The notes under the pieces were generated by a model, which was given only the letters and a program-made list of their open reading frames with translations, was not told where the DNA came from and did not search any database. The position numbers and the translations under genes are program-made. A DNA stretch of 64,000 nucleotides from Aurantiacibacter odishensis. Its GTDB lineage: Bacteria > Pseudomonadota > Alphaproteobacteria > Sphingomonadales > Sphingomonadaceae. The stretch lies in the NCBI RefSeq assembly GCF_003605195.1, contig NZ_QYOS01000022.1, forward strand, positions 186,001-250,000. Reading direction: 5' to 3'. Numbering within the stretch: position 1 is the first letter of the stretch; the number at the start of each line of letters is the position of its first letter. Shown here piece after piece: positions 1-64,000 of this stretch.

Positions 1-192
1 CAACAGGATCAGTAACCTTTAACGGCGGATAGTCGGAAGATTGAAGGTCAGCCTTGCGCCCCAATATCCGACCTAGGCTCATATGTTTTCTCTTGCTGAG
101 AGCAGTCATTCTCGCCGGCCATCGACACACCCGATAGAGATTTCCCAGCGAAATGTTGATCGGACCCATGTAAACGTTAAGCGCTGAAGCAG
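1..192. other. Gene-free window edge
   Basis: No convincing coding frame, hairpin with a T-tract or RNA gene is visible here. It lies downstream of the minus-strand GntR-family gene and may hold the end of its transcript; the neighbour beyond the window edge is unknown. Confidence 0.4.
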
Positions 193-870
193 TCAGGGAC
201 CAAATAGTGCTTTGTCGAGCGAGGTGAGGAATTCCAGCCCGTTCTCGACGTGCTGTCGCATTGCCTTTTCCGCTCCCTCGGGATCGTCGTTCATGATCGC
301 ATCCAGGATCGCGCGGTGATCCTCGATAGCCTGCGTCATGCGGTTGCCGCGATAGAAGCTCTGGAACAGCAGGTGATGGACCGGCGTGTTCAGGCGCGAG
401 ACCAGTTCGGCGATCACGTGGTTTCTGGTGACGCGCATGATCATCGAATGCCAATCGGAATTGAGCTTGCCGAACTGTTCCGCCGAGCCTGCCTCAACGC
501 AGGTCTCCATCTTCTGGGCGATTTCGCGCAGTTGCTCCTTGTCCTCGTCCGTCGCAAGGCGAGTGAAATCGGCAGCGCAGATGCCTTCCAGTGCCGCGCG
601 AGCACGGTAAAGCTGGCTCACTTCCTCCAGCGAGGCTTCGCGCACCGAAGCGCCGCGAAATTCCTCGATCTCCAGCAAGCCCTCTGCAGCCAGCCGCTGA
701 AACGCCTCGCGCACCTTGGAGCGGCTTCCCCCGGTGCGCCGGATGATATCGACCTCCACCAGGCGCTGCCCCGGTACAAAGCGGCTGGCGCGGATCTGCG
801 AGCGGATCCAGTCGGCGATCTCGGGCGCGGGCGGGCCGCTTTTGGGCAGGGCCTTGGCTAGTTCGTCCAT
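193..870 (-). CDS. GntR-family regulator, FadR/FCD subfamily
   Basis: This is a 225-residue transcription factor. An N-terminal GntR winged helix (about residues 13-80, with the SKVREAFQRL recognition-helix region) is followed by an all-alpha FCD effector domain. In the FCD half the usual metal/ligand positions are visible as an Asp-Trp-His around residue 139, EDHRAIL and MRQHVENG. FCD-type GntR proteins usually repress nearby catabolic operons and respond to small organic acids. The gene is transcribed away from the TonB receptor that opens the catabolic cluster, with a short shared intergenic region containing an ATTGT-CA-ACAAT repeat. I infer that it controls that cluster and its own expression. 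The effector is not predictable. Confidence 0.9.
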   Translation of the reverse strand: MDELAKALPKSGPPAPEIADWIRSQIRASRFVPGQRLVEVDIIRRTGGSRSKVREAFQRLAAEGLLEIEEFRGASVREASLEEVSQLYRARAALEGICAADFTRLATDEDKEQLREIAQKMETCVEAGSAEQFGKLNSDWHSMIMRVTRNHVIAELVSRLNTPVHHLLFQSFYRGNRMTQAIEDHRAILDAIMNDDPEGAEKAMRQHVENGLEFLTSLDKALFGP

Positions 871-898
871 CCACCGAAGCTGACACCTTGCCGATCAT

Positions 899-910
899 AT
901 TGTCAACAAT
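899..910. promoter_or_regulatory. Candidate GntR operator (5-2-5 inverted repeat)
   Basis: The 12-base sequence ATTGTCAACAAT has perfect ATTGT/ACAAT arms around a CA centre. It lies 29 bases before the GntR gene start, in the region shared with the divergent TonB receptor. FadR/FCD regulators often bind TTGT-n-ACAA-type sites. Its role here is inferred from sequence and position. Confidence 0.5.
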
Positions 911-1036
911 TTCGTCATCCACTTTTCACTTGCGGATAACCCGCCCCAGCGGGAAACAACTGGCCGCAGCGGGCCGAGGGTCCGTCGTCATTCGCGAACC
1001 GGACGGCAAGTTTCGGGCGGATTTGGGAGAGAAGCT

Positions 1037-3721
1037 ATGACCAGGGGTAAGAAAAGTTTCGCGGCGTTCCGTAACGCGCTCTACTGCGGTGCCTCAGTGG
1101 CCGCAGCCTGCCTGGCAACCCCCGCGATGGGGCAGGAGCAGGACGACGAGATCGATGGCGAGGACGTCATCATCGTCACCGGCAGCCGCGTCAGCACCGG
1201 GGAAGCACCCGTCGGTGCCACCGCGACCGTGCTAGGCCGGGACGAGATCGAGAATTCCGGCGCCGTCACCATCGACCGCGTGATCCGCGAACTGCCGCAG
1301 GTGTTCGATCTCGGCGTTTCGGAGAACTCGCGCGGGCAGGCCGGCGGTTCGGGCAACATCACCTACGGCAACAGCGTGAACCTGCGCGGTATCGGCCCCT
1401 ACGCGACACTGGTGCTGATCGACGGCCACCGTGTGGTGAACAACAGTCGTTCGACCGACCCCTCGGTATTGCCGACGCTGGGCGTCGAGCGGATCGACGT
1501 CGTCGCCAACGGCGCTTCGGCCATCTACGGCTCCGATGCCGTGGCGGGCGTGGTGAACATCATTCCGCGCCGCTCGCTCGACGGGGTAGAGGCGTTCGGT
1601 CGCTATGGCACGTCGGAAGATGGCGCATTCGACGAATGGTCTGTCGGCGCGGCAGCAGGCTTCCGCTTCGATCGCGGACAGGTGATGTTCGCCTACGAGC
1701 ATGTCGAACGCTCGAACCTGAGCGGCGACGACCGGGATTTCTTCGTTTCCGACCAGACGCCGTTCGGCGGCAACGACTACCGCGTCACCCGCTGCGCGCC
1801 GGGCACGCTGATTGCCAACGGCACCACCTATGCCCTGCCCGACCAGTACACGCAGGCCAACGCCGGTTCCATCGTGGCGGGCACTGCCAACCTCTGCGAC
1901 GGCCTGATCGGGCAGGACCTGATCCCCGAGCAGAAATACGATTCGTTCAACTCGACCGGCACGTTCGAACTGACCGACTGGCTCGAGATCTTCTATGACG
2001 GGTTCTATTCCAAGCGCGAATTCACGCGCCTCAGTGCGCGGCCCTCCACCCGGCTGACCGTGCCCGAAACGAACGCGTTCTTCGTGCGCCCGCCGGGCTT
2101 TACCGGCACCAGCTACCAGATCGACTACAGCTTCGCTGACGATGTCGATCTCACCAAGTCGGAAGGCTCTGCCGAAAGCTGGCAGATCTCGCCCGGCCTT
2201 CGCGTCGAGCTGCCGTTCGACTGGACCATCGAGGCGCTGGTTGCCTACGGCGAAACGCGCGATTTCTCCGGCTCCTACGACGGCGTGAACAACGCCGCCC
2301 TCAACGCGGCTCTGGCCAGTTCCGACCCCAATGCCGCCTTCGATCCCTACGGCGGCGGGCGCACCAGCCAATCCGTGCTGGACAACATCTTCAACCAGAT
2401 CTTCCTCGCGCCCACCAACGGCCAGCTGACTTTCTACGAAGCCGGTGCCAGCGGGCCGCTGTTCGAACTGCCCGGCGGCGAGGTGCGCCTGGCCGTGGGT
2501 TACGAACGGCAGGAATTCTCGGTTGACCTGGGCGTTGCCCGCGGCGCGCCGACCAACCCGATCTCCTTCCGCACTTTCGACCGCAAGGTGGATTCGGTCT
2601 ATGCCGAAATGCTGCTTCCGCTGTTCGGCGGCGGCAACGCGCGGCCCGGTTTCGAGGAGCTGGAATTCGTCGCCGCCATCCGTCACGACAGCTACAGCGA
2701 TGCGGGCAACACCACGAACCCGCAGTTCGGCGTCAACTGGATGCCGACCGACCGCCTGACCCTGCGCGGCAGCTACGGCACGTCGTTCCGCGCGCCGACG
2801 ATCCCCGAGATCTACGGCAACAGCAACAACCTGTTCGTGCAGAATTACCAAAATCCGGCCGGCGGCGCGCCGATCGTGGGTGTGGCCCTCTCGGGCCCCA
2901 ACCTCGACCTCGGCCCCGAAACCGCCACCACCTGGTCGTTCGGTGCCGACTGGGAGCCGGTGGACCGCCTGCGCCTCTCGCTGACCTACTTCGATGTCGC
3001 CTACGACAACCAGGTGAGCGCGAACCTTTCGAACCTCGCCATCCTCGGCCAGGAAACGCAGTTCGCCGGAACGGGCGTCGTGCTGCGCGGCCAAGCGGCG
3101 CAGGACCAGATCCAGTCCCTGATCGACTCCGGCGTGAACGTCCTCGGGGCCTTCCCCGGCGGCAGCCTTTCCAACATCGACGTGTTCGTGGATGGCCGCT
3201 CGCGCAACCTGGGCAAGTCGATCACGCGGGGCATCGATTTCAGCGTGAACTATATGCTTGATCTCGGCGCCAACGACTTGCTGCGGCTGGGTGCGTCGGG
3301 CACCTACCTCACCGATTATGAGGTCGCCGTCGCGCCGCAGGCCAACCTGACGGACCAGCTCAACATCATCTTCCAGCCGCTGCGCTTCAAGGCCCGTGCC
3401 TTCGCCAACTGGGACCACGGCCCAATCTCCGCGCGCGTCATGGCGACCCATGTCGGGGGCTATACCAACAACCTCGTGACACCGTCGCAGGACGTGGATA
3501 GCTTCACGCCAGTGGACCTGACGCTGACCTGGCGCGTGGCAGACAGCTTCGCGATTCCGATGGCCGACCTTGAACTCGTTGCCGAGGTGCGCAACCTGTT
3601 CGATGCCGATCCGCCCTACGTCAACCTGGCGCCGAGCGGCAACGGCAGCGGCGGCTACGATGCGACGGCGGCCAACCCGATCGGACGGCAGTTTGCAATC
3701 GGGGCGCGTGTCCGCTTCTGA
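1037..3721 (+). CDS. TonB-dependent outer-membrane receptor (catabolic cluster)
   Basis: This 894-residue protein has an N-terminal signal peptide ending near residue 32 (ATPAMGQ), an acidic stretch, then a TonB-box-like IIVTGSR. A plug domain (about 55-175) contains LRGIGPYATLVLIDGHR and IYGSDAVAGVVNII, and a beta-barrel ends in the C-terminal aromatic ARVRF. The length is typical of sphingomonad receptors. A GGGAGAG ribosome-binding site sits six bases before the ATG. It is the first gene of the cluster and diverges from the GntR regulator. It probably imports the substrate, or a larger precursor of it, across the outer membrane. No siderophore-specific features are visible, so the ligand is unknown. 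Confidence 0.93.
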   Translation: MTRGKKSFAAFRNALYCGASVAAACLATPAMGQEQDDEIDGEDVIIVTGSRVSTGEAPVGATATVLGRDEIENSGAVTIDRVIRELPQVFDLGVSENSRGQAGGSGNITYGNSVNLRGIGPYATLVLIDGHRVVNNSRSTDPSVLPTLGVERIDVVANGASAIYGSDAVAGVVNIIPRRSLDGVEAFGRYGTSEDGAFDEWSVGAAAGFRFDRGQVMFAYEHVERSNLSGDDRDFFVSDQTPFGGNDYRVTRCAPGTLIANGTTYALPDQYTQANAGSIVAGTANLCDGLIGQDLIPEQKYDSFNSTGTFELTDWLEIFYDGFYSKREFTRLSARPSTRLTVPETNAFFVRPPGFTGTSYQIDYSFADDVDLTKSEGSAESWQISPGLRVELPFDWTIEALVAYGETRDFSGSYDGVNNAALNAALASSDPNAAFDPYGGGRTSQSVLDNIFNQIFLAPTNGQLTFYEAGASGPLFELPGGEVRLAVGYERQEFSVDLGVARGAPTNPISFRTFDRKVDSVYAEMLLPLFGGGNARPGFEELEFVAAIRHDSYSDAGNTTNPQFGVNWMPTDRLTLRGSYGTSFRAPTIPEIYGNSNNLFVQNYQNPAGGAPIVGVALSGPNLDLGPETATTWSFGADWEPVDRLRLSLTYFDVAYDNQVSANLSNLAILGQETQFAGTGVVLRGQAAQDQIQSLIDSGVNVLGAFPGGSLSNIDVFVDGRSRNLGKSITRGIDFSVNYMLDLGANDLLRLGASGTYLTDYEVAVAPQANLTDQLNIIFQPLRFKARAFANWDHGPISARVMATHVGGYTNNLVTPSQDVDSFTPVDLTLTWRVADSFAIPMADLELVAEVRNLFDADPPYVNLAPSGNGSGGYDATAANPIGRQFAIGARVRF

Positions 3722-3743
3722 TCGACGCAAACAGGGACGCAAA

Positions 3744-4856
3744 ATGCCAGAAGTGATATCCGTGGCCGTGACCGGCGACCTGGTTCTCGACGAGCCGAAC
3801 GCCGGGCACTGGCTCTCGGGTATCGCTTCTGCATTGCGCGGTGCCGATCTCGCCATCGGTCACCTCGAAGTCCCTCATACCGCAAGCACGGTGGAACTTG
3901 CAGGCGACGTGCCCGCGCCGGGCGCCCCCATCGAAAACCTGGAGGCCATTGCCGAGGCGGGCTTCGACATGCTCACGCTGGCCGGAAACCACATCGCCGA
4001 TTGCGGGGCGCAAGGCATTGCCGAGACTGTCGCCGAACTAGACAGGCTGGGCATCGCCTGCTGCGGCGCGGGGATGACTCTGGAAGATGCGCGCCGCCCC
4101 GCCTTCGCGGAAGCATGCGGACAGAAGATCGCGCTCCTCAGCTACAACTGCATCGGCCCGCAGGCGGCATGGGCCACGGCGGAGCGCGCAGGCTGTTCCT
4201 ATCTGCCTCTCACGACGCAGGACGGCACCGAGGTCACCCCGATGGCCCGCATCGAAGGAGTCTCGGCGGAGGCTTCCGACATCCTTGCCGCTGGCATCGC
4301 AGAGGCGCGAGGCCACGGTGCCGATCACGTCATCGTGGCGCTGCACAAGGGCGTCGTGCACACCCCCGCCCACATCGAACCCTACGAGCGCGATATTGGC
4401 AGAATGGCGATAGAGGCCGGCGCGGAAGCGGTGATCTCGCACCACGCGCACATCGTTCGTGGCGTAGAATTCCACCAGGGAAAGCCTATATTCCACGGCC
4501 TCGGCAACGGCTGCGTCGTCACCCGCGCGCTGTCGCCCGACCAGGATCATCCCGCGCGCAGCGAATGGGCCCGCAAGCGCAAGGAGCTATTCGGGTTCGA
4601 GCCCGACCCAGCCTACCACCTGGCGCCCTTCCATCCCGAGGCGGTGAACGCGTTCATTGGCACGCTGCGCTTCCAGCGTGGGAAGTCGCCCGAAGCTGCC
4701 ATCGTGCCCGTTCATGTCGAAGCGCCGGGTCGCCCCGTGCTGGCGCACGGCGACAGGGCCGAAGATATCCGGCGCTATGTAGAGGAGATCACCAGCCGCG
4801 CGGGGCTTCCCCCGATCCGCATTGCCGAAGATGGCAGGCTGGAGGCGGCACGATGA
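3744..4856 (+). CDS. CapA-type metallophosphoesterase-fold protein, cytosolic
   Basis: This 370-residue protein belongs to the CapA/PgsA family (calcineurin-like fold). The motifs are GDLVLDEP near residue 10, an AGNHIADCG segment around residue 80, and ISHHAHIVRGVE around residue 235. CapA members are named for poly-gamma-glutamate capsule synthesis, but many have other, unknown roles. There is no signal peptide or membrane segment here, and no capB/capC partner is nearby, so a capsule role is unlikely. The ATG at 3744 is preferred because it follows AGGGACGC and gives the conserved N-terminus; the frame continues upstream inside the receptor gene. The stop overlaps the start of the next gene (ATGA), tying it to the TRAP/CoA genes. 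A hydrolase step in the pathway is possible but unproven. Confidence 0.8.
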   Translation: MPEVISVAVTGDLVLDEPNAGHWLSGIASALRGADLAIGHLEVPHTASTVELAGDVPAPGAPIENLEAIAEAGFDMLTLAGNHIADCGAQGIAETVAELDRLGIACCGAGMTLEDARRPAFAEACGQKIALLSYNCIGPQAAWATAERAGCSYLPLTTQDGTEVTPMARIEGVSAEASDILAAGIAEARGHGADHVIVALHKGVVHTPAHIEPYERDIGRMAIEAGAEAVISHHAHIVRGVEFHQGKPIFHGLGNGCVVTRALSPDQDHPARSEWARKRKELFGFEPDPAYHLAPFHPEAVNAFIGTLRFQRGKSPEAAIVPVHVEAPGRPVLAHGDRAEDIRRYVEEITSRAGLPPIRIAEDGRLEAAR

Positions 4857-5305
4857 GCCGGCCCCTCAAGGCGGCCATCTGGCTCGGCGGCATTGCCTTG
4901 CTTGCGGCGACCGCGATCGACACGCTGGCCGTCATCGGTCGTCACCTCGGGATTCCCGTCACCGGCTCCATCGAACTGATGCAGGCCGCCGTGCTGGTAT
5001 CAGGCGCGCTGGGGCTGACGATTGCCACGATCGTGCAATCCCACGCGCGGGTGCGGCTTTTCGTCGACCGGCTCTCTCCTGCGGGGCAGGCCGTGGCGGA
5101 CAAGCTATCCGATGCCCTTTCGCTGATCTTTTTCCTCGCGCTGCTCATCGGGTCCGCATGCATTTCCATCGACCTGTGGGATGCGCACGAAAAGAGCGAA
5201 ATACTTGGCGTGCCGTGGCGGCTGCTGCGGCTGTTCGCCAATGCCTGCCTGATCATCGCTGCGGCCAGCCTGGCCGTGCGGATCGTCAGGAAGGTGCAGT
5301 CATGA
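4853..5305 (+). CDS. dctQ: TRAP transporter small permease subunit DctQ
   Basis: This 150-residue protein has four predicted membrane helices (about residues 8-27, 42-62, 87-107 and 124-145), the layout of the small DctQ subunit of tripartite ATP-independent periplasmic transporters. DctQ pairs with DctM to form the sodium-driven permease for organic acids. The start codon overlaps the upstream stop, and the stop overlaps the dctM start (ATGA both times), so expression is translationally coupled. The matching binding protein is four genes further on, at 10851, rather than adjacent. Confidence 0.87.
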   Translation: MSRPLKAAIWLGGIALLAATAIDTLAVIGRHLGIPVTGSIELMQAAVLVSGALGLTIATIVQSHARVRLFVDRLSPAGQAVADKLSDALSLIFFLALLIGSACISIDLWDAHEKSEILGVPWRLLRLFANACLIIAAASLAVRIVRKVQS

Positions 5306-6609
5306 TCGATACGGCAGGCACAGGACTTGTCGGCATCGTCGTGCTGTTTGCCCTGCTCCTTGCAGGGGCGCGGATCGGCACGGCGCTGGGCCTTGTCGGC
5401 CTTGGCGGGCTCGTCCTGATCCTCGGTCCGGAGGCTGCGCTGATCAAGGGCGGGGTCGTCGTGGTCGATACGCTGACGCGCTACGAACTTGGCACCCTGC
5501 CGCTGTTCCTGTTCATGGCGCATATCTTCTTCTCGGTGGATGCCAGCCGCGACCTTTTCGATGCTGCGGCCAAGCTTGTGGGGCACCGGCGCGGCGGCCT
5601 CGCCTATGCTTCCATCGCGGGCTGCGGCGGGTTCGGCGCGATCAACGGCTCCAGCCTCGCTACCACGGCCACCGTGGGCCTCGTTGCCTATCCGGAGATG
5701 AAGCGGCGCGGCTATGACGACAGGCTGTCGACCGCCACCATCGCCGCAGGCGGAACGCTGGGGCAGATGATCCCGCCGTCGGGCGCGCTGATCGTCTTCG
5801 GCATTATTGCCGAGCAGTCCATCGGGCGGCTGTTTACCGCCGCCATCATTCCGGGGATCACCCAGGCGCTGATCTATGCCGTGGTCGTCTTCGTCCTCGT
5901 CCGCCTCAGGCCGCAGCTAGCGCCGCCGGGCGAGCGGGCCGAGTGGAAGGATCGCTGGCGCGCTCTTGGCCGGATCTGGCAGATCGTGGCGCTGGTGTTG
6001 CTGGTGATCGGCGGCATTGCCTTGGGCTGGTTCAGCCCGCCCGAAGCCGCCGCCATCGGTGCCTCGGGCGCGCTGCTGATCGCTGCGCTGCGCCGCAAGC
6101 TGACCCGCGAGAACCTGTTCAACGCCTTCCACGAAACGCTGCGCACCACCGGTCTCATCTACCTCATCGTGATCGGCGCGCTGATCTTCTCCACCTTCGT
6201 CGGCGTCACCGGGCTGGCGGAAGCCGCCGGAATCCTCGTCGAGGGAATGGGCACAGGCACCTTCGTCACGCTGCTCATGGTGGCGCTGTTGCTGCTCATT
6301 CTGGGCACCGTTCTCGACGGGCTGGCCCTGATGCTGCTGATGACGCCGATCCTGCTGCCCATCGTGGAGGGCACCGGGATGACGGCGATCTGGTTCGGCA
6401 TCTTCCTGGTGCGCGCGATGGAAGTCGGCTTCCTCACGCCTCCCCTGGGTATCAACCTCTATGTCATGCAGGGCGTGGCCAAGGACATCTCGATCAGCAG
6501 CATCTTTCGCGGCGTGATGCCGTTCCTCGCGGGTGATTTCTTCCACCTGGTGCTGATCATCCTTTTCCCGGCCATGGTCCTGTGGCTGCCAGAAATGCTC
6601 GGAACCTGA
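5302..6609 (+). CDS. dctM: TRAP transporter large permease subunit DctM
   Basis: This 435-residue protein has about twelve hydrophobic segments. It shows DctM family hallmarks: GFGAINGSSLATTATVG near residue 113, AAGGTLGQMIPPSGALIVFG near residue 150, and LTPPLGINLYVMQG near the C-terminus. It is the transport subunit that moves the substrate delivered by DctP. It overlaps dctQ by four bases and is followed after two bases by the dehydratase-like gene. TRAP systems usually import carboxylates, which fits the downstream CoA-transferase genes. Confidence 0.93.
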   Translation: MIDTAGTGLVGIVVLFALLLAGARIGTALGLVGLGGLVLILGPEAALIKGGVVVVDTLTRYELGTLPLFLFMAHIFFSVDASRDLFDAAAKLVGHRRGGLAYASIAGCGGFGAINGSSLATTATVGLVAYPEMKRRGYDDRLSTATIAAGGTLGQMIPPSGALIVFGIIAEQSIGRLFTAAIIPGITQALIYAVVVFVLVRLRPQLAPPGERAEWKDRWRALGRIWQIVALVLLVIGGIALGWFSPPEAAAIGASGALLIAALRRKLTRENLFNAFHETLRTTGLIYLIVIGALIFSTFVGVTGLAEAAGILVEGMGTGTFVTLLMVALLLLILGTVLDGLALMLLMTPILLPIVEGTGMTAIWFGIFLVRAMEVGFLTPPLGINLYVMQGVAKDISISSIFRGVMPFLAGDFFHLVLIILFPAMVLWLPEMLGT

Positions 6610-6611
6610 AG

Positions 6612-7490
6612 ATGATTGCTATCGCCGGTCCCAACCTCCCGATTGACCTGCTGGCCGCCACCGGCCGGTTCGAGGGCGCGCTCGCCTTCGACCCGGACCG
6701 TGCGACGCCGCGTGCGAGCGGCTGGCTGGAAAGCAAGTTCGCGCCGTGGGCACGTCCGCTGCTCGAGAGCTGGGCGGAAGGCGCCTACGACGATCTGGAG
6801 CACGTCCTCTTCAGCCGCGCCGACGACACTTCGCAGCGCCTCTATTACTACATCTGCGAGCTTCAGCGGCGCGGACAGCTGGGCGGGCCGCAGCCGCTGA
6901 TCCTCGACGTGTGCAAGATACCCCGCGACACCAGCCGCAGGCGCACCGTGGCCAAGCTGCGCGAACTGGCGGACCAGCTTGGCGTCGGAGCCAGCGCACT
7001 CGGAGAAGCGATTGCGCGAACCAATGAGAACAGGCGCTCGTCCACCGACGGGAGAGACATTCCCGTATGTCTGCTGGCCGGGACGCCGCCGCCCGACCGG
7101 CGGCTCCACGCAGTGATCGAGGCAGCGGGTTTCGCGTCGGCCGGGTCCACGCTCACGCAGGAATGGCTCGATCCGGGGCCATCGGTCGATGGCGACAACG
7201 GCGACCCATTTGCCGCGCTGGGCGAACAGTTGCACGCCCGTCCGCGGGGTCCGCGAAGCTTTGCCGATGCGGAAAGCGTGCTGGCGAGGTCCCTCCAGAC
7301 GACGCAAGCCAGCGCCGCCATTCTCTGGCGGATCGAGGAGGACGAGGCGCAGTGCTGGCACCTCCCGGCAGAGCGGGAAGCGCTCGAAGCGACAGGCATT
7401 CCCGCGCTCGTGATGACGCGGCGCGACTGGCTGGCGAACGACGGCGCGCGCGAGGAAATTGCCGCGTTCCTGGAAGGGGTGACACGATGA
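6612..7490 (+). CDS. Short 2-hydroxyacyl-CoA dehydratase-like subunit
   Basis: This 292-residue protein resembles the 2-hydroxyacyl-CoA dehydratase / benzoyl-CoA reductase BcrB-BcrC/HgdA-HgdB family, most clearly over residues 1-140 (IDLLAATGRFEGALA at the N-terminus, then SRADDTSQRLYYYICELQRRG). The usual length is 370-430 residues, so this copy is short. Only four cysteines are present (82, 101, 153, 248), fewer than expected for a cluster-binding subunit, so it may be structural or use another cluster geometry. It is coupled to the tandem CoA-transferase (ATGA) and separated by that gene from its presumed partner at 9568. The ATG at 6612 is chosen because it lies two bases after the dctM stop. 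The family call is by pattern recognition; the substrate is unknown. Confidence 0.65.
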   Translation: MIAIAGPNLPIDLLAATGRFEGALAFDPDRATPRASGWLESKFAPWARPLLESWAEGAYDDLEHVLFSRADDTSQRLYYYICELQRRGQLGGPQPLILDVCKIPRDTSRRRTVAKLRELADQLGVGASALGEAIARTNENRRSSTDGRDIPVCLLAGTPPPDRRLHAVIEAAGFASAGSTLTQEWLDPGPSVDGDNGDPFAALGEQLHARPRGPRSFADAESVLARSLQTTQASAAILWRIEEDEAQCWHLPAEREALEATGIPALVMTRRDWLANDGAREEIAAFLEGVTR

Positions 7491-9571
7491 GCTTCCTCGA
7501 AGGCCACAGGGTTGCCGTGATCGGCGACATGCAGGAACGCCCGCTGGCGCGATACCTGGCATCGCTCGGCGCCGAAATCGGCGGGCCGGTGGAGGGCGCA
7601 AGTTTCGTGATCGACGACGTTGGGCTGGAAGGCACCGCCGACTTGGCCATTCCCGATACGGCGATCCACGTCTCCGTCACTCCGTTCGGGTCGGGCGGCC
7701 CGCGTTCGCACTGGCGCGGGGGAGAGCTGGTATCCTCGGCCATGGGCGGCGCGCTGCGGCTGACAGGCGTTCCGGGCGAAAAGCCGGTGAAGGAAGCGGG
7801 CGATGCCTGCACCTTCCACGCCGACATGGTCGCTGCCGCTGGCGCGATGGCCGCGCATTTCGCGCGCGGCACGCACGGCATGGGGCAGCACGTCGACGTC
7901 TCGATCCAGCAGGTCGCCATGAGCCGCAACGTGAACGGCGTGCTCGTCTGGCAGTTCGACCGGCGCAAGCTGGATCGGGCGGGCGGCTGCATCGCCTATG
8001 GCCGGGCCAAGGTGCAGGTAATCTGGAAACTGGCCGACGGATACTGCTTCCACGCGTTGATGACGGGCCGCCTCGGCGCGCCTGCGAACAAGGCGCTGTC
8101 GGACTGGATGGACGAGACCGGGGTCGAGAACCCGATGCGCGATGTCGACTGGCTCGCCTACAACCGCTCCACCCTGCCCGAGGAAACCCGCGACCGCTGG
8201 CAGGCCGCCATGGCGCGGTTCTTCGCGCAGCGCACCAAGCACGACATCGCCACCGAAGGAAGGCGGCGCGGCATCAACGCCTGCGTCGTGAACGAACCCG
8301 CGGATGTGCTGCAGAACGAGCACCTGAAGGCGCGGCACTTCTTCGATACCCCGGATGGTTTGCCAGAGCGGTTCGCTGCGGTTCGCGATGGGGCGGCCAA
8401 GGGCGCTCCAGCCGTTCACCAGGGCAAACGGTCCGGCCCGCTGTCCGGCGTTAGAGTGCTGGATTTCGCCTGGGCGCTGGTCGGCTCGATCACCACCAAG
8501 ACGCTGGGCGACCTCGGCGCAGAAGTGGTGAAGATCGAGAGCCGCAGCCGCCCCGACCTCGCCCGCCTCGATGTTCAGGTTTCGGCCTCCAGCGCCGACA
8601 GCCTCGACGACAAGCCGTGGTTCGCCAATCTCAACACCTCGAAACGCAGCCTGACGCTCGACCTGAAGAAGCCCGCCTCGCGCGAGGTGCTGGACCCGCT
8701 GATCGACTGGGCAGACGTGGTGGTGGAGAATTTTTCGCCCGGCACGATGGCCAAGCTCGGCCTCGATTACGATAGCCTGGTAAAGCGCAATCCGGGGCTG
8801 GTGATGGTGTCAGGCAGCGTATTCGGGCAGACCGGCCCGCTGGCGAACGAATGGGGCGTCGACGGCACCGGCGGCGCACTGTCTGGCCGCACCTACCTGA
8901 CGGGCTACCCGGACGGCGAGCCGGTGATCCCCGGCGCGGTGCCCTACGGCGACGTGATCGTGCCCTTCGTCATGGCGGGCCATGTCGCTGCCGCCTTGCA
9001 GCGCCGCCGCGAAACCGGCGCGGGGTGCCACATCGATGCCTCGATGTACGAGATCTGTGTGCAGCAGATGCGCGAATTCCTGAAAGCGGCCAAGGCCGGG
9101 GAGCGGCCCCGTCGCCTCGGCAATGCGGACCCTGCAGTGTACTTCCAGGACGTGTTCCCCGCTGCGGGCGAAGACAGGTGGGTGGCGATCAGTTGCTTCA
9201 GCGAAGCCGAGCACCAGCGCCTGCTATCCATCACCGGGCCGGACATTGCCACGTGGACTTCTGCGCGCGATGACCACGCCATCGCCGAGGAACTGCAGGC
9301 CGCCGGAATTGCCGCCGGTGCCTTGCAGGACTGTGAGGACCTGCTCGATCACGACCCCCAGATCGCAGGCCGCGCCGCCATGTGGGACCTCGAGCACGCG
9401 GTGCTCGGCACCTTCGGCCATATTGCTACGCCGATGGCTTTCTCGCGAGACACGTTGGCCCCTTTCCGCGCGCCCTCGATCGGGGAACACGCGCACGAGG
9501 TGGCCCGCGAGATCGCGCGCCTTTCGCCAGCCGACATCGCGCGGCTGGAAAGCGATGGAGTTTTCAAATGA
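7487..9571 (+). CDS. Tandem two-domain CaiB/BaiF (family III) CoA-transferase-like protein
   Basis: This 694-residue protein contains two family III CoA-transferase units. Domain 1 (about 1-310) lacks much of the usual N-terminal Rossmann half and has GQHVDVSIQQ, with Gln142 where family members carry the catalytic Asp. Domain 2 (about 318-694) is complete, starting GVRVLDFAWALVG, but has IDASMYE with Glu522 at that position. DddD is a known two-domain CaiB protein that retains a catalytic Asp in one half; here neither half has it. It might act as a CoA-transferase using Glu522, or as an acyl-CoA-binding partner. Both neighbours are dehydratase-like genes, overlapping by four bases. In anaerobic Fld/Had systems a family III CoA-transferase activates the 2-hydroxyacid for the dehydratase. 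Confidence 0.85.
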   Translation: MSFLEGHRVAVIGDMQERPLARYLASLGAEIGGPVEGASFVIDDVGLEGTADLAIPDTAIHVSVTPFGSGGPRSHWRGGELVSSAMGGALRLTGVPGEKPVKEAGDACTFHADMVAAAGAMAAHFARGTHGMGQHVDVSIQQVAMSRNVNGVLVWQFDRRKLDRAGGCIAYGRAKVQVIWKLADGYCFHALMTGRLGAPANKALSDWMDETGVENPMRDVDWLAYNRSTLPEETRDRWQAAMARFFAQRTKHDIATEGRRRGINACVVNEPADVLQNEHLKARHFFDTPDGLPERFAAVRDGAAKGAPAVHQGKRSGPLSGVRVLDFAWALVGSITTKTLGDLGAEVVKIESRSRPDLARLDVQVSASSADSLDDKPWFANLNTSKRSLTLDLKKPASREVLDPLIDWADVVVENFSPGTMAKLGLDYDSLVKRNPGLVMVSGSVFGQTGPLANEWGVDGTGGALSGRTYLTGYPDGEPVIPGAVPYGDVIVPFVMAGHVAAALQRRRETGAGCHIDASMYEICVQQMREFLKAAKAGERPRRLGNADPAVYFQDVFPAAGEDRWVAISCFSEAEHQRLLSITGPDIATWTSARDDHAIAEELQAAGIAAGALQDCEDLLDHDPQIAGRAAMWDLEHAVLGTFGHIATPMAFSRDTLAPFRAPSIGEHAHEVAREIARLSPADIARLESDGVFK

Positions 9572-10854
9572 GCCAGTCCGTCAACCAGCGCAGCCGCAAG
9601 ACACTGGCCTGCACGTCCGAAGCGACGGCCTTCCAGAAGGCGTTCGGCAAGGAACTGAAACGCCGCGTCGTGGACGAGGCCGAGCCCTATGCCATCGTGC
9701 AGGCCGATACCCCGCACGAGCTGTTCCACGCGATGGACATCCCCATCATCACCAACCAGTGGTGGTCCGCCTACATCTCCGCAAAGCAGCTTTCGGGGCG
9801 CTATTTCGATGCGATGGTGAAGAAGGGCTTCCCCGCGAACAGTTGCAAGTACTGCTCGCTTGGCCTCGCCTGCACGCTGGCAGACGAGCCGGAAACGGCG
9901 CCGTGGGGCGGATTGCCCACGCCCACCGTGCTGGTGGCGCGGCTCACCTGCGATTGCATCCAGCACGTCTTCGGCCTGTGGGCGAAGGAACTGGGCAGTG
10001 AGTTCTACCCGATGGAAGCGCCCGCCTGGGAGCACAAGGAAGTGGACTGGTTCGCCCACTCGAAAGACGCGTGGGACCGGGTCTACCAGCCCGACCGTAT
10101 CGAGCAGATGGTGTCCGAGATGGAGGACCTGATCGCCCTCCTGGAAGAGCGGACCGGGCGAAAGTTCGATCCCGCGCGACTGGAACGGCTGATGGAGCGG
10201 ATCAACGAACAGGAAGGCTACATCTGGGAAGCCGCTCGCGCCATCGGCGAAGCGCGCCCCTGCCCCGTCTCCATCGCCGAACAGATGCCCAACACCATGA
10301 TTCCGCAGTGGCACCGCGGATCGGACTGGGCGGTCGCCCATGCGAAGAAGTTTCGCGACGAGGTGTTCGAGCGGATCGAGAAGGGGCTGGGAGCGTCCAG
10401 AAACGAGCGGCTGCGGCTGATGTGGATCGGTGCCGGGGTCTGGCACGATCCGGGCTTCTACCAGGCGCTGGAGGAAAAGCTGGGCGCGGTCTTCGTGTGG
10501 TCGATGTACATGCCCTTTGCCGGGCCGGCCTATATCCGCGACCTGAAGGGCGAGCCGATGGAAGCGCTGGCCAGCCGCGTCGCCTCGATGAACGAGGTGC
10601 TGCACCTGCCGCCGTGGATGAACGGCTGGATGACCTCAGAGGCGGAGCGTTGCGGCATCGATGCCGCCGTGATCCTGCTCCCGCCGGACAACCGCCTCTC
10701 GCAGTCGGGCACTAATCTCACGGCGCTGTCGCTGGAAGAGGCGGGCGTGCCGGTGCTGCGCATCGATGCCGACATGGTCGATGCCGACAACTGGGACCAC
10801 AACCGGATGGTCGGCATGGTCGATAGCTTCCTACACGAGAAAGGGCTGGCATGA
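9568..10854 (+). CDS. 2-hydroxyacyl-CoA dehydratase / benzoyl-CoA reductase family protein
   Basis: This 428-residue protein is full length for the BcrB-BcrC/HgdA-HgdB family. The conserved early region reads HELFHAMDIPIITNQWW (residues 50-66), as in HgdB/FldC-type subunits. Cysteines at 93, 96, 102, 128 and 130 (SCKYC, LAC, TCDC) and at 362 are candidate iron-sulphur ligands. Characterised members remove water from 2-hydroxyacyl-CoA, or reduce aromatic acyl-CoA, through a radical started by a separate ATP-driven activator. No activator is encoded in this window. The gene overlaps both neighbours by ATGA. With the 6612 product it probably forms a two-subunit enzyme; dehydratase versus reductase cannot be decided from sequence alone. 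Confidence 0.82.
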   Translation: MSQSVNQRSRKTLACTSEATAFQKAFGKELKRRVVDEAEPYAIVQADTPHELFHAMDIPIITNQWWSAYISAKQLSGRYFDAMVKKGFPANSCKYCSLGLACTLADEPETAPWGGLPTPTVLVARLTCDCIQHVFGLWAKELGSEFYPMEAPAWEHKEVDWFAHSKDAWDRVYQPDRIEQMVSEMEDLIALLEERTGRKFDPARLERLMERINEQEGYIWEAARAIGEARPCPVSIAEQMPNTMIPQWHRGSDWAVAHAKKFRDEVFERIEKGLGASRNERLRLMWIGAGVWHDPGFYQALEEKLGAVFVWSMYMPFAGPAYIRDLKGEPMEALASRVASMNEVLHLPPWMNGWMTSEAERCGIDAAVILLPPDNRLSQSGTNLTALSLEEAGVPVLRIDADMVDADNWDHNRMVGMVDSFLHEKGLA

Positions 10855-11879
10855 GGCTTCTCGCCCTTCTCGCCCTGCTGGTATTGGCGGCGTGCAGCCG
10901 ACCGGTACCCGAAGGCGTGACCGAGCTGACTTACGCTTCGCCCTATCCGCCCAGCCACCCGTTCAGCCGAGCCGACCAGACCTGGATCGACTTCGTCCAC
11001 GAACGCTCCGGCGGACGTATCAAGATCAAGCCGATCTGGTCCGGCGCGCTGCTTTCGGCTGACATGTCGATGACGGAGATCCGCCACGGCGTGGCCGACA
11101 TCGGCCTCATCACCCCGATCTATACGCGCGGCGGCACCCACCTGCTGCGCACCCAGACAGGCTTTTACAGCGGGGCCGATTCCATCGAATCGCAACTGGC
11201 GCTCTATCGCTGCATGGCGAAGGTAGAGCCGCAGTTCGACAAGGAGCTGGAAGGACTGAAGCTGCTCGCCCTGCAAGGCGGCGTGCTGCCCGGCATCCTG
11301 ACGAGCACCGCGAGGGTGGAAAGCCTCGCCGACCTGCAGGGCCTCAGGATCAGAGCGCCTACCGAGCTGCTGCCGGTGCTGCGCAATCTGGGGGCGGACC
11401 CGGTCGACCTGCCGATGGGCGAGGTTTACAGCGCGCTCGCAAAAGGGGTGATCGACGGCGTCGTGGCTCCGCCCGAAACGCTGCAATCGCTGCATTTCGG
11501 CGAAGTTACCGACTACTTCTACGACATTCGCATACCGCGCGGCGCCTACCCCTCCCGGGCGATGGACATGGAAGCCTGGCAATCGCTGAGCGATGCCGAG
11601 CGGGCTATCCTCGAAGAAGGCATCGGCGTGTGGGAAGCCGCCCTTGCCGAAGAAAACCGCGCCGCCGCGGCCGCGGGCGAAAAGATCGCCGCCAGCACCA
11701 TCACAATCCTGCCTGCCAGCACGCAGGACCAGCAGCAGTTCGACGACCTCTATCTGCGCGAAGGCCAGGCCAACGCGCGGGCGCTTTTCCGCGTGGGGAT
11801 AGACGGAATGACAGCCTATCGCGCCGCTCGCCAGAGCCTGGTGGAGCGCGACACAGTTCAATGCGGAGATACGAAGTGA
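10851..11879 (+). CDS. dctP: TRAP transporter substrate-binding protein DctP, predicted lipoprotein
   Basis: This 342-residue DctP-family binding protein starts with a short hydrophobic signal and an LAAC lipobox, with Cys15 as the predicted lipidated residue. The body has ELTYASPYPPSHPFSRADQTW, a 'LQGLRIR' segment and DLPMGEVYSALAKGVIDGV, all typical of DctP. It should capture a small carboxylate and pass it to DctQM (4853-6609). Its separation from dctQM by three enzyme genes is unusual, as is a lipid anchor on a Gram-negative TRAP binding protein. The Arg that commonly binds a substrate carboxylate is probably in LRIRAPTE. It overlaps the upstream gene (ATGA) and the next gene (GTGA). Confidence 0.88.
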   Translation: MRLLALLALLVLAACSRPVPEGVTELTYASPYPPSHPFSRADQTWIDFVHERSGGRIKIKPIWSGALLSADMSMTEIRHGVADIGLITPIYTRGGTHLLRTQTGFYSGADSIESQLALYRCMAKVEPQFDKELEGLKLLALQGGVLPGILTSTARVESLADLQGLRIRAPTELLPVLRNLGADPVDLPMGEVYSALAKGVIDGVVAPPETLQSLHFGEVTDYFYDIRIPRGAYPSRAMDMEAWQSLSDAERAILEEGIGVWEAALAEENRAAAAAGEKIAASTITILPASTQDQQQFDDLYLREGQANARALFRVGIDGMTAYRAARQSLVERDTVQCGDTK

Positions 11880-13036
11880 CGCACCAGCCCCTCGCAGGAG
11901 TAACCGTCGCGGATTTCAGCCACGTGATGGCCGGCCCCTTCGCCAGCCACATCCTGCGGCTGATGGGAGCCAAGGTCATCAAGATCGAATCCCCGCGCGG
12001 AGACCAGTTCCGCAATTACGGCTCGAACCGCGATTTCGACGGGATGAGCCCGGCTTTCATCGCGGCCAATGTCGGCAAGAAGAGCATCGCGCTGGACCTG
12101 AAGGACGAGAAGGACCACGAAACCGCGCGCCGCATCGTCGCTAAAAGCGACGTGTTGCTGGAGAACTTCCGCCCCGGCGTGATCGCCCGGCTGGGCCTTG
12201 GCTACGATGCCGTTCGCCAGCTGCGCGAGGACATCGTGTTCTGCTCCGTCTCCGGTTACGGGCAGGACAGCCCGCAGCGCGACTGGCCCGCGATCGACAA
12301 TATCGTGCAGGCCACCAGCGGCATGATGATGCTGAGCGGCGCGGAAGGCGACCCGCCCGTGCGCATCGGCTTCCCCATCGTCGACACGTTGACGGGGCAG
12401 ACCGCCGCCGTGGCAATCCTTGGCGCACTGTTCCAGCGGCAGCAAACCGGGAAAGGGGCCTACATCGACGTCTCGATGATCGATGCCAGCCTGTCCTTCA
12501 TGACCTCCGCGCTGACGCCCTACCTCGTCACCGGATCGCCGCTGCGCCGCCTCGGCAACACAGGTTACAGCGAGCTTCCCACCGCCGCCCTGTTCAAGAC
12601 GAAGGACGACAGGCACGTGTCGCTGGGCGTGGTGCAGGACAACCAGTTCGCCGCACTGGCGCGCAAGCTGAGGCGCGAGGACTGGCTGGCCGACGAACGC
12701 TACTCGACCGCCGACGCGCGCCGCGCCAATTTCGATGCGATGCACGCGGAGCTGGAGCAGATCTTCCTCACCCGCGCGGCAGACGAGTGGGAGCGCGAGC
12801 TGAGCGGCGAGGGCATTCCCTGTGGCAAGGTTCGCGGCGTGCACGAGGCAGCGGACCTGGGTTCGGCGGATTCGCTGCTAGACCTCGACACCGACGCATT
12901 GCCCAAGGGCTGCACGGCAACGGTGCCGAACGCCGGCTTCCGCATGGAGCCGGGCCAGCCCGGAACGCACGAGGCACCGCCGCGACTGGATGCTGACAGA
13001 GAGGAAATCCTGGCATGGCTGGACGGGAACGACTGA
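11876..13036 (+). CDS. CaiB/BaiF family III CoA-transferase
   Basis: This 386-residue protein is a complete family III CoA-transferase. It starts with LAGVTVADFSHVMAGPFASH, has the usual ALDLKDEKDHETARRIVAKSD and LLENFRPG segments, and carries GAYIDVSMID with Asp203 at the catalytic position. These enzymes move CoA between acids through a glutamyl/aspartyl anhydride mechanism. The GTG at 11876 is preferred over an in-frame ATG at 11861: it overlaps the dctP stop as GTGA and follows a GGAGA six bases upstream. As the only CoA-transferase in the cluster with an intact active site, it is the best candidate to activate the imported acid. Family sequence alone does not reveal the substrate. Confidence 0.9.
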   Translation: MTHQPLAGVTVADFSHVMAGPFASHILRLMGAKVIKIESPRGDQFRNYGSNRDFDGMSPAFIAANVGKKSIALDLKDEKDHETARRIVAKSDVLLENFRPGVIARLGLGYDAVRQLREDIVFCSVSGYGQDSPQRDWPAIDNIVQATSGMMMLSGAEGDPPVRIGFPIVDTLTGQTAAVAILGALFQRQQTGKGAYIDVSMIDASLSFMTSALTPYLVTGSPLRRLGNTGYSELPTAALFKTKDDRHVSLGVVQDNQFAALARKLRREDWLADERYSTADARRANFDAMHAELEQIFLTRAADEWERELSGEGIPCGKVRGVHEAADLGSADSLLDLDTDALPKGCTATVPNAGFRMEPGQPGTHEAPPRLDADREEILAWLDGND

Positions 13037-13038
13037 CG

Positions 13039-15666
13039 ATGGCCACACCCCTTCCCTCGCCCGCCCGGCTGGTGGCGGTCTTCGCGCTCCTGCTGGCATC
13101 GCTGGCCGCGACCTCCGCATCGGCGCAGCCCTATCCGGAATACGAACGCGAATCGCTTTACGTGCCCGTGCGCGACGGGACCCGCCTCGCGCTCAACATC
13201 TATCGCCCCGCGACCGCGGACGGCGTGGTGGACGAGCCACTGCCGGTCATCTTCGCCTTCACGCCCTACCGAGCGCGCTATTACGACGAAGACGGCGAGA
13301 TCGTGGAGCTGGCGCTGAGCGACCGGCTCGCGATGCGATCGCTAATCCGTGCTGGTTACGTGGTGGCCACTGCCGACGTACGCGGCAAGGGCGCCTCCTT
13401 CGGGGCGCGGCGCGGCTTTCTCGATCAGACCGAGGCGCAGGACGGCGCGGACCTGCTGAACTGGCTGGCGGCGCAGCCCTACACGACGGACAAGGCAGGG
13501 ATGATCGGCTGCTCCTACCTCGGCGGCTCGACAACACTGGTGGCGGGCGCAGCGCCTGAATCGCTGAAAGCCGTCTTCATCGGCGCGACCGACTGGGACA
13601 AGTACGATTTCGTGCGCCGAGGCGGCCTTACCGCGCAGTTCAACACCCGCCCGGACGAACCGCTTTCGGTCGATCTCGCCAGCGTCCCTATGGATGCAGA
13701 TCGCGACGGCGCGCTGCTGCGCGAGGCCGTGGCGCAGCACGCGGACAATACGCCGATGGCGGGGCTGTGGGCGGAAATGCCGTTCCGCGACAGCGTGTCC
13801 TCCTACACAGGCAATGCCTTCTGGGACGAAGTCGCCGTGTGGCAATATGCCGACAGGATCCGCGAGGCAGGCATTGCCACCTACTACTGGAGCAACTGGG
13901 AAGACGAGCCGACCAGCCAGGTGCTGATTGCGGCGCGCAACATGGACAGCCGCCTCCTGGTCGGCCCCGGCAGTCACTGCGTGCCCCCGCCCGGCTTCGA
14001 TTTCGTCGGCGAGATAGCGCGCTATTTCGATTACCACCTGAAGGGGATCGACGACGGATTCTCTGCCGAGCCGCCCGTCACCTACTGGGCCGATCGCGGC
14101 ACCGACCAAGGCGAATACGTGCGCGGCGTGACCATTCCCGGCACCAGCTCCACCACGCAGGCCTGGTATCTCAACGGACCTGCCGCAGATGGCGCCCTTG
14201 GTCTCTCGCCCAGCCCGCTCGATAATGGCAGTGACCGGCTGGTGGTCGACTATGACGTCGCCAACGACGACTATTTCTCCTTCTGGCCCGAAAGCCTAGC
14301 CGAGCATGGCCTTGCCTACACAAGCGAGCCATTCGACCGCGCAGCGGACCTCCTCGGCTACCCTGTCGCCCACGTGGAGCTTTCCGCCGACCGGGAGGAT
14401 GCCGACGTCTTCGTCTATCTCGAGGAACTGTCGCCGGGGGGCGAGGCCGAAGTCCTCTCGTTCGGGCGGCTGAAAATCTCACACCGTGCAACCAAACCTG
14501 CACCGTGGGACAACCTCGGACTGCCCTGGCACAGCGGGTACGAGGCCGACGTCGCCCCCCTTCCTGCCGGGGAAACGGCGCGCCTGCCGATTGCCATGAT
14601 GCCGCTGTCACATCGCGTGCAGCCGGGTTACCGGCTGCGGTTCGTGATCACTGGCGCCGATCCGCGCCAGCGCAACCTCGAAGAGGTGAAGCAGGACCCG
14701 CCGCCCGTGCTGGACATTCAGCGTGGCTGGCAATCGGGATCGCGCGTTGACCTGCCACTGCACGATGTCGAAGCGGACGCCGCGATTGAAGGGCAGATCG
14801 GTGATGCAGGCGGCAGCGGCCCCCACCCTGCAATCGCGCAGGCGCGGGAAGACGCGCCCGGATATACTATCTATCGCCCCGCTACCCTGCCGGACGAGCC
14901 CATGCCGGTCGTGCTGTGGGGCAACGGCGGATGCCGCGACAATGGCCTCAGTGCCAGCCATGCCCTGCGCGATTTCGCCAGCCACGGCTTTCTTGTGATC
15001 GCCAACGGAACGCCTCGGCGTGAACTGGACATCCTTTCCGAAGTGCCCGTCATGCCCGCAGCAGCGGGCGGACCGCGCACGCTGCCGCCCCCGTCGCAGC
15101 GCCAGCCGGACGAAACCTCCACCGCGCAGATGCTGGCGGCCCTCGACTGGGCCGCGCGCGCGAACGCCGACCCGGCCGACCCACTATACGGCAGGATCGA
15201 CACCGGGCGCGTCGCCGCCACCGGGCACAGCTGCGGTGGCCTGCAGGCGCTGTTGGCAGGCACCGATCCCCGCATCGACACCGTGATCGCCTTCGGCAGC
15301 GGGGTTTACAATCGTGGCGGCCCGGGCCTCAGCGGCGTGCAGATCGACAAGGATGCCTTGCGTAACCTGCACACGCCCGTCGCCTATATCCTTGGCGGCC
15401 CCACCGACATCGCCTTTCCCAACGGCAGCGACGATTTCGCCCGCATCGACCACGTGCCGGTGATGTTTGCCAACCTCCCTGTGGGGCACGGCGGAACGCT
15501 GATGCTGGAAGACGGGGGCGAGTGGGCACGCGCAGGTTCGGCCTGGCTCAAGTGGCAATTGCGCGGCGACCAGGAGGCCGCTGAGTTCTTCATCGGCGAG
15601 GGCTGCGTTCTCTGCAGCGCAAAGGATTGGACAGTGGAGCGAAAGCAATTTGCCTCCGAGCCTTAG
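13039..15666 (+). CDS. Exported CocE/NonD-type hydrolase fused to a second alpha/beta-hydrolase
   Basis: This 875-residue protein has a signal peptide cleaved near ASA-QP (residue 29). An X-Pro dipeptidyl-peptidase/CocE hydrolase domain contains the nucleophile GCSYLGG (Ser159), followed by a CocE C-terminal beta-sandwich (about 330-590). A second alpha/beta-hydrolase domain (about 610-860) has GHSCGG (Ser731). CocE/NonD enzymes cleave esters or acyl-amides. Typical members are 550-650 residues, so the extra C-terminal hydrolase is unusual. The gene starts two bases after the CoA-transferase stop and ends the cluster; its stop overlaps an integrase remnant on the other strand. It probably releases the transported acid from an ester or amide in the periplasm. 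I chose the ATG at 13039 because it gives a clean signal peptide. Confidence 0.85.
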   Translation: MATPLPSPARLVAVFALLLASLAATSASAQPYPEYERESLYVPVRDGTRLALNIYRPATADGVVDEPLPVIFAFTPYRARYYDEDGEIVELALSDRLAMRSLIRAGYVVATADVRGKGASFGARRGFLDQTEAQDGADLLNWLAAQPYTTDKAGMIGCSYLGGSTTLVAGAAPESLKAVFIGATDWDKYDFVRRGGLTAQFNTRPDEPLSVDLASVPMDADRDGALLREAVAQHADNTPMAGLWAEMPFRDSVSSYTGNAFWDEVAVWQYADRIREAGIATYYWSNWEDEPTSQVLIAARNMDSRLLVGPGSHCVPPPGFDFVGEIARYFDYHLKGIDDGFSAEPPVTYWADRGTDQGEYVRGVTIPGTSSTTQAWYLNGPAADGALGLSPSPLDNGSDRLVVDYDVANDDYFSFWPESLAEHGLAYTSEPFDRAADLLGYPVAHVELSADREDADVFVYLEELSPGGEAEVLSFGRLKISHRATKPAPWDNLGLPWHSGYEADVAPLPAGETARLPIAMMPLSHRVQPGYRLRFVITGADPRQRNLEEVKQDPPPVLDIQRGWQSGSRVDLPLHDVEADAAIEGQIGDAGGSGPHPAIAQAREDAPGYTIYRPATLPDEPMPVVLWGNGGCRDNGLSASHALRDFASHGFLVIANGTPRRELDILSEVPVMPAAAGGPRTLPPPSQRQPDETSTAQMLAALDWAARANADPADPLYGRIDTGRVAATGHSCGGLQALLAGTDPRIDTVIAFGSGVYNRGGPGLSGVQIDKDALRNLHTPVAYILGGPTDIAFPNGSDDFARIDHVPVMFANLPVGHGGTLMLEDGGEWARAGSAWLKWQLRGDQEAAEFFIGEGCVLCSAKDWTVERKQFASEP

Positions 15667-16106
15667 CGGAACCAAATCTGCCGCGGGCTGCCGTTCTTGT
15701 CCTTGCCAACTGTGAGTGTCCGGGTGCGCTTGTCAAAGTCTCGCGCGACAAGGCTTGCAAGCGAGCCAGGACGCAAGGGCAGGAGACATAGCGCCCTTAG
15801 GAACGGCTGCACTTCCTCGCAGGCGGTATCGATTAATCTCTTCCGCTCACCCTTGCCCAAATAAAGTTCTCGGCGCTTGTCGGCACCCTTGAACGGCTTA
15901 AACGCCTCCTGCCAGGCCGCATCAGTATTGAGGGAGCCGGGCGTTAGGAACAATCGAGCAAACCTCGTGCCACCCTCGGTCCTCTTCGATGGCCTATAAC
16001 CAAGGTAGACGCCTTGGCGCAGGCAATGCCAATGCGGCTCGTCGCCCGCTTTTGGCTTCAACCTTTCACGATCACCGATGCGGCAGCGATGAACACCGAC
16101 GGGCAT
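15663..16106 (-). pseudogene. Tyrosine-recombinase (phage-type integrase) remnant
   Basis: The 147-codon frame reads as pieces of a P4-type integrase. There is an arm-binding N-terminus (KPKAGDEPHWHCLRQGVYLGYRPSK), then an abrupt jump to W-EAF-PFKGADKRRELYL and a catalytic-domain start with the first Arg box (LLPLRPGSLASLVARDFD), ending soon after GKDKNGSPRQI. Full integrases are about 350-420 residues. A middle section and the whole C-terminal HxxR...Tyr part are missing, so it cannot be active. Its stop overlaps the stop of the hydrolase gene by a few bases, suggesting a recombination junction there. A tRNA 3'-end fragment lies just beyond its start. Confidence 0.75.
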
Positions 16107-16169
16107 CAGACGTTGATTTTATTGCCTTTTCAAGTTTTTAGAAACGGCAGATTTCCGTTGATCCCATCC

Positions 16170-16214
16170 TTCACACGGCTGGGGTCGCAAGTTCAATCCT
16201 TGCCGCGCCCACCA
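16170..16214 (+). other. tRNA 3'-end fragment, probable attachment-site remnant
   Basis: The sequence reads as the 3' part of a tRNA. A T-arm (GCAAG, loop TTCAATC, CTTGC; 16187-16203) is followed by a seven-base acceptor strand CGCGCCC, discriminator A and CCA (16212-16214). Upstream, TTCACAC flanked by CATCC and GGCTG folds as an anticodon arm with one mismatch, which would read CAC (valine). No D-arm or 5' acceptor strand GGGCGCG is present, so it is not a complete gene. Integrases of the adjacent type often use tRNA 3' ends as attachment sites, and a 3' duplicate marks the far end of the element. Confidence 0.6.
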
Positions 16215-16227
16215 TTTCTCTTGCTTG

Positions 16228-17502
16228 TCAGCGAGCTGCGGCGCGCGGCTCGGGCGCGACATCGAAGCGATCCATGTAGTCGCCAAGCTGCGCCAGTACG
16301 GCATCTTCCGACAGACCAAATTCGGCGAGGCTGTACTTGTGCGGCTGACGTTTCAGCGCGTCGGCGCTCTCGCGATAGGCCTCCATCGCGGGCCACGCGC
16401 GTTCTATGTCGAGATCTAGAAAATCGTAGATCCGGCGCACTTCGGCGCGCCAGTCGGCATCGACGGCCTCGTAATGGACATCGATCATGCGGCCGGGCGC
16501 AACGCGCCGGCGTCCCTGCTGCATCCTCTCGATCTGCACCCGTGTCTTGCGCAGCCACTCACGCCCAACCTCGTGCGGGTCGGCATGGTCGGAATAGATG
16601 CAGGTCTGGTTCCAGGCGAGCGAGGCGGAACTGGCCACCACCCGCAAGGGATCGCGGTGGGTGAAGATGAAGCGGGCATCGGGGAACACGTTCTGCAAGG
16701 CGTCCAGGTCCAGCATGTGCTGCGGGGTCTTCAGTACCCAGGGCTTCAGCGAACTGGCCTGCTGCGACCAGCCGATCAGTCGCAACAGCCGTGCCATCTG
16801 TTCGTAGGCTGGCGTTGCATCCTGCTGCTCGCACCAGCGCCCGTACGTGGGCACGTGCCACTGCGCCTCGTGCTTCATGCCCCAGAACGAATTGACGAAC
16901 AGGCCGAGCTCTTCTTCTGGCTGCATCGGGCCAGTGGGGTGGATGGCCAGCGTGTGCGGATTGGCAAGGTTTGCCACCTTGCGCGCCCGCCTTGCGAGAG
17001 TAATGCGTCGGTCATGCCCACCATGCGTAAATTCAGGGTGAGGCACCGGCGTGATCGTCTCGAAACTGCGCATGTGATCGAACCGGCTATCCGAAGAGAG
17101 CAGGCGGTGCAGCCGCGTGGTGCCCGAACGCATCGGTCCGACGATGAAGACGGGGTGGCGAAGGGGCCGGGCAAGGATCTCCGGATGCCGGGCAAACCAC
17201 TGCTGGGCGCGCAGCCTGTCGACGAGCACCTTTTCGCACTGCTTCATGGCGACCCATGCACCAGCTTCGTGCAGCCGCGCCTCGTCTTCCAGAGACTGGA
17301 GCAGGACGGAGAGCGGCTTTTCGAACCACGGATCGCCGAAATCGTCCGATCCGGCGGCCTGCGCAGCGCGGTCCATGAGTGTCTGCTTGTCGAAAGTTGC
17401 AGGCTGCATCAGCCGTGCTTTCATGGCGAACCGGGTCACCCCTTGCACAATGTCCACGAAGCACGTGCGCTGCGGGGGTTCCTTGATCGTCTTGTCCAGC
17501 AA
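16228..17502 (-). CDS. Sulfotransferase family protein
   Basis: This 424-residue protein carries the PAPS-binding signatures of the sulfotransferase fold. The 5'-phosphosulfate loop is FIVGPMRSGTTRLHRLL (about 119-135), and a 3'-phosphate-binding strand IFTHRDPLRVVASS lies around residue 280. Bacterial proteins of this type are common in sphingomonads; most acceptors are unknown. A later in-frame Met at residue 27 is an alternative start. It is a lone minus-strand gene between the tRNA fragment and serS, with 142 bases before serS. The tRNA fragment ends only 13 bases from its stop. Confidence 0.8.
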   Translation of the reverse strand: MLDKTIKEPPQRTCFVDIVQGVTRFAMKARLMQPATFDKQTLMDRAAQAAGSDDFGDPWFEKPLSVLLQSLEDEARLHEAGAWVAMKQCEKVLVDRLRAQQWFARHPEILARPLRHPVFIVGPMRSGTTRLHRLLSSDSRFDHMRSFETITPVPHPEFTHGGHDRRITLARRARKVANLANPHTLAIHPTGPMQPEEELGLFVNSFWGMKHEAQWHVPTYGRWCEQQDATPAYEQMARLLRLIGWSQQASSLKPWVLKTPQHMLDLDALQNVFPDARFIFTHRDPLRVVASSASLAWNQTCIYSDHADPHEVGREWLRKTRVQIERMQQGRRRVAPGRMIDVHYEAVDADWRAEVRRIYDFLDLDIERAWPAMEAYRESADALKRQPHKYSLAEFGLSEDAVLAQLGDYMDRFDVAPEPRAAAR

Positions 17503-17578
17503 TTACGGCCCTCGTCAGTTGTCCGCGATGTGACTGTTTTAGCGGTGCAGCGTGACAATGGTTCCCCTGAGCCATGCT

Positions 17579-17615
17579 GCTTGTGTCCAGACGCCTGTGT
17601 CTGTGCTGGACAAGC
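17579..17615 (+). promoter_or_regulatory. Hairpin in the serS leader
   Basis: GCTTG-TG-TCCAG and CTGGACAAGC can pair as a ten-base-pair stem with a two-base bulge and a 15-base loop. It ends 29 bases before the serS start. There is no T-tract, so it does not look like a terminator. Role unknown; it could be part of a 5' untranslated region. Confidence 0.35.
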
Positions 17616-17644
17616 GGCAACCTAGCGATGCATAGCCCGCGGCC

Positions 17645-18925
17645 ATGCATGACCTTCGACTGATCCGAGAGAATCCGGAAGGCTTCGACGCTGCGCTGGC
17701 AAAGCGCGGCGTGGAGCCCGTGGCCGCCGACCTGCTGAAGCTTGACGAGGAACGCCGTGCCCTCACAACCCGCCTGCAGGAAATGCAAAGCCGCCGCAAC
17801 GAGGCCTCGAAAGCCATCGGCCAGGCCATGGGGCAGGGCGACAAGGACAAGGCCGAGGCGCTGAAAGCCGAAGTCGCCGACATCAAGCAGTCGATGCCGC
17901 AGGTGGAGGAAGAGGAGCGCGCGAAGGGCAAGGCGCTGAACGATGCGCTGGCTGCCATTCCCAACCTCCCCGCTGACGGCGTGCCCGAAGGCGCGGACGA
18001 GGACGACAACGTCGAGGTCAGTCGCTGGACCGTGCCGCGCACTTTCCATTTCACACCGCAGGAACATGCCGACATGGGCCCCGCGCTCGGCATGGATTTC
18101 GAAACCGCCGTGAAGATGAGCGGTGCACGCTTTACCTTCCTGCGCGGGCAGATGGCGCGCCTCAACCGCGCCTTAGCTCAGTTCATGCTCGACAAGCAGG
18201 CCAGCGAAAACGGCTATCTCGAATGCGCGCCGCCGCTGCTGGTGCGGGACGAGGCCGTCTACGGCACCGGGCAATTGCCGAAGTTTGCGGAAGACCTGTT
18301 CAAGACCACGGACGGCCGCTGGCTGATCCCCACCGCCGAGGTTTCGCTCACCAACTCCGTGCGCGAACAGATCATCGACGATCTGTCCTCGCCGATCCGC
18401 CTCACCGCCCTCACGCCCTGCTTCCGCAGCGAGGCGGGCGCGGCGGGCAAGGACACGCGCGGCTTCATCCGGCAGCACCAGTTCGACAAGGTAGAGCTCG
18501 TTTCCATCTGCCGCCCGGAGGATGCCCACGCAGAGCACGAGCACATGGTCGCCAGCGCCGAGAGCATTCTCCACGCCCTCGAACTGCCGCATCGCAAGGT
18601 GCTGCTGTGCACTGGCGACATGGGCTTCGGCGCGCGCAAGACCTTCGACCTGGAAGTCTGGCTGCCGGGGCAGGATGCTTACCGCGAGATCAGCTCCATC
18701 AGCTGGTGCGGCGATTTCCAGGCCCGGCGGATGAACGCGCGCTTTCGGCCCGAGGGCGGCGGCAAGAAGACGGAATTCGTCCACACCCTGAACGGCTCCG
18801 GCCTTGCCGTGGGCCGCACACTGGTCGCCGTGCTGGAGAATTACCAGCAGGAAGACGGCTCGGTTGCCGTTCCTGATGCCCTGAAGCCCTATATGGGCGG
18901 GCTCGAAAAACTGGTACCCGCCTGA
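17645..18925 (+). CDS. serS: Seryl-tRNA synthetase
   Basis: This 426-residue class II synthetase charges tRNA-Ser. Residues 1-110 form the long N-terminal coiled-coil arm ([21 protein letters not shown] onward) that grips the tRNA extra arm. The catalytic domain shows motif 2 ([20 protein letters not shown]) and motif 3 ([19 protein letters not shown]). Length and motifs are standard. It is followed after three bases by surE, and the serS-surE pair with downstream genes probably forms one transcript. Confidence 0.98.
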
Positions 18926-18928
18926 TTC

Positions 18929-19681
18929 ATGCGGATTCTCCTCACCAACGACGACGGCATCCATGCCCCCGGCCTCACCGTGCTGGAGGATATCGCCAGC
19001 CAGCTTTCCGACGATGTGTGGATCTGCGCCCCGGCAGAGGAGCAATCGGGTGCGGGACACTCGCTCACCCTCCACCACCCCGTCCGTCTGCGCGAGCATG
19101 GCGAGAAGCGTTTCAGCGTCACTGGCACGCCGACAGACTCGGTCAATCTCGCGCTGCGCAAGCTGTTCGCCGACCGCAAGCCCGATCTCGTCCTTTCGGG
19201 CGTGAACGCGGGCGAGAATCTGGGCGACGACATCACCTATTCGGGGACCATCTCTGCTGCGATGGAAGCCGCGCTGGCAGGCATTCCCGCCATTGGTCTC
19301 AGCCAGGCTTATCGGGAAACGCGCAACGGTTTCGATGCGGCGAGGCAATGGGGCGCCAAGGTGCTGGGGCCGCTGATCGACGTGCAGATGGCCAAGCGCA
19401 CTCTCGTCAACGTGAACTTCCCGGCGCTGGCTGCCAGCGAGGTGAAGGGCATTCGCGTCGTCCGACAAGGCTTCCACGATTACGAGCGCGGCTCTTTGGT
19501 GGAAGGCACCGATCCGCGGGGGCGCAAGTATTACTGGTTCGGCCTGCAGGATGCCGAACACACGCTGGACCACGGCACCGATCTGGAAGCCGTGGAGGAT
19601 GGCTTCATCGCCGTCACCCCGCTCCAGCTCGACCTGACGCACCATTCCGCCATTTCCAACCTCGCAGACAGGTTCGCCTGA
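18929..19681 (+). CDS. surE: 5'/3'-nucleotidase SurE
   Basis: This 250-residue protein begins with the diagnostic metal-binding MRILLTNDDGIHAPG, with Asp8 and Asp9. It continues with APAEEQSGAGHSLT and VSGTP/SGVNAGENLGDD-type segments of the SurE family. SurE is a cytosolic nucleoside-monophosphate phosphatase linked to stationary-phase survival. It lies directly behind serS, as in many alphaproteobacteria, and three bases before the potassium-channel gene. Confidence 0.97.
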   Translation: MRILLTNDDGIHAPGLTVLEDIASQLSDDVWICAPAEEQSGAGHSLTLHHPVRLREHGEKRFSVTGTPTDSVNLALRKLFADRKPDLVLSGVNAGENLGDDITYSGTISAAMEAALAGIPAIGLSQAYRETRNGFDAARQWGAKVLGPLIDVQMAKRTLVNVNFPALAASEVKGIRVVRQGFHDYERGSLVEGTDPRGRKYYWFGLQDAEHTLDHGTDLEAVEDGFIAVTPLQLDLTHHSAISNLADRFA

Positions 19682-19684
19682 GCC

Positions 19685-20770
19685 ATGGCGCGCTCGCACA
19701 ACAGGGACCTGCGTAAAGTCGGCAAGCGCCGCTTCGCACCCCTGCGGCGGGCCGTGAACATCCCTGTATGGGGCGACCTGTTCATCCGCCTCGGCCTCGC
19801 GGTATTCCTGATTTTCATCGTGGTAATGATCCACTGGTGGGACCGTGAGGGGCTGGTCGACAATCTCGACGGCCACGTCAGCTTCCTCGACGTCATCTAT
19901 TTCACGATGATCTCGATCACCACCACCGGCTTCGGCGATATCGCCCCGATCAGCGACCAGGCGCGACTGGTGGAAGCGCTGATCGTGACGCCGGTCCGCT
20001 TTGCCGTCCTGTTCATCTTTGTCGGCACCGCCTACAATTTCCTCATCAAGCGCAGCTGGGAGAAATTCCGCATGGCCCGTATCCAGGACCAGCTTTCCGA
20101 CCACGTCGTCGTCCTCGGGTTCGGCGTCTCCGGCGCGGAGGCCGTGGGCGAACTGATCGAGCGCGGCACCGATCCCGCCTGCATCGTCGTCATGGACATG
20201 AACGAGGAGCGGCTCGAACAGGCAGAGGCGCTGGGTTGCAACGTGATCGAGGCCGATGCCTCGCGCGACGAGAACCTCGAGGCCGTGCGCATCAGCCAGG
20301 CCCAGACCGTGCTTGTCTCCGCAGGGCGCGACGATGCCTCGATCCTGATCGTGCTCACCGTTCGCCATCTGGCACCAAAAGTGCCGATCAGCGTCGTGGT
20401 GCGCGCCGCCGACAACGAGCTCCTGGCGCGGCAGGCGGGTGCGGACAACGTGATCAATCCAGTGCGCTTCACCGGCCTGTTGCTGGCAGGCAGCGCGCGC
20501 GGCGCGCACATCGCCGATTACCTCGGCGATCTCGCCTCCGTCACCGGCCGCGTGCAACTGGTGGAGCGCGAAGTGCGTCAGGAAGAGATCGGCAAGTCGC
20601 TGACCGAGGCATGTTCTGGCGGCAGGGGCCTTCGCATCTATCGCAACGGGGTTGCCTGCGGGTTCTGGGAAAACGAGGCAGACTGCCTGCAAGCGGGCGA
20701 TATCATCGTGGAGATCAAGCCCGCCGACATCGACGGCCGGGACGGCAACGATGCCAAGCCCGAAGACTGA
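19685..20770 (+). CDS. Potassium channel protein with RCK (TrkA-N) domain
   Basis: This 361-residue protein has two membrane helices around a pore loop with selectivity filter TTTGFGD (about residue 80). A cytosolic TrkA-N domain follows, with the nucleotide-binding HVVVLGFGVSGAEAVGEL (about 139-156), and a TrkA-C-like end. It is built like bacterial RCK-gated K+ channels (Kch/MthK type). The canonical filter is TVGYGD; the GFGD version is also used by many bacterial channels. It starts three bases after surE, so it is probably co-transcribed. Confidence 0.88.
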   Translation: MARSHNRDLRKVGKRRFAPLRRAVNIPVWGDLFIRLGLAVFLIFIVVMIHWWDREGLVDNLDGHVSFLDVIYFTMISITTTGFGDIAPISDQARLVEALIVTPVRFAVLFIFVGTAYNFLIKRSWEKFRMARIQDQLSDHVVVLGFGVSGAEAVGELIERGTDPACIVVMDMNEERLEQAEALGCNVIEADASRDENLEAVRISQAQTVLVSAGRDDASILIVLTVRHLAPKVPISVVVRAADNELLARQAGADNVINPVRFTGLLLAGSARGAHIADYLGDLASVTGRVQLVEREVRQEEIGKSLTEACSGGRGLRIYRNGVACGFWENEADCLQAGDIIVEIKPADIDGRDGNDAKPED

Positions 20771-20778
20771 CGCGCGAC

Positions 20779-21195
20779 CTAACCCAGCAGAATGAACACC
20801 CCGCCCGCCGCTGCCATACCGACGATCAGGTAGGCTGCGTCGATCGCGAACAGCTTGCCGGGCCGCATCTGGAACAGGTAGTTGATCCCCAGCGCCGGGG
20901 CCATGATCAGCGCGCCGAAGCCCACGGCCATCATCATTATTATGTGCGGCTGTCCGCTGGAACGGGCGATGCTGTGGCCCAGCATCAGCACGACGACCAT
21001 CTCCAGCAGGAAGGCCAGCAGCATGATCAGCCAGACGGGGTTCTGCCCGGGCTGCGGGCCGGCCTTCACCATCTCGTCTGTCATGCCGTTCATTTCGCGC
21101 CAGCTTTTCCCGAACAGCGGGCCGTACCACAGCGCGCCGATCACGAAGAAAGCCACCGTGCCCAGCACCACCGCCAGCAGGTTCACATTGCCCAT
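20779..21195 (-). CDS. DUF1761 family membrane protein
   Basis: This 138-residue protein has four predicted membrane segments. Its N-terminus, MGNVNLLAVVLGTVAFFVIGALWYGPLFGKSW, is typical of DUF1761. The family is small, inner-membrane and of unknown function. The gene converges on the K+ channel gene with eight bases between stops and diverges from rimO. Confidence 0.85.
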   Translation of the reverse strand: MGNVNLLAVVLGTVAFFVIGALWYGPLFGKSWREMNGMTDEMVKAGPQPGQNPVWLIMLLAFLLEMVVVLMLGHSIARSSGQPHIIMMMAVGFGALIMAPALGINYLFQMRPGKLFAIDAAYLIVGMAAAGGVFILLG

Positions 21196-21268
21196 CGTAT
21201 CCCTCCAGTACCGCGTCCCGCACGCACACTAGCCCAAAGGCGCAATCGGGTGTAGGGGGCCGCGCATC

Positions 21269-22639
21269 ATGGCAACCCAGATTCCAGATCAGAAGCGCGT
21301 CGGCATGGTCAGCCTCGGCTGTCCCAAGGCGCTGGTCGATTCCGAGCGCATCCTCACCCGGCTGCGCGCCGATGGCTATGCCATGAGCCCGGATTACGAA
21401 GGCGCGGACGTGGTTCTGGTGAACACCTGCGGCTTCCTCGATTCCGCCAAGGAAGAGAGCCTCGAGGCGATCGGCGAGGCGATCAGCGAGAACGGCCGCG
21501 TCATCGTGACCGGCTGCATGGGCGACGAGGCAGAACTGATCCGCGCGCGCTTCCCGCAGGTTCTCGCGATCACCGGTGCGCACCAGTACGAGGACGTGGT
21601 GGAGGCCGTGCACGAGGCTGCTCCGCCCAGCCAAGGCCCGTACATCGACCTGGTGCCGCAGCCCGACATCAAGCTGACCCCGCGCCACTACAGCTACCTC
21701 AAGATCAGCGAGGGGTGTAACCACTCCTGCGCGTTCTGCATCATCCCGACGCTGCGTGGGAAGCTCGCCAGCCGCCGCATCGATGCCGTTCTTCGCGAGG
21801 CGGAGAAGCTGCTGGCGGCGGGCACCAAGGAACTGCTGGTGATCAGCCAGGACACCAGCGCCTACGGCGTCGACACCCGGCATGAGGAGCGCGAGTGGAA
21901 GGGCCACCCCGTCCGCGCCCACATGACGGACCTTGCCCGCGAACTGGGCCAGATGCGCACGCCCGAAGGCGACGTGCCGTGGGTGCGGCTGCATTACGTC
22001 TATCCCTACCCCCACGTCGACCAGGTCATCCCGCTGATGGCCGAGGGGCTGCTGACGCCGTACCTCGACATCCCCTTCCAGCACGCCAGCCGCACTGTAC
22101 TGAAAGCCATGAAGCGCCCGGCGAACGAGGCGAAGGTGCTGGAGCGGTTGAAGTCGTGGCGCGAAATCTGTCCCGAAATCGCGGTGCGCAGCAGCTTCGT
22201 GGTCGGCTTCCCCGGAGAGACCGAGGAGGATTTTCAGTACCTGCTCGAGTGGCTGGAGGAAGCCCAGCTCGACCGCGTGGGCGCGTTCCGGTTCGAGCCG
22301 GTCGAAGGCGCGGCGGCCAATGCCCTGCCCGATCCCGTGCCAGAGGCGATCAAGGAAGAGCGTTTCGCCCGCGTGATGGAAGTGACCGAGCGCATCAGTG
22401 CCGCCAAGCTTTCCGCCAAGGTGGGCAAGACCATTCCCGTCATCATCGACGAGGTGGGCGAACCCGACGAGGACGGCGACATCGGCGCAACGGGCCGCAG
22501 CCAGGCGGACGCGCCGGAGATCGACGGCGCAGTATACCTGCGCAACGTCGCGGCGACGCTGAAGGCCGGCGACTTCGTGAACGTCGAGGTCGAGGACGCC
22601 GACGCGCACGACCTGTTCGGCGTTATCAACGAGAGCTGA
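21269..22639 (+). CDS. rimO: Ribosomal protein uS12 methylthiotransferase RimO
   Basis: This 456-residue radical-SAM enzyme adds a methylthio group to an Asp of ribosomal protein S12. The N-terminal UPF0004 domain has the cluster cysteines in [27 protein letters not shown] and [10 protein letters not shown]. The radical-SAM motif is [14 protein letters not shown], and a TRAM domain closes the protein. The leading [12 protein letters not shown] block distinguishes RimO from MiaB. Length is normal. Confidence 0.97.
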
Positions 22640-22870
22640 CCCCCGATTGTGGAACGCCGACAGGGCGCTTTTGCAAAAATGCGATTTCGCTCACGGTCGG
22701 CAGAACGCAGGGCTTCCGCGTGGTTGGCGGCTGCTGGATGTGTAACCTTTCGCATCTGACCTCCTTTCATCGTGCGCAACCTCATCCATCGGGCACAGGG
22801 CGATCTCTTTGCGCGGCACCCGCAGTGTAGGACAGCCGGGGCCTCGACGGCCCCGCCAATTCACCTGCTA
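22640..22870. other. Intergenic region downstream of rimO, with a GC hairpin
   Basis: No coding frame is convincing here. CGGGGCC-TCGAC-GGCCCCG (22837-22855) is a perfect seven-base-pair hairpin without a T-tract; it may end the rimO transcript or insulate the iron operon. TTTTGCAAAA lies near 22672. The Fur-like site follows directly. Confidence 0.4.
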
Positions 22871-22891
22871 TTGCGAATGATTATCATTGAC
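22871..22891. promoter_or_regulatory. Fur-box-like site
   Basis: TTGCGAATGATTATCATTGAC contains AATGATTATCATT, close to the GATAATGATAATCATTATC consensus with the central palindrome preserved. It lies about 80 bases before the PepSY gene and heads a receptor operon, so iron repression by Fur (or Irr/Fur-type regulators in alphaproteobacteria) is likely. Confidence 0.75.
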
Positions 22892-22967
22892 GCGAGCAGT
22901 CACGCAGCCTAGCCCGCGCTGCGAAGGCCGCGGATTCGCCGTGGCCCCGTGCAAAGGGCTGCATCAG

Positions 22968-24125
22968 TTGAAGCGATCGACCATCAAGGGCTGGTTCCTC
23001 GTCCACAAGTGGACGAGCCTGATCGCGACCGCGTTCCTGCTGATGCTGTGCGTCACCGGGCTGCCGCTGATCTTTCACGACGAGATCGACGCGGTGTTTG
23101 GCGAGGATCATGACGCCACTCTGCCCGGCACCCCGTCGGCGGACGGCGGCCTGCCGCTCGATCAGATGCTGCAAACCGCGCTCGACCAGCGGCCCGGCGA
23201 AGTGCCGCTGTTCATGGCCTTCAGCCAGGACAGCCCGCTGCTGACCGTCACCACCGGCCCCGCGCCCGACGCGCCCGGTGACGAAATGACGCTGCTGTTC
23301 CTCGATCGCGCAACCGGCGAAGCACTCGGCCCTGCGCCCGGCGGCGGGTTCATGGATTTCGTCCTGCAACTCCACACCGACATGTTCCTCGGACTGCCGG
23401 GTATGCTGTTCCTCGGCGTGATGGGCGCGATGTTCGTGATTGCGCTCGTCTCCGGCGTGGTCCTCTACGCGCCCTTCATGCGCCGCCTGAAATTCGGCAC
23501 CCTTCGCACGCGGCGGAGCGCGCGGGTGCGCCGGCTGGACCAGCACAACCTCATCGGCATCGTCGCGCTGGGCTGGATGCTTGTGGTGGGCGCGACCGGG
23601 ATGATCAACGCCTTCGCCGATCCGCTGGTGGATAGCTGGCAGAACGGCGAGCTTGCCGAGATGACCGCGCGCTATGCCGGTGAACGCCCGTTACCGCCGC
23701 AGGAATACGGCTCGCTCGACACCGCAATGGCCTCGGCGCAGGCCGCCCTTCCCGGCCGTTCGCCGCAGTTCATCGGCTTTCCAGGCGGCGACTGGAGCAC
23801 CGGGCACCACTACGCCATCTTCTTCCAGGGCGACCGTCCGCTGACGCAGAACCTGCTGACTCCAGCACTGGTCGACGCGCGCAGCGGCGAACTGACCGAT
23901 GCCCGCGCCATGCCCGCGCTCAACCAGGCGCTGATGATTTCCAAGCCGCTGCACTTCGGCGACTACGGCGGCCTTCCGCTCAAGATTGTCTGGGCGGTGA
24001 TGACGCTGCTGACGATCTGGGTGCTGTGGACCGGTATCCTGCTGTGGCTGCGCCGCTCCCCCGCGCACATGGAACGGCGCATCGACGAGATCGCGCACGG
24101 CGCAATGGCAGGCCAGCCCGCATGA
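22968..24125 (+). CDS. PepSY-associated membrane protein (iron-uptake type)
   Basis: This protein is 385 residues from the TTG at 22968. It is a PepSY_TM family protein with an N-terminal membrane helix after WFLVHKWTS, a PepSY region, and further helices around residues 130-160, 200-220 and 345-370. Family members sit beside TonB siderophore receptors and are proposed to act in ferric-siderophore reduction. In-frame TTG (22887) and GTG (22941) codons lie upstream, but 22887 is inside the Fur box and no ATG is suitably placed. TTG 22968 follows AAAGGG and gives the usual family N-terminus. The stop overlaps the next gene (ATGA). Confidence 0.85.
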   Translation: MKRSTIKGWFLVHKWTSLIATAFLLMLCVTGLPLIFHDEIDAVFGEDHDATLPGTPSADGGLPLDQMLQTALDQRPGEVPLFMAFSQDSPLLTVTTGPAPDAPGDEMTLLFLDRATGEALGPAPGGGFMDFVLQLHTDMFLGLPGMLFLGVMGAMFVIALVSGVVLYAPFMRRLKFGTLRTRRSARVRRLDQHNLIGIVALGWMLVVGATGMINAFADPLVDSWQNGELAEMTARYAGERPLPPQEYGSLDTAMASAQAALPGRSPQFIGFPGGDWSTGHHYAIFFQGDRPLTQNLLTPALVDARSGELTDARAMPALNQALMISKPLHFGDYGGLPLKIVWAVMTLLTIWVLWTGILLWLRRSPAHMERRIDEIAHGAMAGQPA

Positions 24126-24322
24126 AGCCCTTCGCCCCGCACCGCAGGCGGCGCCGCGCCAGCCTTGCCACCGTGTTCGCCGTGCCGATCTTCCTGCTGG
24201 TCGCCACGATTGCGGGCCTGGTGATCGGCCTCAACGGCGACGGATTGCCCGATTTTCTTGCCTGGGCCTTGCTCGCCCTTCCCCTTCTCGCGCTCGCCAA
24301 TGCCTGGGCGCGCCGCAGTTGA
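24122..24322 (+). CDS. Small two-helix membrane protein of iron operon
   Basis: This 66-residue protein has an Arg-rich start (PHRRRRRAS) and two hydrophobic segments (about 19-40 and 48-62). Its start overlaps the PepSY stop as ATGA, and the siderophore receptor begins 29 bases after its end. Small membrane proteins of this kind often accompany PepSY_TM genes. Its function is unknown. Confidence 0.7.
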   Translation: MKPFAPHRRRRRASLATVFAVPIFLLVATIAGLVIGLNGDGLPDFLAWALLALPLLALANAWARRS

Positions 24323-24351
24323 ACCCTTCCGACTCCAGAACAGGACCACTC

Positions 24352-26457
24352 ATGACAGCCCGCCTTTCTGCCGTTTCTCTCTCCGTGCTGGCCTTCGCGC
24401 TGGCCTCCCCTGCCACCGCGCAGGATGCCGAAAGCATCATCGTTACCGCCCAGCGCGACAACGCGACCGAGATCACCAACGGCGGCGATGCCGGGGCGCT
24501 GGGCAACCAGTCCGCCGAGGATCTGCCCTTTGCCATTCGCAGCTTCGACGAGACGCTGATCTACAACCAGCAGCCGCTCACCATCGGTGACGTGCTGGAG
24601 AACGATCCCACTGTGCGCACCACCTACGGCTTCGGCAATGCGGCCGAGCAGTTCGTGATCCGCGGCTTCTCCCTCTTCGGGGACGATGTGGGCGTGAACG
24701 GCCTCTACGGCATCGCCCCGCGCCAACTCGTCGCGCCCGAGCTGTTCGGACAGGTGCAGGTGCTCAACGGCTCCAGCGCCTTCCTGAATGGCGCGGCTCC
24801 GGGCGGATCGGGCCTTGGTGGCAGCGTGAACCTGGTGCTGAAGCGTGCCGAGCAGGATCGCACCCGCGCCACGGCCACTTTCGTGGGCGAAGGGCACATC
24901 GGCGGCAGCCTCGACGTATCGCGCCGCTTCGGCGACAGCCGCCAGTTCGGGGTGCGGGTGAACGGAGCCTACCGTAACGGCGAAGTCGCCATCGACCGCG
25001 AGGATCGCCGCACGCAGGTGCTGGGCGGTGCTTTCGATTACGACGGCGGCGCATTCCGCGCGGCGCTCGACCTTGCCTACCAGGAAGTGCGCGTGGATTC
25101 GCTGCGCCCCAAGGTCGGCTTCACCACCGCCGTCGTTCCCGAGGTACCGGAAGCGGACGCCAACTACGCGCAGGACTACACTTACACCGAACTCACCGAC
25201 ATATTCGGCACGCTGAGCCTCGAATACGACATCGCGCGCGACGTGCTGGCCTACGCCAAGCTGGGCGCGCGCAGCGGCGACGAGGAAGGCATTTACGGCG
25301 GCCTGACCGTGGAGGACGCGGCAACCGGCGCCGCCACTTCCGGCTTCCACAACTTCATCCCTTACGAGCAGGACAACCAGGCGGTGGAAGCGGGCCTTCG
25401 TGCAAAGGTGATGACTGGCAGTGTCAGCCACGCCATCAACGTGGGCGGCAACATGATCTGGCAGGAAGACCGCACCGCCTACGATTTCTTCAATCCCTTC
25501 GCGACGAACCTCTACGACACCGTGCAGGTCGCGCCGCAGGATACCGCTTTCGTCGGCGGCGATCTGGATGATCCGTTCCCCATCACCAAGCGCGAGTTTG
25601 CAAGCCTGTTCGTGTCCGACACGCTGGGCCTGTTCGATGACCGCGTGCTGCTGACGGGCGGCCTGCGCTGGCAGGACATCAACGTGCGCGTCTTCAGCTA
25701 TTTCGGCGGCGGCCTGGATACCGAGTTCGACGACGAGGCGGTAACGCCGGTCGCGGGCCTCGTGGTGAAGCCGGTCGAGGGCCTGTCGCTCTATGCCAAC
25801 TACATCGAGGCGCTTCAGGAAGGCCCGCGCGCGAACGACGTGGAGTTCTCGAACTTCGGCACCACCCTCGCCCCGCGCCGCTCGACGCAGTACGAGGCGG
25901 GCGCGAAGTTCTATTTCGACCCGTCGATCTTTGCCAGCGTGGCCGTCTACCGTATCGAGCGCCCCGGCACCGGCGCTGTGGATGATGGCAACGGCGGCGT
26001 GCGCTTCGCCTACATCGGCGAACAGGTGAACGAAGGCGTGGAAGCCACGGTGAACGGCGAGCTGGCGCCGGGCCTGCGCGTGATCGCGGGTCTCAACTTC
26101 GCCGATTCCGAATTCGAAAGCGGCCTCGATGCAGCGGGCGTGCCCGAGTTCGCGGCCAATGCGAATATCGAGTGGGACGTGCCCTTCGCCCGCGGCCTGA
26201 CGCTGAACGGGCGGGTGACGCACACCGGAGAGCAGGAAGCCAACGCCGCCAACACGCTCCAGCTCGACAGCTGGACCGTGCTGGACCTCGGCGCGCGCTA
26301 CGTGTTCGCGGCGGGGGACAGCCCCGTCACCCTGCGCCTCACCGTCGACAACGTGACGAACGAAGCATACTGGGCTTCGGCCTTCGATGCGTTCAACCCG
26401 GCGCTGCTGCAGGGCACGCCGCGCACGGTGAAGGCATCCGCCTCGATCGCGTTCTGA
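24352..26457 (+). CDS. TonB-dependent siderophore receptor
   Basis: This 701-residue receptor has a signal peptide ending at ASPATAQ and a TonB box in SIIVTAQRD. Its plug is of the siderophore-receptor type (LPFAIRSFDETLIYNQQP, then RTTYGFGNAAEQFVIRGF), and the barrel ends in ASIAF. ATG 24352 is preferred over an upstream TTG because it gives the signal peptide and follows CAGGAC. As the last gene of the Fur-preceded operon it should import a ferric siderophore. The siderophore cannot be named. Confidence 0.92.
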   Translation: MTARLSAVSLSVLAFALASPATAQDAESIIVTAQRDNATEITNGGDAGALGNQSAEDLPFAIRSFDETLIYNQQPLTIGDVLENDPTVRTTYGFGNAAEQFVIRGFSLFGDDVGVNGLYGIAPRQLVAPELFGQVQVLNGSSAFLNGAAPGGSGLGGSVNLVLKRAEQDRTRATATFVGEGHIGGSLDVSRRFGDSRQFGVRVNGAYRNGEVAIDREDRRTQVLGGAFDYDGGAFRAALDLAYQEVRVDSLRPKVGFTTAVVPEVPEADANYAQDYTYTELTDIFGTLSLEYDIARDVLAYAKLGARSGDEEGIYGGLTVEDAATGAATSGFHNFIPYEQDNQAVEAGLRAKVMTGSVSHAINVGGNMIWQEDRTAYDFFNPFATNLYDTVQVAPQDTAFVGGDLDDPFPITKREFASLFVSDTLGLFDDRVLLTGGLRWQDINVRVFSYFGGGLDTEFDDEAVTPVAGLVVKPVEGLSLYANYIEALQEGPRANDVEFSNFGTTLAPRRSTQYEAGAKFYFDPSIFASVAVYRIERPGTGAVDDGNGGVRFAYIGEQVNEGVEATVNGELAPGLRVIAGLNFADSEFESGLDAAGVPEFAANANIEWDVPFARGLTLNGRVTHTGEQEANAANTLQLDSWTVLDLGARYVFAAGDSPVTLRLTVDNVTNEAYWASAFDAFNPALLQGTPRTVKASASIAF

Positions 26458-26465
26458 AGGTGGTC

Positions 26466-26495
26466 GAGCGGGGCGACTAGCGCGTCGCCTCGCTC
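26466..26495. terminator. Candidate hairpin between convergent genes
   Basis: GAGCGGGGCGAC and GTCGCCTCGCTC can pair as a 12-base-pair stem with one mismatch around a TAGCGC loop. It starts eight bases after the siderophore-receptor stop and covers the last codons of the opposing amidohydrolase gene. There is no T-tract, so terminator function is uncertain and the pairing may be incidental to coding. Confidence 0.35.
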
Positions 26496-27712
26496 ACCAC
26501 GTAACCGTCGATCACGACGCCGGTAACGTGAGTGACGTATTCCAGCGGATCGCCGTTGAACATGGCAACGTCGCCGTCCTTGCCCACTTCGAGGCTGCCG
26601 ACGCGCTCGTCCATGCCGATGATGCGAGCCGCATCGATGGTGACGCTGGCCAGCGCGTCCTCCGGCGCGAGGCCGTGTCCGGCGGCAAAGCCTGCTTCCC
26701 ACAGAACCACGCGCGATTTGGGCACATAGGCCTCGTATCCCGATTGCAGCGCGAAGGGGATGCCCGCTTCCGCCAGAGTGGCGGCAGTGGTGAAGGAGGC
26801 GTTCTCCATCTCCCCCGAATTGCGAGCCATGGTGGGATGCAGGATCACCGAAACGCCGCTCTCGCGCAGTTCATCGAGCAGCATGGGCGCGTCCGCCGCG
26901 CCATCGATGATGACCTCGATGCCGAACTCGTCGGCAAGGCGCAGGGCAGACATGATATCCTGCGCGCGGTTGGCGGTGACGAGCAGCGGGCGCTCCCGCC
27001 GCACGACCGATTCAAAGGCCTCGTTCACAAGGTCGCGGCTGGCGCTGTCGACGGCGTCTTCATCCTCGTCGTCGTCTTCCGCGCTCTCGCCGCCCTGCTG
27101 GGCGCGAAGAAGCGCCTGGCGCAGCATGGCGATCTGCTTCGCGCGGGTGCCGGGCGCGCTCTCGCGGTCCAGCGCCCAGCTGCCGAGGTTGGCGACCACC
27201 ATCGTGCCGTCCTCCACCAGCGCGGCATCGACCGTGTTGCCCACGGTCTTCACCACCATGGTCTGCCCGGAAACCAGCGCGCCGGGGCCGTGACCGGTGT
27301 GGACCGTGGTGATGCCCAGTTCGCGGAGCCACTGCACCAGCCGGTCGTGCGGGTTGTAGGCGTCGATGGCGCGCAGGTGCGGTTGCACCGGCGCGGTTGT
27401 GTCGAGCTGATCCTGATCGTCGGGCTGGTTGAGATAGCCGGTGAGGCCGACTGTGGAATGTGCATCGACCAGGCCGGGAGTGACGACGCGGGCTTCCATC
27501 ACCCGCATCCCTTCCGGGATCGCGGTGCTGGCGGCCGGGCCTACGGCGGTGACGCTGCCGTCCTCAATCACGACGACGCCGTTCTCGATCACGCCCTGCG
27601 GGCCCATGGTCCAGACCTGCGCGCCGCGCACGGCAATGTCCTGCGCCATCGCAGAGGTGGAGAGCAGCGCCGCGGTGAATGCACCCGCAATCAGTTTGCC
27701 AACGTTCGTCAT
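26477..27712 (-). CDS. Exported amidohydrolase-family protein, altered metal site
   Basis: This 411-residue protein has a signal peptide (ending SAMAQD) and an imidazolonepropionase-like amidohydrolase fold. The first metal motif reads VDAHSTVG, so the second His of the usual HxH is a Thr. The closing KDGDVAMFNGDPLE is standard. An acidic insert (SAEDDDEDEDAVD) lies near residue 208. It overlaps the neighbouring paralogue by four bases, so the two are coupled and may work as a pair. Enzymatic activity is doubtful without the His, though some members use one metal. The substrate is unknown. Confidence 0.82.
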   Translation of the reverse strand: MTNVGKLIAGAFTAALLSTSAMAQDIAVRGAQVWTMGPQGVIENGVVVIEDGSVTAVGPAASTAIPEGMRVMEARVVTPGLVDAHSTVGLTGYLNQPDDQDQLDTTAPVQPHLRAIDAYNPHDRLVQWLRELGITTVHTGHGPGALVSGQTMVVKTVGNTVDAALVEDGTMVVANLGSWALDRESAPGTRAKQIAMLRQALLRAQQGGESAEDDDEDEDAVDSASRDLVNEAFESVVRRERPLLVTANRAQDIMSALRLADEFGIEVIIDGAADAPMLLDELRESGVSVILHPTMARNSGEMENASFTTAATLAEAGIPFALQSGYEAYVPKSRVVLWEAGFAAGHGLAPEDALASVTIDAARIIGMDERVGSLEVGKDGDVAMFNGDPLEYVTHVTGVVIDGYVVSEATR

Positions 27713-29022
27713 TGTCCGCCCTCCAGCATCAGGGCCTCGCCTTCGAGGACGTGGGTGTTGAGTGTGGGATTGCCGGCGCCGTAGCCGCCGGTTGCCATTA
27801 GCAGTTCCTCGGGGTCGGAGGCATCGAACAGCAGTTCGCCCATCACCCAGGTCTCCGCGACATTGGTGTAGACCGACAGCGGATCGCCCGTCAGCACGAC
27901 GAAATCGGCCATCTTGCCCGCTTCCAAGCTGCCGACGTGCTCGTCCAGCCCAAGCTGCACCGCGCCGTTGATGGTAAGCGCCCGCAGCGCGCCCTCGCGG
28001 CTCATCCCGCCGCGCACGGCGAGCGCGGCCTGCCGGTACATCAGGCGGCTGTCGATGATGTTGTCGTCCGAATGCAGCGAGACGAACACGCCTGCATCCT
28101 CCAGTTGCGCCGCGGTGACGATATCCGCCTCGCGCGCTTCCAGCTTGCCGCCGGGGCTATCGAGCAGGATTGCCGAGACCGGCACGCCCGCTGCCGCCAG
28201 TTCGCGCGCCACCCGGCCGCTTTCCACGCCATGCTGGACAAGCATGTCGAACCCGAATTCGCGGCTGAGGCGAAGCGCGGTCATGATGTCGTCGCTGCGG
28301 TGGGTGTGGAAGTGGACGAGGCGGCTGCCGTCCAGCACCTCGCACATGGCTTCCATGCCGATATCGCGCGGGCTCCGTTCGCCCCCGCAATACTCCTGCG
28401 CCGCGACGAAGTGCTGCCGCACCATTGCGGCGCTGCGGGCGCGGGTGGAGGGGAAAGCCGGGCTTTCGCGCAAGGGGTTGGTGCCGTTGGCCATCTTCAT
28501 GCCGCCCAGCACCTTGCCGTCGTCGTCCATCCAGGCGAGTTCCTCGATAGTGTTGCCCTCTGTCAGGTGCATGTAGAACGTCTGCCCGCTCATCAGGTGG
28601 CCGCTGCCAGGCATGATGTTGGCGGTGGTGACGCCGCCCGAACGGGCACGGGCGATGGAGCTGTCGCGCACGTTGATCGAATCGAGCGCGCGCACGTCCG
28701 GCTGGATGGCAGCAGAGCTGTCCGCGCCGGAGACCTGTCCGATATGCGAATGGGTGTCGACCGTGCCGGGCATGATCACCATGCCGCTGGCATCGCGGAC
28801 CTGGGCCCCTGCGGGAATGGTAACATCAGCGCCGACGGCGACGATCTCGCCGTCCTGAATCACCAGCGTGCCGTTCTCGATGGTGCCGGTACCGCTTGTG
28901 CCGCTCATCGTGTGGATGGTCGCGCCGGTGAAGGCGATCGGCGTCTCCTGCGCCAGTGCCGGAGCAGCGACAAACGCCGCCACGGAAGAGGCGGCCAGTG
29001 CCGCCTGCTTGATCATTCGCAT
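27709..29022 (-). CDS. Exported amidohydrolase-family protein, intact metal motif
   Basis: This 437-residue secreted amidohydrolase has a signal peptide ending APALAQE and the canonical first metal motif VDTHSHIG. Further motifs are VHFHTHRSDD, a SLHSDDN segment, and KMADFVVLTGDPLSVY at the end. It resembles periplasmic imidazolonepropionase-type hydrolases that cleave cyclic amides or peptides. It is upstream of, and overlaps, the paralogue with the altered site. The unknown secreted gene starts 57 bases upstream on the same strand. Confidence 0.88.
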   Translation of the reverse strand: MRMIKQAALAASSVAAFVAAPALAQETPIAFTGATIHTMSGTSGTGTIENGTLVIQDGEIVAVGADVTIPAGAQVRDASGMVIMPGTVDTHSHIGQVSGADSSAAIQPDVRALDSINVRDSSIARARSGGVTTANIMPGSGHLMSGQTFYMHLTEGNTIEELAWMDDDGKVLGGMKMANGTNPLRESPAFPSTRARSAAMVRQHFVAAQEYCGGERSPRDIGMEAMCEVLDGSRLVHFHTHRSDDIMTALRLSREFGFDMLVQHGVESGRVARELAAAGVPVSAILLDSPGGKLEAREADIVTAAQLEDAGVFVSLHSDDNIIDSRLMYRQAALAVRGGMSREGALRALTINGAVQLGLDEHVGSLEAGKMADFVVLTGDPLSVYTNVAETWVMGELLFDASDPEELLMATGGYGAGNPTLNTHVLEGEALMLEGGQ

Positions 29023-29079
29023 GGGAAGTCCCTTTTTTCGTTACGCCCGAGACTAACGCCACAAGGCCCGCGTGCAAGC

Positions 29080-29826
29080 CTACTCGGGCGCAGTTTCCGC
29101 ATATTCCAGGGCAAAGGTGGGATCGCATTCGTAAGGATAGACGTGCTGACCCTCGCGCTTCTCCCATTCGATCCAGCGCGCACCATCCCTGCCGATCATC
29201 GCCGGATCGGAGAACCACTGCGTCGCCACCAGCTTTTCACCACCCTCGGCGAGGCGATAGCGTTCAACCATGCGAATGTCGGCGGAATGGTCTAGTCCGT
29301 TGTTGGTAATGGTGCTGGGAGCGATGTGGGTGGTCTCGATTATCAGTTCGTCGCCTTCCCAGCGGCCAGTGGAGAAGCCCATCTTGGAATGGGGATAGCC
29401 CTCCGGTGCCTCCCGCCCATCCATGAAAACGAGCCGCACCTGGTCGAAATATTCGTAGCGCAGCACGATCAGTTCGTCGGTCTGGTGGATCTCGAACGGG
29501 AACGGCCCTTGCAGCGCGTAGACGATGCTGGGCGGCAGGCACACGCGGTCCAGCGCCATGTCGTCTTCCGGCTGCCAATCGGCGGCCCGCGCCAGCGCCT
29601 GCGGTGTCGGCTCCAGCCCGCCGTATTCGCCGCGCGGGAATTCCACGACGCCGGTATCCTCCACCAGCACGGTGCCATCGGGCAGCTTGGCCAGCATGTC
29701 GGGCGCTGGTTCGCCCGCATCGAAAACCGGTCCCCAGAACCCTTCGAAATCAGGCTGCGTGTCCTGCGCGGCTGCGGGCGCGGCCAGCGATGCGAGGACG
29801 AAAACGAGCGCGAGCGACCTAGCCAT
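29080..29826 (-). CDS. Conserved secreted protein, unknown function
   Basis: This 248-residue protein has a signal peptide (LAAPAAAQD). The mature part begins DFEGFWGPVF and contains TGRWEGDELIIETTHI, a phrase seen in many sphingomonad secreted proteins of unknown role. I do not recognise a catalytic motif. It overlaps the upstream DUF6152 gene by eight bases and precedes the two amidohydrolases, so all four exported products are probably made together. Confidence 0.75.
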   Translation of the reverse strand: MARSLALVFVLASLAAPAAAQDTQPDFEGFWGPVFDAGEPAPDMLAKLPDGTVLVEDTGVVEFPRGEYGGLEPTPQALARAADWQPEDDMALDRVCLPPSIVYALQGPFPFEIHQTDELIVLRYEYFDQVRLVFMDGREAPEGYPHSKMGFSTGRWEGDELIIETTHIAPSTITNNGLDHSADIRMVERYRLAEGGEKLVATQWFSDPAMIGRDGARWIEWEKREGQHVYPYECDPTFALEYAETAPE

Positions 29827-30199
29827 CGTTCTGCCCGAACGGGGCGTTGCCGATCATGTGGCCCTGCGCATCGCGCACTTCACGGATGCGCATGTAGTTG
29901 CGGCCATCGCGGGCGCGCCAGCCCGACACGGTGACAAGGTCCCCCGCCCGAACGCTCCCCCGCGTCCACCCGCGGCGCTGCAGTACCACCGGCGCATTCG
30001 TTTCCCCGCGCCATTCGGTGCCGTCGACATCCAGCACCAGCGTGCCGTGCGGATTGGTGAAGCGGAATGCCTTGACGGTGCCTTCCACCGTCACGTCCGC
30101 CTCTGGGTCGAAATAGACCGCGAACGAGTGGTGCGCGGCCACCCCGCCTGCCAGTGCGCCGGAAAGTGCCAGCGCAAGCGTCATCGTTTTCCCGAACAT
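29819..30199 (-). CDS. DUF6152 family secreted protein
   Basis: This 126-residue protein has a signal peptide followed by AHHSFAVYFDPEADVTVEGTV, the usual DUF6152 opening. The family is a small secreted beta-rich protein, function unknown. It is the first gene of the four-gene exported set on the minus strand and overlaps the next gene. The His-His after signal cleavage could bind a metal, but that is only an inference. Confidence 0.85.
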   Translation of the reverse strand: MFGKTMTLALALSGALAGGVAAHHSFAVYFDPEADVTVEGTVKAFRFTNPHGTLVLDVDGTEWRGETNAPVVLQRRGWTRGSVRAGDLVTVSGWRARDGRNYMRIREVRDAQGHMIGNAPFGQNDG

Positions 30200-30255
30200 T
30201 CCCTCTCCTCTTCCAACCCCACAGTGTCGTTTTGACTGCGCGCTGTCCAGAAGCT

Positions 30256-30831
30256 CTAGCGCATGGTGCGGAAGGTGATCGAGCGGCGGGTCTGCTCCAT
30301 CGGCACGATCGAATGCTCCCAGCTATCCCGCACCTCGCCCGACAGCAGGTAGGCAGAGCGCGGCGCAAGCGGCACGGCATGTCGGGCAAAGCCGCCGTCC
30401 GGCAACCGACGGCGCAGACGCAAGGTGGCAGGCGCGCCCAGCGAAAGGCCGATAACCTCGCCATACTGCGGGCGATCCCGGTGCCAGCCGATGCCTGCGC
30501 CCGGATCGTAACGGATCAGCAGCGCCTGTTGCAGCGCATCGGGCGCGATGCCTAACCGGTGGCCCAGCCTGATGCGCAGGTCCGCCAGCCAAGGCGGCAG
30601 CGGCGGCGCAGGGATGGGGCGCGAGCGCTGGTAATCGTAGGCGGAGCCGTAGTGCGCGGTCATGCGCTTGCCGGTCCACTGGCCGAAGCGAAACGGCTCC
30701 AGCGGGGCGGCATCGATCTGGTCGGCCAGCGCCTGTTCCTCCTGTTCGTCGATCACTTCGCCAATAACCCGCAGCCCACCCACCGGCGGCTGGGCCGGGG
30801 TATCCGAAAACAGGTCTATCTGCTGCGTCAT
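30256..30831 (-). CDS. alkB: AlkB-type alpha-ketoglutarate dioxygenase
   Basis: This 191-residue protein has the 2-oxoglutarate/Fe(II) dioxygenase motifs GWHRDRPQYG (His and Asp ligands), WEHSI (second His) and RRSITFR (2-oxoglutarate Arg). AlkB enzymes repair alkylated nucleic acid bases by oxidative demethylation. Only 20 bases separate its start from the oppositely oriented yjbQ start, so the promoters must overlap or lie within coding sequence. Confidence 0.9.
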   Translation of the reverse strand: MTQQIDLFSDTPAQPPVGGLRVIGEVIDEQEEQALADQIDAAPLEPFRFGQWTGKRMTAHYGSAYDYQRSRPIPAPPLPPWLADLRIRLGHRLGIAPDALQQALLIRYDPGAGIGWHRDRPQYGEVIGLSLGAPATLRLRRRLPDGGFARHAVPLAPRSAYLLSGEVRDSWEHSIVPMEQTRRSITFRTMR

Positions 30832-30851
30832 CGATGCCTATATAGGTGTCC

Positions 30852-31268
30852 ATGCGACAGGATCAGCACCGCTTCACCATCCATACCCACGGCAAAGCGC
30901 TGTACGAGTTCACCGACGAGGTGGCGGACTGGCTGGCGGGTACCGGGATAGAGAGCGGCATGCTCACCCTGTTCTGCCGCCATACCTCCGCCAGCCTGCT
31001 CATCAATGAAAACGCCGCCTCCGCCGTGCAGCGGGATCTGCTGCGCTGGCTCGACAAGGCCGTGCCTGAAGGCAACCATTACGAGCACGACAGCGAGGGG
31101 CCGGACGACATGCCCGCCCATATCCGCACCATGCTGACGGGCGCATCGCTGAACGTTCCGGTGGGCGGCGGGCGCATGTTGCTGGGGACATGGCAGGGCC
31201 TCTACCTTGCCGAACACCGCAGCGCCTCCCACTCGCGCGAGATCGTCGCACACATTATTGGAGAATAG
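30852..31268 (+). CDS. YjbQ/UPF0047 secondary thiamine-phosphate synthase-like protein
   Basis: The protein is 138 residues from ATG 30852; a GTG at 30846 is also possible. It matches UPF0047 (YjbQ), with LFCRHTSASLLINENA, a histidine-rich middle (GNHYEHDSEGPDD) and WQGLYLAEHR at the end. Some members show weak thiamine-phosphate synthase activity; the physiological role is unsettled. The transglutaminase-like gene follows after 37 bases. Confidence 0.9.
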   Translation: MRQDQHRFTIHTHGKALYEFTDEVADWLAGTGIESGMLTLFCRHTSASLLINENAASAVQRDLLRWLDKAVPEGNHYEHDSEGPDDMPAHIRTMLTGASLNVPVGGGRMLLGTWQGLYLAEHRSASHSREIVAHIIGE

Positions 31269-31305
31269 CGAAACCGGCGGCACCCCCCGCGCGTTCGCAC
31301 CGCAT

Positions 31306-32106
31306 ATGCCCATCGATATATCCGCCAAGTTCGCGTTCCACCTCGACCAGCCGACCGACCTGCTGTTGCAGTTCGAGGCGGCCATCATTCCCGAGCAGAA
31401 GGTGCTCTCCTCCAACACGGTGCTCTCCCCCGCCCTGCACACCGCCAGGGTGCCCGCGCAGGATGCCGTCGGCGAGCGCATCTGGGTGCGCGCGGAAGGC
31501 GATTACAACGTCGAATACACCGCCAGGGTGGAGGTCAACCGACTGGTGCCCGACCTCGCCGGCCTGCACCAGCTCGACCCGCACGACCTGCCGGGAGAGG
31601 CGGTCGAATACGTATTCGATTCGCGCTACTGCCAGGCCGACCGTATGCACAGCTTCGTCATGGACCGGTTCGGCGATCTTGAAGGCGGGAAGAAAATCCT
31701 CGCCATGTGCGACTGGATCGCGGACAATTTCACTTACGAGGCTGGCAGCTCGAACGCCACGACGACGGCGCTCGATACATTCGTGGAACGGCGCGGGATC
31801 TGCCGCGACTATGCCCACGTGATGATCTGCTTCGCGCGGGCTTCCACCATCCCGGCGCGCTACGTCAGTTGCTACGCGCCCGGCGTGAACCCGCCCGATT
31901 TTCATGCAGTTGCGGAAGTCTTCCTGTGTGACCCGACGACGCCCGGCGGCGGCGCCTGGTACATTGTCGATCCCACGGGCATGGCGAGGTCTGACCAGAC
32001 GGCCAAGATCGGTATCGGACGAGACGCGGCAGACGTATCGTTTCTCACCACGTTCGGCCTCTCGAAGTTCAAGAGCTCGGAAGTGAACGTGCGCGAATGC
32101 GCGTGA
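31306..32106 (+). CDS. Transglutaminase-like protease-family protein
   Basis: This 266-residue protein has a bacterial transglutaminase/protease-like N-terminal domain and a transglutaminase core. The Cys-His-Asp triad is readable as GICRDYAH, DFHAVAEVF and YIVDPTG. There is no signal peptide. Family members are cytosolic cysteine proteases or transglutaminases of largely unknown substrate. The ATG at 31306 gives the conserved DISAKFAFHLDQPTDLLLQ start. Confidence 0.88.
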   Translation: MPIDISAKFAFHLDQPTDLLLQFEAAIIPEQKVLSSNTVLSPALHTARVPAQDAVGERIWVRAEGDYNVEYTARVEVNRLVPDLAGLHQLDPHDLPGEAVEYVFDSRYCQADRMHSFVMDRFGDLEGGKKILAMCDWIADNFTYEAGSSNATTTALDTFVERRGICRDYAHVMICFARASTIPARYVSCYAPGVNPPDFHAVAEVFLCDPTTPGGGAWYIVDPTGMARSDQTAKIGIGRDAADVSFLTTFGLSKFKSSEVNVRECA

Positions 32107-32179
32107 GGGACTGCGCGGCTTGTTAACGTTCACAAGAACGGCTATCGGCGAGGCAGGGAAACGAATGAAAAGATAACGG

Positions 32180-32194
32180 TGTTGCACTGCAACA
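32180..32194. promoter_or_regulatory. Perfect inverted repeat upstream of zwf operon
   Basis: TGTTGCACTGCAACA has perfect seven-base arms around a central C. It sits just before the strong GGGAGGGG ribosome-binding site of the leader peptide and the zwf start. The size suits a LacI-type or similar sugar regulator. A weak TTGTTA-17-TATCGG promoter-like pair is at 32120-32148, upstream. The regulator is not encoded nearby. Confidence 0.5.
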
Positions 32195-32210
32195 TAGGGA
32201 GGGGTTAGGA

Positions 32211-32252
32211 ATGCGTTACACGACATCATTGCAAAGCGGGGAACGCACTTGA
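32211..32252 (+). CDS. 13-codon leader peptide coupled to zwf
   Basis: An ATG preceded by AGGGAGGGGTTAGGA begins a 13-residue peptide ([13 protein letters not shown]). Its TGA stop overlaps the TTG start of zwf as TTGA. The ribosome-binding site is far stronger than anything directly before the TTG. The peptide has no recognised function; its likely role is to deliver ribosomes to zwf. Too short to prove by composition. Confidence 0.45.
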   Translation: MRYTTSLQSGERT

Positions 32253-33679
32253 TCCGGAAGGCACAAACGCTGATCCTTTTCGGCGCCACGGGAGACCTCT
32301 CGCGCCGGATGCTGTTGCCTTCACTGTGCGCGCTGGACGCGGACGACCTGCTTTCCGACGATCTCGAAATCATCGGCACCGCCCGCTCCGAATTGACCGA
32401 CAGCGAATTCCGCAGCTTTGCGCGCGAGGCGATCGAGAAGTTCCTGCCCGCGCACCGCCGCGGCGGAATGGCCGATTTCCTCAACCGGCTGAAATACAGC
32501 CAGCTCGATGTCACCACGCCTGAAGGCTATGCCGACCTCGCAGGCAAGGTGGGAGAGGACCGCGAGGCTGCGATCTTCCTCTCCACCGCGCCCAGCCTGT
32601 TCAAGCCGACGATCGAGGGGCTCGCTGCCCACGGTCTGGCGGACGACAATGCGCGTATCTGCCTGGAAAAGCCGCTCGGCACCGATCTGGGCAGTTCGTG
32701 CGAGATCAACGATGCCGTGGCCAGCGCCTTCCCCGAAGGCCGCATCTTCCGCATCGACCATTACCTGGGCAAGGAAACGGTGCAGAACCTGATCGCGCTG
32801 CGCTTTGCCAACATCCTGTTCGAACCGCTGTGGAACTCGCAGCATATCGACCACGTGCAGATCACCGTGGCCGAGACAGTGGGCCTCGAAAGCCGCGTCG
32901 ATTTCTACGACGGCGCGGGCGCTCTTCGCGACATGGTGCAGAACCACATGCTGCAACTCCTCGCCCTCGTCGCGATGGAACCGCCCAGCAGCTTCGATGC
33001 GGGCGCGGTGCGCGACGAGAAGGTGAAAGTCCTGCGCGCGCTGCGCAAGCTGAAGGACGACGAGAGCGTGACCGGCCAGTACCGCGGCGGCGCCTCGAAC
33101 GGCGAGATCGTGCCCGGCTATGACGAGGAACTGGGCAAGGAAAGCGACACCGAAACCTTCGTGGCGCTGAAGGCCCATATCGACAACTGGCGCTGGCAGG
33201 GCGTGCCCTTCTACCTGCGCACCGGCAAGCGCCTGCCCGAGCGGGTGACGGAGATCATCGTCAACTTCCGCTGCGTGCCGCACTCGATCTTCCCCGATGC
33301 ACGGCTGAAGCCGAACAAGCTGGTGATCGGCATCCAGCCTGAGGAAAACATCACCCTGTCCCTGATGGCCAAGGTGCCCGGTATCGAGCACGAGGGCATG
33401 ACGCTGCGCGAAGTGCCGCTGGATATCCGCATGCCCGATGCCTTCACCGGCAAGCACAAGCGCATCGCCTACGAGCGGCTGCTGCTCGATCTCATCAACG
33501 GCGACCAGACGCTGTTCGTCCGCCGTGACGAGGTGGAAGCGCAGTGGAAGTGGATCGACGCGATCCGCGCGGGCTGGGAAGCGGAGGGCAAGACGCCCAG
33601 GACCTATAACGCCGGAAGCTGGGGCCCCAGCGCAGCCATCGCCCTGGCCGAACGCGACGGAGTAAGCTGGCATGAGTAG
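32249..33679 (+). CDS. zwf: Glucose-6-phosphate 1-dehydrogenase
   Basis: This 476-residue protein oxidises glucose-6-phosphate to 6-phosphogluconolactone. The NADP-binding [17 protein letters not shown] is at residues 10-26, and the substrate motif [14 protein letters not shown] is around residue 168. The start is TTG at 32249, chosen because it overlaps the leader stop (TTGA) and no in-frame ATG fits the family's N-terminus. It is the first enzyme gene of the Entner-Doudoroff operon and overlaps edd by eight bases. No 6-phosphogluconolactonase gene is in the operon. Confidence 0.97.
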
Positions 33680-35486
33680 CCTCAACCCCACCATCGAACG
33701 CGTGACGCAGCGCATCATCGAAAAGTCGAAGGACAGCCGCCGCGCTTATCTCGACCTGATCGACCGCGAGGCGGACAACCAGCCCGAACGCTCCGCCGTT
33801 TCCTGCTCCAACCTTGCCCACGCCTTTGCTGGCGCGCTGGAGGACCAGGAGGCGCTGAAGACCAACGCCGGGCCGAACATCGGCATCGTCTCCGCCTACA
33901 ACGACATGCTCTCCGCGCACCAGCCCTACGGGCGTTACCCCGAACGGCTGAAGATCTACGCCCGCGAAGTGGGCGCCACCGCGCAGGTCGCAGGCGGCAC
34001 GCCTGCCATGTGCGACGGGGTGACGCAGGGCGAGACGGGCATGGAACTCAGCCTCTTCAGCCGCGACGTGATCGCGCTCAGCACCGGCGTCGCGCTCTCC
34101 CACGCCATGTACGACGGAATGCTGCTGCTGGGCATCTGCGACAAGATCGTGCCGGGCCTGCTGATGGGCGCGCTGCGCTTCGGCCACTTGCCCGCCGTCT
34201 TCGTGCCCAGCGGCCCGATGCCGTCGGGCGTATCGAACAAGGAAAAGCAACGCGTTCGCCAGCTCTACGCCGAAGGCAAGGCGACGCGGGAAGAGCTGCT
34301 TGAAAGCGAGCTGGGAAGCTATCACTCGCCCGGCACCTGCACTTTCTACGGCACCGCCAATTCCAACCAGATGATGATGGAACTGATGGGCCTGCACGTG
34401 CCCGGCGCGGCCTTCTTCCAGCCCGGCACGAAAATCCGCCAGGCGCTGGACCGGGCCGCCGTGCACCGCGTGGCGGCGATGACGAAGAACGGCAACGATT
34501 TCCGCCCGCTCGGCCACTGTGTCGATGAAAAAGCCATCGTGAATGCCGCTGTCGGCCTGCTGGCAACGGGTGGTTCCACGAACCACGCCATCCACATCCC
34601 CGCCTTCGCCCGCGCGGCGGGTGTGCAGATTGACTGGACGGACCTCTCCGAACTTTCCGGCGCGGTGCCCTTGCTGGCGCGGGTCTATCCCAACGGTTCG
34701 GGCGACGTGAACCACTTCCACGACGCGGGCGGCATGGGCTTCGTGATCCGCGAACTGCTTGGCGCAGGGCTTGCCCATGCCGACGTGATCGGCGTTGGCG
34801 AGGAACGCGGCATGGCACAGTATGGGCAGGAGCCGTGGCTTGATGAAGATACGCTCGACTGGCGCGATATCGGCCCCAGCGGCGACGACGAGATGCTGCG
34901 CCCGGCTTCCGACCCATTCCAGCCCGATGGCGGGATGCGGCTGGTCCAGGGCAACCTGGGGCGTGCCTGCTTCAAGTCCTCCGCCGTGGAGCGCGAACGC
35001 TGGACCATCGAGGCACCGTGCCGCGTGTTCCAGACGCAGGGCGCGGTGAACGAGGCGTTCAAGAACGGCGAACTCGACAAGGACGTGGTGGTTGTGGTCC
35101 GCTTCCAGGGACCGCGCGCGAACGGAATGCCCGAACTGCACAAACTGACCCCGGCACTGGGCGTCTTGCAGGATCGCGGTTACCGCGTCGCGCTCGTTAC
35201 CGATGGCCGCATGAGCGGCGCGAGCGGCAAGGTGCCCTGCGCCATCCACTGCTCACCCGAAGCGCTGGGTGGTGGTCCGCTCTCGCTGCTGGAAGACGGC
35301 GACGTGGTGAAAGTCTGCGCCGAGACTGGCGAACTCTCCACCACGGCAGACCTTTCCGCCCGAACGCCCGCGCCCGACCCGGTGCCGGACATGGGCACGG
35401 GCCGCGAACTGTTCGCCATGATGCGCGCACAGGCGGACGAAGCAGAGAAAGGCGGCAGCGCGATGCTGGCCGTGGCGGGGCTGTAA
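33672..35486 (+). CDS. edd: Phosphogluconate dehydratase
   Basis: This 604-residue IlvD/Edd enzyme dehydrates 6-phosphogluconate to 2-keto-3-deoxy-6-phosphogluconate. Conserved blocks include [20 protein letters not shown] and [16 protein letters not shown], with cluster cysteines, and [13 protein letters not shown] near the C-terminus. Length is standard. It overlaps zwf and abuts glk with no spacer, the gene order known from Zymomonas. Confidence 0.97.
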
Positions 35487-36461
35487 ATGGAACTTGTAAC
35501 CGTAGATATCGGGGGCACCCACGCCCGCTTCGCCATCGCCACCAAGGGCGAGGACGGCACGCTCACCATGGACGAGCCGATCACGCTGCATACCGAGGAC
35601 CACGCCAGCTTCCAGACCGCGTGGGAGGACTACCGCGAACGCAAGGGCGGCACCCTACCCGATGCGGTGGCCATGGCCATTGCCGGGCCGGTGGGAGGCG
35701 AAGTCATCCGTTTCACCAACAACCCGTGGATCATTCGTCCCGCGCTGGTGGAGAGCAAGCTGGGCGTCTCGCGCTTCACCATCGTCAACGATTTCGAGGC
35801 CGTCGCCCATGCCGTGGCGCGTGCGGGTGACGACGAGTTCCTGCACCTGACCGGCCCCGAAGGTCCGCTGAAGCCCACCGGGCGCCTCTCCGTCATGGGG
35901 CCGGGCACCGGCCTTGGCGTGGCGCACCTGTTCCGCGAGCCTGACGGCACCTACCGCGTTTCGGCTACCGAGGGCGGACACATCGATTTCGCCCCGCTCG
36001 ACCCCATCGAGGATGCGATCCTCGCCCGGCTGAGGAAGCGCCACAATCGGGTTTCGGTGGAGCGCGTCGTCTCCGGCCCCGCCATCGTCGACATTTACGC
36101 CACCCTCGCCGCGCTGGAAGGCCGCGCTGTGAAGGAGCAGGACGATATCTCGATCTGGAAAGCCGGAATGGAAGGCACGGACAGCCTGGCAGCCGCCGCC
36201 ATCGACCGGTTCTGCCTGTCGCTGGGCGCGGTCGCGGGCGATATCGCCTTGGCGCAAGGCGGCTTTTCCGGCGTCGTGATCGCGGGCGGCCTTGGCTACC
36301 GGCTTCGCGAACATCTGCCCAACTCCGGCTTCGCGGAACGCTTCCGCGCGAAGGGCCGTTTCGAAAACCTGATGGCGGGCATTCCCGTCAAGCTGATTAC
36401 CCATCCCCAGCCCGGCCTGTTCGGCGCGGCAGCGGCATTCATCCAGAGCCACGGAGACTGA
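35487..36461 (+). CDS. glk: Glucokinase
   Basis: This 324-residue Glk-family kinase phosphorylates glucose. It has the ATP-binding DIGGTHARFAIA (residues 6-17), the substrate region VNDFEAVAHAV and GPGTGLGVAHL, and a second phosphate-binding segment FSGVVIAGGLGYR near the C-terminus. It starts directly after the edd stop, so expression is coupled to zwf-edd. Confidence 0.95.
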   Translation: MELVTVDIGGTHARFAIATKGEDGTLTMDEPITLHTEDHASFQTAWEDYRERKGGTLPDAVAMAIAGPVGGEVIRFTNNPWIIRPALVESKLGVSRFTIVNDFEAVAHAVARAGDDEFLHLTGPEGPLKPTGRLSVMGPGTGLGVAHLFREPDGTYRVSATEGGHIDFAPLDPIEDAILARLRKRHNRVSVERVVSGPAIVDIYATLAALEGRAVKEQDDISIWKAGMEGTDSLAAAAIDRFCLSLGAVAGDIALAQGGFSGVVIAGGLGYRLREHLPNSGFAERFRAKGRFENLMAGIPVKLITHPQPGLFGAAAAFIQSHGD

Positions 36462-36467
36462 CGACCC

Positions 36468-37088
36468 ATGAGCGCACCCGACAACATCGAGGAAATCATG
36501 CTCTCGGCCCCGGTCATCCCGGTGCTGGTGGTGGACGATCCGGCTGAGGCACGCCCCATTGCGGAAGCACTGGTGGCAGGCGGCCTGAAGGTTCTGGAAG
36601 TCACCTTGCGCACCGATGCCGCGATCGAGGTGATCAAGCGCATGAACCTCGTCCCCGGGGCCATCGTGGGCGCGGGCACCGTCACCAACCGTGACGATCT
36701 GGACAGGGCGCTGGCCGCAGGTGCCGAGTTCATCGTTTCCCCCGGCCTGACGGAACCGCTGGGGCGCGCCGCGATCAAGAGCGGAGTGCCTTTCCTGCCC
36801 GGCATCGCCACGGCGGGCGAATTGATGGCGGGCCTCGACATGGGGCTTACCCATTTCAAGTTCTTCCCGGCGATGGCGAACGGCGGCATCCCGGCGCTGA
36901 AGGCGCTCACCTCGGTCTTCGGCAAGTGCAAGTTCTGCCCCACCGGCGGCATCACCCCCGAAACCGCGCCCGACTGGCTGGCGATGGAGCAGGTGCTGTG
37001 CGTAGGCGGCAGCTGGGTCGCACCAAAGGGCGCCTCGACCGAGGAAATTCGCAAACTGGCAGAAGAAGCTGCGGAGATGGGCAAATGA
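36468..37088 (+). CDS. eda: 2-keto-3-deoxy-6-phosphogluconate aldolase
   Basis: This 206-residue aldolase splits KDPG into pyruvate and glyceraldehyde-3-phosphate. The Schiff-base Lys is in THFKFFPA, with LEVTLRTDAAIE, GAGTVTN and CPTGGITPE as flanking family motifs. It is six bases after glk and overlaps the next gene by ATGA, completing the Entner-Doudoroff operon. Confidence 0.96.
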   Translation: MSAPDNIEEIMLSAPVIPVLVVDDPAEARPIAEALVAGGLKVLEVTLRTDAAIEVIKRMNLVPGAIVGAGTVTNRDDLDRALAAGAEFIVSPGLTEPLGRAAIKSGVPFLPGIATAGELMAGLDMGLTHFKFFPAMANGGIPALKALTSVFGKCKFCPTGGITPETAPDWLAMEQVLCVGGSWVAPKGASTEEIRKLAEEAAEMGK

Positions 37089-39859
37089 GCGGCGTCGCAG
37101 ACCTGACCCAGCGCCTGCAGGACCTGCACCAGCGCACGGTGGAGACCCCGCAGTTCAACCCGGTGTTCCAGCTCGCGCACGAACTGTCGCGCAAGCTGGA
37201 AGGTGGCGAGATGACGCTCGACGATTTCGAGGCGCTGATCGCCGAACTGGAAGTCGCGGCACTGGAAGAACGGGCGGACCGGCTGGAATGCATGGTCGCC
37301 CCCATCGGCAGCGATGCCAACGAGGCAGCGCTGGCCGAAGCGCTGGAGAAGGACGACTTCGCCAAGTTCCGCCAGCAGTGGGAGCGCCCACAGCTCCACG
37401 CGGTTTTCACCGCCCACCCCACTTTCCTCCTGACGCCCGAACAGTCGGACGCGGTGGCGAGCGCCGCCAGCCACGGCACCCCGATTACGTCCGATTGCAT
37501 CGGCGGGGAGCGGCCCGAAGTCACCTTGTCCTACGAGCATGACCGCGCCATGCGTGCCATTGCCCATGCGCAGGACGCGCGCGACGCGATCGTCGCGCAG
37601 CTTCTCTCCCACGCACAGAAGCAATGGCCGGACCAGTGGCACGAGCTTGCCCCCCTGCCCTTCCGCTTCGCCAGTTGGGTGGGTTACGACATGGACGGGC
37701 GGACCGACATCACCTGGTCCAATTCCATCGGCTTCCGCCTGACGGAAAAGGCCGAACGCCTTTCCCGCTACGTCGCTTCGCTCGAAGTCATCGACGCCGA
37801 TCACGCGCTGCTTTCCGAATTGCGCCCCGCAGCGGATTACGCCGCAGAGCGGGCCGAGGATTTCTCGGCCGACCTTTCCGATCCCGCCGCGCTTTCGGTC
37901 GCCGCCAACCGGCTGACGGCCAGCGATCCGCGCAAGCTCCTGAGTCTGTCGCGCTACATCGATGCGCTGGAGGATGAGGCGAAGACCTCCGACGATGCGA
38001 AGCGCGCCGTGGCGCTCAAGACGCTCGCCGCCGCCATGCGCGCCGATGGGCTCGGCATGGGCTGGATCCATTTCCGCGTGAATGCCAAGCAGCTTCACAA
38101 CGCCATCCGCCGCCGGATCGACCCGGATGGCAACCTCGACCTCGCCAGCAAGGGCGCGGTGGTGCATCTCAACCGCGCGATCGAGCAGATCGAGCCGCGC
38201 CGCAGCAACTTCGGCGCACTGGCGATCGAGGCCAGCACGGCCATTCGCCAGTTCCTCGCCATGGCGCAGATCCTCGCCCATATCGACGAGGACGCGCCGA
38301 TCCGCATGCTGATCGCGGAGTGCGAGGAACCGGCAACGGTGCTCGCCGCGCTCTATTTCGCCAAGCTGTTCGGGATCGAGGACAAGGTCGACGTATCGCC
38401 CCTGTTCGAAACCGAGACCGCGCTGGAACACGGCGGCCGCTTCCTCGATGAATTGCTGGCCGAGCCCGTTTACCAGGAATACGCGAAGAAGCGTGGCCGC
38501 GTGGCGATTCAAACCGGCTTCTCAGACGCCGGGCGCTTCGTCGGGCAGATCCCCGCCAGCCTCGCGATCGAGCGTCTGCAGGGCCGCCTTGCCGCTGCCA
38601 TCGACGACAACGGGCTGAACTATGTCGCGGCGCTGATCTTCAACACCCACGGCGAATCCATGGGCCGCGGCGCGCACCCCACCAAGATGGCGGACAGGCT
38701 GGAATGGGCGCTCTCACCCTGGGCACGGCGCCGTTTCGCCCGCGCCGGCATTCCGCTGGAGCCGGAAGTCAGCTTCCAGGGCGGCGATGGCTACCTGTGG
38801 TTTTCCACCCCCGAACTGGCGCGCGCCATGCTCACCCGCATCGCCGTGCTTCGTCCCGCGCAGGCGGATACCGACGTGCCGAAGGACGTGTTCTACCAGC
38901 GCACGGACCTCAGTCTCGATTTCTACCGCGCGGTGAAGGAACACCAGCGCGATCACCTGGAAAGCCGCACCTACAGCCGTGCGATCACCGCCTTCGGCCT
39001 CGGCCTGCTCAACTCCACCGGCAGCCGCGTCAGTCGCCGCCAGAGCGACCTTTCCGCCGATCGCGAGATGTCCTTGCGGCAGATCCGCGCCATCCCGCAC
39101 AATTCCATCCTGCAGCAGCTGGGCTACCCGGTGAACGTGATCGCCGGGATCGGCGAGGCGGCGGACGGCAATTACGAGGAAATCGGCGCGCTGCTCGCTG
39201 AAAGCCCGCGCGGGCGCGAACTCGTCCGTCTCGTGCGCGCCGCCAATGCGCTCGCCAGCGTGAAGACCGTGGCTGCCCACGGCGAACTGTTCAACTCCGC
39301 CTACTGGGCCAGTCGCCCCTATCGCGGCACGGAGGGGCACCTGACCGCCGCCTGCCAGGCGCTGAGCGAATATCTGGTGAAGGACGACCGCGTCGGCACC
39401 TTCCGCCGCCTCGCCAGCCGTTTGCGGGTGGATGCGATGAAGTTGCATCGCCTGCTGGACCATGTTCCGGACGATGCCCCGACCGACAACCGCGAAGACA
39501 AGCGCCGCATGATCGGCGTGCTACAGTCGCTGCGCCTCGCGCTGCTGCAAGCCATGTTCATCCGCGCCGTCAGCGTGCCGGTGTTCAGCCGCGCCAACGA
39601 CGTGAGCCGCGACGACGTGCTGGAAATGGTCTTCACCCTGCGGATAGACGACGCGCTGGCGCAACTGCGGCGGGCCTACCCCACGCATTTCCCGCGCATC
39701 GCCCGTTTCGACCTGACCGAGCCGACCGACTGGCCCGACGGCAGCGACGAGGGTTACGAGGCCATCCACCGCGACTACATCGACCCGATCGAGCGCGCCT
39801 ACGGCCTCTCCCTGCGCATCACCACGGCCATCGCCAACGTGTTCGGAGCGCATGGCTGA
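37085..39859 (+). CDS. Divergent phosphoenolpyruvate carboxylase-like protein
   Basis: This 924-residue protein follows the PEP carboxylase plan: FTAHPTFLL near residue 105, matching the catalytic-His block TAHPTE, then a long alpha-helical body, and SRRQSDLSADREMSLRQIRAIPHN late in the protein. The usual HGRGGTVGRGG loop is changed to THGESMGRGAHP, which keeps one His and one Arg but loses the glycine-rich spacing. PEPC makes oxaloacetate from PEP and bicarbonate. Membership is clear at the fold level; activity is less certain. It starts inside the eda stop (ATGA), placing anaplerosis under the glucose operon. I would expect pyruvate metabolism to be coordinated. Confidence 0.75.
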   Translation: MSGVADLTQRLQDLHQRTVETPQFNPVFQLAHELSRKLEGGEMTLDDFEALIAELEVAALEERADRLECMVAPIGSDANEAALAEALEKDDFAKFRQQWERPQLHAVFTAHPTFLLTPEQSDAVASAASHGTPITSDCIGGERPEVTLSYEHDRAMRAIAHAQDARDAIVAQLLSHAQKQWPDQWHELAPLPFRFASWVGYDMDGRTDITWSNSIGFRLTEKAERLSRYVASLEVIDADHALLSELRPAADYAAERAEDFSADLSDPAALSVAANRLTASDPRKLLSLSRYIDALEDEAKTSDDAKRAVALKTLAAAMRADGLGMGWIHFRVNAKQLHNAIRRRIDPDGNLDLASKGAVVHLNRAIEQIEPRRSNFGALAIEASTAIRQFLAMAQILAHIDEDAPIRMLIAECEEPATVLAALYFAKLFGIEDKVDVSPLFETETALEHGGRFLDELLAEPVYQEYAKKRGRVAIQTGFSDAGRFVGQIPASLAIERLQGRLAAAIDDNGLNYVAALIFNTHGESMGRGAHPTKMADRLEWALSPWARRRFARAGIPLEPEVSFQGGDGYLWFSTPELARAMLTRIAVLRPAQADTDVPKDVFYQRTDLSLDFYRAVKEHQRDHLESRTYSRAITAFGLGLLNSTGSRVSRRQSDLSADREMSLRQIRAIPHNSILQQLGYPVNVIAGIGEAADGNYEEIGALLAESPRGRELVRLVRAANALASVKTVAAHGELFNSAYWASRPYRGTEGHLTAACQALSEYLVKDDRVGTFRRLASRLRVDAMKLHRLLDHVPDDAPTDNREDKRRMIGVLQSLRLALLQAMFIRAVSVPVFSRANDVSRDDVLEMVFTLRIDDALAQLRRAYPTHFPRIARFDLTEPTDWPDGSDEGYEAIHRDYIDPIERAYGLSLRITTAIANVFGAHG

Positions 39860-39953
39860 GCTGACGTAGACAGCCCCGCCGCATCGTTCCAAACAGGGAC
39901 GCTGCAGTGCTCTCCGCTGGATTTTGCGCGCGTTCGGGCGCAGGATGCGCGGC

Positions 39954-40622
39954 ATGAACACGAGCTTCAAATGGATTGGCGCGCTCGCCCTTGCCATCAC
40001 GGCAACGTTCGGCGGCGCGATGGCGTTCACGCACGGCACCGACGCGCAGGAAAGCGACATTATCGCAGGCAGTGCCGCCGCGGTGGATGAGGCTATCGAG
40101 TTCGTCGCCAAGGAAGTGGTGCAGGAAACCCCGGCTTACGATCCGGACGATCCGTTCGTCATCAAGCGCGTGCTGCCTATCGAAGGGCCGATCAAATACG
40201 GCGAATGGCACTGGGACGACGAAGGTATCCCCGATGGCCCGCTGGTGATGACGGTGGACCTGCAGGCTCGCGTGATCTCGGTTTTCCGCAATGGCTACGA
40301 AATCGGCGCGGCCGCAGCGCTATTGGGCACGCCGGAGCATCCCACGCCTGTCGGCACATTCCCGATCCTGACCAAGGAACGCCACAACGTTTCCGAAAAA
40401 TACGGCAACGCGCCGATGCCCTGGACCCTGCGCCTCACGTGGGACGGGGTGGCCGTTCACGGCGGCTCCACCGTGGAAGTGGGCTACGCCAGCCACGGCT
40501 GCATCGGCGTGCCGGACGAATTCGCATCGCGGCTGTTCGACATTGCCAACGTGGGCGACGTTGTCATCATCACCGACGGCGTGATGACGGGAGTCGGCGG
40601 GTCGCTTTCGACCGAAAGCTAG
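39954..40622 (+). CDS. L,D-transpeptidase (YkuD) domain protein
   Basis: This 222-residue protein has an N-terminal signal/anchor helix (WIGALALAITATFGGAMAF) and a YkuD catalytic domain with VAVHGG and SHGCIGVPDE, giving the catalytic Cys. The canonical SHGCVRL has Arg after the Cys-x; here Gly-Val follows. YkuD enzymes cross-link peptidoglycan or attach proteins to it. ATG 39954 is preferred since AGGA lies eight bases before it. It converges on tilS with a four-base overlap. Confidence 0.88.
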   Translation: MNTSFKWIGALALAITATFGGAMAFTHGTDAQESDIIAGSAAAVDEAIEFVAKEVVQETPAYDPDDPFVIKRVLPIEGPIKYGEWHWDDEGIPDGPLVMTVDLQARVISVFRNGYEIGAAAALLGTPEHPTPVGTFPILTKERHNVSEKYGNAPMPWTLRLTWDGVAVHGGSTVEVGYASHGCIGVPDEFASRLFDIANVGDVVIITDGVMTGVGGSLSTES

Positions 40623-41578
40623 CCTGTCCGGCGGGGCGGCTCGCGCGTCAGCAACCACTGCTCACCTTCGATCTTCGCCAGCACCCCTGCAAGGTTTCCT
40701 CCCTGGCCTGCTTCGAGGCGGAGCAGCAGCCTTGCAACATCCCCGCCGCGTGGCCGCCCGCCCAGCCGCTCCATCACTTCTGCCAGAAGCCGCCTGTTCA
40801 TTTCGCGCGAGGGGCCGGGCCTCAGGACGAACCCGTTCGGTGTTTCGGTCACCATTTCCGGCCAGAGTAGCGCGGCGTAGGCCTGAAGCGCCTCATAGGC
40901 TTCGGCGACATTGCTGGCCGATATGGCAAGCGAGGTGGTATCGAGCCATTCGCACCCGGCCAGCGCGCCGCGCATTCGCACGCGATCGAAGCGGTCGTCT
41001 GCATTGCTGGGATCATGCGCGACGCGCTGCCCCGCCGCCGCGACCACCTCTTCCAGTTCCGCTCGGCGGAAGCGAAGAAGTGGGCGAACGATGCGAATGC
41101 CGGTTTGCCCGAGCGGCTGCGAATGGCGCACACCGGCGAGACCGGCCACCCCGCTGCCGCGATTGAGCCGCATGAGCATTGTCTCGGCCTGATCGTCGGC
41201 GTGATGAGCCGTCGCGATGGCTGAAAGTTCGCTCCGGCTCGCCCAGGCACCCAGCGCATCGTAACGCGCCTCTCTCGCGTTCGCCTGCATGTTGCCTTCG
41301 CCGACCTGCACGCTTAGCACCTCGCACGACAGCCCGCGCTCTTCGCAGACAGCGACCACGAGCGCGCATTCGTCCTTCGCTTCAGAACGCAGGCCGTGGT
41401 CGACCGTGGCGACTTCGAAGCCACCGGGAATCGCCTCGTGCGCCAGCAGCAGCATGGCCATCGAATCCGTCCCGCCGCTGACGGCGAGGCCGATCCTTGC
41501 GCCGGACGGATTCAGCCAGTCGAGCGCCTGCCTGAAGCGCTCGACCAGTTCGCGGTCAATTGCAGTCGACGCGGCCAC
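40619..41578 (-). CDS. tilS: tRNA(Ile)-lysidine synthase
   Basis: The protein is 319 residues from a GTG at 41578. The ATP pyrophosphatase loop is AVSGGTDSMAML, followed by VDHGLR and THHADDQAETMLMRLNRGSG-type segments. It modifies the wobble C of tRNA-Ile(CAU) to lysidine and is essential. The start codon is uncertain; the frame is open further upstream into cpoB, and GTG 41578 gives a normal N-terminus with a 23-base overlap of cpoB. This copy appears to have only a short or no C-terminal substrate-binding domain, as in many alphaproteobacteria. Confidence 0.9.
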   Translation of the reverse strand: MAASTAIDRELVERFRQALDWLNPSGARIGLAVSGGTDSMAMLLLAHEAIPGGFEVATVDHGLRSEAKDECALVVAVCEERGLSCEVLSVQVGEGNMQANAREARYDALGAWASRSELSAIATAHHADDQAETMLMRLNRGSGVAGLAGVRHSQPLGQTGIRIVRPLLRFRRAELEEVVAAAGQRVAHDPSNADDRFDRVRMRGALAGCEWLDTTSLAISASNVAEAYEALQAYAALLWPEMVTETPNGFVLRPGPSREMNRRLLAEVMERLGGRPRGGDVARLLLRLEAGQGGNLAGVLAKIEGEQWLLTREPPRRTG

Positions 41579-42536
41579 CGAGGTTTTGGTACTGCGTTTG
41601 CAGGCGGCCAGCGGCGAGCGCCGGGTAAGTGTCACCGAACTCGGCGAGAGCAATGCAGGCGCGGCGGGTATCGCCCAGCGCGATCATGCTTTCGGCAAGG
41701 TACAGCAGGCTGTCGGGCGCGCGGGCGGCGCTGGAATCGGCCTGGTAGTTGTCGAAGAAGTGCGTCGCGGCGGCGCGCGGCTCGCCCGCGTCGAGGAAAG
41801 CGCGGCCCAGCAGGTTGCGGCCATAGGTGGTGCGCCAGTGATCCGGATAGCGTTCCACGAACAGCGCGAGCTGCTGCTGCGCTTCGGGATAGAAGCCCGC
41901 ATCCCACAGGCGGAACCCGTAAACGTACTCGTCGTCGCCCTCGTCACCCGTGGCGGGCTTGGCGATGCCCTGCACTGCTTCCACGCGTGCTGGCGTGGGG
42001 CCTGCTGCGACTTCCGCTTCGCTCTCTACCGGAGCGAGTTCCGCGGTATCTTCGCCATCGCCCGGCACCGGGATCACGCCGCTGGGACCGGAGCTGGCCC
42101 CCGTCGAACCGGCAGAGGCGCTGGTGCCCCCGCTGACGCCGCGCGTCTCCAGGGCGTCGAGGCGCGTTTCGACGGAGGTAAGCGCGTTCTCGTTCACCTC
42201 TGTCGCCGCAGTCAAGCGGGCGAGCTGCTGCTCGATCGCGTCGAGCCGGGCCAGCACATCCGTCAGGGCCGACGTCGTGGGTTGCGGCGTGGTGGTCTGC
42301 ACGGGATTGCTCTGCGGCGTGATTTCCGGCTCGAAGAACCGGTCGTCCCCGCCGGGGAAGACCGCGCGCTGAAGCGCGTTGATCTGGCTTTCGATCCGCC
42401 GCAGCCGGTCATCGCTTTGCGCAGCGGCAGGCAGCGGCACGGCGACGGCCACCATCCCCGCACAGATGGCGGCGCGCGTAAGGGTGAAAGTCGGTTTCGA
42501 CCTTGAAAGCATTGCCGAGGTTCTCCTCAAATCCAT
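41556..42536 (-). CDS. cpoB: Cell division coordinator CpoB (YbgF) homologue
   Basis: This 326-residue periplasmic protein has a signal peptide ending PAAAQS, a coiled-coil region (about 42-135) with a Thr/Pro-rich break, a low-complexity Ser/Gly segment (about 133-160) and three C-terminal TPR-like repeats starting at YGFRLWDAGFYPEAQ. CpoB links Tol-Pal and peptidoglycan synthesis during constriction. tol-pal genes are not adjacent here; the next gene is tilS, overlapping the end. A second ATG at residue 9 is an alternative start. Confidence 0.85.
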   Translation of the reverse strand: MDLRRTSAMLSRSKPTFTLTRAAICAGMVAVAVPLPAAAQSDDRLRRIESQINALQRAVFPGGDDRFFEPEITPQSNPVQTTTPQPTTSALTDVLARLDAIEQQLARLTAATEVNENALTSVETRLDALETRGVSGGTSASAGSTGASSGPSGVIPVPGDGEDTAELAPVESEAEVAAGPTPARVEAVQGIAKPATGDEGDDEYVYGFRLWDAGFYPEAQQQLALFVERYPDHWRTTYGRNLLGRAFLDAGEPRAAATHFFDNYQADSSAARAPDSLLYLAESMIALGDTRRACIALAEFGDTYPALAAGRLQTQYQNLGGRVDCN

Positions 42537-42650
42537 ATTCGGCGCAAAGACACGGTAAGGCCATGCCAGTTGCGACCAAGATAGACGATTAACGCGGGCG
42601 TGAAAGGCGCAGCGATGCGCATTTCCCCCGTGAAGATATGGGTGCTTCGC

Positions 42651-43763
42651 CTATTCGACTTCGGGCGAAACGCCGCCTTCGCCAGGCTCGGCCGGTTCGG
42701 CGCGTGGCGGCGCGGTGGCCGCAGGCGAAGGCTCGGGCGTTGCCGTCGGCGTCGGGGTTGCCGTGGCGGCAGGCGTCGTCCGGGCAGGCGTGGGTGTTGA
42801 CGTGGGGGACGGCGCAACGGTGCGCGACGGCTGCGGGGCTGGTGTCGACGCGGGCTGCGTTGCCGGTTCGCTCGATTGCGCAGGCTGAGTAGCCGGAGCA
42901 GCGGGCGTACCAAGGCCAAAGCCGATGGTGGCAACGCCGCCTTCGCGCGACAGCAGCGCATCGGCGGAAATCGGCACGTCGGAAATCGTCTCGACTGCGG
43001 TCGACAGCTTGCGCACCGGCCTGCCGCCGATGGTGATGGCGAGGCGATCGGGCCTGCCGGTGATGATCTGCGGATTGGGCGCATCGGCGGGAATGGTGAA
43101 AGTGTCACCCTCGCGCATGGTGCCTTCCTGCAACACGCGGCCCTCCCCGTCGTAGAAGCGCACCCAGGTCTCGCCTTCGGCCGTGAACACGACAGGTCCG
43201 TCCGGCTCTTCCGCCACGGCTTGCTGCGGCTGCTGTTGCTGCGCCGCCTGCCGTGCCGCTTCGGCTTCGGCCTGCTCCTGCTGTTCCTGCTCGACCAGCG
43301 AGGGAATTTCGGCAGCGGGCGCAAACAGGGCGCGAGCGGCGAAGAAAATGCCGATCAGCAGGATCACCACGGCGAACAGCGAGAAATACAGGAGCCGACC
43401 GCCCGGCGCGCGCGAGGGATCGCCGGGCTCGAACGAGCCGCCGCCGCGCCTTTGCTGCTCGTAGCGTTCGTTGACTGCGGCCTCGTCCAGTTCCTCGCGC
43501 ATGAGGCCGACGATTTCTTCCTGATCCAGTCCGACGGTCTTGGCATAGGTGCGGGCGAAGCCCAGCACGTAGGTGCGGCCGGGCAAGCCCTCCAGGTCGG
43601 CGGTTTCCAGGCTTTCCAGATGGCGACGCGAGATACGGGTTTCCGACGCGACCTGTTCCAGCGTCAGGCCCTTGCGTTCACGCGCGGCGCGCAGCCTGGC
43701 ACCTGCGGTTGCCGCGGCTTCGTTGGAATTGTCTTGCAATGTCTCGTCTTCAGTGTCGGTCAT
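42651..43763 (-). CDS. RodZ-like HTH/transmembrane protein
   Basis: This 370-residue protein has a cytoplasmic HTH_25 domain (about 20-90), a single membrane helix (about 125-147), a Gln/Ala-rich linker, a DUF4115 domain (about 190-265) and a Pro/Thr/Ala-rich tail. This is the RodZ layout; RodZ links MreB to the envelope. The low-complexity tail is unusually long. ATG 43763 is chosen because it gives the standard TDTEDETLQ start, while upstream Met codons add no conserved sequence. The frame is minus strand, between cpoB and ptsP. Confidence 0.82.
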   Translation of the reverse strand: MTDTEDETLQDNSNEAAATAGARLRAARERKGLTLEQVASETRISRRHLESLETADLEGLPGRTYVLGFARTYAKTVGLDQEEIVGLMREELDEAAVNERYEQQRRGGGSFEPGDPSRAPGGRLLYFSLFAVVILLIGIFFAARALFAPAAEIPSLVEQEQQEQAEAEAARQAAQQQQPQQAVAEEPDGPVVFTAEGETWVRFYDGEGRVLQEGTMREGDTFTIPADAPNPQIITGRPDRLAITIGGRPVRKLSTAVETISDVPISADALLSREGGVATIGFGLGTPAAPATQPAQSSEPATQPASTPAPQPSRTVAPSPTSTPTPARTTPAATATPTPTATPEPSPAATAPPRAEPAEPGEGGVSPEVE

Positions 43764-43864
43764 GACCGCTCCAGCAGGAATGATGCTGGGTTGTTTGCGA
43801 ACCCTTGGCGCGCACCCCAATCGACCAAGCCCCGCAGAGTCAAGCGATTGTGCGGCGCAAAAGC

Positions 43865-46135
43865 CTATTCAACCTCGATTTCGCGCTCCTGCGCCCAGGC
43901 CTGCAGGGCCGCGCGCATATCAGGCGGGGGATTGGCCAGCCATTCTCTCATAGCCTGACCGATTTCACGGGTATCGACCTTGCGGACCAGTTCCTTGATC
44001 GGACCGACGCCTGCAGGCGTGATCGAGAGGCGGCGGATCCCGATGCCCAACAGCGCCAGCGCTTCAAGCCTGCGCCCGCCCATCTCGCCGCAGACGCCAA
44101 GGTCCACGGGATAGCCGACGCAATTCTGCACGACACGGCGCAGGAAGCGCAGGATGGCCGGGCTGACCCAGTCGTACCGCTCCGCCAGCATCGGGTTGGC
44201 CCGGTCTGCGGCGAACAGGAACTGGGTCAGGTCGTTGGTGCCGATGGAAATGAAGGAGAGCTTGGGCAGCAGCAGGTCCAGCGTTTCCGCCAGAGACGGC
44301 ACCTCCAGCATCACGCCGTAGTTGATCGCGGTGGGCAGCTTGTGCTTGCGGGACCTGAGGAAGGCGAGTTGCTGCTCGAACACTTCCTTGGCGGCGTCGA
44401 ACTCCCAGGGTTCGGACACCATCGGGAACATCACGTTCAGTTCGCGTCCCGACGCGCCTTCCAGCAGGGCGCGCGCCTGTGCCTTCATCAACCCCTCGCG
44501 TTCCAGCGCCAGGCGCAGCGCGCGCCAGCCCATCGCGGGGTTCTCGTCCTCTTTGGCGTTATCGCTGGAGATGTAGGGCAGCGACTTGTCGCCGCCGATG
44601 TCCACCGTGCGGAAGATAACCGGCTTGCCCTTCGCCGCGTCCAGCACGTCGCGGTAAAGGCGCGCCTGCCGCTCTCGCTGCGGCAGGGCGGCGGAGACGA
44701 GGAACTGGAATTCGGTGCGATAAAGGCCGATGCCGTCGGCGCCGGTCATGGCCAGCATGGCCACGTCGTCGCGCAGTCCGGCATTCATCATAACCTGGAT
44801 ACGCTCGCCATCGCGGGTGAAAGGCTCCACATCGCGCAGCTTGGCGTAGCTCGCCTTCTTCTCCTTGCTGCGGGCAAAGCGCGCCTCGAACGCGTTCAGC
44901 ACGCCGCTGGACGGGCGCACCGTGACCTTGCCGGCATCGCCGTCTACCAGCATTTCGTCGCCTTCACGCACCAGCCCGCGAATGTTGGAGCATCGCCCGA
45001 TTACAGGAATGCCCATTGCCCGGGCCACGATCACCACATGCGCCGTCAGCGAACCCTGTTCCAGCACCACGCCTTTCAGGCGGCGCTTGTCGTATTCCAG
45101 CAGTTCGGCAGGGCCGAGGTTTTTGGCAACGAGGATGGAATCGGCCGCGAGGCCCTTTTGTGCGGCTGTGCCGAGCTGGCCGGACACGATACGGATGAGG
45201 CGGTTGGCCAGATCTTCCAGATCGTGCATCCGGTCCTGCAACAGCGGGTCCTGAATCTCACGCATGCGCTGGCGGGTGCGCTGCTGCACGCGTTCGATCG
45301 CGGCTTCCGCCGTCAGGCCGGAATCGATCGCCTCGTTGATGCGGCGGCTCCAGCCTTCGTCGTAGGCGAACATCTTGTAGGTCTCGAGCACCTGCTCGTG
45401 CTCTCCGTCCACACCGAATTCGGCCTGGCTCGCCATGTTGTCGATCTGCTCGCGCATCCGGTCGAAAGCGAGATAGACGCGCTCGCGCTCGGCTTCGGTA
45501 TCCTCGGCCACGGTCTGCTCGATAGTGACGCGCGGCTGGTGGAACACCGCCTTGCCGATGGCGAGGCCCTTCACCAGTTTCAGACCATCGATGATGACTT
45601 GGCCGGAATGCGCTTCTGGGAGGCGATCCAGCTCTTCTGCATCGACCAGACCTGCATTGTTTATGAGCTCTGCCAGCACCATGGCGGTGGTCTGCAGCGC
45701 CTCGATCTCCACTTCCTCGTACTTGCGCGGTTCGGCATGCTGCACGGTCAGCACGCCGATGGACCGTTCACGTCGCACGATCGGCACGCCGGCGAAGGAG
45801 TGGAAACTTTCCTCACCTGTTTCGGGGCGGTACTGGAATTCGGGGTGGGTGGCCGCTTCGGCCAGGTTCAGCGTCTCGATGTTCTGGGCGATCGTGCCGG
45901 TCAGCCCCTCTCCCACGCCGAGGCGCGTGACGTGCACGGCGGCCTGGTTCAGCCCGCGCGTGGCGAACAGTTCCAGCATTCCCTCGCGCAGGAGGTAGAT
46001 CGAGCAGACCTCGCTATCGAGCGCCTCGCCGATGGTTTCCACCACCTGGTTCAGCTTGGCCTGCGCATGGGTGCGCGATGCCATCACCTCGTGGAGGCTG
46101 GTAAGAATCTGTCTGGCGGAAGAGGCGGCGGTCAT
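43865..46135 (-). CDS. ptsP: PTSNtr phosphoenolpyruvate-protein phosphotransferase
   Basis: This 756-residue enzyme I (nitrogen type) has an N-terminal GAF domain (about 1-170), a PEP-utilising N domain and mobile domain with the phospho-His in GSLTAHVVIVARAMGIP, and a PEP-binding C-terminal barrel ending with IGTNDLTQFLFAADR and VCGEMGG. It phosphorylates NPr from PEP and regulates potassium, nitrogen and carbon processes through EIIANtr. No ptsO or ptsN is in the window. Confidence 0.96.
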   Translation of the reverse strand: MTAASSARQILTSLHEVMASRTHAQAKLNQVVETIGEALDSEVCSIYLLREGMLELFATRGLNQAAVHVTRLGVGEGLTGTIAQNIETLNLAEAATHPEFQYRPETGEESFHSFAGVPIVRRERSIGVLTVQHAEPRKYEEVEIEALQTTAMVLAELINNAGLVDAEELDRLPEAHSGQVIIDGLKLVKGLAIGKAVFHQPRVTIEQTVAEDTEAERERVYLAFDRMREQIDNMASQAEFGVDGEHEQVLETYKMFAYDEGWSRRINEAIDSGLTAEAAIERVQQRTRQRMREIQDPLLQDRMHDLEDLANRLIRIVSGQLGTAAQKGLAADSILVAKNLGPAELLEYDKRRLKGVVLEQGSLTAHVVIVARAMGIPVIGRCSNIRGLVREGDEMLVDGDAGKVTVRPSSGVLNAFEARFARSKEKKASYAKLRDVEPFTRDGERIQVMMNAGLRDDVAMLAMTGADGIGLYRTEFQFLVSAALPQRERQARLYRDVLDAAKGKPVIFRTVDIGGDKSLPYISSDNAKEDENPAMGWRALRLALEREGLMKAQARALLEGASGRELNVMFPMVSEPWEFDAAKEVFEQQLAFLRSRKHKLPTAINYGVMLEVPSLAETLDLLLPKLSFISIGTNDLTQFLFAADRANPMLAERYDWVSPAILRFLRRVVQNCVGYPVDLGVCGEMGGRRLEALALLGIGIRRLSITPAGVGPIKELVRKVDTREIGQAMREWLANPPPDMRAALQAWAQEREIEVE

Positions 46136-46230
46136 CTCTGGACCGGCCTATAGCACATTATGCAAACCCGCAAATTCCCGACCTTGCCCCGGCATCTCTT
46201 AAATCTGGGGCGAAGGCCGGAAATTCATCC

Positions 46231-46260
46231 GTTCGTCGTCCGTCGGTTCGTCGTCCGTTG
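46231..46260. repeat. 15-base tandem repeat, two copies
   Basis: GTTCGTCGTCCGTCG (46231-46245) and GTTCGTCGTCCGTTG (46246-46260) are adjacent with one mismatch. They lie between ptsP and the minus-strand DUF465 gene. There is no evident function; replication slippage is likely. Confidence 0.6.
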
Positions 46261-46270
46261 GTTCAGAGCC

Positions 46271-46426
46271 TCAATGAAGCGCGATCTCTTCCTTGATGGC
46301 GAGTTTCTGCTTCTTGAGTGCCTGGATTTTCGCACTGTCGGGCGAGGGGCGGTTCATTTCATCGCGTAGCCGACGGTCGAGCCCTTCGTGCTTTTGCTGG
46401 AGGGCTTGGACGTGCGAAGTTTCCAT
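46271..46426 (-). CDS. DUF465/YdcH family small protein
   Basis: This 51-residue protein is almost all helix (METSHVQALQQKHEGLDRRL onward), with the DUF465 pattern of a Lys/Glu-rich helical hairpin ending KKQKLAIKEEIALH. An AAGGAGA sits eight bases before the start on this strand. The family function is unknown. The open frame continues upstream, but the extension lacks conserved sequence. The gene diverges from a second DUF465 gene at 46650. Confidence 0.85.
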   Translation of the reverse strand: METSHVQALQQKHEGLDRRLRDEMNRPSPDSAKIQALKKQKLAIKEEIALH

Positions 46427-46649
46427 GAGGCAGTCTCCTTGACAGTCTGGGCCGGTAAAAGCCCGGCCCGTGTGGTGACCCAGCACGGCAGACTGCCCTT
46501 CGACTCGCGAGACAGCAGCCTCCGCGCGATTGTCATGAAACCACAACATTCCTAATTCTCCAAATGGCGCGGCGACGAATTGCCCTGTAAGGCCGATGTT
46601 CCGCCACGCGGCACTTGCCGGGTACAAAGAGAGGCAGGAAGAAGGCAGC

Positions 46650-46847
46650 ATGACCGAAGACGAAATGCGCAAGCGTCTTGCCGCCCTGAAGGTGGAGCAC
46701 CGCGATCTCGACATCGCGATCGAAGCGCTGGTGAGTGCCGGTGGACCGGACCAGTTGCAGGTCGCGCGGCTGAAAAAGCGCAAGCTGCGTCTTCGCGACC
46801 AGATCAGCCATATCGAGGATCATCTGACACCTGACATCATCGCCTGA
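46650..46847 (+). CDS. DUF465/YdcH family small protein
   Basis: This 65-residue helical protein begins MTEDEMRKRLAALKVEHRDLD and includes the family segment RLKKRKLRLRDQI. AGGAAG lies nine bases before its ATG. It is a divergent neighbour of the other DUF465 gene, 223 bases away, so the two probably arose by duplication. rcdA follows 109 bases later. Function unknown. Confidence 0.88.
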   Translation: MTEDEMRKRLAALKVEHRDLDIAIEALVSAGGPDQLQVARLKKRKLRLRDQISHIEDHLTPDIIA

Positions 46848-46956
46848 ACCGCTCCCGTGAAAACCGTTTCCCAACGGGACAGGCCGGATTCGCTGCCGAA
46901 ATTAACCTTTCCGCGAGTGGCAGGCACCTGCGGGTTTGGCTAAGGCTGGCAATTCC

Positions 46957-47417
46957 ATGACAATGCCTGCCACCATAACGCCCTCGATCATCGAAACGCT
47001 TTACGAAGACGCCCTGCTGCTGGCGGACGAGGCCCGCGCCTCGTTCGACCTGGACGACAGTTTCCGCAGCGGCGGCGAAGATGCGAGCGTCGCCCGCGTG
47101 GCGATGAGTTGCGAGGCCTTGCGCACCACCACGCGGATGATGCACGCGATCGCGTGGCTGCTGAACCAGAAGGCCTATTTTGCAGGCGAGATCAGCGAGT
47201 TCCAGTTGCGCCACCACGGGCGCCTGCCACCTCCCCAGCCGCAGCCTGCGCAAGAAGAGCTGGCCCTGCTGCCGCCCTACATCGCCGACCTGGTGGACCG
47301 TTCCGTCCAGTTCTACGCCCGGATAGAGCGGCTGGACCGCGCGTGGCGAAAGCGCTTCGAATTGCAGCCCGCTGCCGTCCATCGCCTGCGCGAACGGCTG
47401 GGCTACGCCTTCGCCCG

Positions 47418-47421
<4 letters not shown>
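46957..47421 (+). CDS. rcdA: DUF1465 protein, RcdA (CtrA degradation regulator) homologue
   Basis: This 154-residue protein begins near TITPSIIETLYEDALLLADEAR and contains ALRTTTRMMHAIAWLLNQKAYF, the DUF1465/RcdA core. In Caulobacter RcdA is a ClpXP adaptor that brings CtrA for degradation in the cell cycle. Start ATG 46957 is chosen since AAGG is placed upstream; ATG 46963 is also possible. The stop overlaps the glpK stop on the other strand by four bases. Confidence 0.85.
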
Positions 47422-48893
<1,472 letters not shown>

Positions 48894-48918
48894 TGGATTT
48901 CCTCTCCTTTATCGCCAT

Positions 48919-49800
48919 ATGCACAGCATGTCCCTGCCCCCGCAACCCTGGCCGACAGGCAGCGCCGAACAGCTTGAACCGCTGGTGCGCCGCGTGCTCG
49001 CGCCCAACGCCTCGCCTTTCACCTACACCGGCACGCAGACCTACCTCGTCGGCGGCAATGAAGGGCTGGCGGTGATCGACCCCGGTCCGGCGGACAAGGA
49101 GCACCTCGCCGCGCTCGGGTCCGCCATCGGCGAGGCCAAGGTCTGCGCGATCATGTGCACCCACACCCACCGCGATCACTCGCCCGCCGCTGCCCCTCTG
49201 GCGGCAGCGACGGGCGCGCCCATCGTCGGCTGCGCGCCGCTACACATCCACAGCGATGCCCCGCGCGTGGATGCCCCGTTCGACCAGTCCTACGAGCCGG
49301 ACCGGGTGATGGAGCACGGCGAGGCGATGACCGGCCCCGGCTGGACCTTGCGCGCCGTGGCGACGCCGGGGCACACCTCCAACCACCTGTGCTTCACGCT
49401 GGAGGAAAGCGGCGCGGTGTTCACCGGCGACCACGTGATGGGCTGGTCCACCAGCGTCGTCGTGCCACCAGACGGCGACATGGCGGACTACATGGCCAGC
49501 CTGCACCTGCTCTACGAGCGTGAGCAGGACCGCATCTACTATCCCGCCCACGGTCCCGCGATAGAGAAGCCGAAGCAACTCGTGCGCGGGATGATCGGCC
49601 ATCGCCGCCAGCGCGAGCGCCAGATCCTGCGCCTGCTGGGCGAGGAAGCGCGCTCCATCGCAGCGCTGGTTCCGGTGATGTACAAGGGCGTTTCGGAGAA
49701 GCTCTGGCCCGCCGCAGGACAAAGTGTGCTCGCCCACCTGCTCGATCTGGAACGCCGCGGCGAAGTGCAACGTTCTGAGGACATATGGCAGGCGACCTGA
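48919..49800 (+). CDS. MBL-fold metallo-hydrolase (LACTB2-like)
   Basis: This 293-residue metallo-beta-lactamase-fold protein has the zinc motif THTHRDHSPAA, a later His in TPGHTSNH and Asp in FTGDHVMG, with YPAHGP, followed by a C-terminal winged-helix-like region. This layout matches the LACTB2-type branch, some members of which are nucleases. Substrate unknown. ATG 48919 or 48928 can start it. It overlaps the DUF4230 gene by 16 bases. Confidence 0.88.
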   Translation: MHSMSLPPQPWPTGSAEQLEPLVRRVLAPNASPFTYTGTQTYLVGGNEGLAVIDPGPADKEHLAALGSAIGEAKVCAIMCTHTHRDHSPAAAPLAAATGAPIVGCAPLHIHSDAPRVDAPFDQSYEPDRVMEHGEAMTGPGWTLRAVATPGHTSNHLCFTLEESGAVFTGDHVMGWSTSVVVPPDGDMADYMASLHLLYEREQDRIYYPAHGPAIEKPKQLVRGMIGHRRQRERQILRLLGEEARSIAALVPVMYKGVSEKLWPAAGQSVLAHLLDLERRGEVQRSEDIWQAT

Positions 49801-50480
49801 AACACGACGAGAGCACGCGCATCGGCGCAGCACCCCCTCCCGCAGGTCCGCCCCCGGCCCGCACGGTGCCGAAAGGCGCGCCTTGGATCGTGGTCCTGCT
49901 GCTGATCGCCGCGCTGGCCTGGCTCGCCTACGAGAAATGGGGACCGGAAGAGCGCGGCGATATCGTTGCAACCTCGATGATCGCGTTCGAGAAGCAGAAC
50001 GCCCTCACGGTCTTTTCCAGCCGGTTCGACGTGGTGGCCGAAAGCGTCAGTACGCCCAGCGTCGGCCCGTTCGAGGTGGAATCGCTGCAATCGCGCCAGG
50101 CCATGATCGTACCCGCTACGGTGGAATACCGCCTGGACCTGTCGGAAATGGACCGCGGGAACTTCGATTGGGACGAAGCGGCCCAGAGCCTGTCCGTCAC
50201 GCTGCCGCCGCTCGAAGTCTCGCAGCCCAACCTCAACGAGGCCGAGGCGCGCTATTTCACCGATGGCCTCTACGTCAGCCGCGATGCGTCCGTCTCGCTC
50301 AGCCGCAACAATTCGCGGCAGGCGGCGGAGCGTGCGAACGATTTTGCCCGCAATCCCGAAGTGATGGGCCTCGCCCGTAGCGCCGCGCGAGACGCGGTGC
50401 GGCAGAACCTTGCCATTCCGCTGCAAGTCGCCGGATTCGGCGAAGTGGAAGTGCGGGTGCGCTTTCCCGACGAAGGGTAG
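49785..50480 (+). CDS. DUF4230 domain protein, single membrane anchor
   Basis: This 231-residue protein has a Pro-rich N-terminus, one membrane helix (about 33-50) and a DUF4230 domain. The start lies 16 bases inside the MBL gene, so the two are coupled. The domain is found in predicted envelope proteins; function unknown. It converges on the MFS gene. Confidence 0.85.
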   Translation: MAGDLKHDESTRIGAAPPPAGPPPARTVPKGAPWIVVLLLIAALAWLAYEKWGPEERGDIVATSMIAFEKQNALTVFSSRFDVVAESVSTPSVGPFEVESLQSRQAMIVPATVEYRLDLSEMDRGNFDWDEAAQSLSVTLPPLEVSQPNLNEAEARYFTDGLYVSRDASVSLSRNNSRQAAERANDFARNPEVMGLARSAARDAVRQNLAIPLQVAGFGEVEVRVRFPDEG

Positions 50481-50483
50481 CGA

Positions 50484-51710
50484 TCAGGCGGGGCCTTCGC
50501 CCTCGTCCTCCAGAACGGCGGCCATGGGCGTGGTTCGCGGCAGAGACTGGAAATCCTGCTGGTCCGCTTCGGGCACCGGCTGGCTGACCGCCATGCGCCA
50601 CAGCCCGAACAGCGCGCCGCCCAGCGCCACCACGCCGATGGCGCCGAACAGCCCCGGCGGTCCCAATGTCGCCATGCCGACAGATCCCAGCATCGGTCCG
50701 CCCGCCGCGCCCACGGAATAGACCAGCACCAGACCACTGCTCGCGCCCACGCGCTCGCTCTCGTCCAGGTGGTCGTTCGAGTGGGCAATGCACAGCGGAT
50801 AAAGCGCGAAGGAGAAGCCGCCGAACAGCGCGCCCACGGCAAAGATCGCCAGCGGCTCTTGCACGAAAGCAAGCGCGCCGCAGAGCGCGGTGGTGACGAA
50901 CATGCAGGCGATGATCACGCGGCGACGGTCGAACCTGTCTGACAGGCGGCCCAGCGGATATTGCAGCACCACGCCGCCAGTGATCACGCACGATGTGAAA
51001 AGCGCGATCTGCGACAGCGGCAGGCCCATGCGCTGCACGAACACCGCGCCAAGGGCATAGAACGCGCCCAGCATCACGCCGTTGGACAGCGTGCCGACCA
51101 CGCCCAATGGCGATGCCTCGTAGAGCCGCTTCAAGCTGAAGGGCGCCACTTCCTCCAACACCGGTTGCTGAATCTTCGTCAGCACCACCGGCAGCACCGA
51201 GAGCGAGAGCAGCACCGCCGAGGCCATGAACGGCAGGGCGGGGGAATTGTCGCCAAGATTGAGAAGGAACTGGCCGACAGCCTGCCCGGCGTAGAGCGCG
51301 ATCATGTAGGCTGCCAGGATCGCGCTGCGGTTGTCGGGCTTCGCCACGCGGTTGAGCCAGCTTTCCAGGCACACGAACACCCCGCTCATGGCGAAGCCGT
51401 CGGCAAAGCGCAGCACCACCCACAGCATCGGCGCATCGATGATCGCGTAAGTTAGCGAACTGGCGGAATAGAACGAGACGAAAGCGGCAAAGGCGCGGAT
51501 ATGGCCGACGCGCGCAATCAGCGGGGACACGCGCAGTGCGCCGAGCGTCAGCCCGCCGAAATAGCTGGTGGCGACAAGGCCGATCAGCAGCGCGCCCTGC
51601 CCCGCCTGTTCCAGCCGGATGGCGATAAGCGTGCTGAGAAATCCGCTCCCCGCCATCAGGACGAAGATCGCCAGCAACAATGTGCGCACCGAATTGAGCG
51701 AGCCGATCAT
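50484..51710 (-). CDS. MFS transporter, YcaD-like
   Basis: This 408-residue protein has 12 predicted membrane helices. FADGFAMSGVFVCLESWLNR and YPLGRLSDRFDRRRVI (MFS A-type loop) place it close to YcaD-type transporters. Substrate unknown. It converges on the DUF4230 gene with three bases between stops. Confidence 0.88.
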   Translation of the reverse strand: MIGSLNSVRTLLLAIFVLMAGSGFLSTLIAIRLEQAGQGALLIGLVATSYFGGLTLGALRVSPLIARVGHIRAFAAFVSFYSASSLTYAIIDAPMLWVVLRFADGFAMSGVFVCLESWLNRVAKPDNRSAILAAYMIALYAGQAVGQFLLNLGDNSPALPFMASAVLLSLSVLPVVLTKIQQPVLEEVAPFSLKRLYEASPLGVVGTLSNGVMLGAFYALGAVFVQRMGLPLSQIALFTSCVITGGVVLQYPLGRLSDRFDRRRVIIACMFVTTALCGALAFVQEPLAIFAVGALFGGFSFALYPLCIAHSNDHLDESERVGASSGLVLVYSVGAAGGPMLGSVGMATLGPPGLFGAIGVVALGGALFGLWRMAVSQPVPEADQQDFQSLPRTTPMAAVLEDEGEGPA

Positions 51711-51809
51711 TGGCCGCCTCTAGGCCCCTTGCGGCGGTGTTTCCACCCCGTATTCGCCGCTGCCTGCGCGCTGCTGGACACGCCTCTCCCGCCCGCATAG
51801 GGACGGGCC

Positions 51810-52154
51810 ATGGACACGATCTCTTTCGAACAATTCATGGCGGTAGACATCCGCTGCGGCACCGTTGTCGATGCGCAGCCTTTTCCCGAAGCGCGCAAGC
51901 CCGCGATCAAGCTGTGGGTCGATTTCGGCGCAGAGATCGGGGTGAAGAAGTCTTCGGCCCAGATCACCGATCACTACACGCCAGAAGGGCTGATCGGGCG
52001 CAAGGTGATGGCCGTAGTCAACTTCCCGCCGCGCCAGATCGGGCCTTTCATGTCCGAGATACTGGTGCTGGGCTTTCCCGATGCAGACGGCGCGATCGTT
52101 CTGGCAGGGCCGGACAAAGGCTTCGACCTTCCCGACGGCGCGCGGCTCGCTTAG
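51810..52154 (+). CDS. csaA: CsaA-type tRNA-binding (OB-fold) protein
   Basis: This 114-residue protein is the CsaA/TRBD OB fold, with FMAVDIRCGTVVDAQPFPEARKPAIKLWVDFG and QIGPFMSEILVLG. CsaA is described as a chaperone linked to protein export and as a tRNA-binding module. The gene's last bases overlap the stop of the opposing TPR-sulfotransferase gene. Confidence 0.92.
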   Translation: MDTISFEQFMAVDIRCGTVVDAQPFPEARKPAIKLWVDFGAEIGVKKSSAQITDHYTPEGLIGRKVMAVVNFPPRQIGPFMSEILVLGFPDADGAIVLAGPDKGFDLPDGARLA

Positions 52155-54103
52155 CCGGGAAATCCCAGCGCGGCGCGCAGGTCTCCCAGCCACGGATCGT
52201 AGGGCACCCAGGCCCCCTGCCCGCTGCGGTTGATTGGCTGGCGCACCTGTTCGCTGCTGGCCGTGCGCACCGCGCGGCTGGTCTGGTGGAAGTTGAGGCA
52301 GGCTTCCTCGAACGGCAGCCCGCAATAGTCGAGCATCCGGCGGATCTGGCCTTCGGGATCGTCGAGCACGTCCTCGTGCTGCACGCGCAGAACCTTGCCC
52401 GGCAAGACCGCGTCCCAGTGCTCCATCAGGTCGACATAGTCGGCGAAGTAGCGACCGATCTCGGTCAGGCCATAGGTGAACTCCTGCCCCTCTGCGAACA
52501 GCTGCTTGAAGCCGGAAAAGCAGCAATCCATCGGCGCACGGCGGGCATCGATGATCTTCGCGTTCGGCAGTATCAGGTGAATGAGGCCGATGTGCCTGAA
52601 ATTGTTCGGCATCTTGTCGATGAAGAAGGGCGCGCCCTGACGGTGGATCGCCGTATTCTCGAAATACTGCTGGCCGAACTTCTGTAGCTGCTCGCCCGTC
52701 AGGTCGTGCAGCACTTCAGGGTAGTTCGATTGCCCCGCCTTGCGTCCGCGCAGCCGGTGGGCGAGTGCGAGAATATCGGGCAGTTCCATCGTGCCATCGA
52801 CCTGCGAATGGCTGGCAAGGATCTGCTCCAGCAGGGTGGAACCCGCGCGCGGCAGGCCGAGAATGAAGATCGGATCAGGCGCGTCATGGCCCTCCCCTTC
52901 GTGCTTCGCGAACAGTTCCGGCGTGCAGACCTCGCGCTGCTTCGCCAATTCGGCACTCATGGCATCGGCATCGTAACGCGTCTGCGCTCGTTTCAGGGCG
53001 TTGCCCCGCTCGTAATGCTGGAAACTGGCCTCGTAATTCTCGCGGTCCTCGTGCGCCTTGCCGAGCGCGAAGGAAAGGTGAACGCGGTCCATGAATGCAA
53101 GATCGGGCCGCGCCGCCTGCTCCTCCATCTGCGCCATTTCCGCGTCGCTGAAGCGATAGGTCTTGAGGTTTGCGAGCGCATACCAGGCATCGCCGTGGTC
53201 GGGCTTGGTGGCAAAGGCGGCGCGGTAGCTCTCGATGGCCTTCCCGGTCTCGCCCGTGGTTTTCAGCGCATGACCGCGGCTGGTGAGCGTGGCGGGATCG
53301 CCCGGCACCTTTTCCAGCACCTTGTCGAACAGGGCGAAGGCGCGGTCGTAATCGCCGGTCTGCATGGATTCGATGGCGAGGTGCGACTGGAACAGCGGGT
53401 TGTCGGGGTCGCTCTCATAGAGGCTCTGCGCCTCCTCGCGCGCCCGGTCGAACTTCTGGCGACGGCGCAGCGCGTCGATGTAGTCGAGCCGCACTTGCAC
53501 GTTCTCGGGCTCAAACACGCGGGCGCTTTCCAGCAGGAATTCCGCATCGTCGAGAATGCCCAGCTTGATCCCGATCTGCGCCAGAAGCCGCATTCCCTCG
53601 ACACTCTTTGGGTTGGCGCGCAGGTAATGGCGGCAGATTTCCTCGGCCCGCAGAACGCGGCCTTCGTGCAGGTGGTGGGTGACGGCCACCAGCTCTCGCG
53701 GCAGGCTGGCGAGGCGCTGCGCCTGGGCCTGCGCGGCCCTCGCCGCCGTCCCGTCCTGCAATTCGCCAAGCGCGCGCCAGCTGGCATCGAGTGCCGGGTT
53801 GAACCGCACCGCGCGCTGGAAGGCGGCGATGGCCTGCGCGCTGTTGCCCTGCGAACGGGCGAGGTGCCCAGCCTCCTGCCAGGCGCGGCCGTATTCGGGC
53901 ATGGCGGCGTGCAGGCGGGCGAGCATGTCCGCGGCTTCTGCGTGGCGATTGCAATAACGCAGGGCGACGGCAGCCATGTATAGCGCCTCGCCGTCGCCGG
54001 GATCGCCGGCCAGTACGCCTTCGGCCAGCGCGAGACCTTGCGCGAAGTCGCCCGACTGCATCGCCTTCTGCGCCAGAGCCAGTTGTTCGTCGCGGTTATC
54101 CAT
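52151..54103 (-). CDS. TPR-repeat sulfotransferase
   Basis: This 650-residue protein has an N-terminal array of TPR repeats (about 1-330) and a C-terminal sulfotransferase domain with the PAPS loop PIFILGLPRAGSTLLEQILAS (about 412-432). It ends in a region rich in Gly/Arg (PINRSGQGAWVPYD). TPR-sulfotransferases are common in sphingomonads and cyanobacteria; the acceptors are mostly unknown. It is preceded by a strong terminator of the next gene upstream on the same strand, so it probably has its own promoter. Confidence 0.88.
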   Translation of the reverse strand: MDNRDEQLALAQKAMQSGDFAQGLALAEGVLAGDPGDGEALYMAAVALRYCNRHAEAADMLARLHAAMPEYGRAWQEAGHLARSQGNSAQAIAAFQRAVRFNPALDASWRALGELQDGTAARAAQAQAQRLASLPRELVAVTHHLHEGRVLRAEEICRHYLRANPKSVEGMRLLAQIGIKLGILDDAEFLLESARVFEPENVQVRLDYIDALRRRQKFDRAREEAQSLYESDPDNPLFQSHLAIESMQTGDYDRAFALFDKVLEKVPGDPATLTSRGHALKTTGETGKAIESYRAAFATKPDHGDAWYALANLKTYRFSDAEMAQMEEQAARPDLAFMDRVHLSFALGKAHEDRENYEASFQHYERGNALKRAQTRYDADAMSAELAKQREVCTPELFAKHEGEGHDAPDPIFILGLPRAGSTLLEQILASHSQVDGTMELPDILALAHRLRGRKAGQSNYPEVLHDLTGEQLQKFGQQYFENTAIHRQGAPFFIDKMPNNFRHIGLIHLILPNAKIIDARRAPMDCCFSGFKQLFAEGQEFTYGLTEIGRYFADYVDLMEHWDAVLPGKVLRVQHEDVLDDPEGQIRRMLDYCGLPFEEACLNFHQTSRAVRTASSEQVRQPINRSGQGAWVPYDPWLGDLRAALGFPG

Positions 54104-54123
54104 GCGCGTGCCCTTAACAAAGC

Positions 54124-54164
54124 AAAGCGGCGGAAGCGAACCCGTCGTCCGCTCCCGCCGCTTT
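54124..54164 (-). terminator. Rho-independent terminator of the TonB receptor gene
   Basis: On the minus strand a 15-base-pair stem (AAAGCGGCGGGAGCG with CGCTTCCGCCGCTTT, one G-T wobble) closes an 11-base loop, then GCTTTGTTAAG follows. It begins 23 bases after the receptor stop and ends before the TPR-sulfotransferase start. Confidence 0.8.
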
Positions 54165-54186
54165 CATTTCAGTCCGTCATTGCGGA

Positions 54187-56862
54187 TCAGTAGTCGTAGG
54201 AGACCCTGACGCCGACCGTCATCGGGCGGTTCGTCGTGATCCGCTCCCGGTCGAACACGAAACTGCCGGAAATCTCGGCGCGCTCGTCGAACAGGTTTTC
54301 ACCAAAGACTTCGAAGCGCCACTGGTCGGCAACGATACCCGCGGCAAGGTCTACCACGGTGTAGCTGTCCAGCTTCAGCTTGTTGATCTCGATGATGTCG
54401 GTGAACTTCGATGCCGAGTAGGTCACCTGCGGCTGGACATAGGCTTCCAGCGTGTTCGACAGGTCCCACTCGTACCGGATGCGCGCGTTGCCCTGGAATT
54501 CAGGCGCATAGGCAAGCGGCTCGCCCGCCACCACGTCGTCCGTCGGCGTCAGCACCTCGGTGATTTCGGTATCGAGGATCGAGAAGGCTCCGGCAAAGGT
54601 GAAGCCCGGCAGCGCATAGGGCGCGACCGTGAAATCGCCCTCGATGCCGTAGATCTCTGCATTCGCCGCGTTGTCCGAGAAGAAGAGGTTGGTGATGCTG
54701 GGATCGAAGATCGTCGTCTGCAGGCGGCTGATGTCGACGTAGAAAGCCGAGCCGTTGAACCGCAGCTGGCCGTCGATCAGGTCGAGCTTCCAGCCCAGTT
54801 CGTAGTTCTGCACCTCGTCGGTATCCAGCTCGAACGGCACGGTGAAAGTGGCACCGTTGCCGATTGCGGTGGTGGCACCGCCCGGACGGTTGAGCAGACC
54901 GGGACGGAAACCTTCCGAATAGGTCGCGTAGATCAGCGTATCCGGCGTCGGCGTAAGCTGGATCGAACCCTTGTAGATAAACCCGTCCGTCGCTGCGACA
55001 TCAGGTGCGCGAACCGCGTTGAAAACCTGCTGCGCCTGCGTTGGGGAGAGACCGGCCGCCTGGATATCTTCCAGCGTGTCTTCCAGCGTGAAGGTCTGGC
55101 GCAGGTCGGCGTTACAGCTGCCGATGAAGGTGTATTCACCGTCCCCATCGTACAGGTCGTTCAGGTCGGTGCCAAATGCGTTGGCATCCTGTGCCGCGCC
55201 TGCGTTACAGAACGAACCGTTGGCGCTGCCTTCGAAATCCACCTCGATATCGTAGTAGCGCGCACCCAGCGTGATCGTCAGCAGGTCGGGCACGATGTCG
55301 AAGCTGGCTTCGCCGAAGATGCCGATCTGTTCATCCGTACGGCGGATATCATTGCGGAAGATCGTGGCTTCGGGGAACGGTCCCGGAGCGCTGGTGAAGC
55401 CTTCCTGCGGGAAGTTGGGCGCAAAACCGCCGAACGGTGCCGCAGCGATATTGCCGGGATAGTTGAAGTCGTTGCGCTCTTCCAGCTGCAGGTCGGAATA
55501 GAAACCGCCTGCCGTGGCCCGGAAACGCCAGTCTTCAGGGGTGCTGAAGCGCAGTTCCTGCGTGAATACGGTCGTATCGCTGTCCGACGTGACGTAGTTG
55601 TTGGGCGGCTGGCAGGTGCCCGACGGATCGTTATCGCCCGGATAGGAAACCGAACCGTCGCAGATGTAGTAGGGCAGGTACTGGCCGACGAAGAGGTAGT
55701 CGGTGTAGTCGATGCGCTGCTGCGTCTCACGATCGGTGTAGGCACCGGTGTAGACGACATCGAGCATGGCGAGACGGCCTTCGACGGTCCAGCTGGTGTT
55801 GCTGAAATTGTCTTCCAGGCGGTCGTCCTCGAACCGCTGAATTTCCAGGTCGTCGAGGCCGTCCAGTTCGGGATCGGCGAAGAAGACGCCATCGCTTTCC
55901 AGGTTCTGGCGCGAATGGGCGACTGTGATCGTCCAGTCGGGCGTCACTTCCCACAATGCCGTGGCGCGGAAACCGGCGTAGGTCGTGTCGTTGAAGTCTT
56001 CCTCGACCAGACCGGAGTTGTCGGTTTGCAGGAACTCGACGGCAGACAGGTCGGAGGTGGACTGGAAGCCTGCGCGCCGGGCACTGACCGGAACGCCGTT
56101 GGCGCGCACCGTACCCGCAGGACGGAAACGCGCGCTCTCGCTGAGGTCGCGGGTGCCCTGAACGTTATCGATGTAGCCGCCCTGGTGATCGAGATAGGCC
56201 ACGCCGCGCACGGCGATGGTGTCCGTCACCGGCACATTCAGCATGAACTCGGTCTTGTAGGACGTGTCGCCGCCATCGGTGAAGCTGACGCCAGCGCTGG
56301 CGCCTGCGTCGAACCCGGCAAGGCTGGGCTTGTTGGTGATGAGGCGGACAACACCGGCCTGCGAGCTGGCACCGAACAGCGTGCCCTGCGGGCCGGAGAG
56401 CACCTCGATACGCTCGAGATCGGCGGCATATACGTCGAGGTTACGACCCGGCTGCGTCAGCGGCTGCTCGTCAAGGTAGAGTGCGACATTCGGCGCGAGG
56501 CCGGCGACCCCGGCGGTCGTCAGGTTCGGCGTGGTCGAGGCGAGGCCGCGAATATAGATAGTCGACTGGCCCGGTCCGCTGCCGCCTGCCGTGACTGTCG
56601 GCAGCTGGTCGAGGTAGTCCTCGAAGGTATCGATGTTGAGGTCTTCGAGGCCTTCTTCACCGAGCGCCTGCACGGAAACCGGCACATCCTGCAGGTCTTC
56701 CTGACGGCGGGTGGCGGTGACAACGATGGTTTGAACGCCGCCCTGGCGGGCCTGGGGAGCGGGTGCAGGGGCGGGAGCCGGCTGGGCTTCCTGGGCCGCG
56801 ACGGGCGCGGCAATGGCTATAGCTAGTGCGCCAATGGACGCACCACTGATGTATTTCGACAT
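54187..56862 (-). CDS. TonB-dependent receptor (third of the window)
   Basis: This 891-residue receptor has a signal peptide (ending PVAAQEA), a Pro/Ala linker, a TonB box QTIVVTATRRQ, a plug domain (about 45-170) with VPVSVQAL and VLSGPQGTLFGASSQAGVV, and a barrel ending VGVRVSYDY. The plug resembles the large sphingomonad receptor group whose ligands include siderophores, carbohydrates and aromatics. A long AT-rich upstream region and a strong terminator make it a likely single-gene unit. The BCCT transporter gene lies upstream on the same strand. Confidence 0.93.
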   Translation of the reverse strand: MSKYISGASIGALAIAIAAPVAAQEAQPAPAPAPAPQARQGGVQTIVVTATRRQEDLQDVPVSVQALGEEGLEDLNIDTFEDYLDQLPTVTAGGSGPGQSTIYIRGLASTTPNLTTAGVAGLAPNVALYLDEQPLTQPGRNLDVYAADLERIEVLSGPQGTLFGASSQAGVVRLITNKPSLAGFDAGASAGVSFTDGGDTSYKTEFMLNVPVTDTIAVRGVAYLDHQGGYIDNVQGTRDLSESARFRPAGTVRANGVPVSARRAGFQSTSDLSAVEFLQTDNSGLVEEDFNDTTYAGFRATALWEVTPDWTITVAHSRQNLESDGVFFADPELDGLDDLEIQRFEDDRLEDNFSNTSWTVEGRLAMLDVVYTGAYTDRETQQRIDYTDYLFVGQYLPYYICDGSVSYPGDNDPSGTCQPPNNYVTSDSDTTVFTQELRFSTPEDWRFRATAGGFYSDLQLEERNDFNYPGNIAAAPFGGFAPNFPQEGFTSAPGPFPEATIFRNDIRRTDEQIGIFGEASFDIVPDLLTITLGARYYDIEVDFEGSANGSFCNAGAAQDANAFGTDLNDLYDGDGEYTFIGSCNADLRQTFTLEDTLEDIQAAGLSPTQAQQVFNAVRAPDVAATDGFIYKGSIQLTPTPDTLIYATYSEGFRPGLLNRPGGATTAIGNGATFTVPFELDTDEVQNYELGWKLDLIDGQLRFNGSAFYVDISRLQTTIFDPSITNLFFSDNAANAEIYGIEGDFTVAPYALPGFTFAGAFSILDTEITEVLTPTDDVVAGEPLAYAPEFQGNARIRYEWDLSNTLEAYVQPQVTYSASKFTDIIEINKLKLDSYTVVDLAAGIVADQWRFEVFGENLFDERAEISGSFVFDRERITTNRPMTVGVRVSYDY

Positions 56863-57237
56863 TTGGGGTTTCCCTCTGTTCCGGGTGATCGCGCAGCAGC
56901 AGGATAGCGCTTAGCGATACGAAAATGCGTGCCGCGCGGCATGGGTCTGTGAAATGCGCGCGTGCGAGATCCGATTAGAGGGATAATGTCAAAGTTTCCA
57001 CCGCTAGCGGGCGGATTATGGGGATGGTAAAAATCCTTGTTGCATAATAACAACAATTGTTAACAAGCGGAAGAATAAGTCAAATACGAATTTGATATAA
57101 TCTCTGTTCTCAAATGAATGCCATTTTTTACTTTATGCGCAGTCTATAATAGTCCGGTAACGTTCGGGAAATGGATAACTTTTGTCTTGATAAACTTCCG
57201 AACAGCCGATTTACATACTGCCTCTATTTCTTCAGGA
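56863..57237. promoter_or_regulatory. AT-rich intergenic region upstream of the TonB receptor
   Basis: This 375-base stretch lies between the BCCT stop and the TonB receptor start, both minus strand. From about 57030 it is clearly richer in A/T than the rest of the window. It includes TATAAT-like hexamers (57096-57101, 57145-57150) on the plus strand, a minus-strand TTGACA at 56987-56992, and a TAACAA-CAA-TTGTTA repeat. No coding frame is convincing. Confidence 0.5.
57048..57062. promoter_or_regulatory. Inverted repeat TAACAA-CAA-TTGTTA
   Basis: Perfect six-base arms around a three-base centre, 186 bases before the TonB receptor start. The spacing is larger than usual for a promoter-overlapping operator, but the long leader leaves room for a distal promoter. 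The binding protein is unknown. Confidence 0.4.
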
Positions 57238-58938
57238 CTACTTCGTGGCTTCCCATTCCTCGCAAGCCTCGGCAGTAGTGGGAACCCCGTGGCGCTTGCG
57301 GATCACGTCGAACACCACCGCCTTCACGATGGATATAGCCATCAGGGCCACCACCACGGAGAACGGCAATGCGCCGATGATCATGGTGATACGGATCGCG
57401 TCGATTCCGCCGATGATGAGCATGGAGCCGACCATGAAAGCCAGCGCTGCACCCCAGAACAGGATATGGCGGCGACGCTGACCATCGGTATCACCCGCGC
57501 CGTTGATCGTGTTGACGATGAGGATCGCGCTGTCGGCGCTGGTGATGAGGTAGGTCATCAGCAGCAGCACCACCAGGCCGGACACGACCCATGCAAAACC
57601 GGGGTCAAGCAGCACCGCGATCGTGGCATAAAGCTGATCCGAAATGCCCGCGTTCACGATCGCCCCGTCAGCCACACCGCTCAGTTCGAGGTCGATGGCC
57701 GTGCCGCCCACCAGCGTCATCCAGACGAAGCACATCAGCGAGGGGACCAGCAGCACGCCGAGAACGTATTCGCGCACCGTGCGTCCGCGCGAGATGCGGG
57801 CGATGAACATGCCCACGAATGGCGCGAAGGCTATCCACCAGGCCCAGTAGAATACGCTCCAGTCGAGTTGCCACTGCACCAGCTCGTCGCCGATCTCCGT
57901 GCCGCCGGAGAACAGCGTGAGGGCATTGTAGGGCAGCGTGCGGAGGTAATCGTAAATCCCCACGCCCAGCAGTTCGAGGCTGAGCAGCGCGGAGCCTGCC
58001 ACCGCAAACAGGGCAAGCAAGGCGAACGACAGGCCCATGTTGATGTTGGAGAGCCACTTGATCCCCTTTCCAACGCCCGAAAGCGCGCTGATGGTGGATG
58101 CGCCCACCAGAAGGACCAGCGAGGCAATGATGGCGACAGGGGTCGAACTGCCCTCTGTATCGACCAGCCAGTCACCTAGGCCCAGCCGGTTCAGCCCGGC
58201 CACGAACTGCTCCACACCAAGCCCCATCGTCGTTGCAACGCCGAGGATCGTCGCCACCACAGCGACGATATCCACCAGGTGTCCGGGCACCCCAGACATG
58301 GCCTTGCCGAACAGCGGGGCAAGCGAGGACCGGATCGTCAGTGGCAGGTTGCGGCGATAGGACACGTAACCGATGGCAAGCCCCACCAGGCCGTAGATGG
58401 CCCAGGGCGCCAGCCCCCAGTGCAGGAAGGTATAGATATAGGCCGGGCGCACGGCCTCGGCGCTCAGCGGCTCCACCGTGCCGCGAATGATATCGGGGTT
58501 GTTCTGGAAATGCGCGAGCGGCTCGCCGGTGGAATAGGTGAGCATCCCGATCCCGATGCCTGCGCCGAACAGCATCGCGAACCAGCTGAACTTGCCGAAT
58601 TCGGGCTTCTCGCCGGGGCTGCCGATGCGCAGGGTTCCCGATTGCGGAAGCGCCGCCAGCACCAGCGCCGTCAGCATCACCGCCGCGGTGACGTAGACAT
58701 ACCAGCCGGAGAAGGTGGAAATGATCGTGCTGTTGGCCGCGTTCAGCGTTTCGTTCGCGCTGACGGGGAAGAAAATCGCCCACATGATGATGAGCGAGAC
58801 GATGATCTTGGCCGGAATTGTGACTGATCGGCTGAAGCCGTCGTAGAAACCGCGATTGTGCGTCCTGATCGGCAAGTCCACCAGCGGAGGGTTTATCGGC
58901 GCATCGTCCGTATTCGCTGTCGGTACCTGTTCGGTCAC
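57238..58938 (-). CDS. BCCT family transporter (betaine/choline/carnitine type)
   Basis: This 566-residue protein has about 12 membrane helices. GAGIGIGMLTYSTGEPLAHF and WAWWIAFAPFVGMFIARISRGRTVREY (the BCCT signature region with Trp-rich helix 8) identify the family. BCCT carriers import betaine, carnitine, choline or DMSP, usually with Na+. The GTG at 58938 is preferred because AGGAGA lies nine bases before it; an upstream in-frame Met adds a poorly conserved N-terminus. It diverges from nadA. Confidence 0.92.
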   Translation of the reverse strand: MTEQVPTANTDDAPINPPLVDLPIRTHNRGFYDGFSRSVTIPAKIIVSLIIMWAIFFPVSANETLNAANSTIISTFSGWYVYVTAAVMLTALVLAALPQSGTLRIGSPGEKPEFGKFSWFAMLFGAGIGIGMLTYSTGEPLAHFQNNPDIIRGTVEPLSAEAVRPAYIYTFLHWGLAPWAIYGLVGLAIGYVSYRRNLPLTIRSSLAPLFGKAMSGVPGHLVDIVAVVATILGVATTMGLGVEQFVAGLNRLGLGDWLVDTEGSSTPVAIIASLVLLVGASTISALSGVGKGIKWLSNINMGLSFALLALFAVAGSALLSLELLGVGIYDYLRTLPYNALTLFSGGTEIGDELVQWQLDWSVFYWAWWIAFAPFVGMFIARISRGRTVREYVLGVLLVPSLMCFVWMTLVGGTAIDLELSGVADGAIVNAGISDQLYATIAVLLDPGFAWVVSGLVVLLLMTYLITSADSAILIVNTINGAGDTDGQRRRHILFWGAALAFMVGSMLIIGGIDAIRITMIIGALPFSVVVALMAISIVKAVVFDVIRKRHGVPTTAEACEEWEATK

Positions 58939-59151
58939 TATCTGGTATCTCCTGTTTCGCTCGCCACGCTGACGGCCCGGCGCAGAAAGCGCATGCCAGG
59001 GCCACCGATGCCGGGAATTGCCGCAAGCATAGGGAACTGGCCTGCTATTGCAAACGGGCGAGCCGGGCACTTGTGCCGGGCTAGCCCCTCGCAAATTCCG
59101 CCATGGCTTCTATATGCCTGATCAAACGCCAATCTAAATGGGGCATGAGAG

Positions 59152-60138
59152 ATGACCGACCAGACAGCAATCCCTGCAGGCATTGACTTGCGCGAAGAGA
59201 TCGATCGCCTGCGCAAGGAACGCAACGCCGTCATTCTCGCCCACTACTACCAGAAACCCGAATTGCAGGATCTTGCCGATTTCGTCGGGGACTCGCTGGA
59301 ACTTTCGAAGAAGGCGGCGGAAACCGATGCCGACGTGATCGCCTTTTGCGGCGTCAAGTTCATGGCCGATACCGCCAAGATTCTCAGCCCCGAGAAGATC
59401 GTGGTGCTGCCCGACATGGAAGCGGGTTGCAGCCTGGAAGATTCCTGTCCGCCGGAGAAGTTCGCCGCTTTCCGCGCCAAGCACCCCGACCACATCGCGC
59501 TCACCTACATCAACTGCTCGACCGAGGTGAAAGCCCTGTCGGACGTGATCGTCACCTCCTCTTCTGCCGAGACCATTCTGGAACAGATCCCGGAAGATCA
59601 GCCGATCATCTTCGGGCCGGACCGGCACCTGGGCGGCTATCTCAATCGCAAGTTCGACCGCGACATGCTGCTGTGGCCGGGCGTGTGCATCGTGCACGAG
59701 GCGTTCAGCGAGCGCGAGCTAATGAAACTGAAGGCAGAGCATCCCGATGCTCCCATCGCCGCACATCCCGAATGCCCGCCGCACATCATCGACCATGCCG
59801 ACCACGTCGGTTCCACCAGCTCGATCCTGCAGTTCGCAAAGACGTTCGAAGGCGATACGCTAATCGTGGCGACCGAGCCGCACATCATCCACCAGATGGA
59901 AAAGGCACTGCCGGGAAAGACCTTTCTCGGTGCGCCGGGTGCGGACGGCAACTGCAACTGCAACATCTGCCCCTACATGGCTCTGAACACGATGGAGAAG
60001 CTCTACCTCTGCCTGCGCGACCTGGAGCCGCGCATCGAAATCGAGGAGGAACTTCGCCTGAAAGCCAAGGCCAGCCTCGACAAGATGCTGGAAATGGCCA
60101 GCGGCACGATCGGCAAGGGTGACCTGGGGCGGGTTTGA
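59152..60138 (+). CDS. nadA: Quinolinate synthase
   Basis: This 328-residue protein makes quinolinate from iminoaspartate and dihydroxyacetone phosphate, binding one [4Fe-4S] cluster. It shows AHYYQKPELQDLADFVGDSLELSKKA, the INCSTEVKA block and the C-terminal NCNCNICPYMALN block. No nadB or nadC is adjacent. Confidence 0.96.
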   Translation: MTDQTAIPAGIDLREEIDRLRKERNAVILAHYYQKPELQDLADFVGDSLELSKKAAETDADVIAFCGVKFMADTAKILSPEKIVVLPDMEAGCSLEDSCPPEKFAAFRAKHPDHIALTYINCSTEVKALSDVIVTSSSAETILEQIPEDQPIIFGPDRHLGGYLNRKFDRDMLLWPGVCIVHEAFSERELMKLKAEHPDAPIAAHPECPPHIIDHADHVGSTSSILQFAKTFEGDTLIVATEPHIIHQMEKALPGKTFLGAPGADGNCNCNICPYMALNTMEKLYLCLRDLEPRIEIEEELRLKAKASLDKMLEMASGTIGKGDLGRV

Positions 60139-60180
60139 CGGGATGGGGCACCGCGCCTTGCGTCGCGCGTTACCCCTTTC

Positions 60181-61506
60181 ATGAAAGCCGAAATCCTGTG
60201 GGCGTGGCGTAGGCTCAACGCCAATTACTGGTTCTATCCGGCGGTGTTCGCGTTCACGTCGCTGCTGCTGGCCTTCGTCTGCATCGCGGCGGACCGCGCA
60301 GGCTATGCCGAGTGGCTGAACGATGTCTCGTGGCTGGCGCCCGCCCGGCCCGAGGGCGCGTCCACGATGTTGCAGGTGATCGCGGGCAGCATGATCGCGG
60401 TCGCCTCCACCGTGTTCTCCATCACTATCGTCGCGGTCAGCTATGCCAGCGGAACATATGGCCCGCGCCTGCTCACCAATTTCATGGAGGACAAGGGCAA
60501 CCAGCTTTCGCTGGCGACCTTCATCGGCACGTTTGTCTTCGCGCTCACCGTGCTGCGCACCGTGCGGGCGGAGGATGAGCAGCCCGCCACAGCCGCCGAT
60601 GCTGCTGCCACGGCCCTGCCCGGTTTCGTGCCACAACTCTCTCTGCTGATCGCTTTCATTCTGATGGTGATATCGGTCGCGGTGCTGGTGTTCTTCCTCA
60701 ACCACGTGCCGTCCAGCATCCGTATCAACAATGTGATCAAGGATATCGGGGAGCGACTGCTGGGGGCAATCGCGAAAACCTATCCCAACGACGGTGATCG
60801 CGACGCGCCGGACGGTGCGCCGCGCGGCTGCCCCATGCGGGCGGAGAAGGCCGGCTACATCCAGCTCATCGATTTCGGCGACATGGAAAAGCTGGCGCGC
60901 GAATGCGAGTGCGAGATCACGCTTCTGGTGCGCACCGGGGACTTCGTGCACAAGGGCCTGCCCATTCTCGAGATCGCCAACGGCTCCTGCCACGAGGGGT
61001 GCATGGAGAAACTGCGAGAGTGCTTCACGCAAGGCTCCAGCCGCACGCCGGAGCAGGACCCGGAATTCCTGATCGACGAACTGGTGGAAATCGGCCTGCG
61101 CGCGTTGTCACCGGGCATCAACGATCCCTTCACCGCTGTCACCTCGCTCCACTGGCTGGGCGCGGCCACGGCGGACCTTGGCAAGCGGCGGCTGGTGAAG
61201 GACGTGTGCAGCAGCGATGCGGAAAAGTGCCCGGTCTACCCCAAGGCGGACGATTTCAAGCACTTCGTCCAGCGCGGCTTCGGCGCGATCCGCAGCGCGG
61301 TGGCGAGCAGCCCGATTGCATCCAAGATCATGCTCGACACTCTGCGCAACGCGGCTCTCACGATCGAGGGCGAGGAGCGGCGCGAGCTGCTGCTGGGAGA
61401 AGCGGCGCAGTTGCGCGAACAGGCGCGGCTGGCGCTGGAAGGGCCGGATCGCCGCGAGGTGGAGGACCGGTTCGACGCGGTAATGATGGATTTCAAGCAG
61501 GCTTGA
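60181..61506 (+). CDS. DUF2254 membrane protein
   Basis: This 441-residue protein has four membrane segments in its first 190 residues (for example WFYPAVFAFTSLLLAFVCIA and LSLLIAFILMVISVAVLVFFL), then a soluble C-terminal domain with ISPGINDPFTAVT-type sequence (here ALSPGINDPFTAV). It matches DUF2254. Function unknown. nadA lies 42 bases upstream. Confidence 0.9.
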   Translation: MKAEILWAWRRLNANYWFYPAVFAFTSLLLAFVCIAADRAGYAEWLNDVSWLAPARPEGASTMLQVIAGSMIAVASTVFSITIVAVSYASGTYGPRLLTNFMEDKGNQLSLATFIGTFVFALTVLRTVRAEDEQPATAADAAATALPGFVPQLSLLIAFILMVISVAVLVFFLNHVPSSIRINNVIKDIGERLLGAIAKTYPNDGDRDAPDGAPRGCPMRAEKAGYIQLIDFGDMEKLARECECEITLLVRTGDFVHKGLPILEIANGSCHEGCMEKLRECFTQGSSRTPEQDPEFLIDELVEIGLRALSPGINDPFTAVTSLHWLGAATADLGKRRLVKDVCSSDAEKCPVYPKADDFKHFVQRGFGAIRSAVASSPIASKIMLDTLRNAALTIEGEERRELLLGEAAQLREQARLALEGPDRREVEDRFDAVMMDFKQA

Positions 61507-61507
61507 A

Positions 61508-62428
61508 CTATACCGGATTGACGCGCGGACGCGGCGGTTCCCTTGGCGCGGTCATTCTCGCCAGCACCAGCGCGCTGCCAACCAGCACGATGCCCAGAAG
61601 GTCGAGCGGCACGAGCACCTCGTCGAATGCCAGCCACCCGATCAGCGCGGCGACCGCAGGCTGGGTGAGCAAGGCAATGCCGATCACCAGCGGCGAAAAG
61701 GCTTTCAGCGAATAGACGAGCAGGCCCTGTCCCAATAGCTGGCTGGAGAAAGCCAGCACCAGCACCGGTGTCCAGTCGGTAGGCCAGAAGGGCTCGCCCG
61801 ATAACTGTGCGACCACGAACAGCACGGCGACGCTGGCACTACTGGACAGGGCGAGCACGCTCCAACTGCCGAAGCTCTTGCGCGCGTCCTGCAACAGCAG
61901 CAGGTATCCGGCATAGAGCAGGCCGGCGAGCAGGCAGAACAGGTCGCCCACGAAGTTCGCGGTCGACAGTTCGAGCGATCGACCCAGCAGCACGGCTGAC
62001 CCGGCAAAGGCCGCGATGATCGCCCGCCACTCGCGCCCAATCGGCAGACGCCGTAGCACCACGAAGCCCCAGACCATCAGGATAACGCTGCCCGCATTGC
62101 CGAACAGCACCGCGTTCGCCAGCCGGGTATCGCCGATGCCGACGTGCCAGGCGGCGATATCGAGGCCGAAGAAGACGCCGCCCGCCAGTACCAGCAGGAC
62201 AGCCTTTCGCGGAATGCCGCCCAGCCGTTCGCCGGTGATGCCCGCGAGAAGGAACAGGAACGGCAGCGCCAGCGCCACACGCCAAAATCCGGCGCTGACC
62301 GGGCCGGTATCGGCCAGTCGCACCAGCCAAGGACCGCAGGCGAGCGCCACGTTACCCAGCAGCAGTGCTGCTAGTGCCAAGGCTTTCGCGCGCAGGGGCT
62401 GGTCTTCACCGGTTTGGGGACCGGTCAT
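61508..62428 (-). CDS. EamA/DMT-family transporter
   Basis: This 306-residue protein has ten predicted membrane helices in two EamA repeats. It starts after a short polar N-terminus and converges on the DUF2254 gene with one base between stops. EamA proteins export or import small metabolites; the substrate is unknown. The small lipoprotein gene is nine bases upstream. Confidence 0.88.
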   Translation of the reverse strand: MTGPQTGEDQPLRAKALALAALLLGNVALACGPWLVRLADTGPVSAGFWRVALALPFLFLLAGITGERLGGIPRKAVLLVLAGGVFFGLDIAAWHVGIGDTRLANAVLFGNAGSVILMVWGFVVLRRLPIGREWRAIIAAFAGSAVLLGRSLELSTANFVGDLFCLLAGLLYAGYLLLLQDARKSFGSWSVLALSSSASVAVLFVVAQLSGEPFWPTDWTPVLVLAFSSQLLGQGLLVYSLKAFSPLVIGIALLTQPAVAALIGWLAFDEVLVPLDLLGIVLVGSALVLARMTAPREPPRPRVNPV

Positions 62429-62437
62429 GGGAGGAAC

Positions 62438-62737
62438 CTACTCGGCCTCTTCGGCCGGTTCCGGCTCTTCGCTTTCGGCGGGCTGGGCCTCTTCGGTAAC
62501 CGACTGGGGAGCCGCAGCGGGAGTTGCACCTCCTTCCACGCCTTTTTCCGGCTCTGCCAACGGAGCCTGCGAGCGCACCTGGTCGAGCGGCAGCATCTCG
62601 TCGCTGATCGTGCCCTCCAGCACTTCCCCCGATGCCTCGCGCCCGTCGTTCTCCACATCGACTGCCGGATCGTCCCCACAGGCCGAGAGGGCAAGCAGCA
62701 CAGGCGCGGCAAGGGCCAGGGTGCGGATCGTGGTCAT
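62438..62737 (-). CDS. Small predicted lipoprotein, acidic tail
   Basis: This 99-residue protein has a signal peptide with lipobox LSAC (Cys20), then an acidic low-complexity tail rich in Glu, Pro and Ala (EEPEPAEEAE at the end). No domain is recognisable. It lies between lipB and the EamA gene on the same strand, with short spacers, so it is probably in their transcript. Confidence 0.75.
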   Translation of the reverse strand: MTTIRTLALAAPVLLALSACGDDPAVDVENDGREASGEVLEGTISDEMLPLDQVRSQAPLAEPEKGVEGGATPAAAPQSVTEEAQPAESEEPEPAEEAE

Positions 62738-62740
62738 GGT

Positions 62741-63415
62741 TTAGGCGGTCTCCGGTTGCGAAATGGCGCCGAGGAATTGGCCGGCGCGCGCCAGCAATGC
62801 CTCATCCCATTCCTCCGGCGCAACAGTCTTTCCAAGTGCTTCCATGCTGGTGACGCCGTATTCCGAGATACCGCAGGGCACGATGCCGGTGAAATGGGAG
62901 AGGTCGGGCGAGAGGTTCACGGCGAAACCGTGCATCGTCACCCAGCGCCGCACGCGCACGCCGATGGCGCCGATCTTGGCTTCCGCGCCGCTGGCATCGT
63001 GCGTCCATATTCCGACGCGTTCGGGTACGGCGAAGGCTTCCACATCGAAATCGGAGAGAGTGGCGATCACCCAGCTCTCCAGCGCGTGGACGAACTGGCG
63101 CACGTCCTTCGTGCGCTTCTTCAGGTCCAGCAGCACGTATGTCACACGTTGGCCGGGGCCGTGATAGGTGTAGCGCCCCCCCCGCCCCGTATCGACCACG
63201 TCAAAACGCGGATCGACCAGTTCGGCCGCATCGGCGCTGGTTCCGGCGGTGTAGACCGGCGGGTGTTCCAGCATCCACACCAGTTCCTGCCCCTCGCCCG
63301 CAGCCAGCGCCGCGTTGCGCGCCTCCTGCTCGGCCAGCGCCTCGCGATAGGGCACCTGGCCCAGCGATCGGCGCCATTCGATTGATGGATCTGGAAGATT
63401 GCTGTTGTCAGTCAT
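62741..63415 (-). CDS. lipB: Octanoyl-[ACP]:protein octanoyltransferase
   Basis: This 224-residue LipB transfers octanoate to lipoyl domains. [12 protein letters not shown], the catalytic Lys region [22 protein letters not shown] and Cys region [14 protein letters not shown] are all present. The first gene of a likely operon with the lipoprotein and EamA genes. A divergent membrane-protein gene starts 68 bases away. Confidence 0.96.
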
Positions 63416-63482
63416 GGTTTGGCGATTGCGTGGCGGGTGCGAAGGCGCTTATCAAGTGGGCATTTGCGGAACAGAGGACAAT

Positions 63483-64000
63483 ATGGCGACGAAACTGGAC
63501 CTTGGACGTGCCTGGAACGAGGCGATGGCGCTGCTCTCTGCCAACAAGGACGTGGTGTTGATCGTCGCGGCGGTTTTCTTCTTCCTGCCCAATGTCATCG
63601 CCACGCTGGTGCTGCCTTCCCAGGATGCCCTGACGATGCAGCTGGAGGCGCTTGGGGAGACTCCCAGCCCGGAAGACATGATGGCGGTCTTCGGCGACTA
63701 TTTCGGCCAGAGCTGGTGGATTTATATCGTCTTCGGGCTGGTCCAGGCGGTCGGGGTGATGGGGCTGCTGGCGCTGCTGACTGACAGATCCCGCCCCACG
63801 GTTGGCGAGGCACTGGGCTTCGGCTTGAAGGCGCTGGTGCCGTATCTTGTCGCACAGATCCTCTTCGGCCTCGTCATGGTTGCCGTGCCCTTGCTGCTGG
63901 TGGCAATCGGGGCGCTTATCAACCCCGCGCTTGCCGCGCTGCTGGCCTTCGTCGGCCTGATCCTTGCCGTCTACATCTGGATCAAGTTCTCGCTGATCTC
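63483..64000 (+). CDS. Membrane protein, N-terminal part (cut by window end)
   Basis: An ATG begins a frame open to the window edge, 172 codons long so far. It predicts hydrophobic segments at about residues 23-44, 77-98, 115-140 and 145-170, separated by short loops (TLVLPSQDALTMQLEALGE, SRPTVGEALGFGLKAL). It resembles the multi-helix proteins often called glycerophosphoryl-diester phosphodiesterase membrane domain proteins, but the family call is tentative because the end is missing. Confidence 0.7.
   Translation, partial: MATKLDLGRAWNEAMALLSANKDVVLIVAAVFFFLPNVIATLVLPSQDALTMQLEALGETPSPEDMMAVFGDYFGQSWWIYIVFGLVQAVGVMGLLALLTDRSRPTVGEALGFGLKALVPYLVAQILFGLVMVAVPLLLVAIGALINPALAALLAFVGLILAVYIWIKFSLI

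Follow-up and report, generated by a model that had tools for sequence, protein, structure and literature searches.

A conserved uptake and CoA-transfer cluster of Aurantiacibacter odishensis encodes a candidate activator-independent branch of the HGD-D superfamily

The window analyzed here is a stretch of 64,000 nucleotides from Aurantiacibacter odishensis (GCF_003605195.1, contig NZ_QYOS01000022.1, positions 186,001 to 250,000). Ten ORFs are present between positions 1037 and 15666, in the order and at the coordinates given by a preliminary description. Its account of ten genes joined by ATGA overlaps or short spacers agrees with the gene calls, Pfam matches, and junctions; a divergent regulator gene precedes them:

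193..870, minus strand: GntR/FCD regulator, divergent (Pfam FCD 3.5e-30, GntR 4e-11)
1037..3721, plus strand: TonB-dependent outer-membrane receptor (PF00593 7.5e-35, PF07715 6.3e-16)
3744..4856, plus strand: CapA-type metallophosphoesterase-fold protein, PGA_cap/CapA (PF09587 6.5e-49)
4853..5305, plus strand: DctQ, TRAP small permease (PF04290 5.7e-13)
5302..6609, plus strand: DctM, TRAP large permease (PF06808 1.2e-94)
6612..7490, plus strand: HgdS, small HGD-D-like subunit, predicted partner type (PF06050 19.6 bits, under the 28.4 cut-off)
7487..9571, plus strand: CaiB2, tandem class III CoA-transferase (PF02515 7.5e-107)
9568..10854, plus strand: HgdL, large HGD-D subunit, predicted catalytic type (PF06050 171 bits)
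10851..11879, plus strand: DctP, TRAP solute-binding protein (PF03480 1.3e-29)
11861..13036, plus strand: CaiB1, class III CoA-transferase (PF02515 5e-107)
13039..15666, plus strand: hydrolase fusion, cocaine-esterase/S15 (S15/PepX_C) plus PETase-like (PF02129 3.5e-44, PF08530 2.3e-28; PETase-like end PF12740 2.7e-06, at 27.4 bits slightly below the cut-off of 28)

ATGA overlaps join five pairs (CapA/DctQ, DctQ/DctM, HgdS/CaiB2, CaiB2/HgdL, and HgdL/DctP), and the spacers measure 2 nt at DctM/HgdS, 2 nt at CaiB1/hydrolase, and 22 nt at TonB/CapA. The divergent GntR/FCD regulator probably belongs with the cluster and controls it; a homologue lies close to the cluster start in part of 80 named loci and in 5 of 14 further order-level loci. 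On the 3′ side (window positions 15663–64000; Pfam scan to about 22000) are seryl-tRNA synthetase, SurE, and a TrkA-N/ion-channel protein. Two COX1-family oxidase genes in the host genome (3.19 Mb, 100% complete) support the earlier guess of an aerobic host; the genome has one PF06050 match at E ≤ 0.001, HgdS being too weak for that search.

Across an order-level sample of 396 genomes, HgdL matched 20 at E ≤ 1e-10: 15 genomes at 75–100% identity, the host included, four with only 34–40% relatives, and one with a canonical-type homologue at 22%. The nine genes from the TonB receptor to CaiB1 are kept in all 14 other close loci, together with pieces of the hydrolase. Neighbor conservation in other genomes had been proposed as a check on the cluster, and in a scan of named contigs, from which the best 80 of 386 relatives were kept, the exact eight-gene order CapA-DctQ-DctM-HgdS-CaiB2-HgdL-DctP-CaiB1 recurred in 43 of the 58 loci with enough flank; the cluster is therefore not a chance assembly. 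Given enough flank, HgdS lies upstream of HgdL in 68/72 and CaiB2 in 66/73 loci among the same best 80. Most of the kept loci are labeled Sphingomonadales; further labels are Asticcacaulis, Phenylobacterium, and Steroidobacter, besides metagenome-assembled genomes labeled Gammaproteobacteria, Lysobacteraceae, Myxococcales, and Bacteroidota. Sphingomonadales, Asticcacaulis, and Steroidobacter keep the gene order; deviations occur in Phenylobacterium and in the most distant loci.

Some of the recurring or nearby flanking ORFs were also scanned, and none was constant among those scanned; consequently no substrate can be inferred from the neighbors. Their matches—Rieske, FAD monooxygenase, RPE65-type oxygenase, P450, PaaX, MarR, TetR, and transport genes—come from lists made by a simple ORF caller with some wrong-strand picks and so serve as leads only. 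For several recurring flanking ORFs, one of them in 20 loci, Pfam gave no match; these are perhaps shadow ORFs on the reverse strand.

The products of the genes at 6612 and 9568 had been described as a dehydratase pair, with a profile search as the proposed check. That search places both in the HGD-D superfamily, HgdL at 171 bits against PF06050 and HgdS through a 42-sequence profile. The 54-row HgdL profile matched MbdO (2.5e-40), HadB (3.6e-38), and BzdO (2e-30), and the HgdS profile matched HadC (1.3e-16) and BzdN (3.4e-14). AF2 models reached pLDDT 90.7 for HgdL, with 8s02_C as top Foldseek match (7.2e-17), and 94.7 for HgdS, which matched 3o3n_B (7.5e-12); at E ≤ 0.001, all 20 matches per model fall within the superfamily. 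As profile matches and predicted folds agree, we assign HgdL as the predicted catalytic-type and HgdS as the predicted partner-type subunit, two distinct subunit types of the HGD-D fold. The predicted heterodimer fold is shared with HadBC ((R)-2-hydroxyisocaproyl-CoA dehydratase, PDB 3o3m), and the class I benzoyl-CoA reductases BzdNO/MbdON (PDB 8s02, 9g87) supply the best structural and profile matches of HgdL. The double-cubane cluster protein DCCP (PDB 6eno) shares the superfamily fold with both subunits; that match is weaker, and no activating ATPase was found here. A role in a defense system was rejected, neither subunit having a PADLOC match.

Within this shared fold, the catalytic residues differ. 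An excerpt of PMC11971306 gives C95, C128, and C380 plus water/hydroxide as ligands of the BzdO [4Fe-4S] cluster, and E65 and H131 as acid/base groups; these five residues align with HgdL C93, C128, N375, Q64, and I131. Two of the three Cys positions are therefore kept, and the third Cys appears in only 1 of 78 rows (position 375: Asn in 68 rows, Ser in 7, and His, Cys, and Thr in one each). In the alignment with HadB, NRSCK lies opposite PDNRL. The active-site Glu (HadB E55, BzdO E65) is absent from HgdL, with Gln64 in 78/78 rows; its active-site role is stated for BzdO E65 in the PMC11971306 excerpt and carried to HadB by alignment. The motif NQWW at positions 63–66 is invariant in the 78 close rows. 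HgdL also has an invariant CX2C (93, 96) plus CXC (128, 130) set: C93, C96, and C128 in 79/79 rows and C130 in 78/79 (80 loci, two dropped for coverage under 0.9). A HgdL relative from Rhodospirillales TMPK1 (L121:10001-11257) has this set and also keeps the third canonical Cys (KSCH); its genome has no TIGR00241 match, and the protein is possibly an evolutionary intermediate.

Relatives at 34–40% identity to HgdL have no Cys at the CX2C/CXC positions. In three of five such sister loci (L041–L043 of L040–L044), both subunits form one ORF of 763–780 aa with TRAP and CaiB genes adjoining; L044 has CaiB1 and no TRAP match in its stretch, and L040 has neither. NQWW is found in most sister rows, L020 and L025 being exceptions. 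In the tree, HgdL-type and sister proteins form one clade with support 100/100 and a long stem, and canonical catalytic-type subunits fall outside it; within the clade the branching order is uncertain, as is the position of long branches. Separately, the sister-type HgdS-HgdL-CaiB set of L044 (741-13105) has as neighbors genes for an RPE65-type oxygenase, a PaaX regulator, and a TonB receptor, together with a PETase-like hydrolase match.

The four HgdL cysteines might nonetheless bind a [4Fe-4S] cluster in which one iron is open. Aconitase-like, redox-neutral Lewis-acid chemistry works without an activator, and an HgdL acting in this way would be a (de)hydratase on acyl-CoA. Invariance of the four Cys in 78–79 of 79 rows, with two at canonical ligand positions, fits such an enzyme. 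We nevertheless consider it unlikely, given the Cys-free sisters in TRAP/CaiB clusters (L041–L043): the wider clade needs no cluster, unless the sisters perform another reaction.

Cluster Cys are lost in HgdS as well. At the five canonical partner-cluster columns—Cys in 3/3 canonical partner-type rows as we labeled them, HadC being outside that alignment—none of 22 HgdS rows (22 of 69) has a Cys; all 22 rows have a gap at one of these columns and Asp or Glu at the last. Class I benzoyl-CoA reductases carry double-cubane Cys in their N-type subunit and depend on activating ATPases; HgdS lacks the former, and no such ATPase was found in the host genome.

The distribution of the ATP-driven activator was also examined. 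In the host genome, neither PF01869 nor TIGR00241 has a match above its cut-off, and none of the 19 order-level genomes has a TIGR00241 match; 15 of these carry HgdL at 75–100%, the host included, and four have only 34–40% relatives. By contrast, G078, the 83% complete genome with the canonical homologue, has a TIGR00241 gene directly downstream of that homologue. The broader family PF01869 exceeds cut-off in 4 of 20 order genomes (G078, G214, G213, and G179), the hits in the last three not being matched by TIGR00241. A phylum sample gave PF06050 in 8 of 398 genomes, four canonical by their three Cys and four new-type, with G025 assigned to the new clade by 80% identity; an activator adjoins the canonical gene in 4/4 and is found in 0/4 new-type genomes. 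Over all samples, the activator lies beside the gene in 5/5 canonical genomes. Seven activator queries against 101 stretches, the window included, matched a single locus, the canonical control L045. Among 25 named genomes from the best 80 loci, whose completeness is not given, 22 have no activator over cut-off; the other three (G773, G775, and G791) have hits that, except for one in G775, lie within 2 kb of other PF06050 genes. HgdSL hosts might have an activator of another, unrecognized family.

The preliminary description had held that the logic of the cluster matches Fld/Had, which would make the HgdS-HgdL heterodimer (HgdSL) a true ATP-activated radical 2-hydroxyacyl-CoA dehydratase. Fold, subunit types, and class III CoA-transferase neighbors fit that idea; HgdL keeps two of the three cluster Cys, the TMPK1 relative all three, and activators do occur in three of the 25 named genomes with the gene, albeit mostly beside other PF06050 genes. 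Cluster ligands, active-site Glu, and activator were each tested, however, and on these three grounds we reject canonical Had/Fld function. HgdSL differs from HadBC and BzdNO/MbdON alike in the missing third Cys, active-site Glu, and partner Cys and in the absence of a recognized activator; the host, with its two oxidases, is aerobic in character; and the sister proteins are Cys-free, three of them in TRAP/CaiB clusters. A radical dehydratase of the Fld/Had kind is accordingly very improbable here, and the step is unlikely to proceed by the known activator-driven mechanism. Because the three-Cys site, the Glu, the partner ligands, and the activator are all lost, HgdSL must work without the activator's electron.

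In class III CoA-transferases, the Asp/Glu position is the catalytic nucleophile. Both transferases of the cluster combine the CaiB fold with a carboxylate at this position: CaiB1 has Asp208 (Asp in 59/62 rows, Glu in 3/62), and the second domain of CaiB2 has Glu522 (67/67 rows), the first domain having Gln in 38 and Glu in 29 of 67. The best PDB match of CaiB2, in its second domain, is 10uh (1.9e-41), followed by benzylsuccinate CoA-transferase 9fn0_B over the second half and 9fn0_A over the first. Since its halves match both subunits of 9fn0, CaiB2 may be a fused two-subunit enzyme, similar to 10uh and 9fn0 in domain matches and different from them in joining the two domains in one chain. 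CaiB2 could in principle do the chemistry itself, with HgdSL as a non-catalytic acyl-CoA-binding partner: its gene lies between both subunit genes, and its two domains have Glu and Gln/Glu instead of the usual Asp. Yet Glu occupies the same position in the solved chains 10uh and 9fn0_B by alignment, HgdS and HgdL remain adjacent without a detected tandem CaiB in L056, L081, and L103, and HgdL is better conserved than CaiB2. We regard a purely binding role as quite unlikely and infer that HgdSL is catalytic.

The hydrolase matches lipase 2fx5 (1.4e-23), PETase 9w68 (2.7e-17), and cocaine esterase 3i2i (3.8e-12), and its signal-peptide-like start, seen by eye, indicates that the fusion is probably exported; its two parts are separate in several Novosphingobium loci. 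DctP has PDB relatives 4n6d, 4nap, and 4pgn and, by eye, a lipobox-like N-terminus. The CapA-type protein, with PDB relatives 8gq9, 8gqb, and 8ith and no signal peptide by eye, scores 77 bits against the NCBIfam MslH epimerase model, whose cut-off is 700.

Judged by its gene families, the cluster would take up and hydrolyze a compound and activate the organic acid as a CoA ester, in an order of steps that we infer as follows. The TonB receptor would bring a larger compound, an ester or amide of the organic acid, into the periplasm; the double hydrolase would free the acid; the TRAP transporter would import it; and CaiB1 and the fused, two-subunit-like CaiB2 would make the CoA thioester, on which the HgdS-HgdL heterodimer would act. 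HgdSL would then be oxygen-tolerant and activator-independent, with protein side chains doing the chemistry and the four-Cys set of HgdL holding a structural or redox-neutral metal. We favor, with moderate confidence, this account of a catabolic operon for an organic acid with HgdSL as a redox-independent, activator-free CoA-thioester enzyme. Uptake and CoA transfer stand from the earlier claim of a complete uptake-to-CoA cluster; "complete" is too strong, as the only recognizable step past the CoA ester is the dehydratase-like pair.

We found no description of such a cluster in the open-licence papers searched. The earlier reading holds for the combination of uptake, CoA transfer, and an HGD-D heterodimer in an aerobe, undescribed in the literature searched, and is not supported for its Fld/Had mode of working. 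HgdSL is apparently an undescribed, activator-independent branch with non-canonical chemistry on a CoA thioester, and to call HgdS and HgdL "dehydratase" solely because of their family would probably mislead. The 2-hydroxyacyl-CoA dehydratases and the class I benzoyl-CoA reductases are known for reactions that depend on an activator, on ATP, and on anoxic conditions (see also PMC11971306). A branch without these three in a catabolic cluster of aerobes is a natural experiment on the fold minus its cofactor, and HgdSL may offer an air-stable enzyme for reactions so far confined to anaerobes. A wider proposal, which we advance tentatively and hold to be doubtful, is that this branch of the superfamily escaped oxygen-sensitive radical chemistry, giving up the open-iron site and the activator and becoming, in four-Cys and Cys-less forms, an oxygen-tolerant and ATP-independent enzyme of aerobes that would still carry out difficult C-O (or C-C) reactions on acyl-CoA esters.

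Several of the kept loci show local variants of the cluster. In Novosphingobium sp. ERN07 (L115:7227-12230), CaiB2 is in three pieces and HgdS, DctP, and CaiB1 are partial, reflecting either decay or an assembly error. A cluster without a CapA match occurs in a metagenome-assembled genome labeled Klebsiella pneumoniae (L085), a label that is probably wrong. In other Novosphingobium loci (L065:15713-19000, L070, L071, and L073), a second CapA (33–34%), a TonB receptor (38–40%), and a PETase-like hydrolase match lie directly downstream and constitute a paralogous module.
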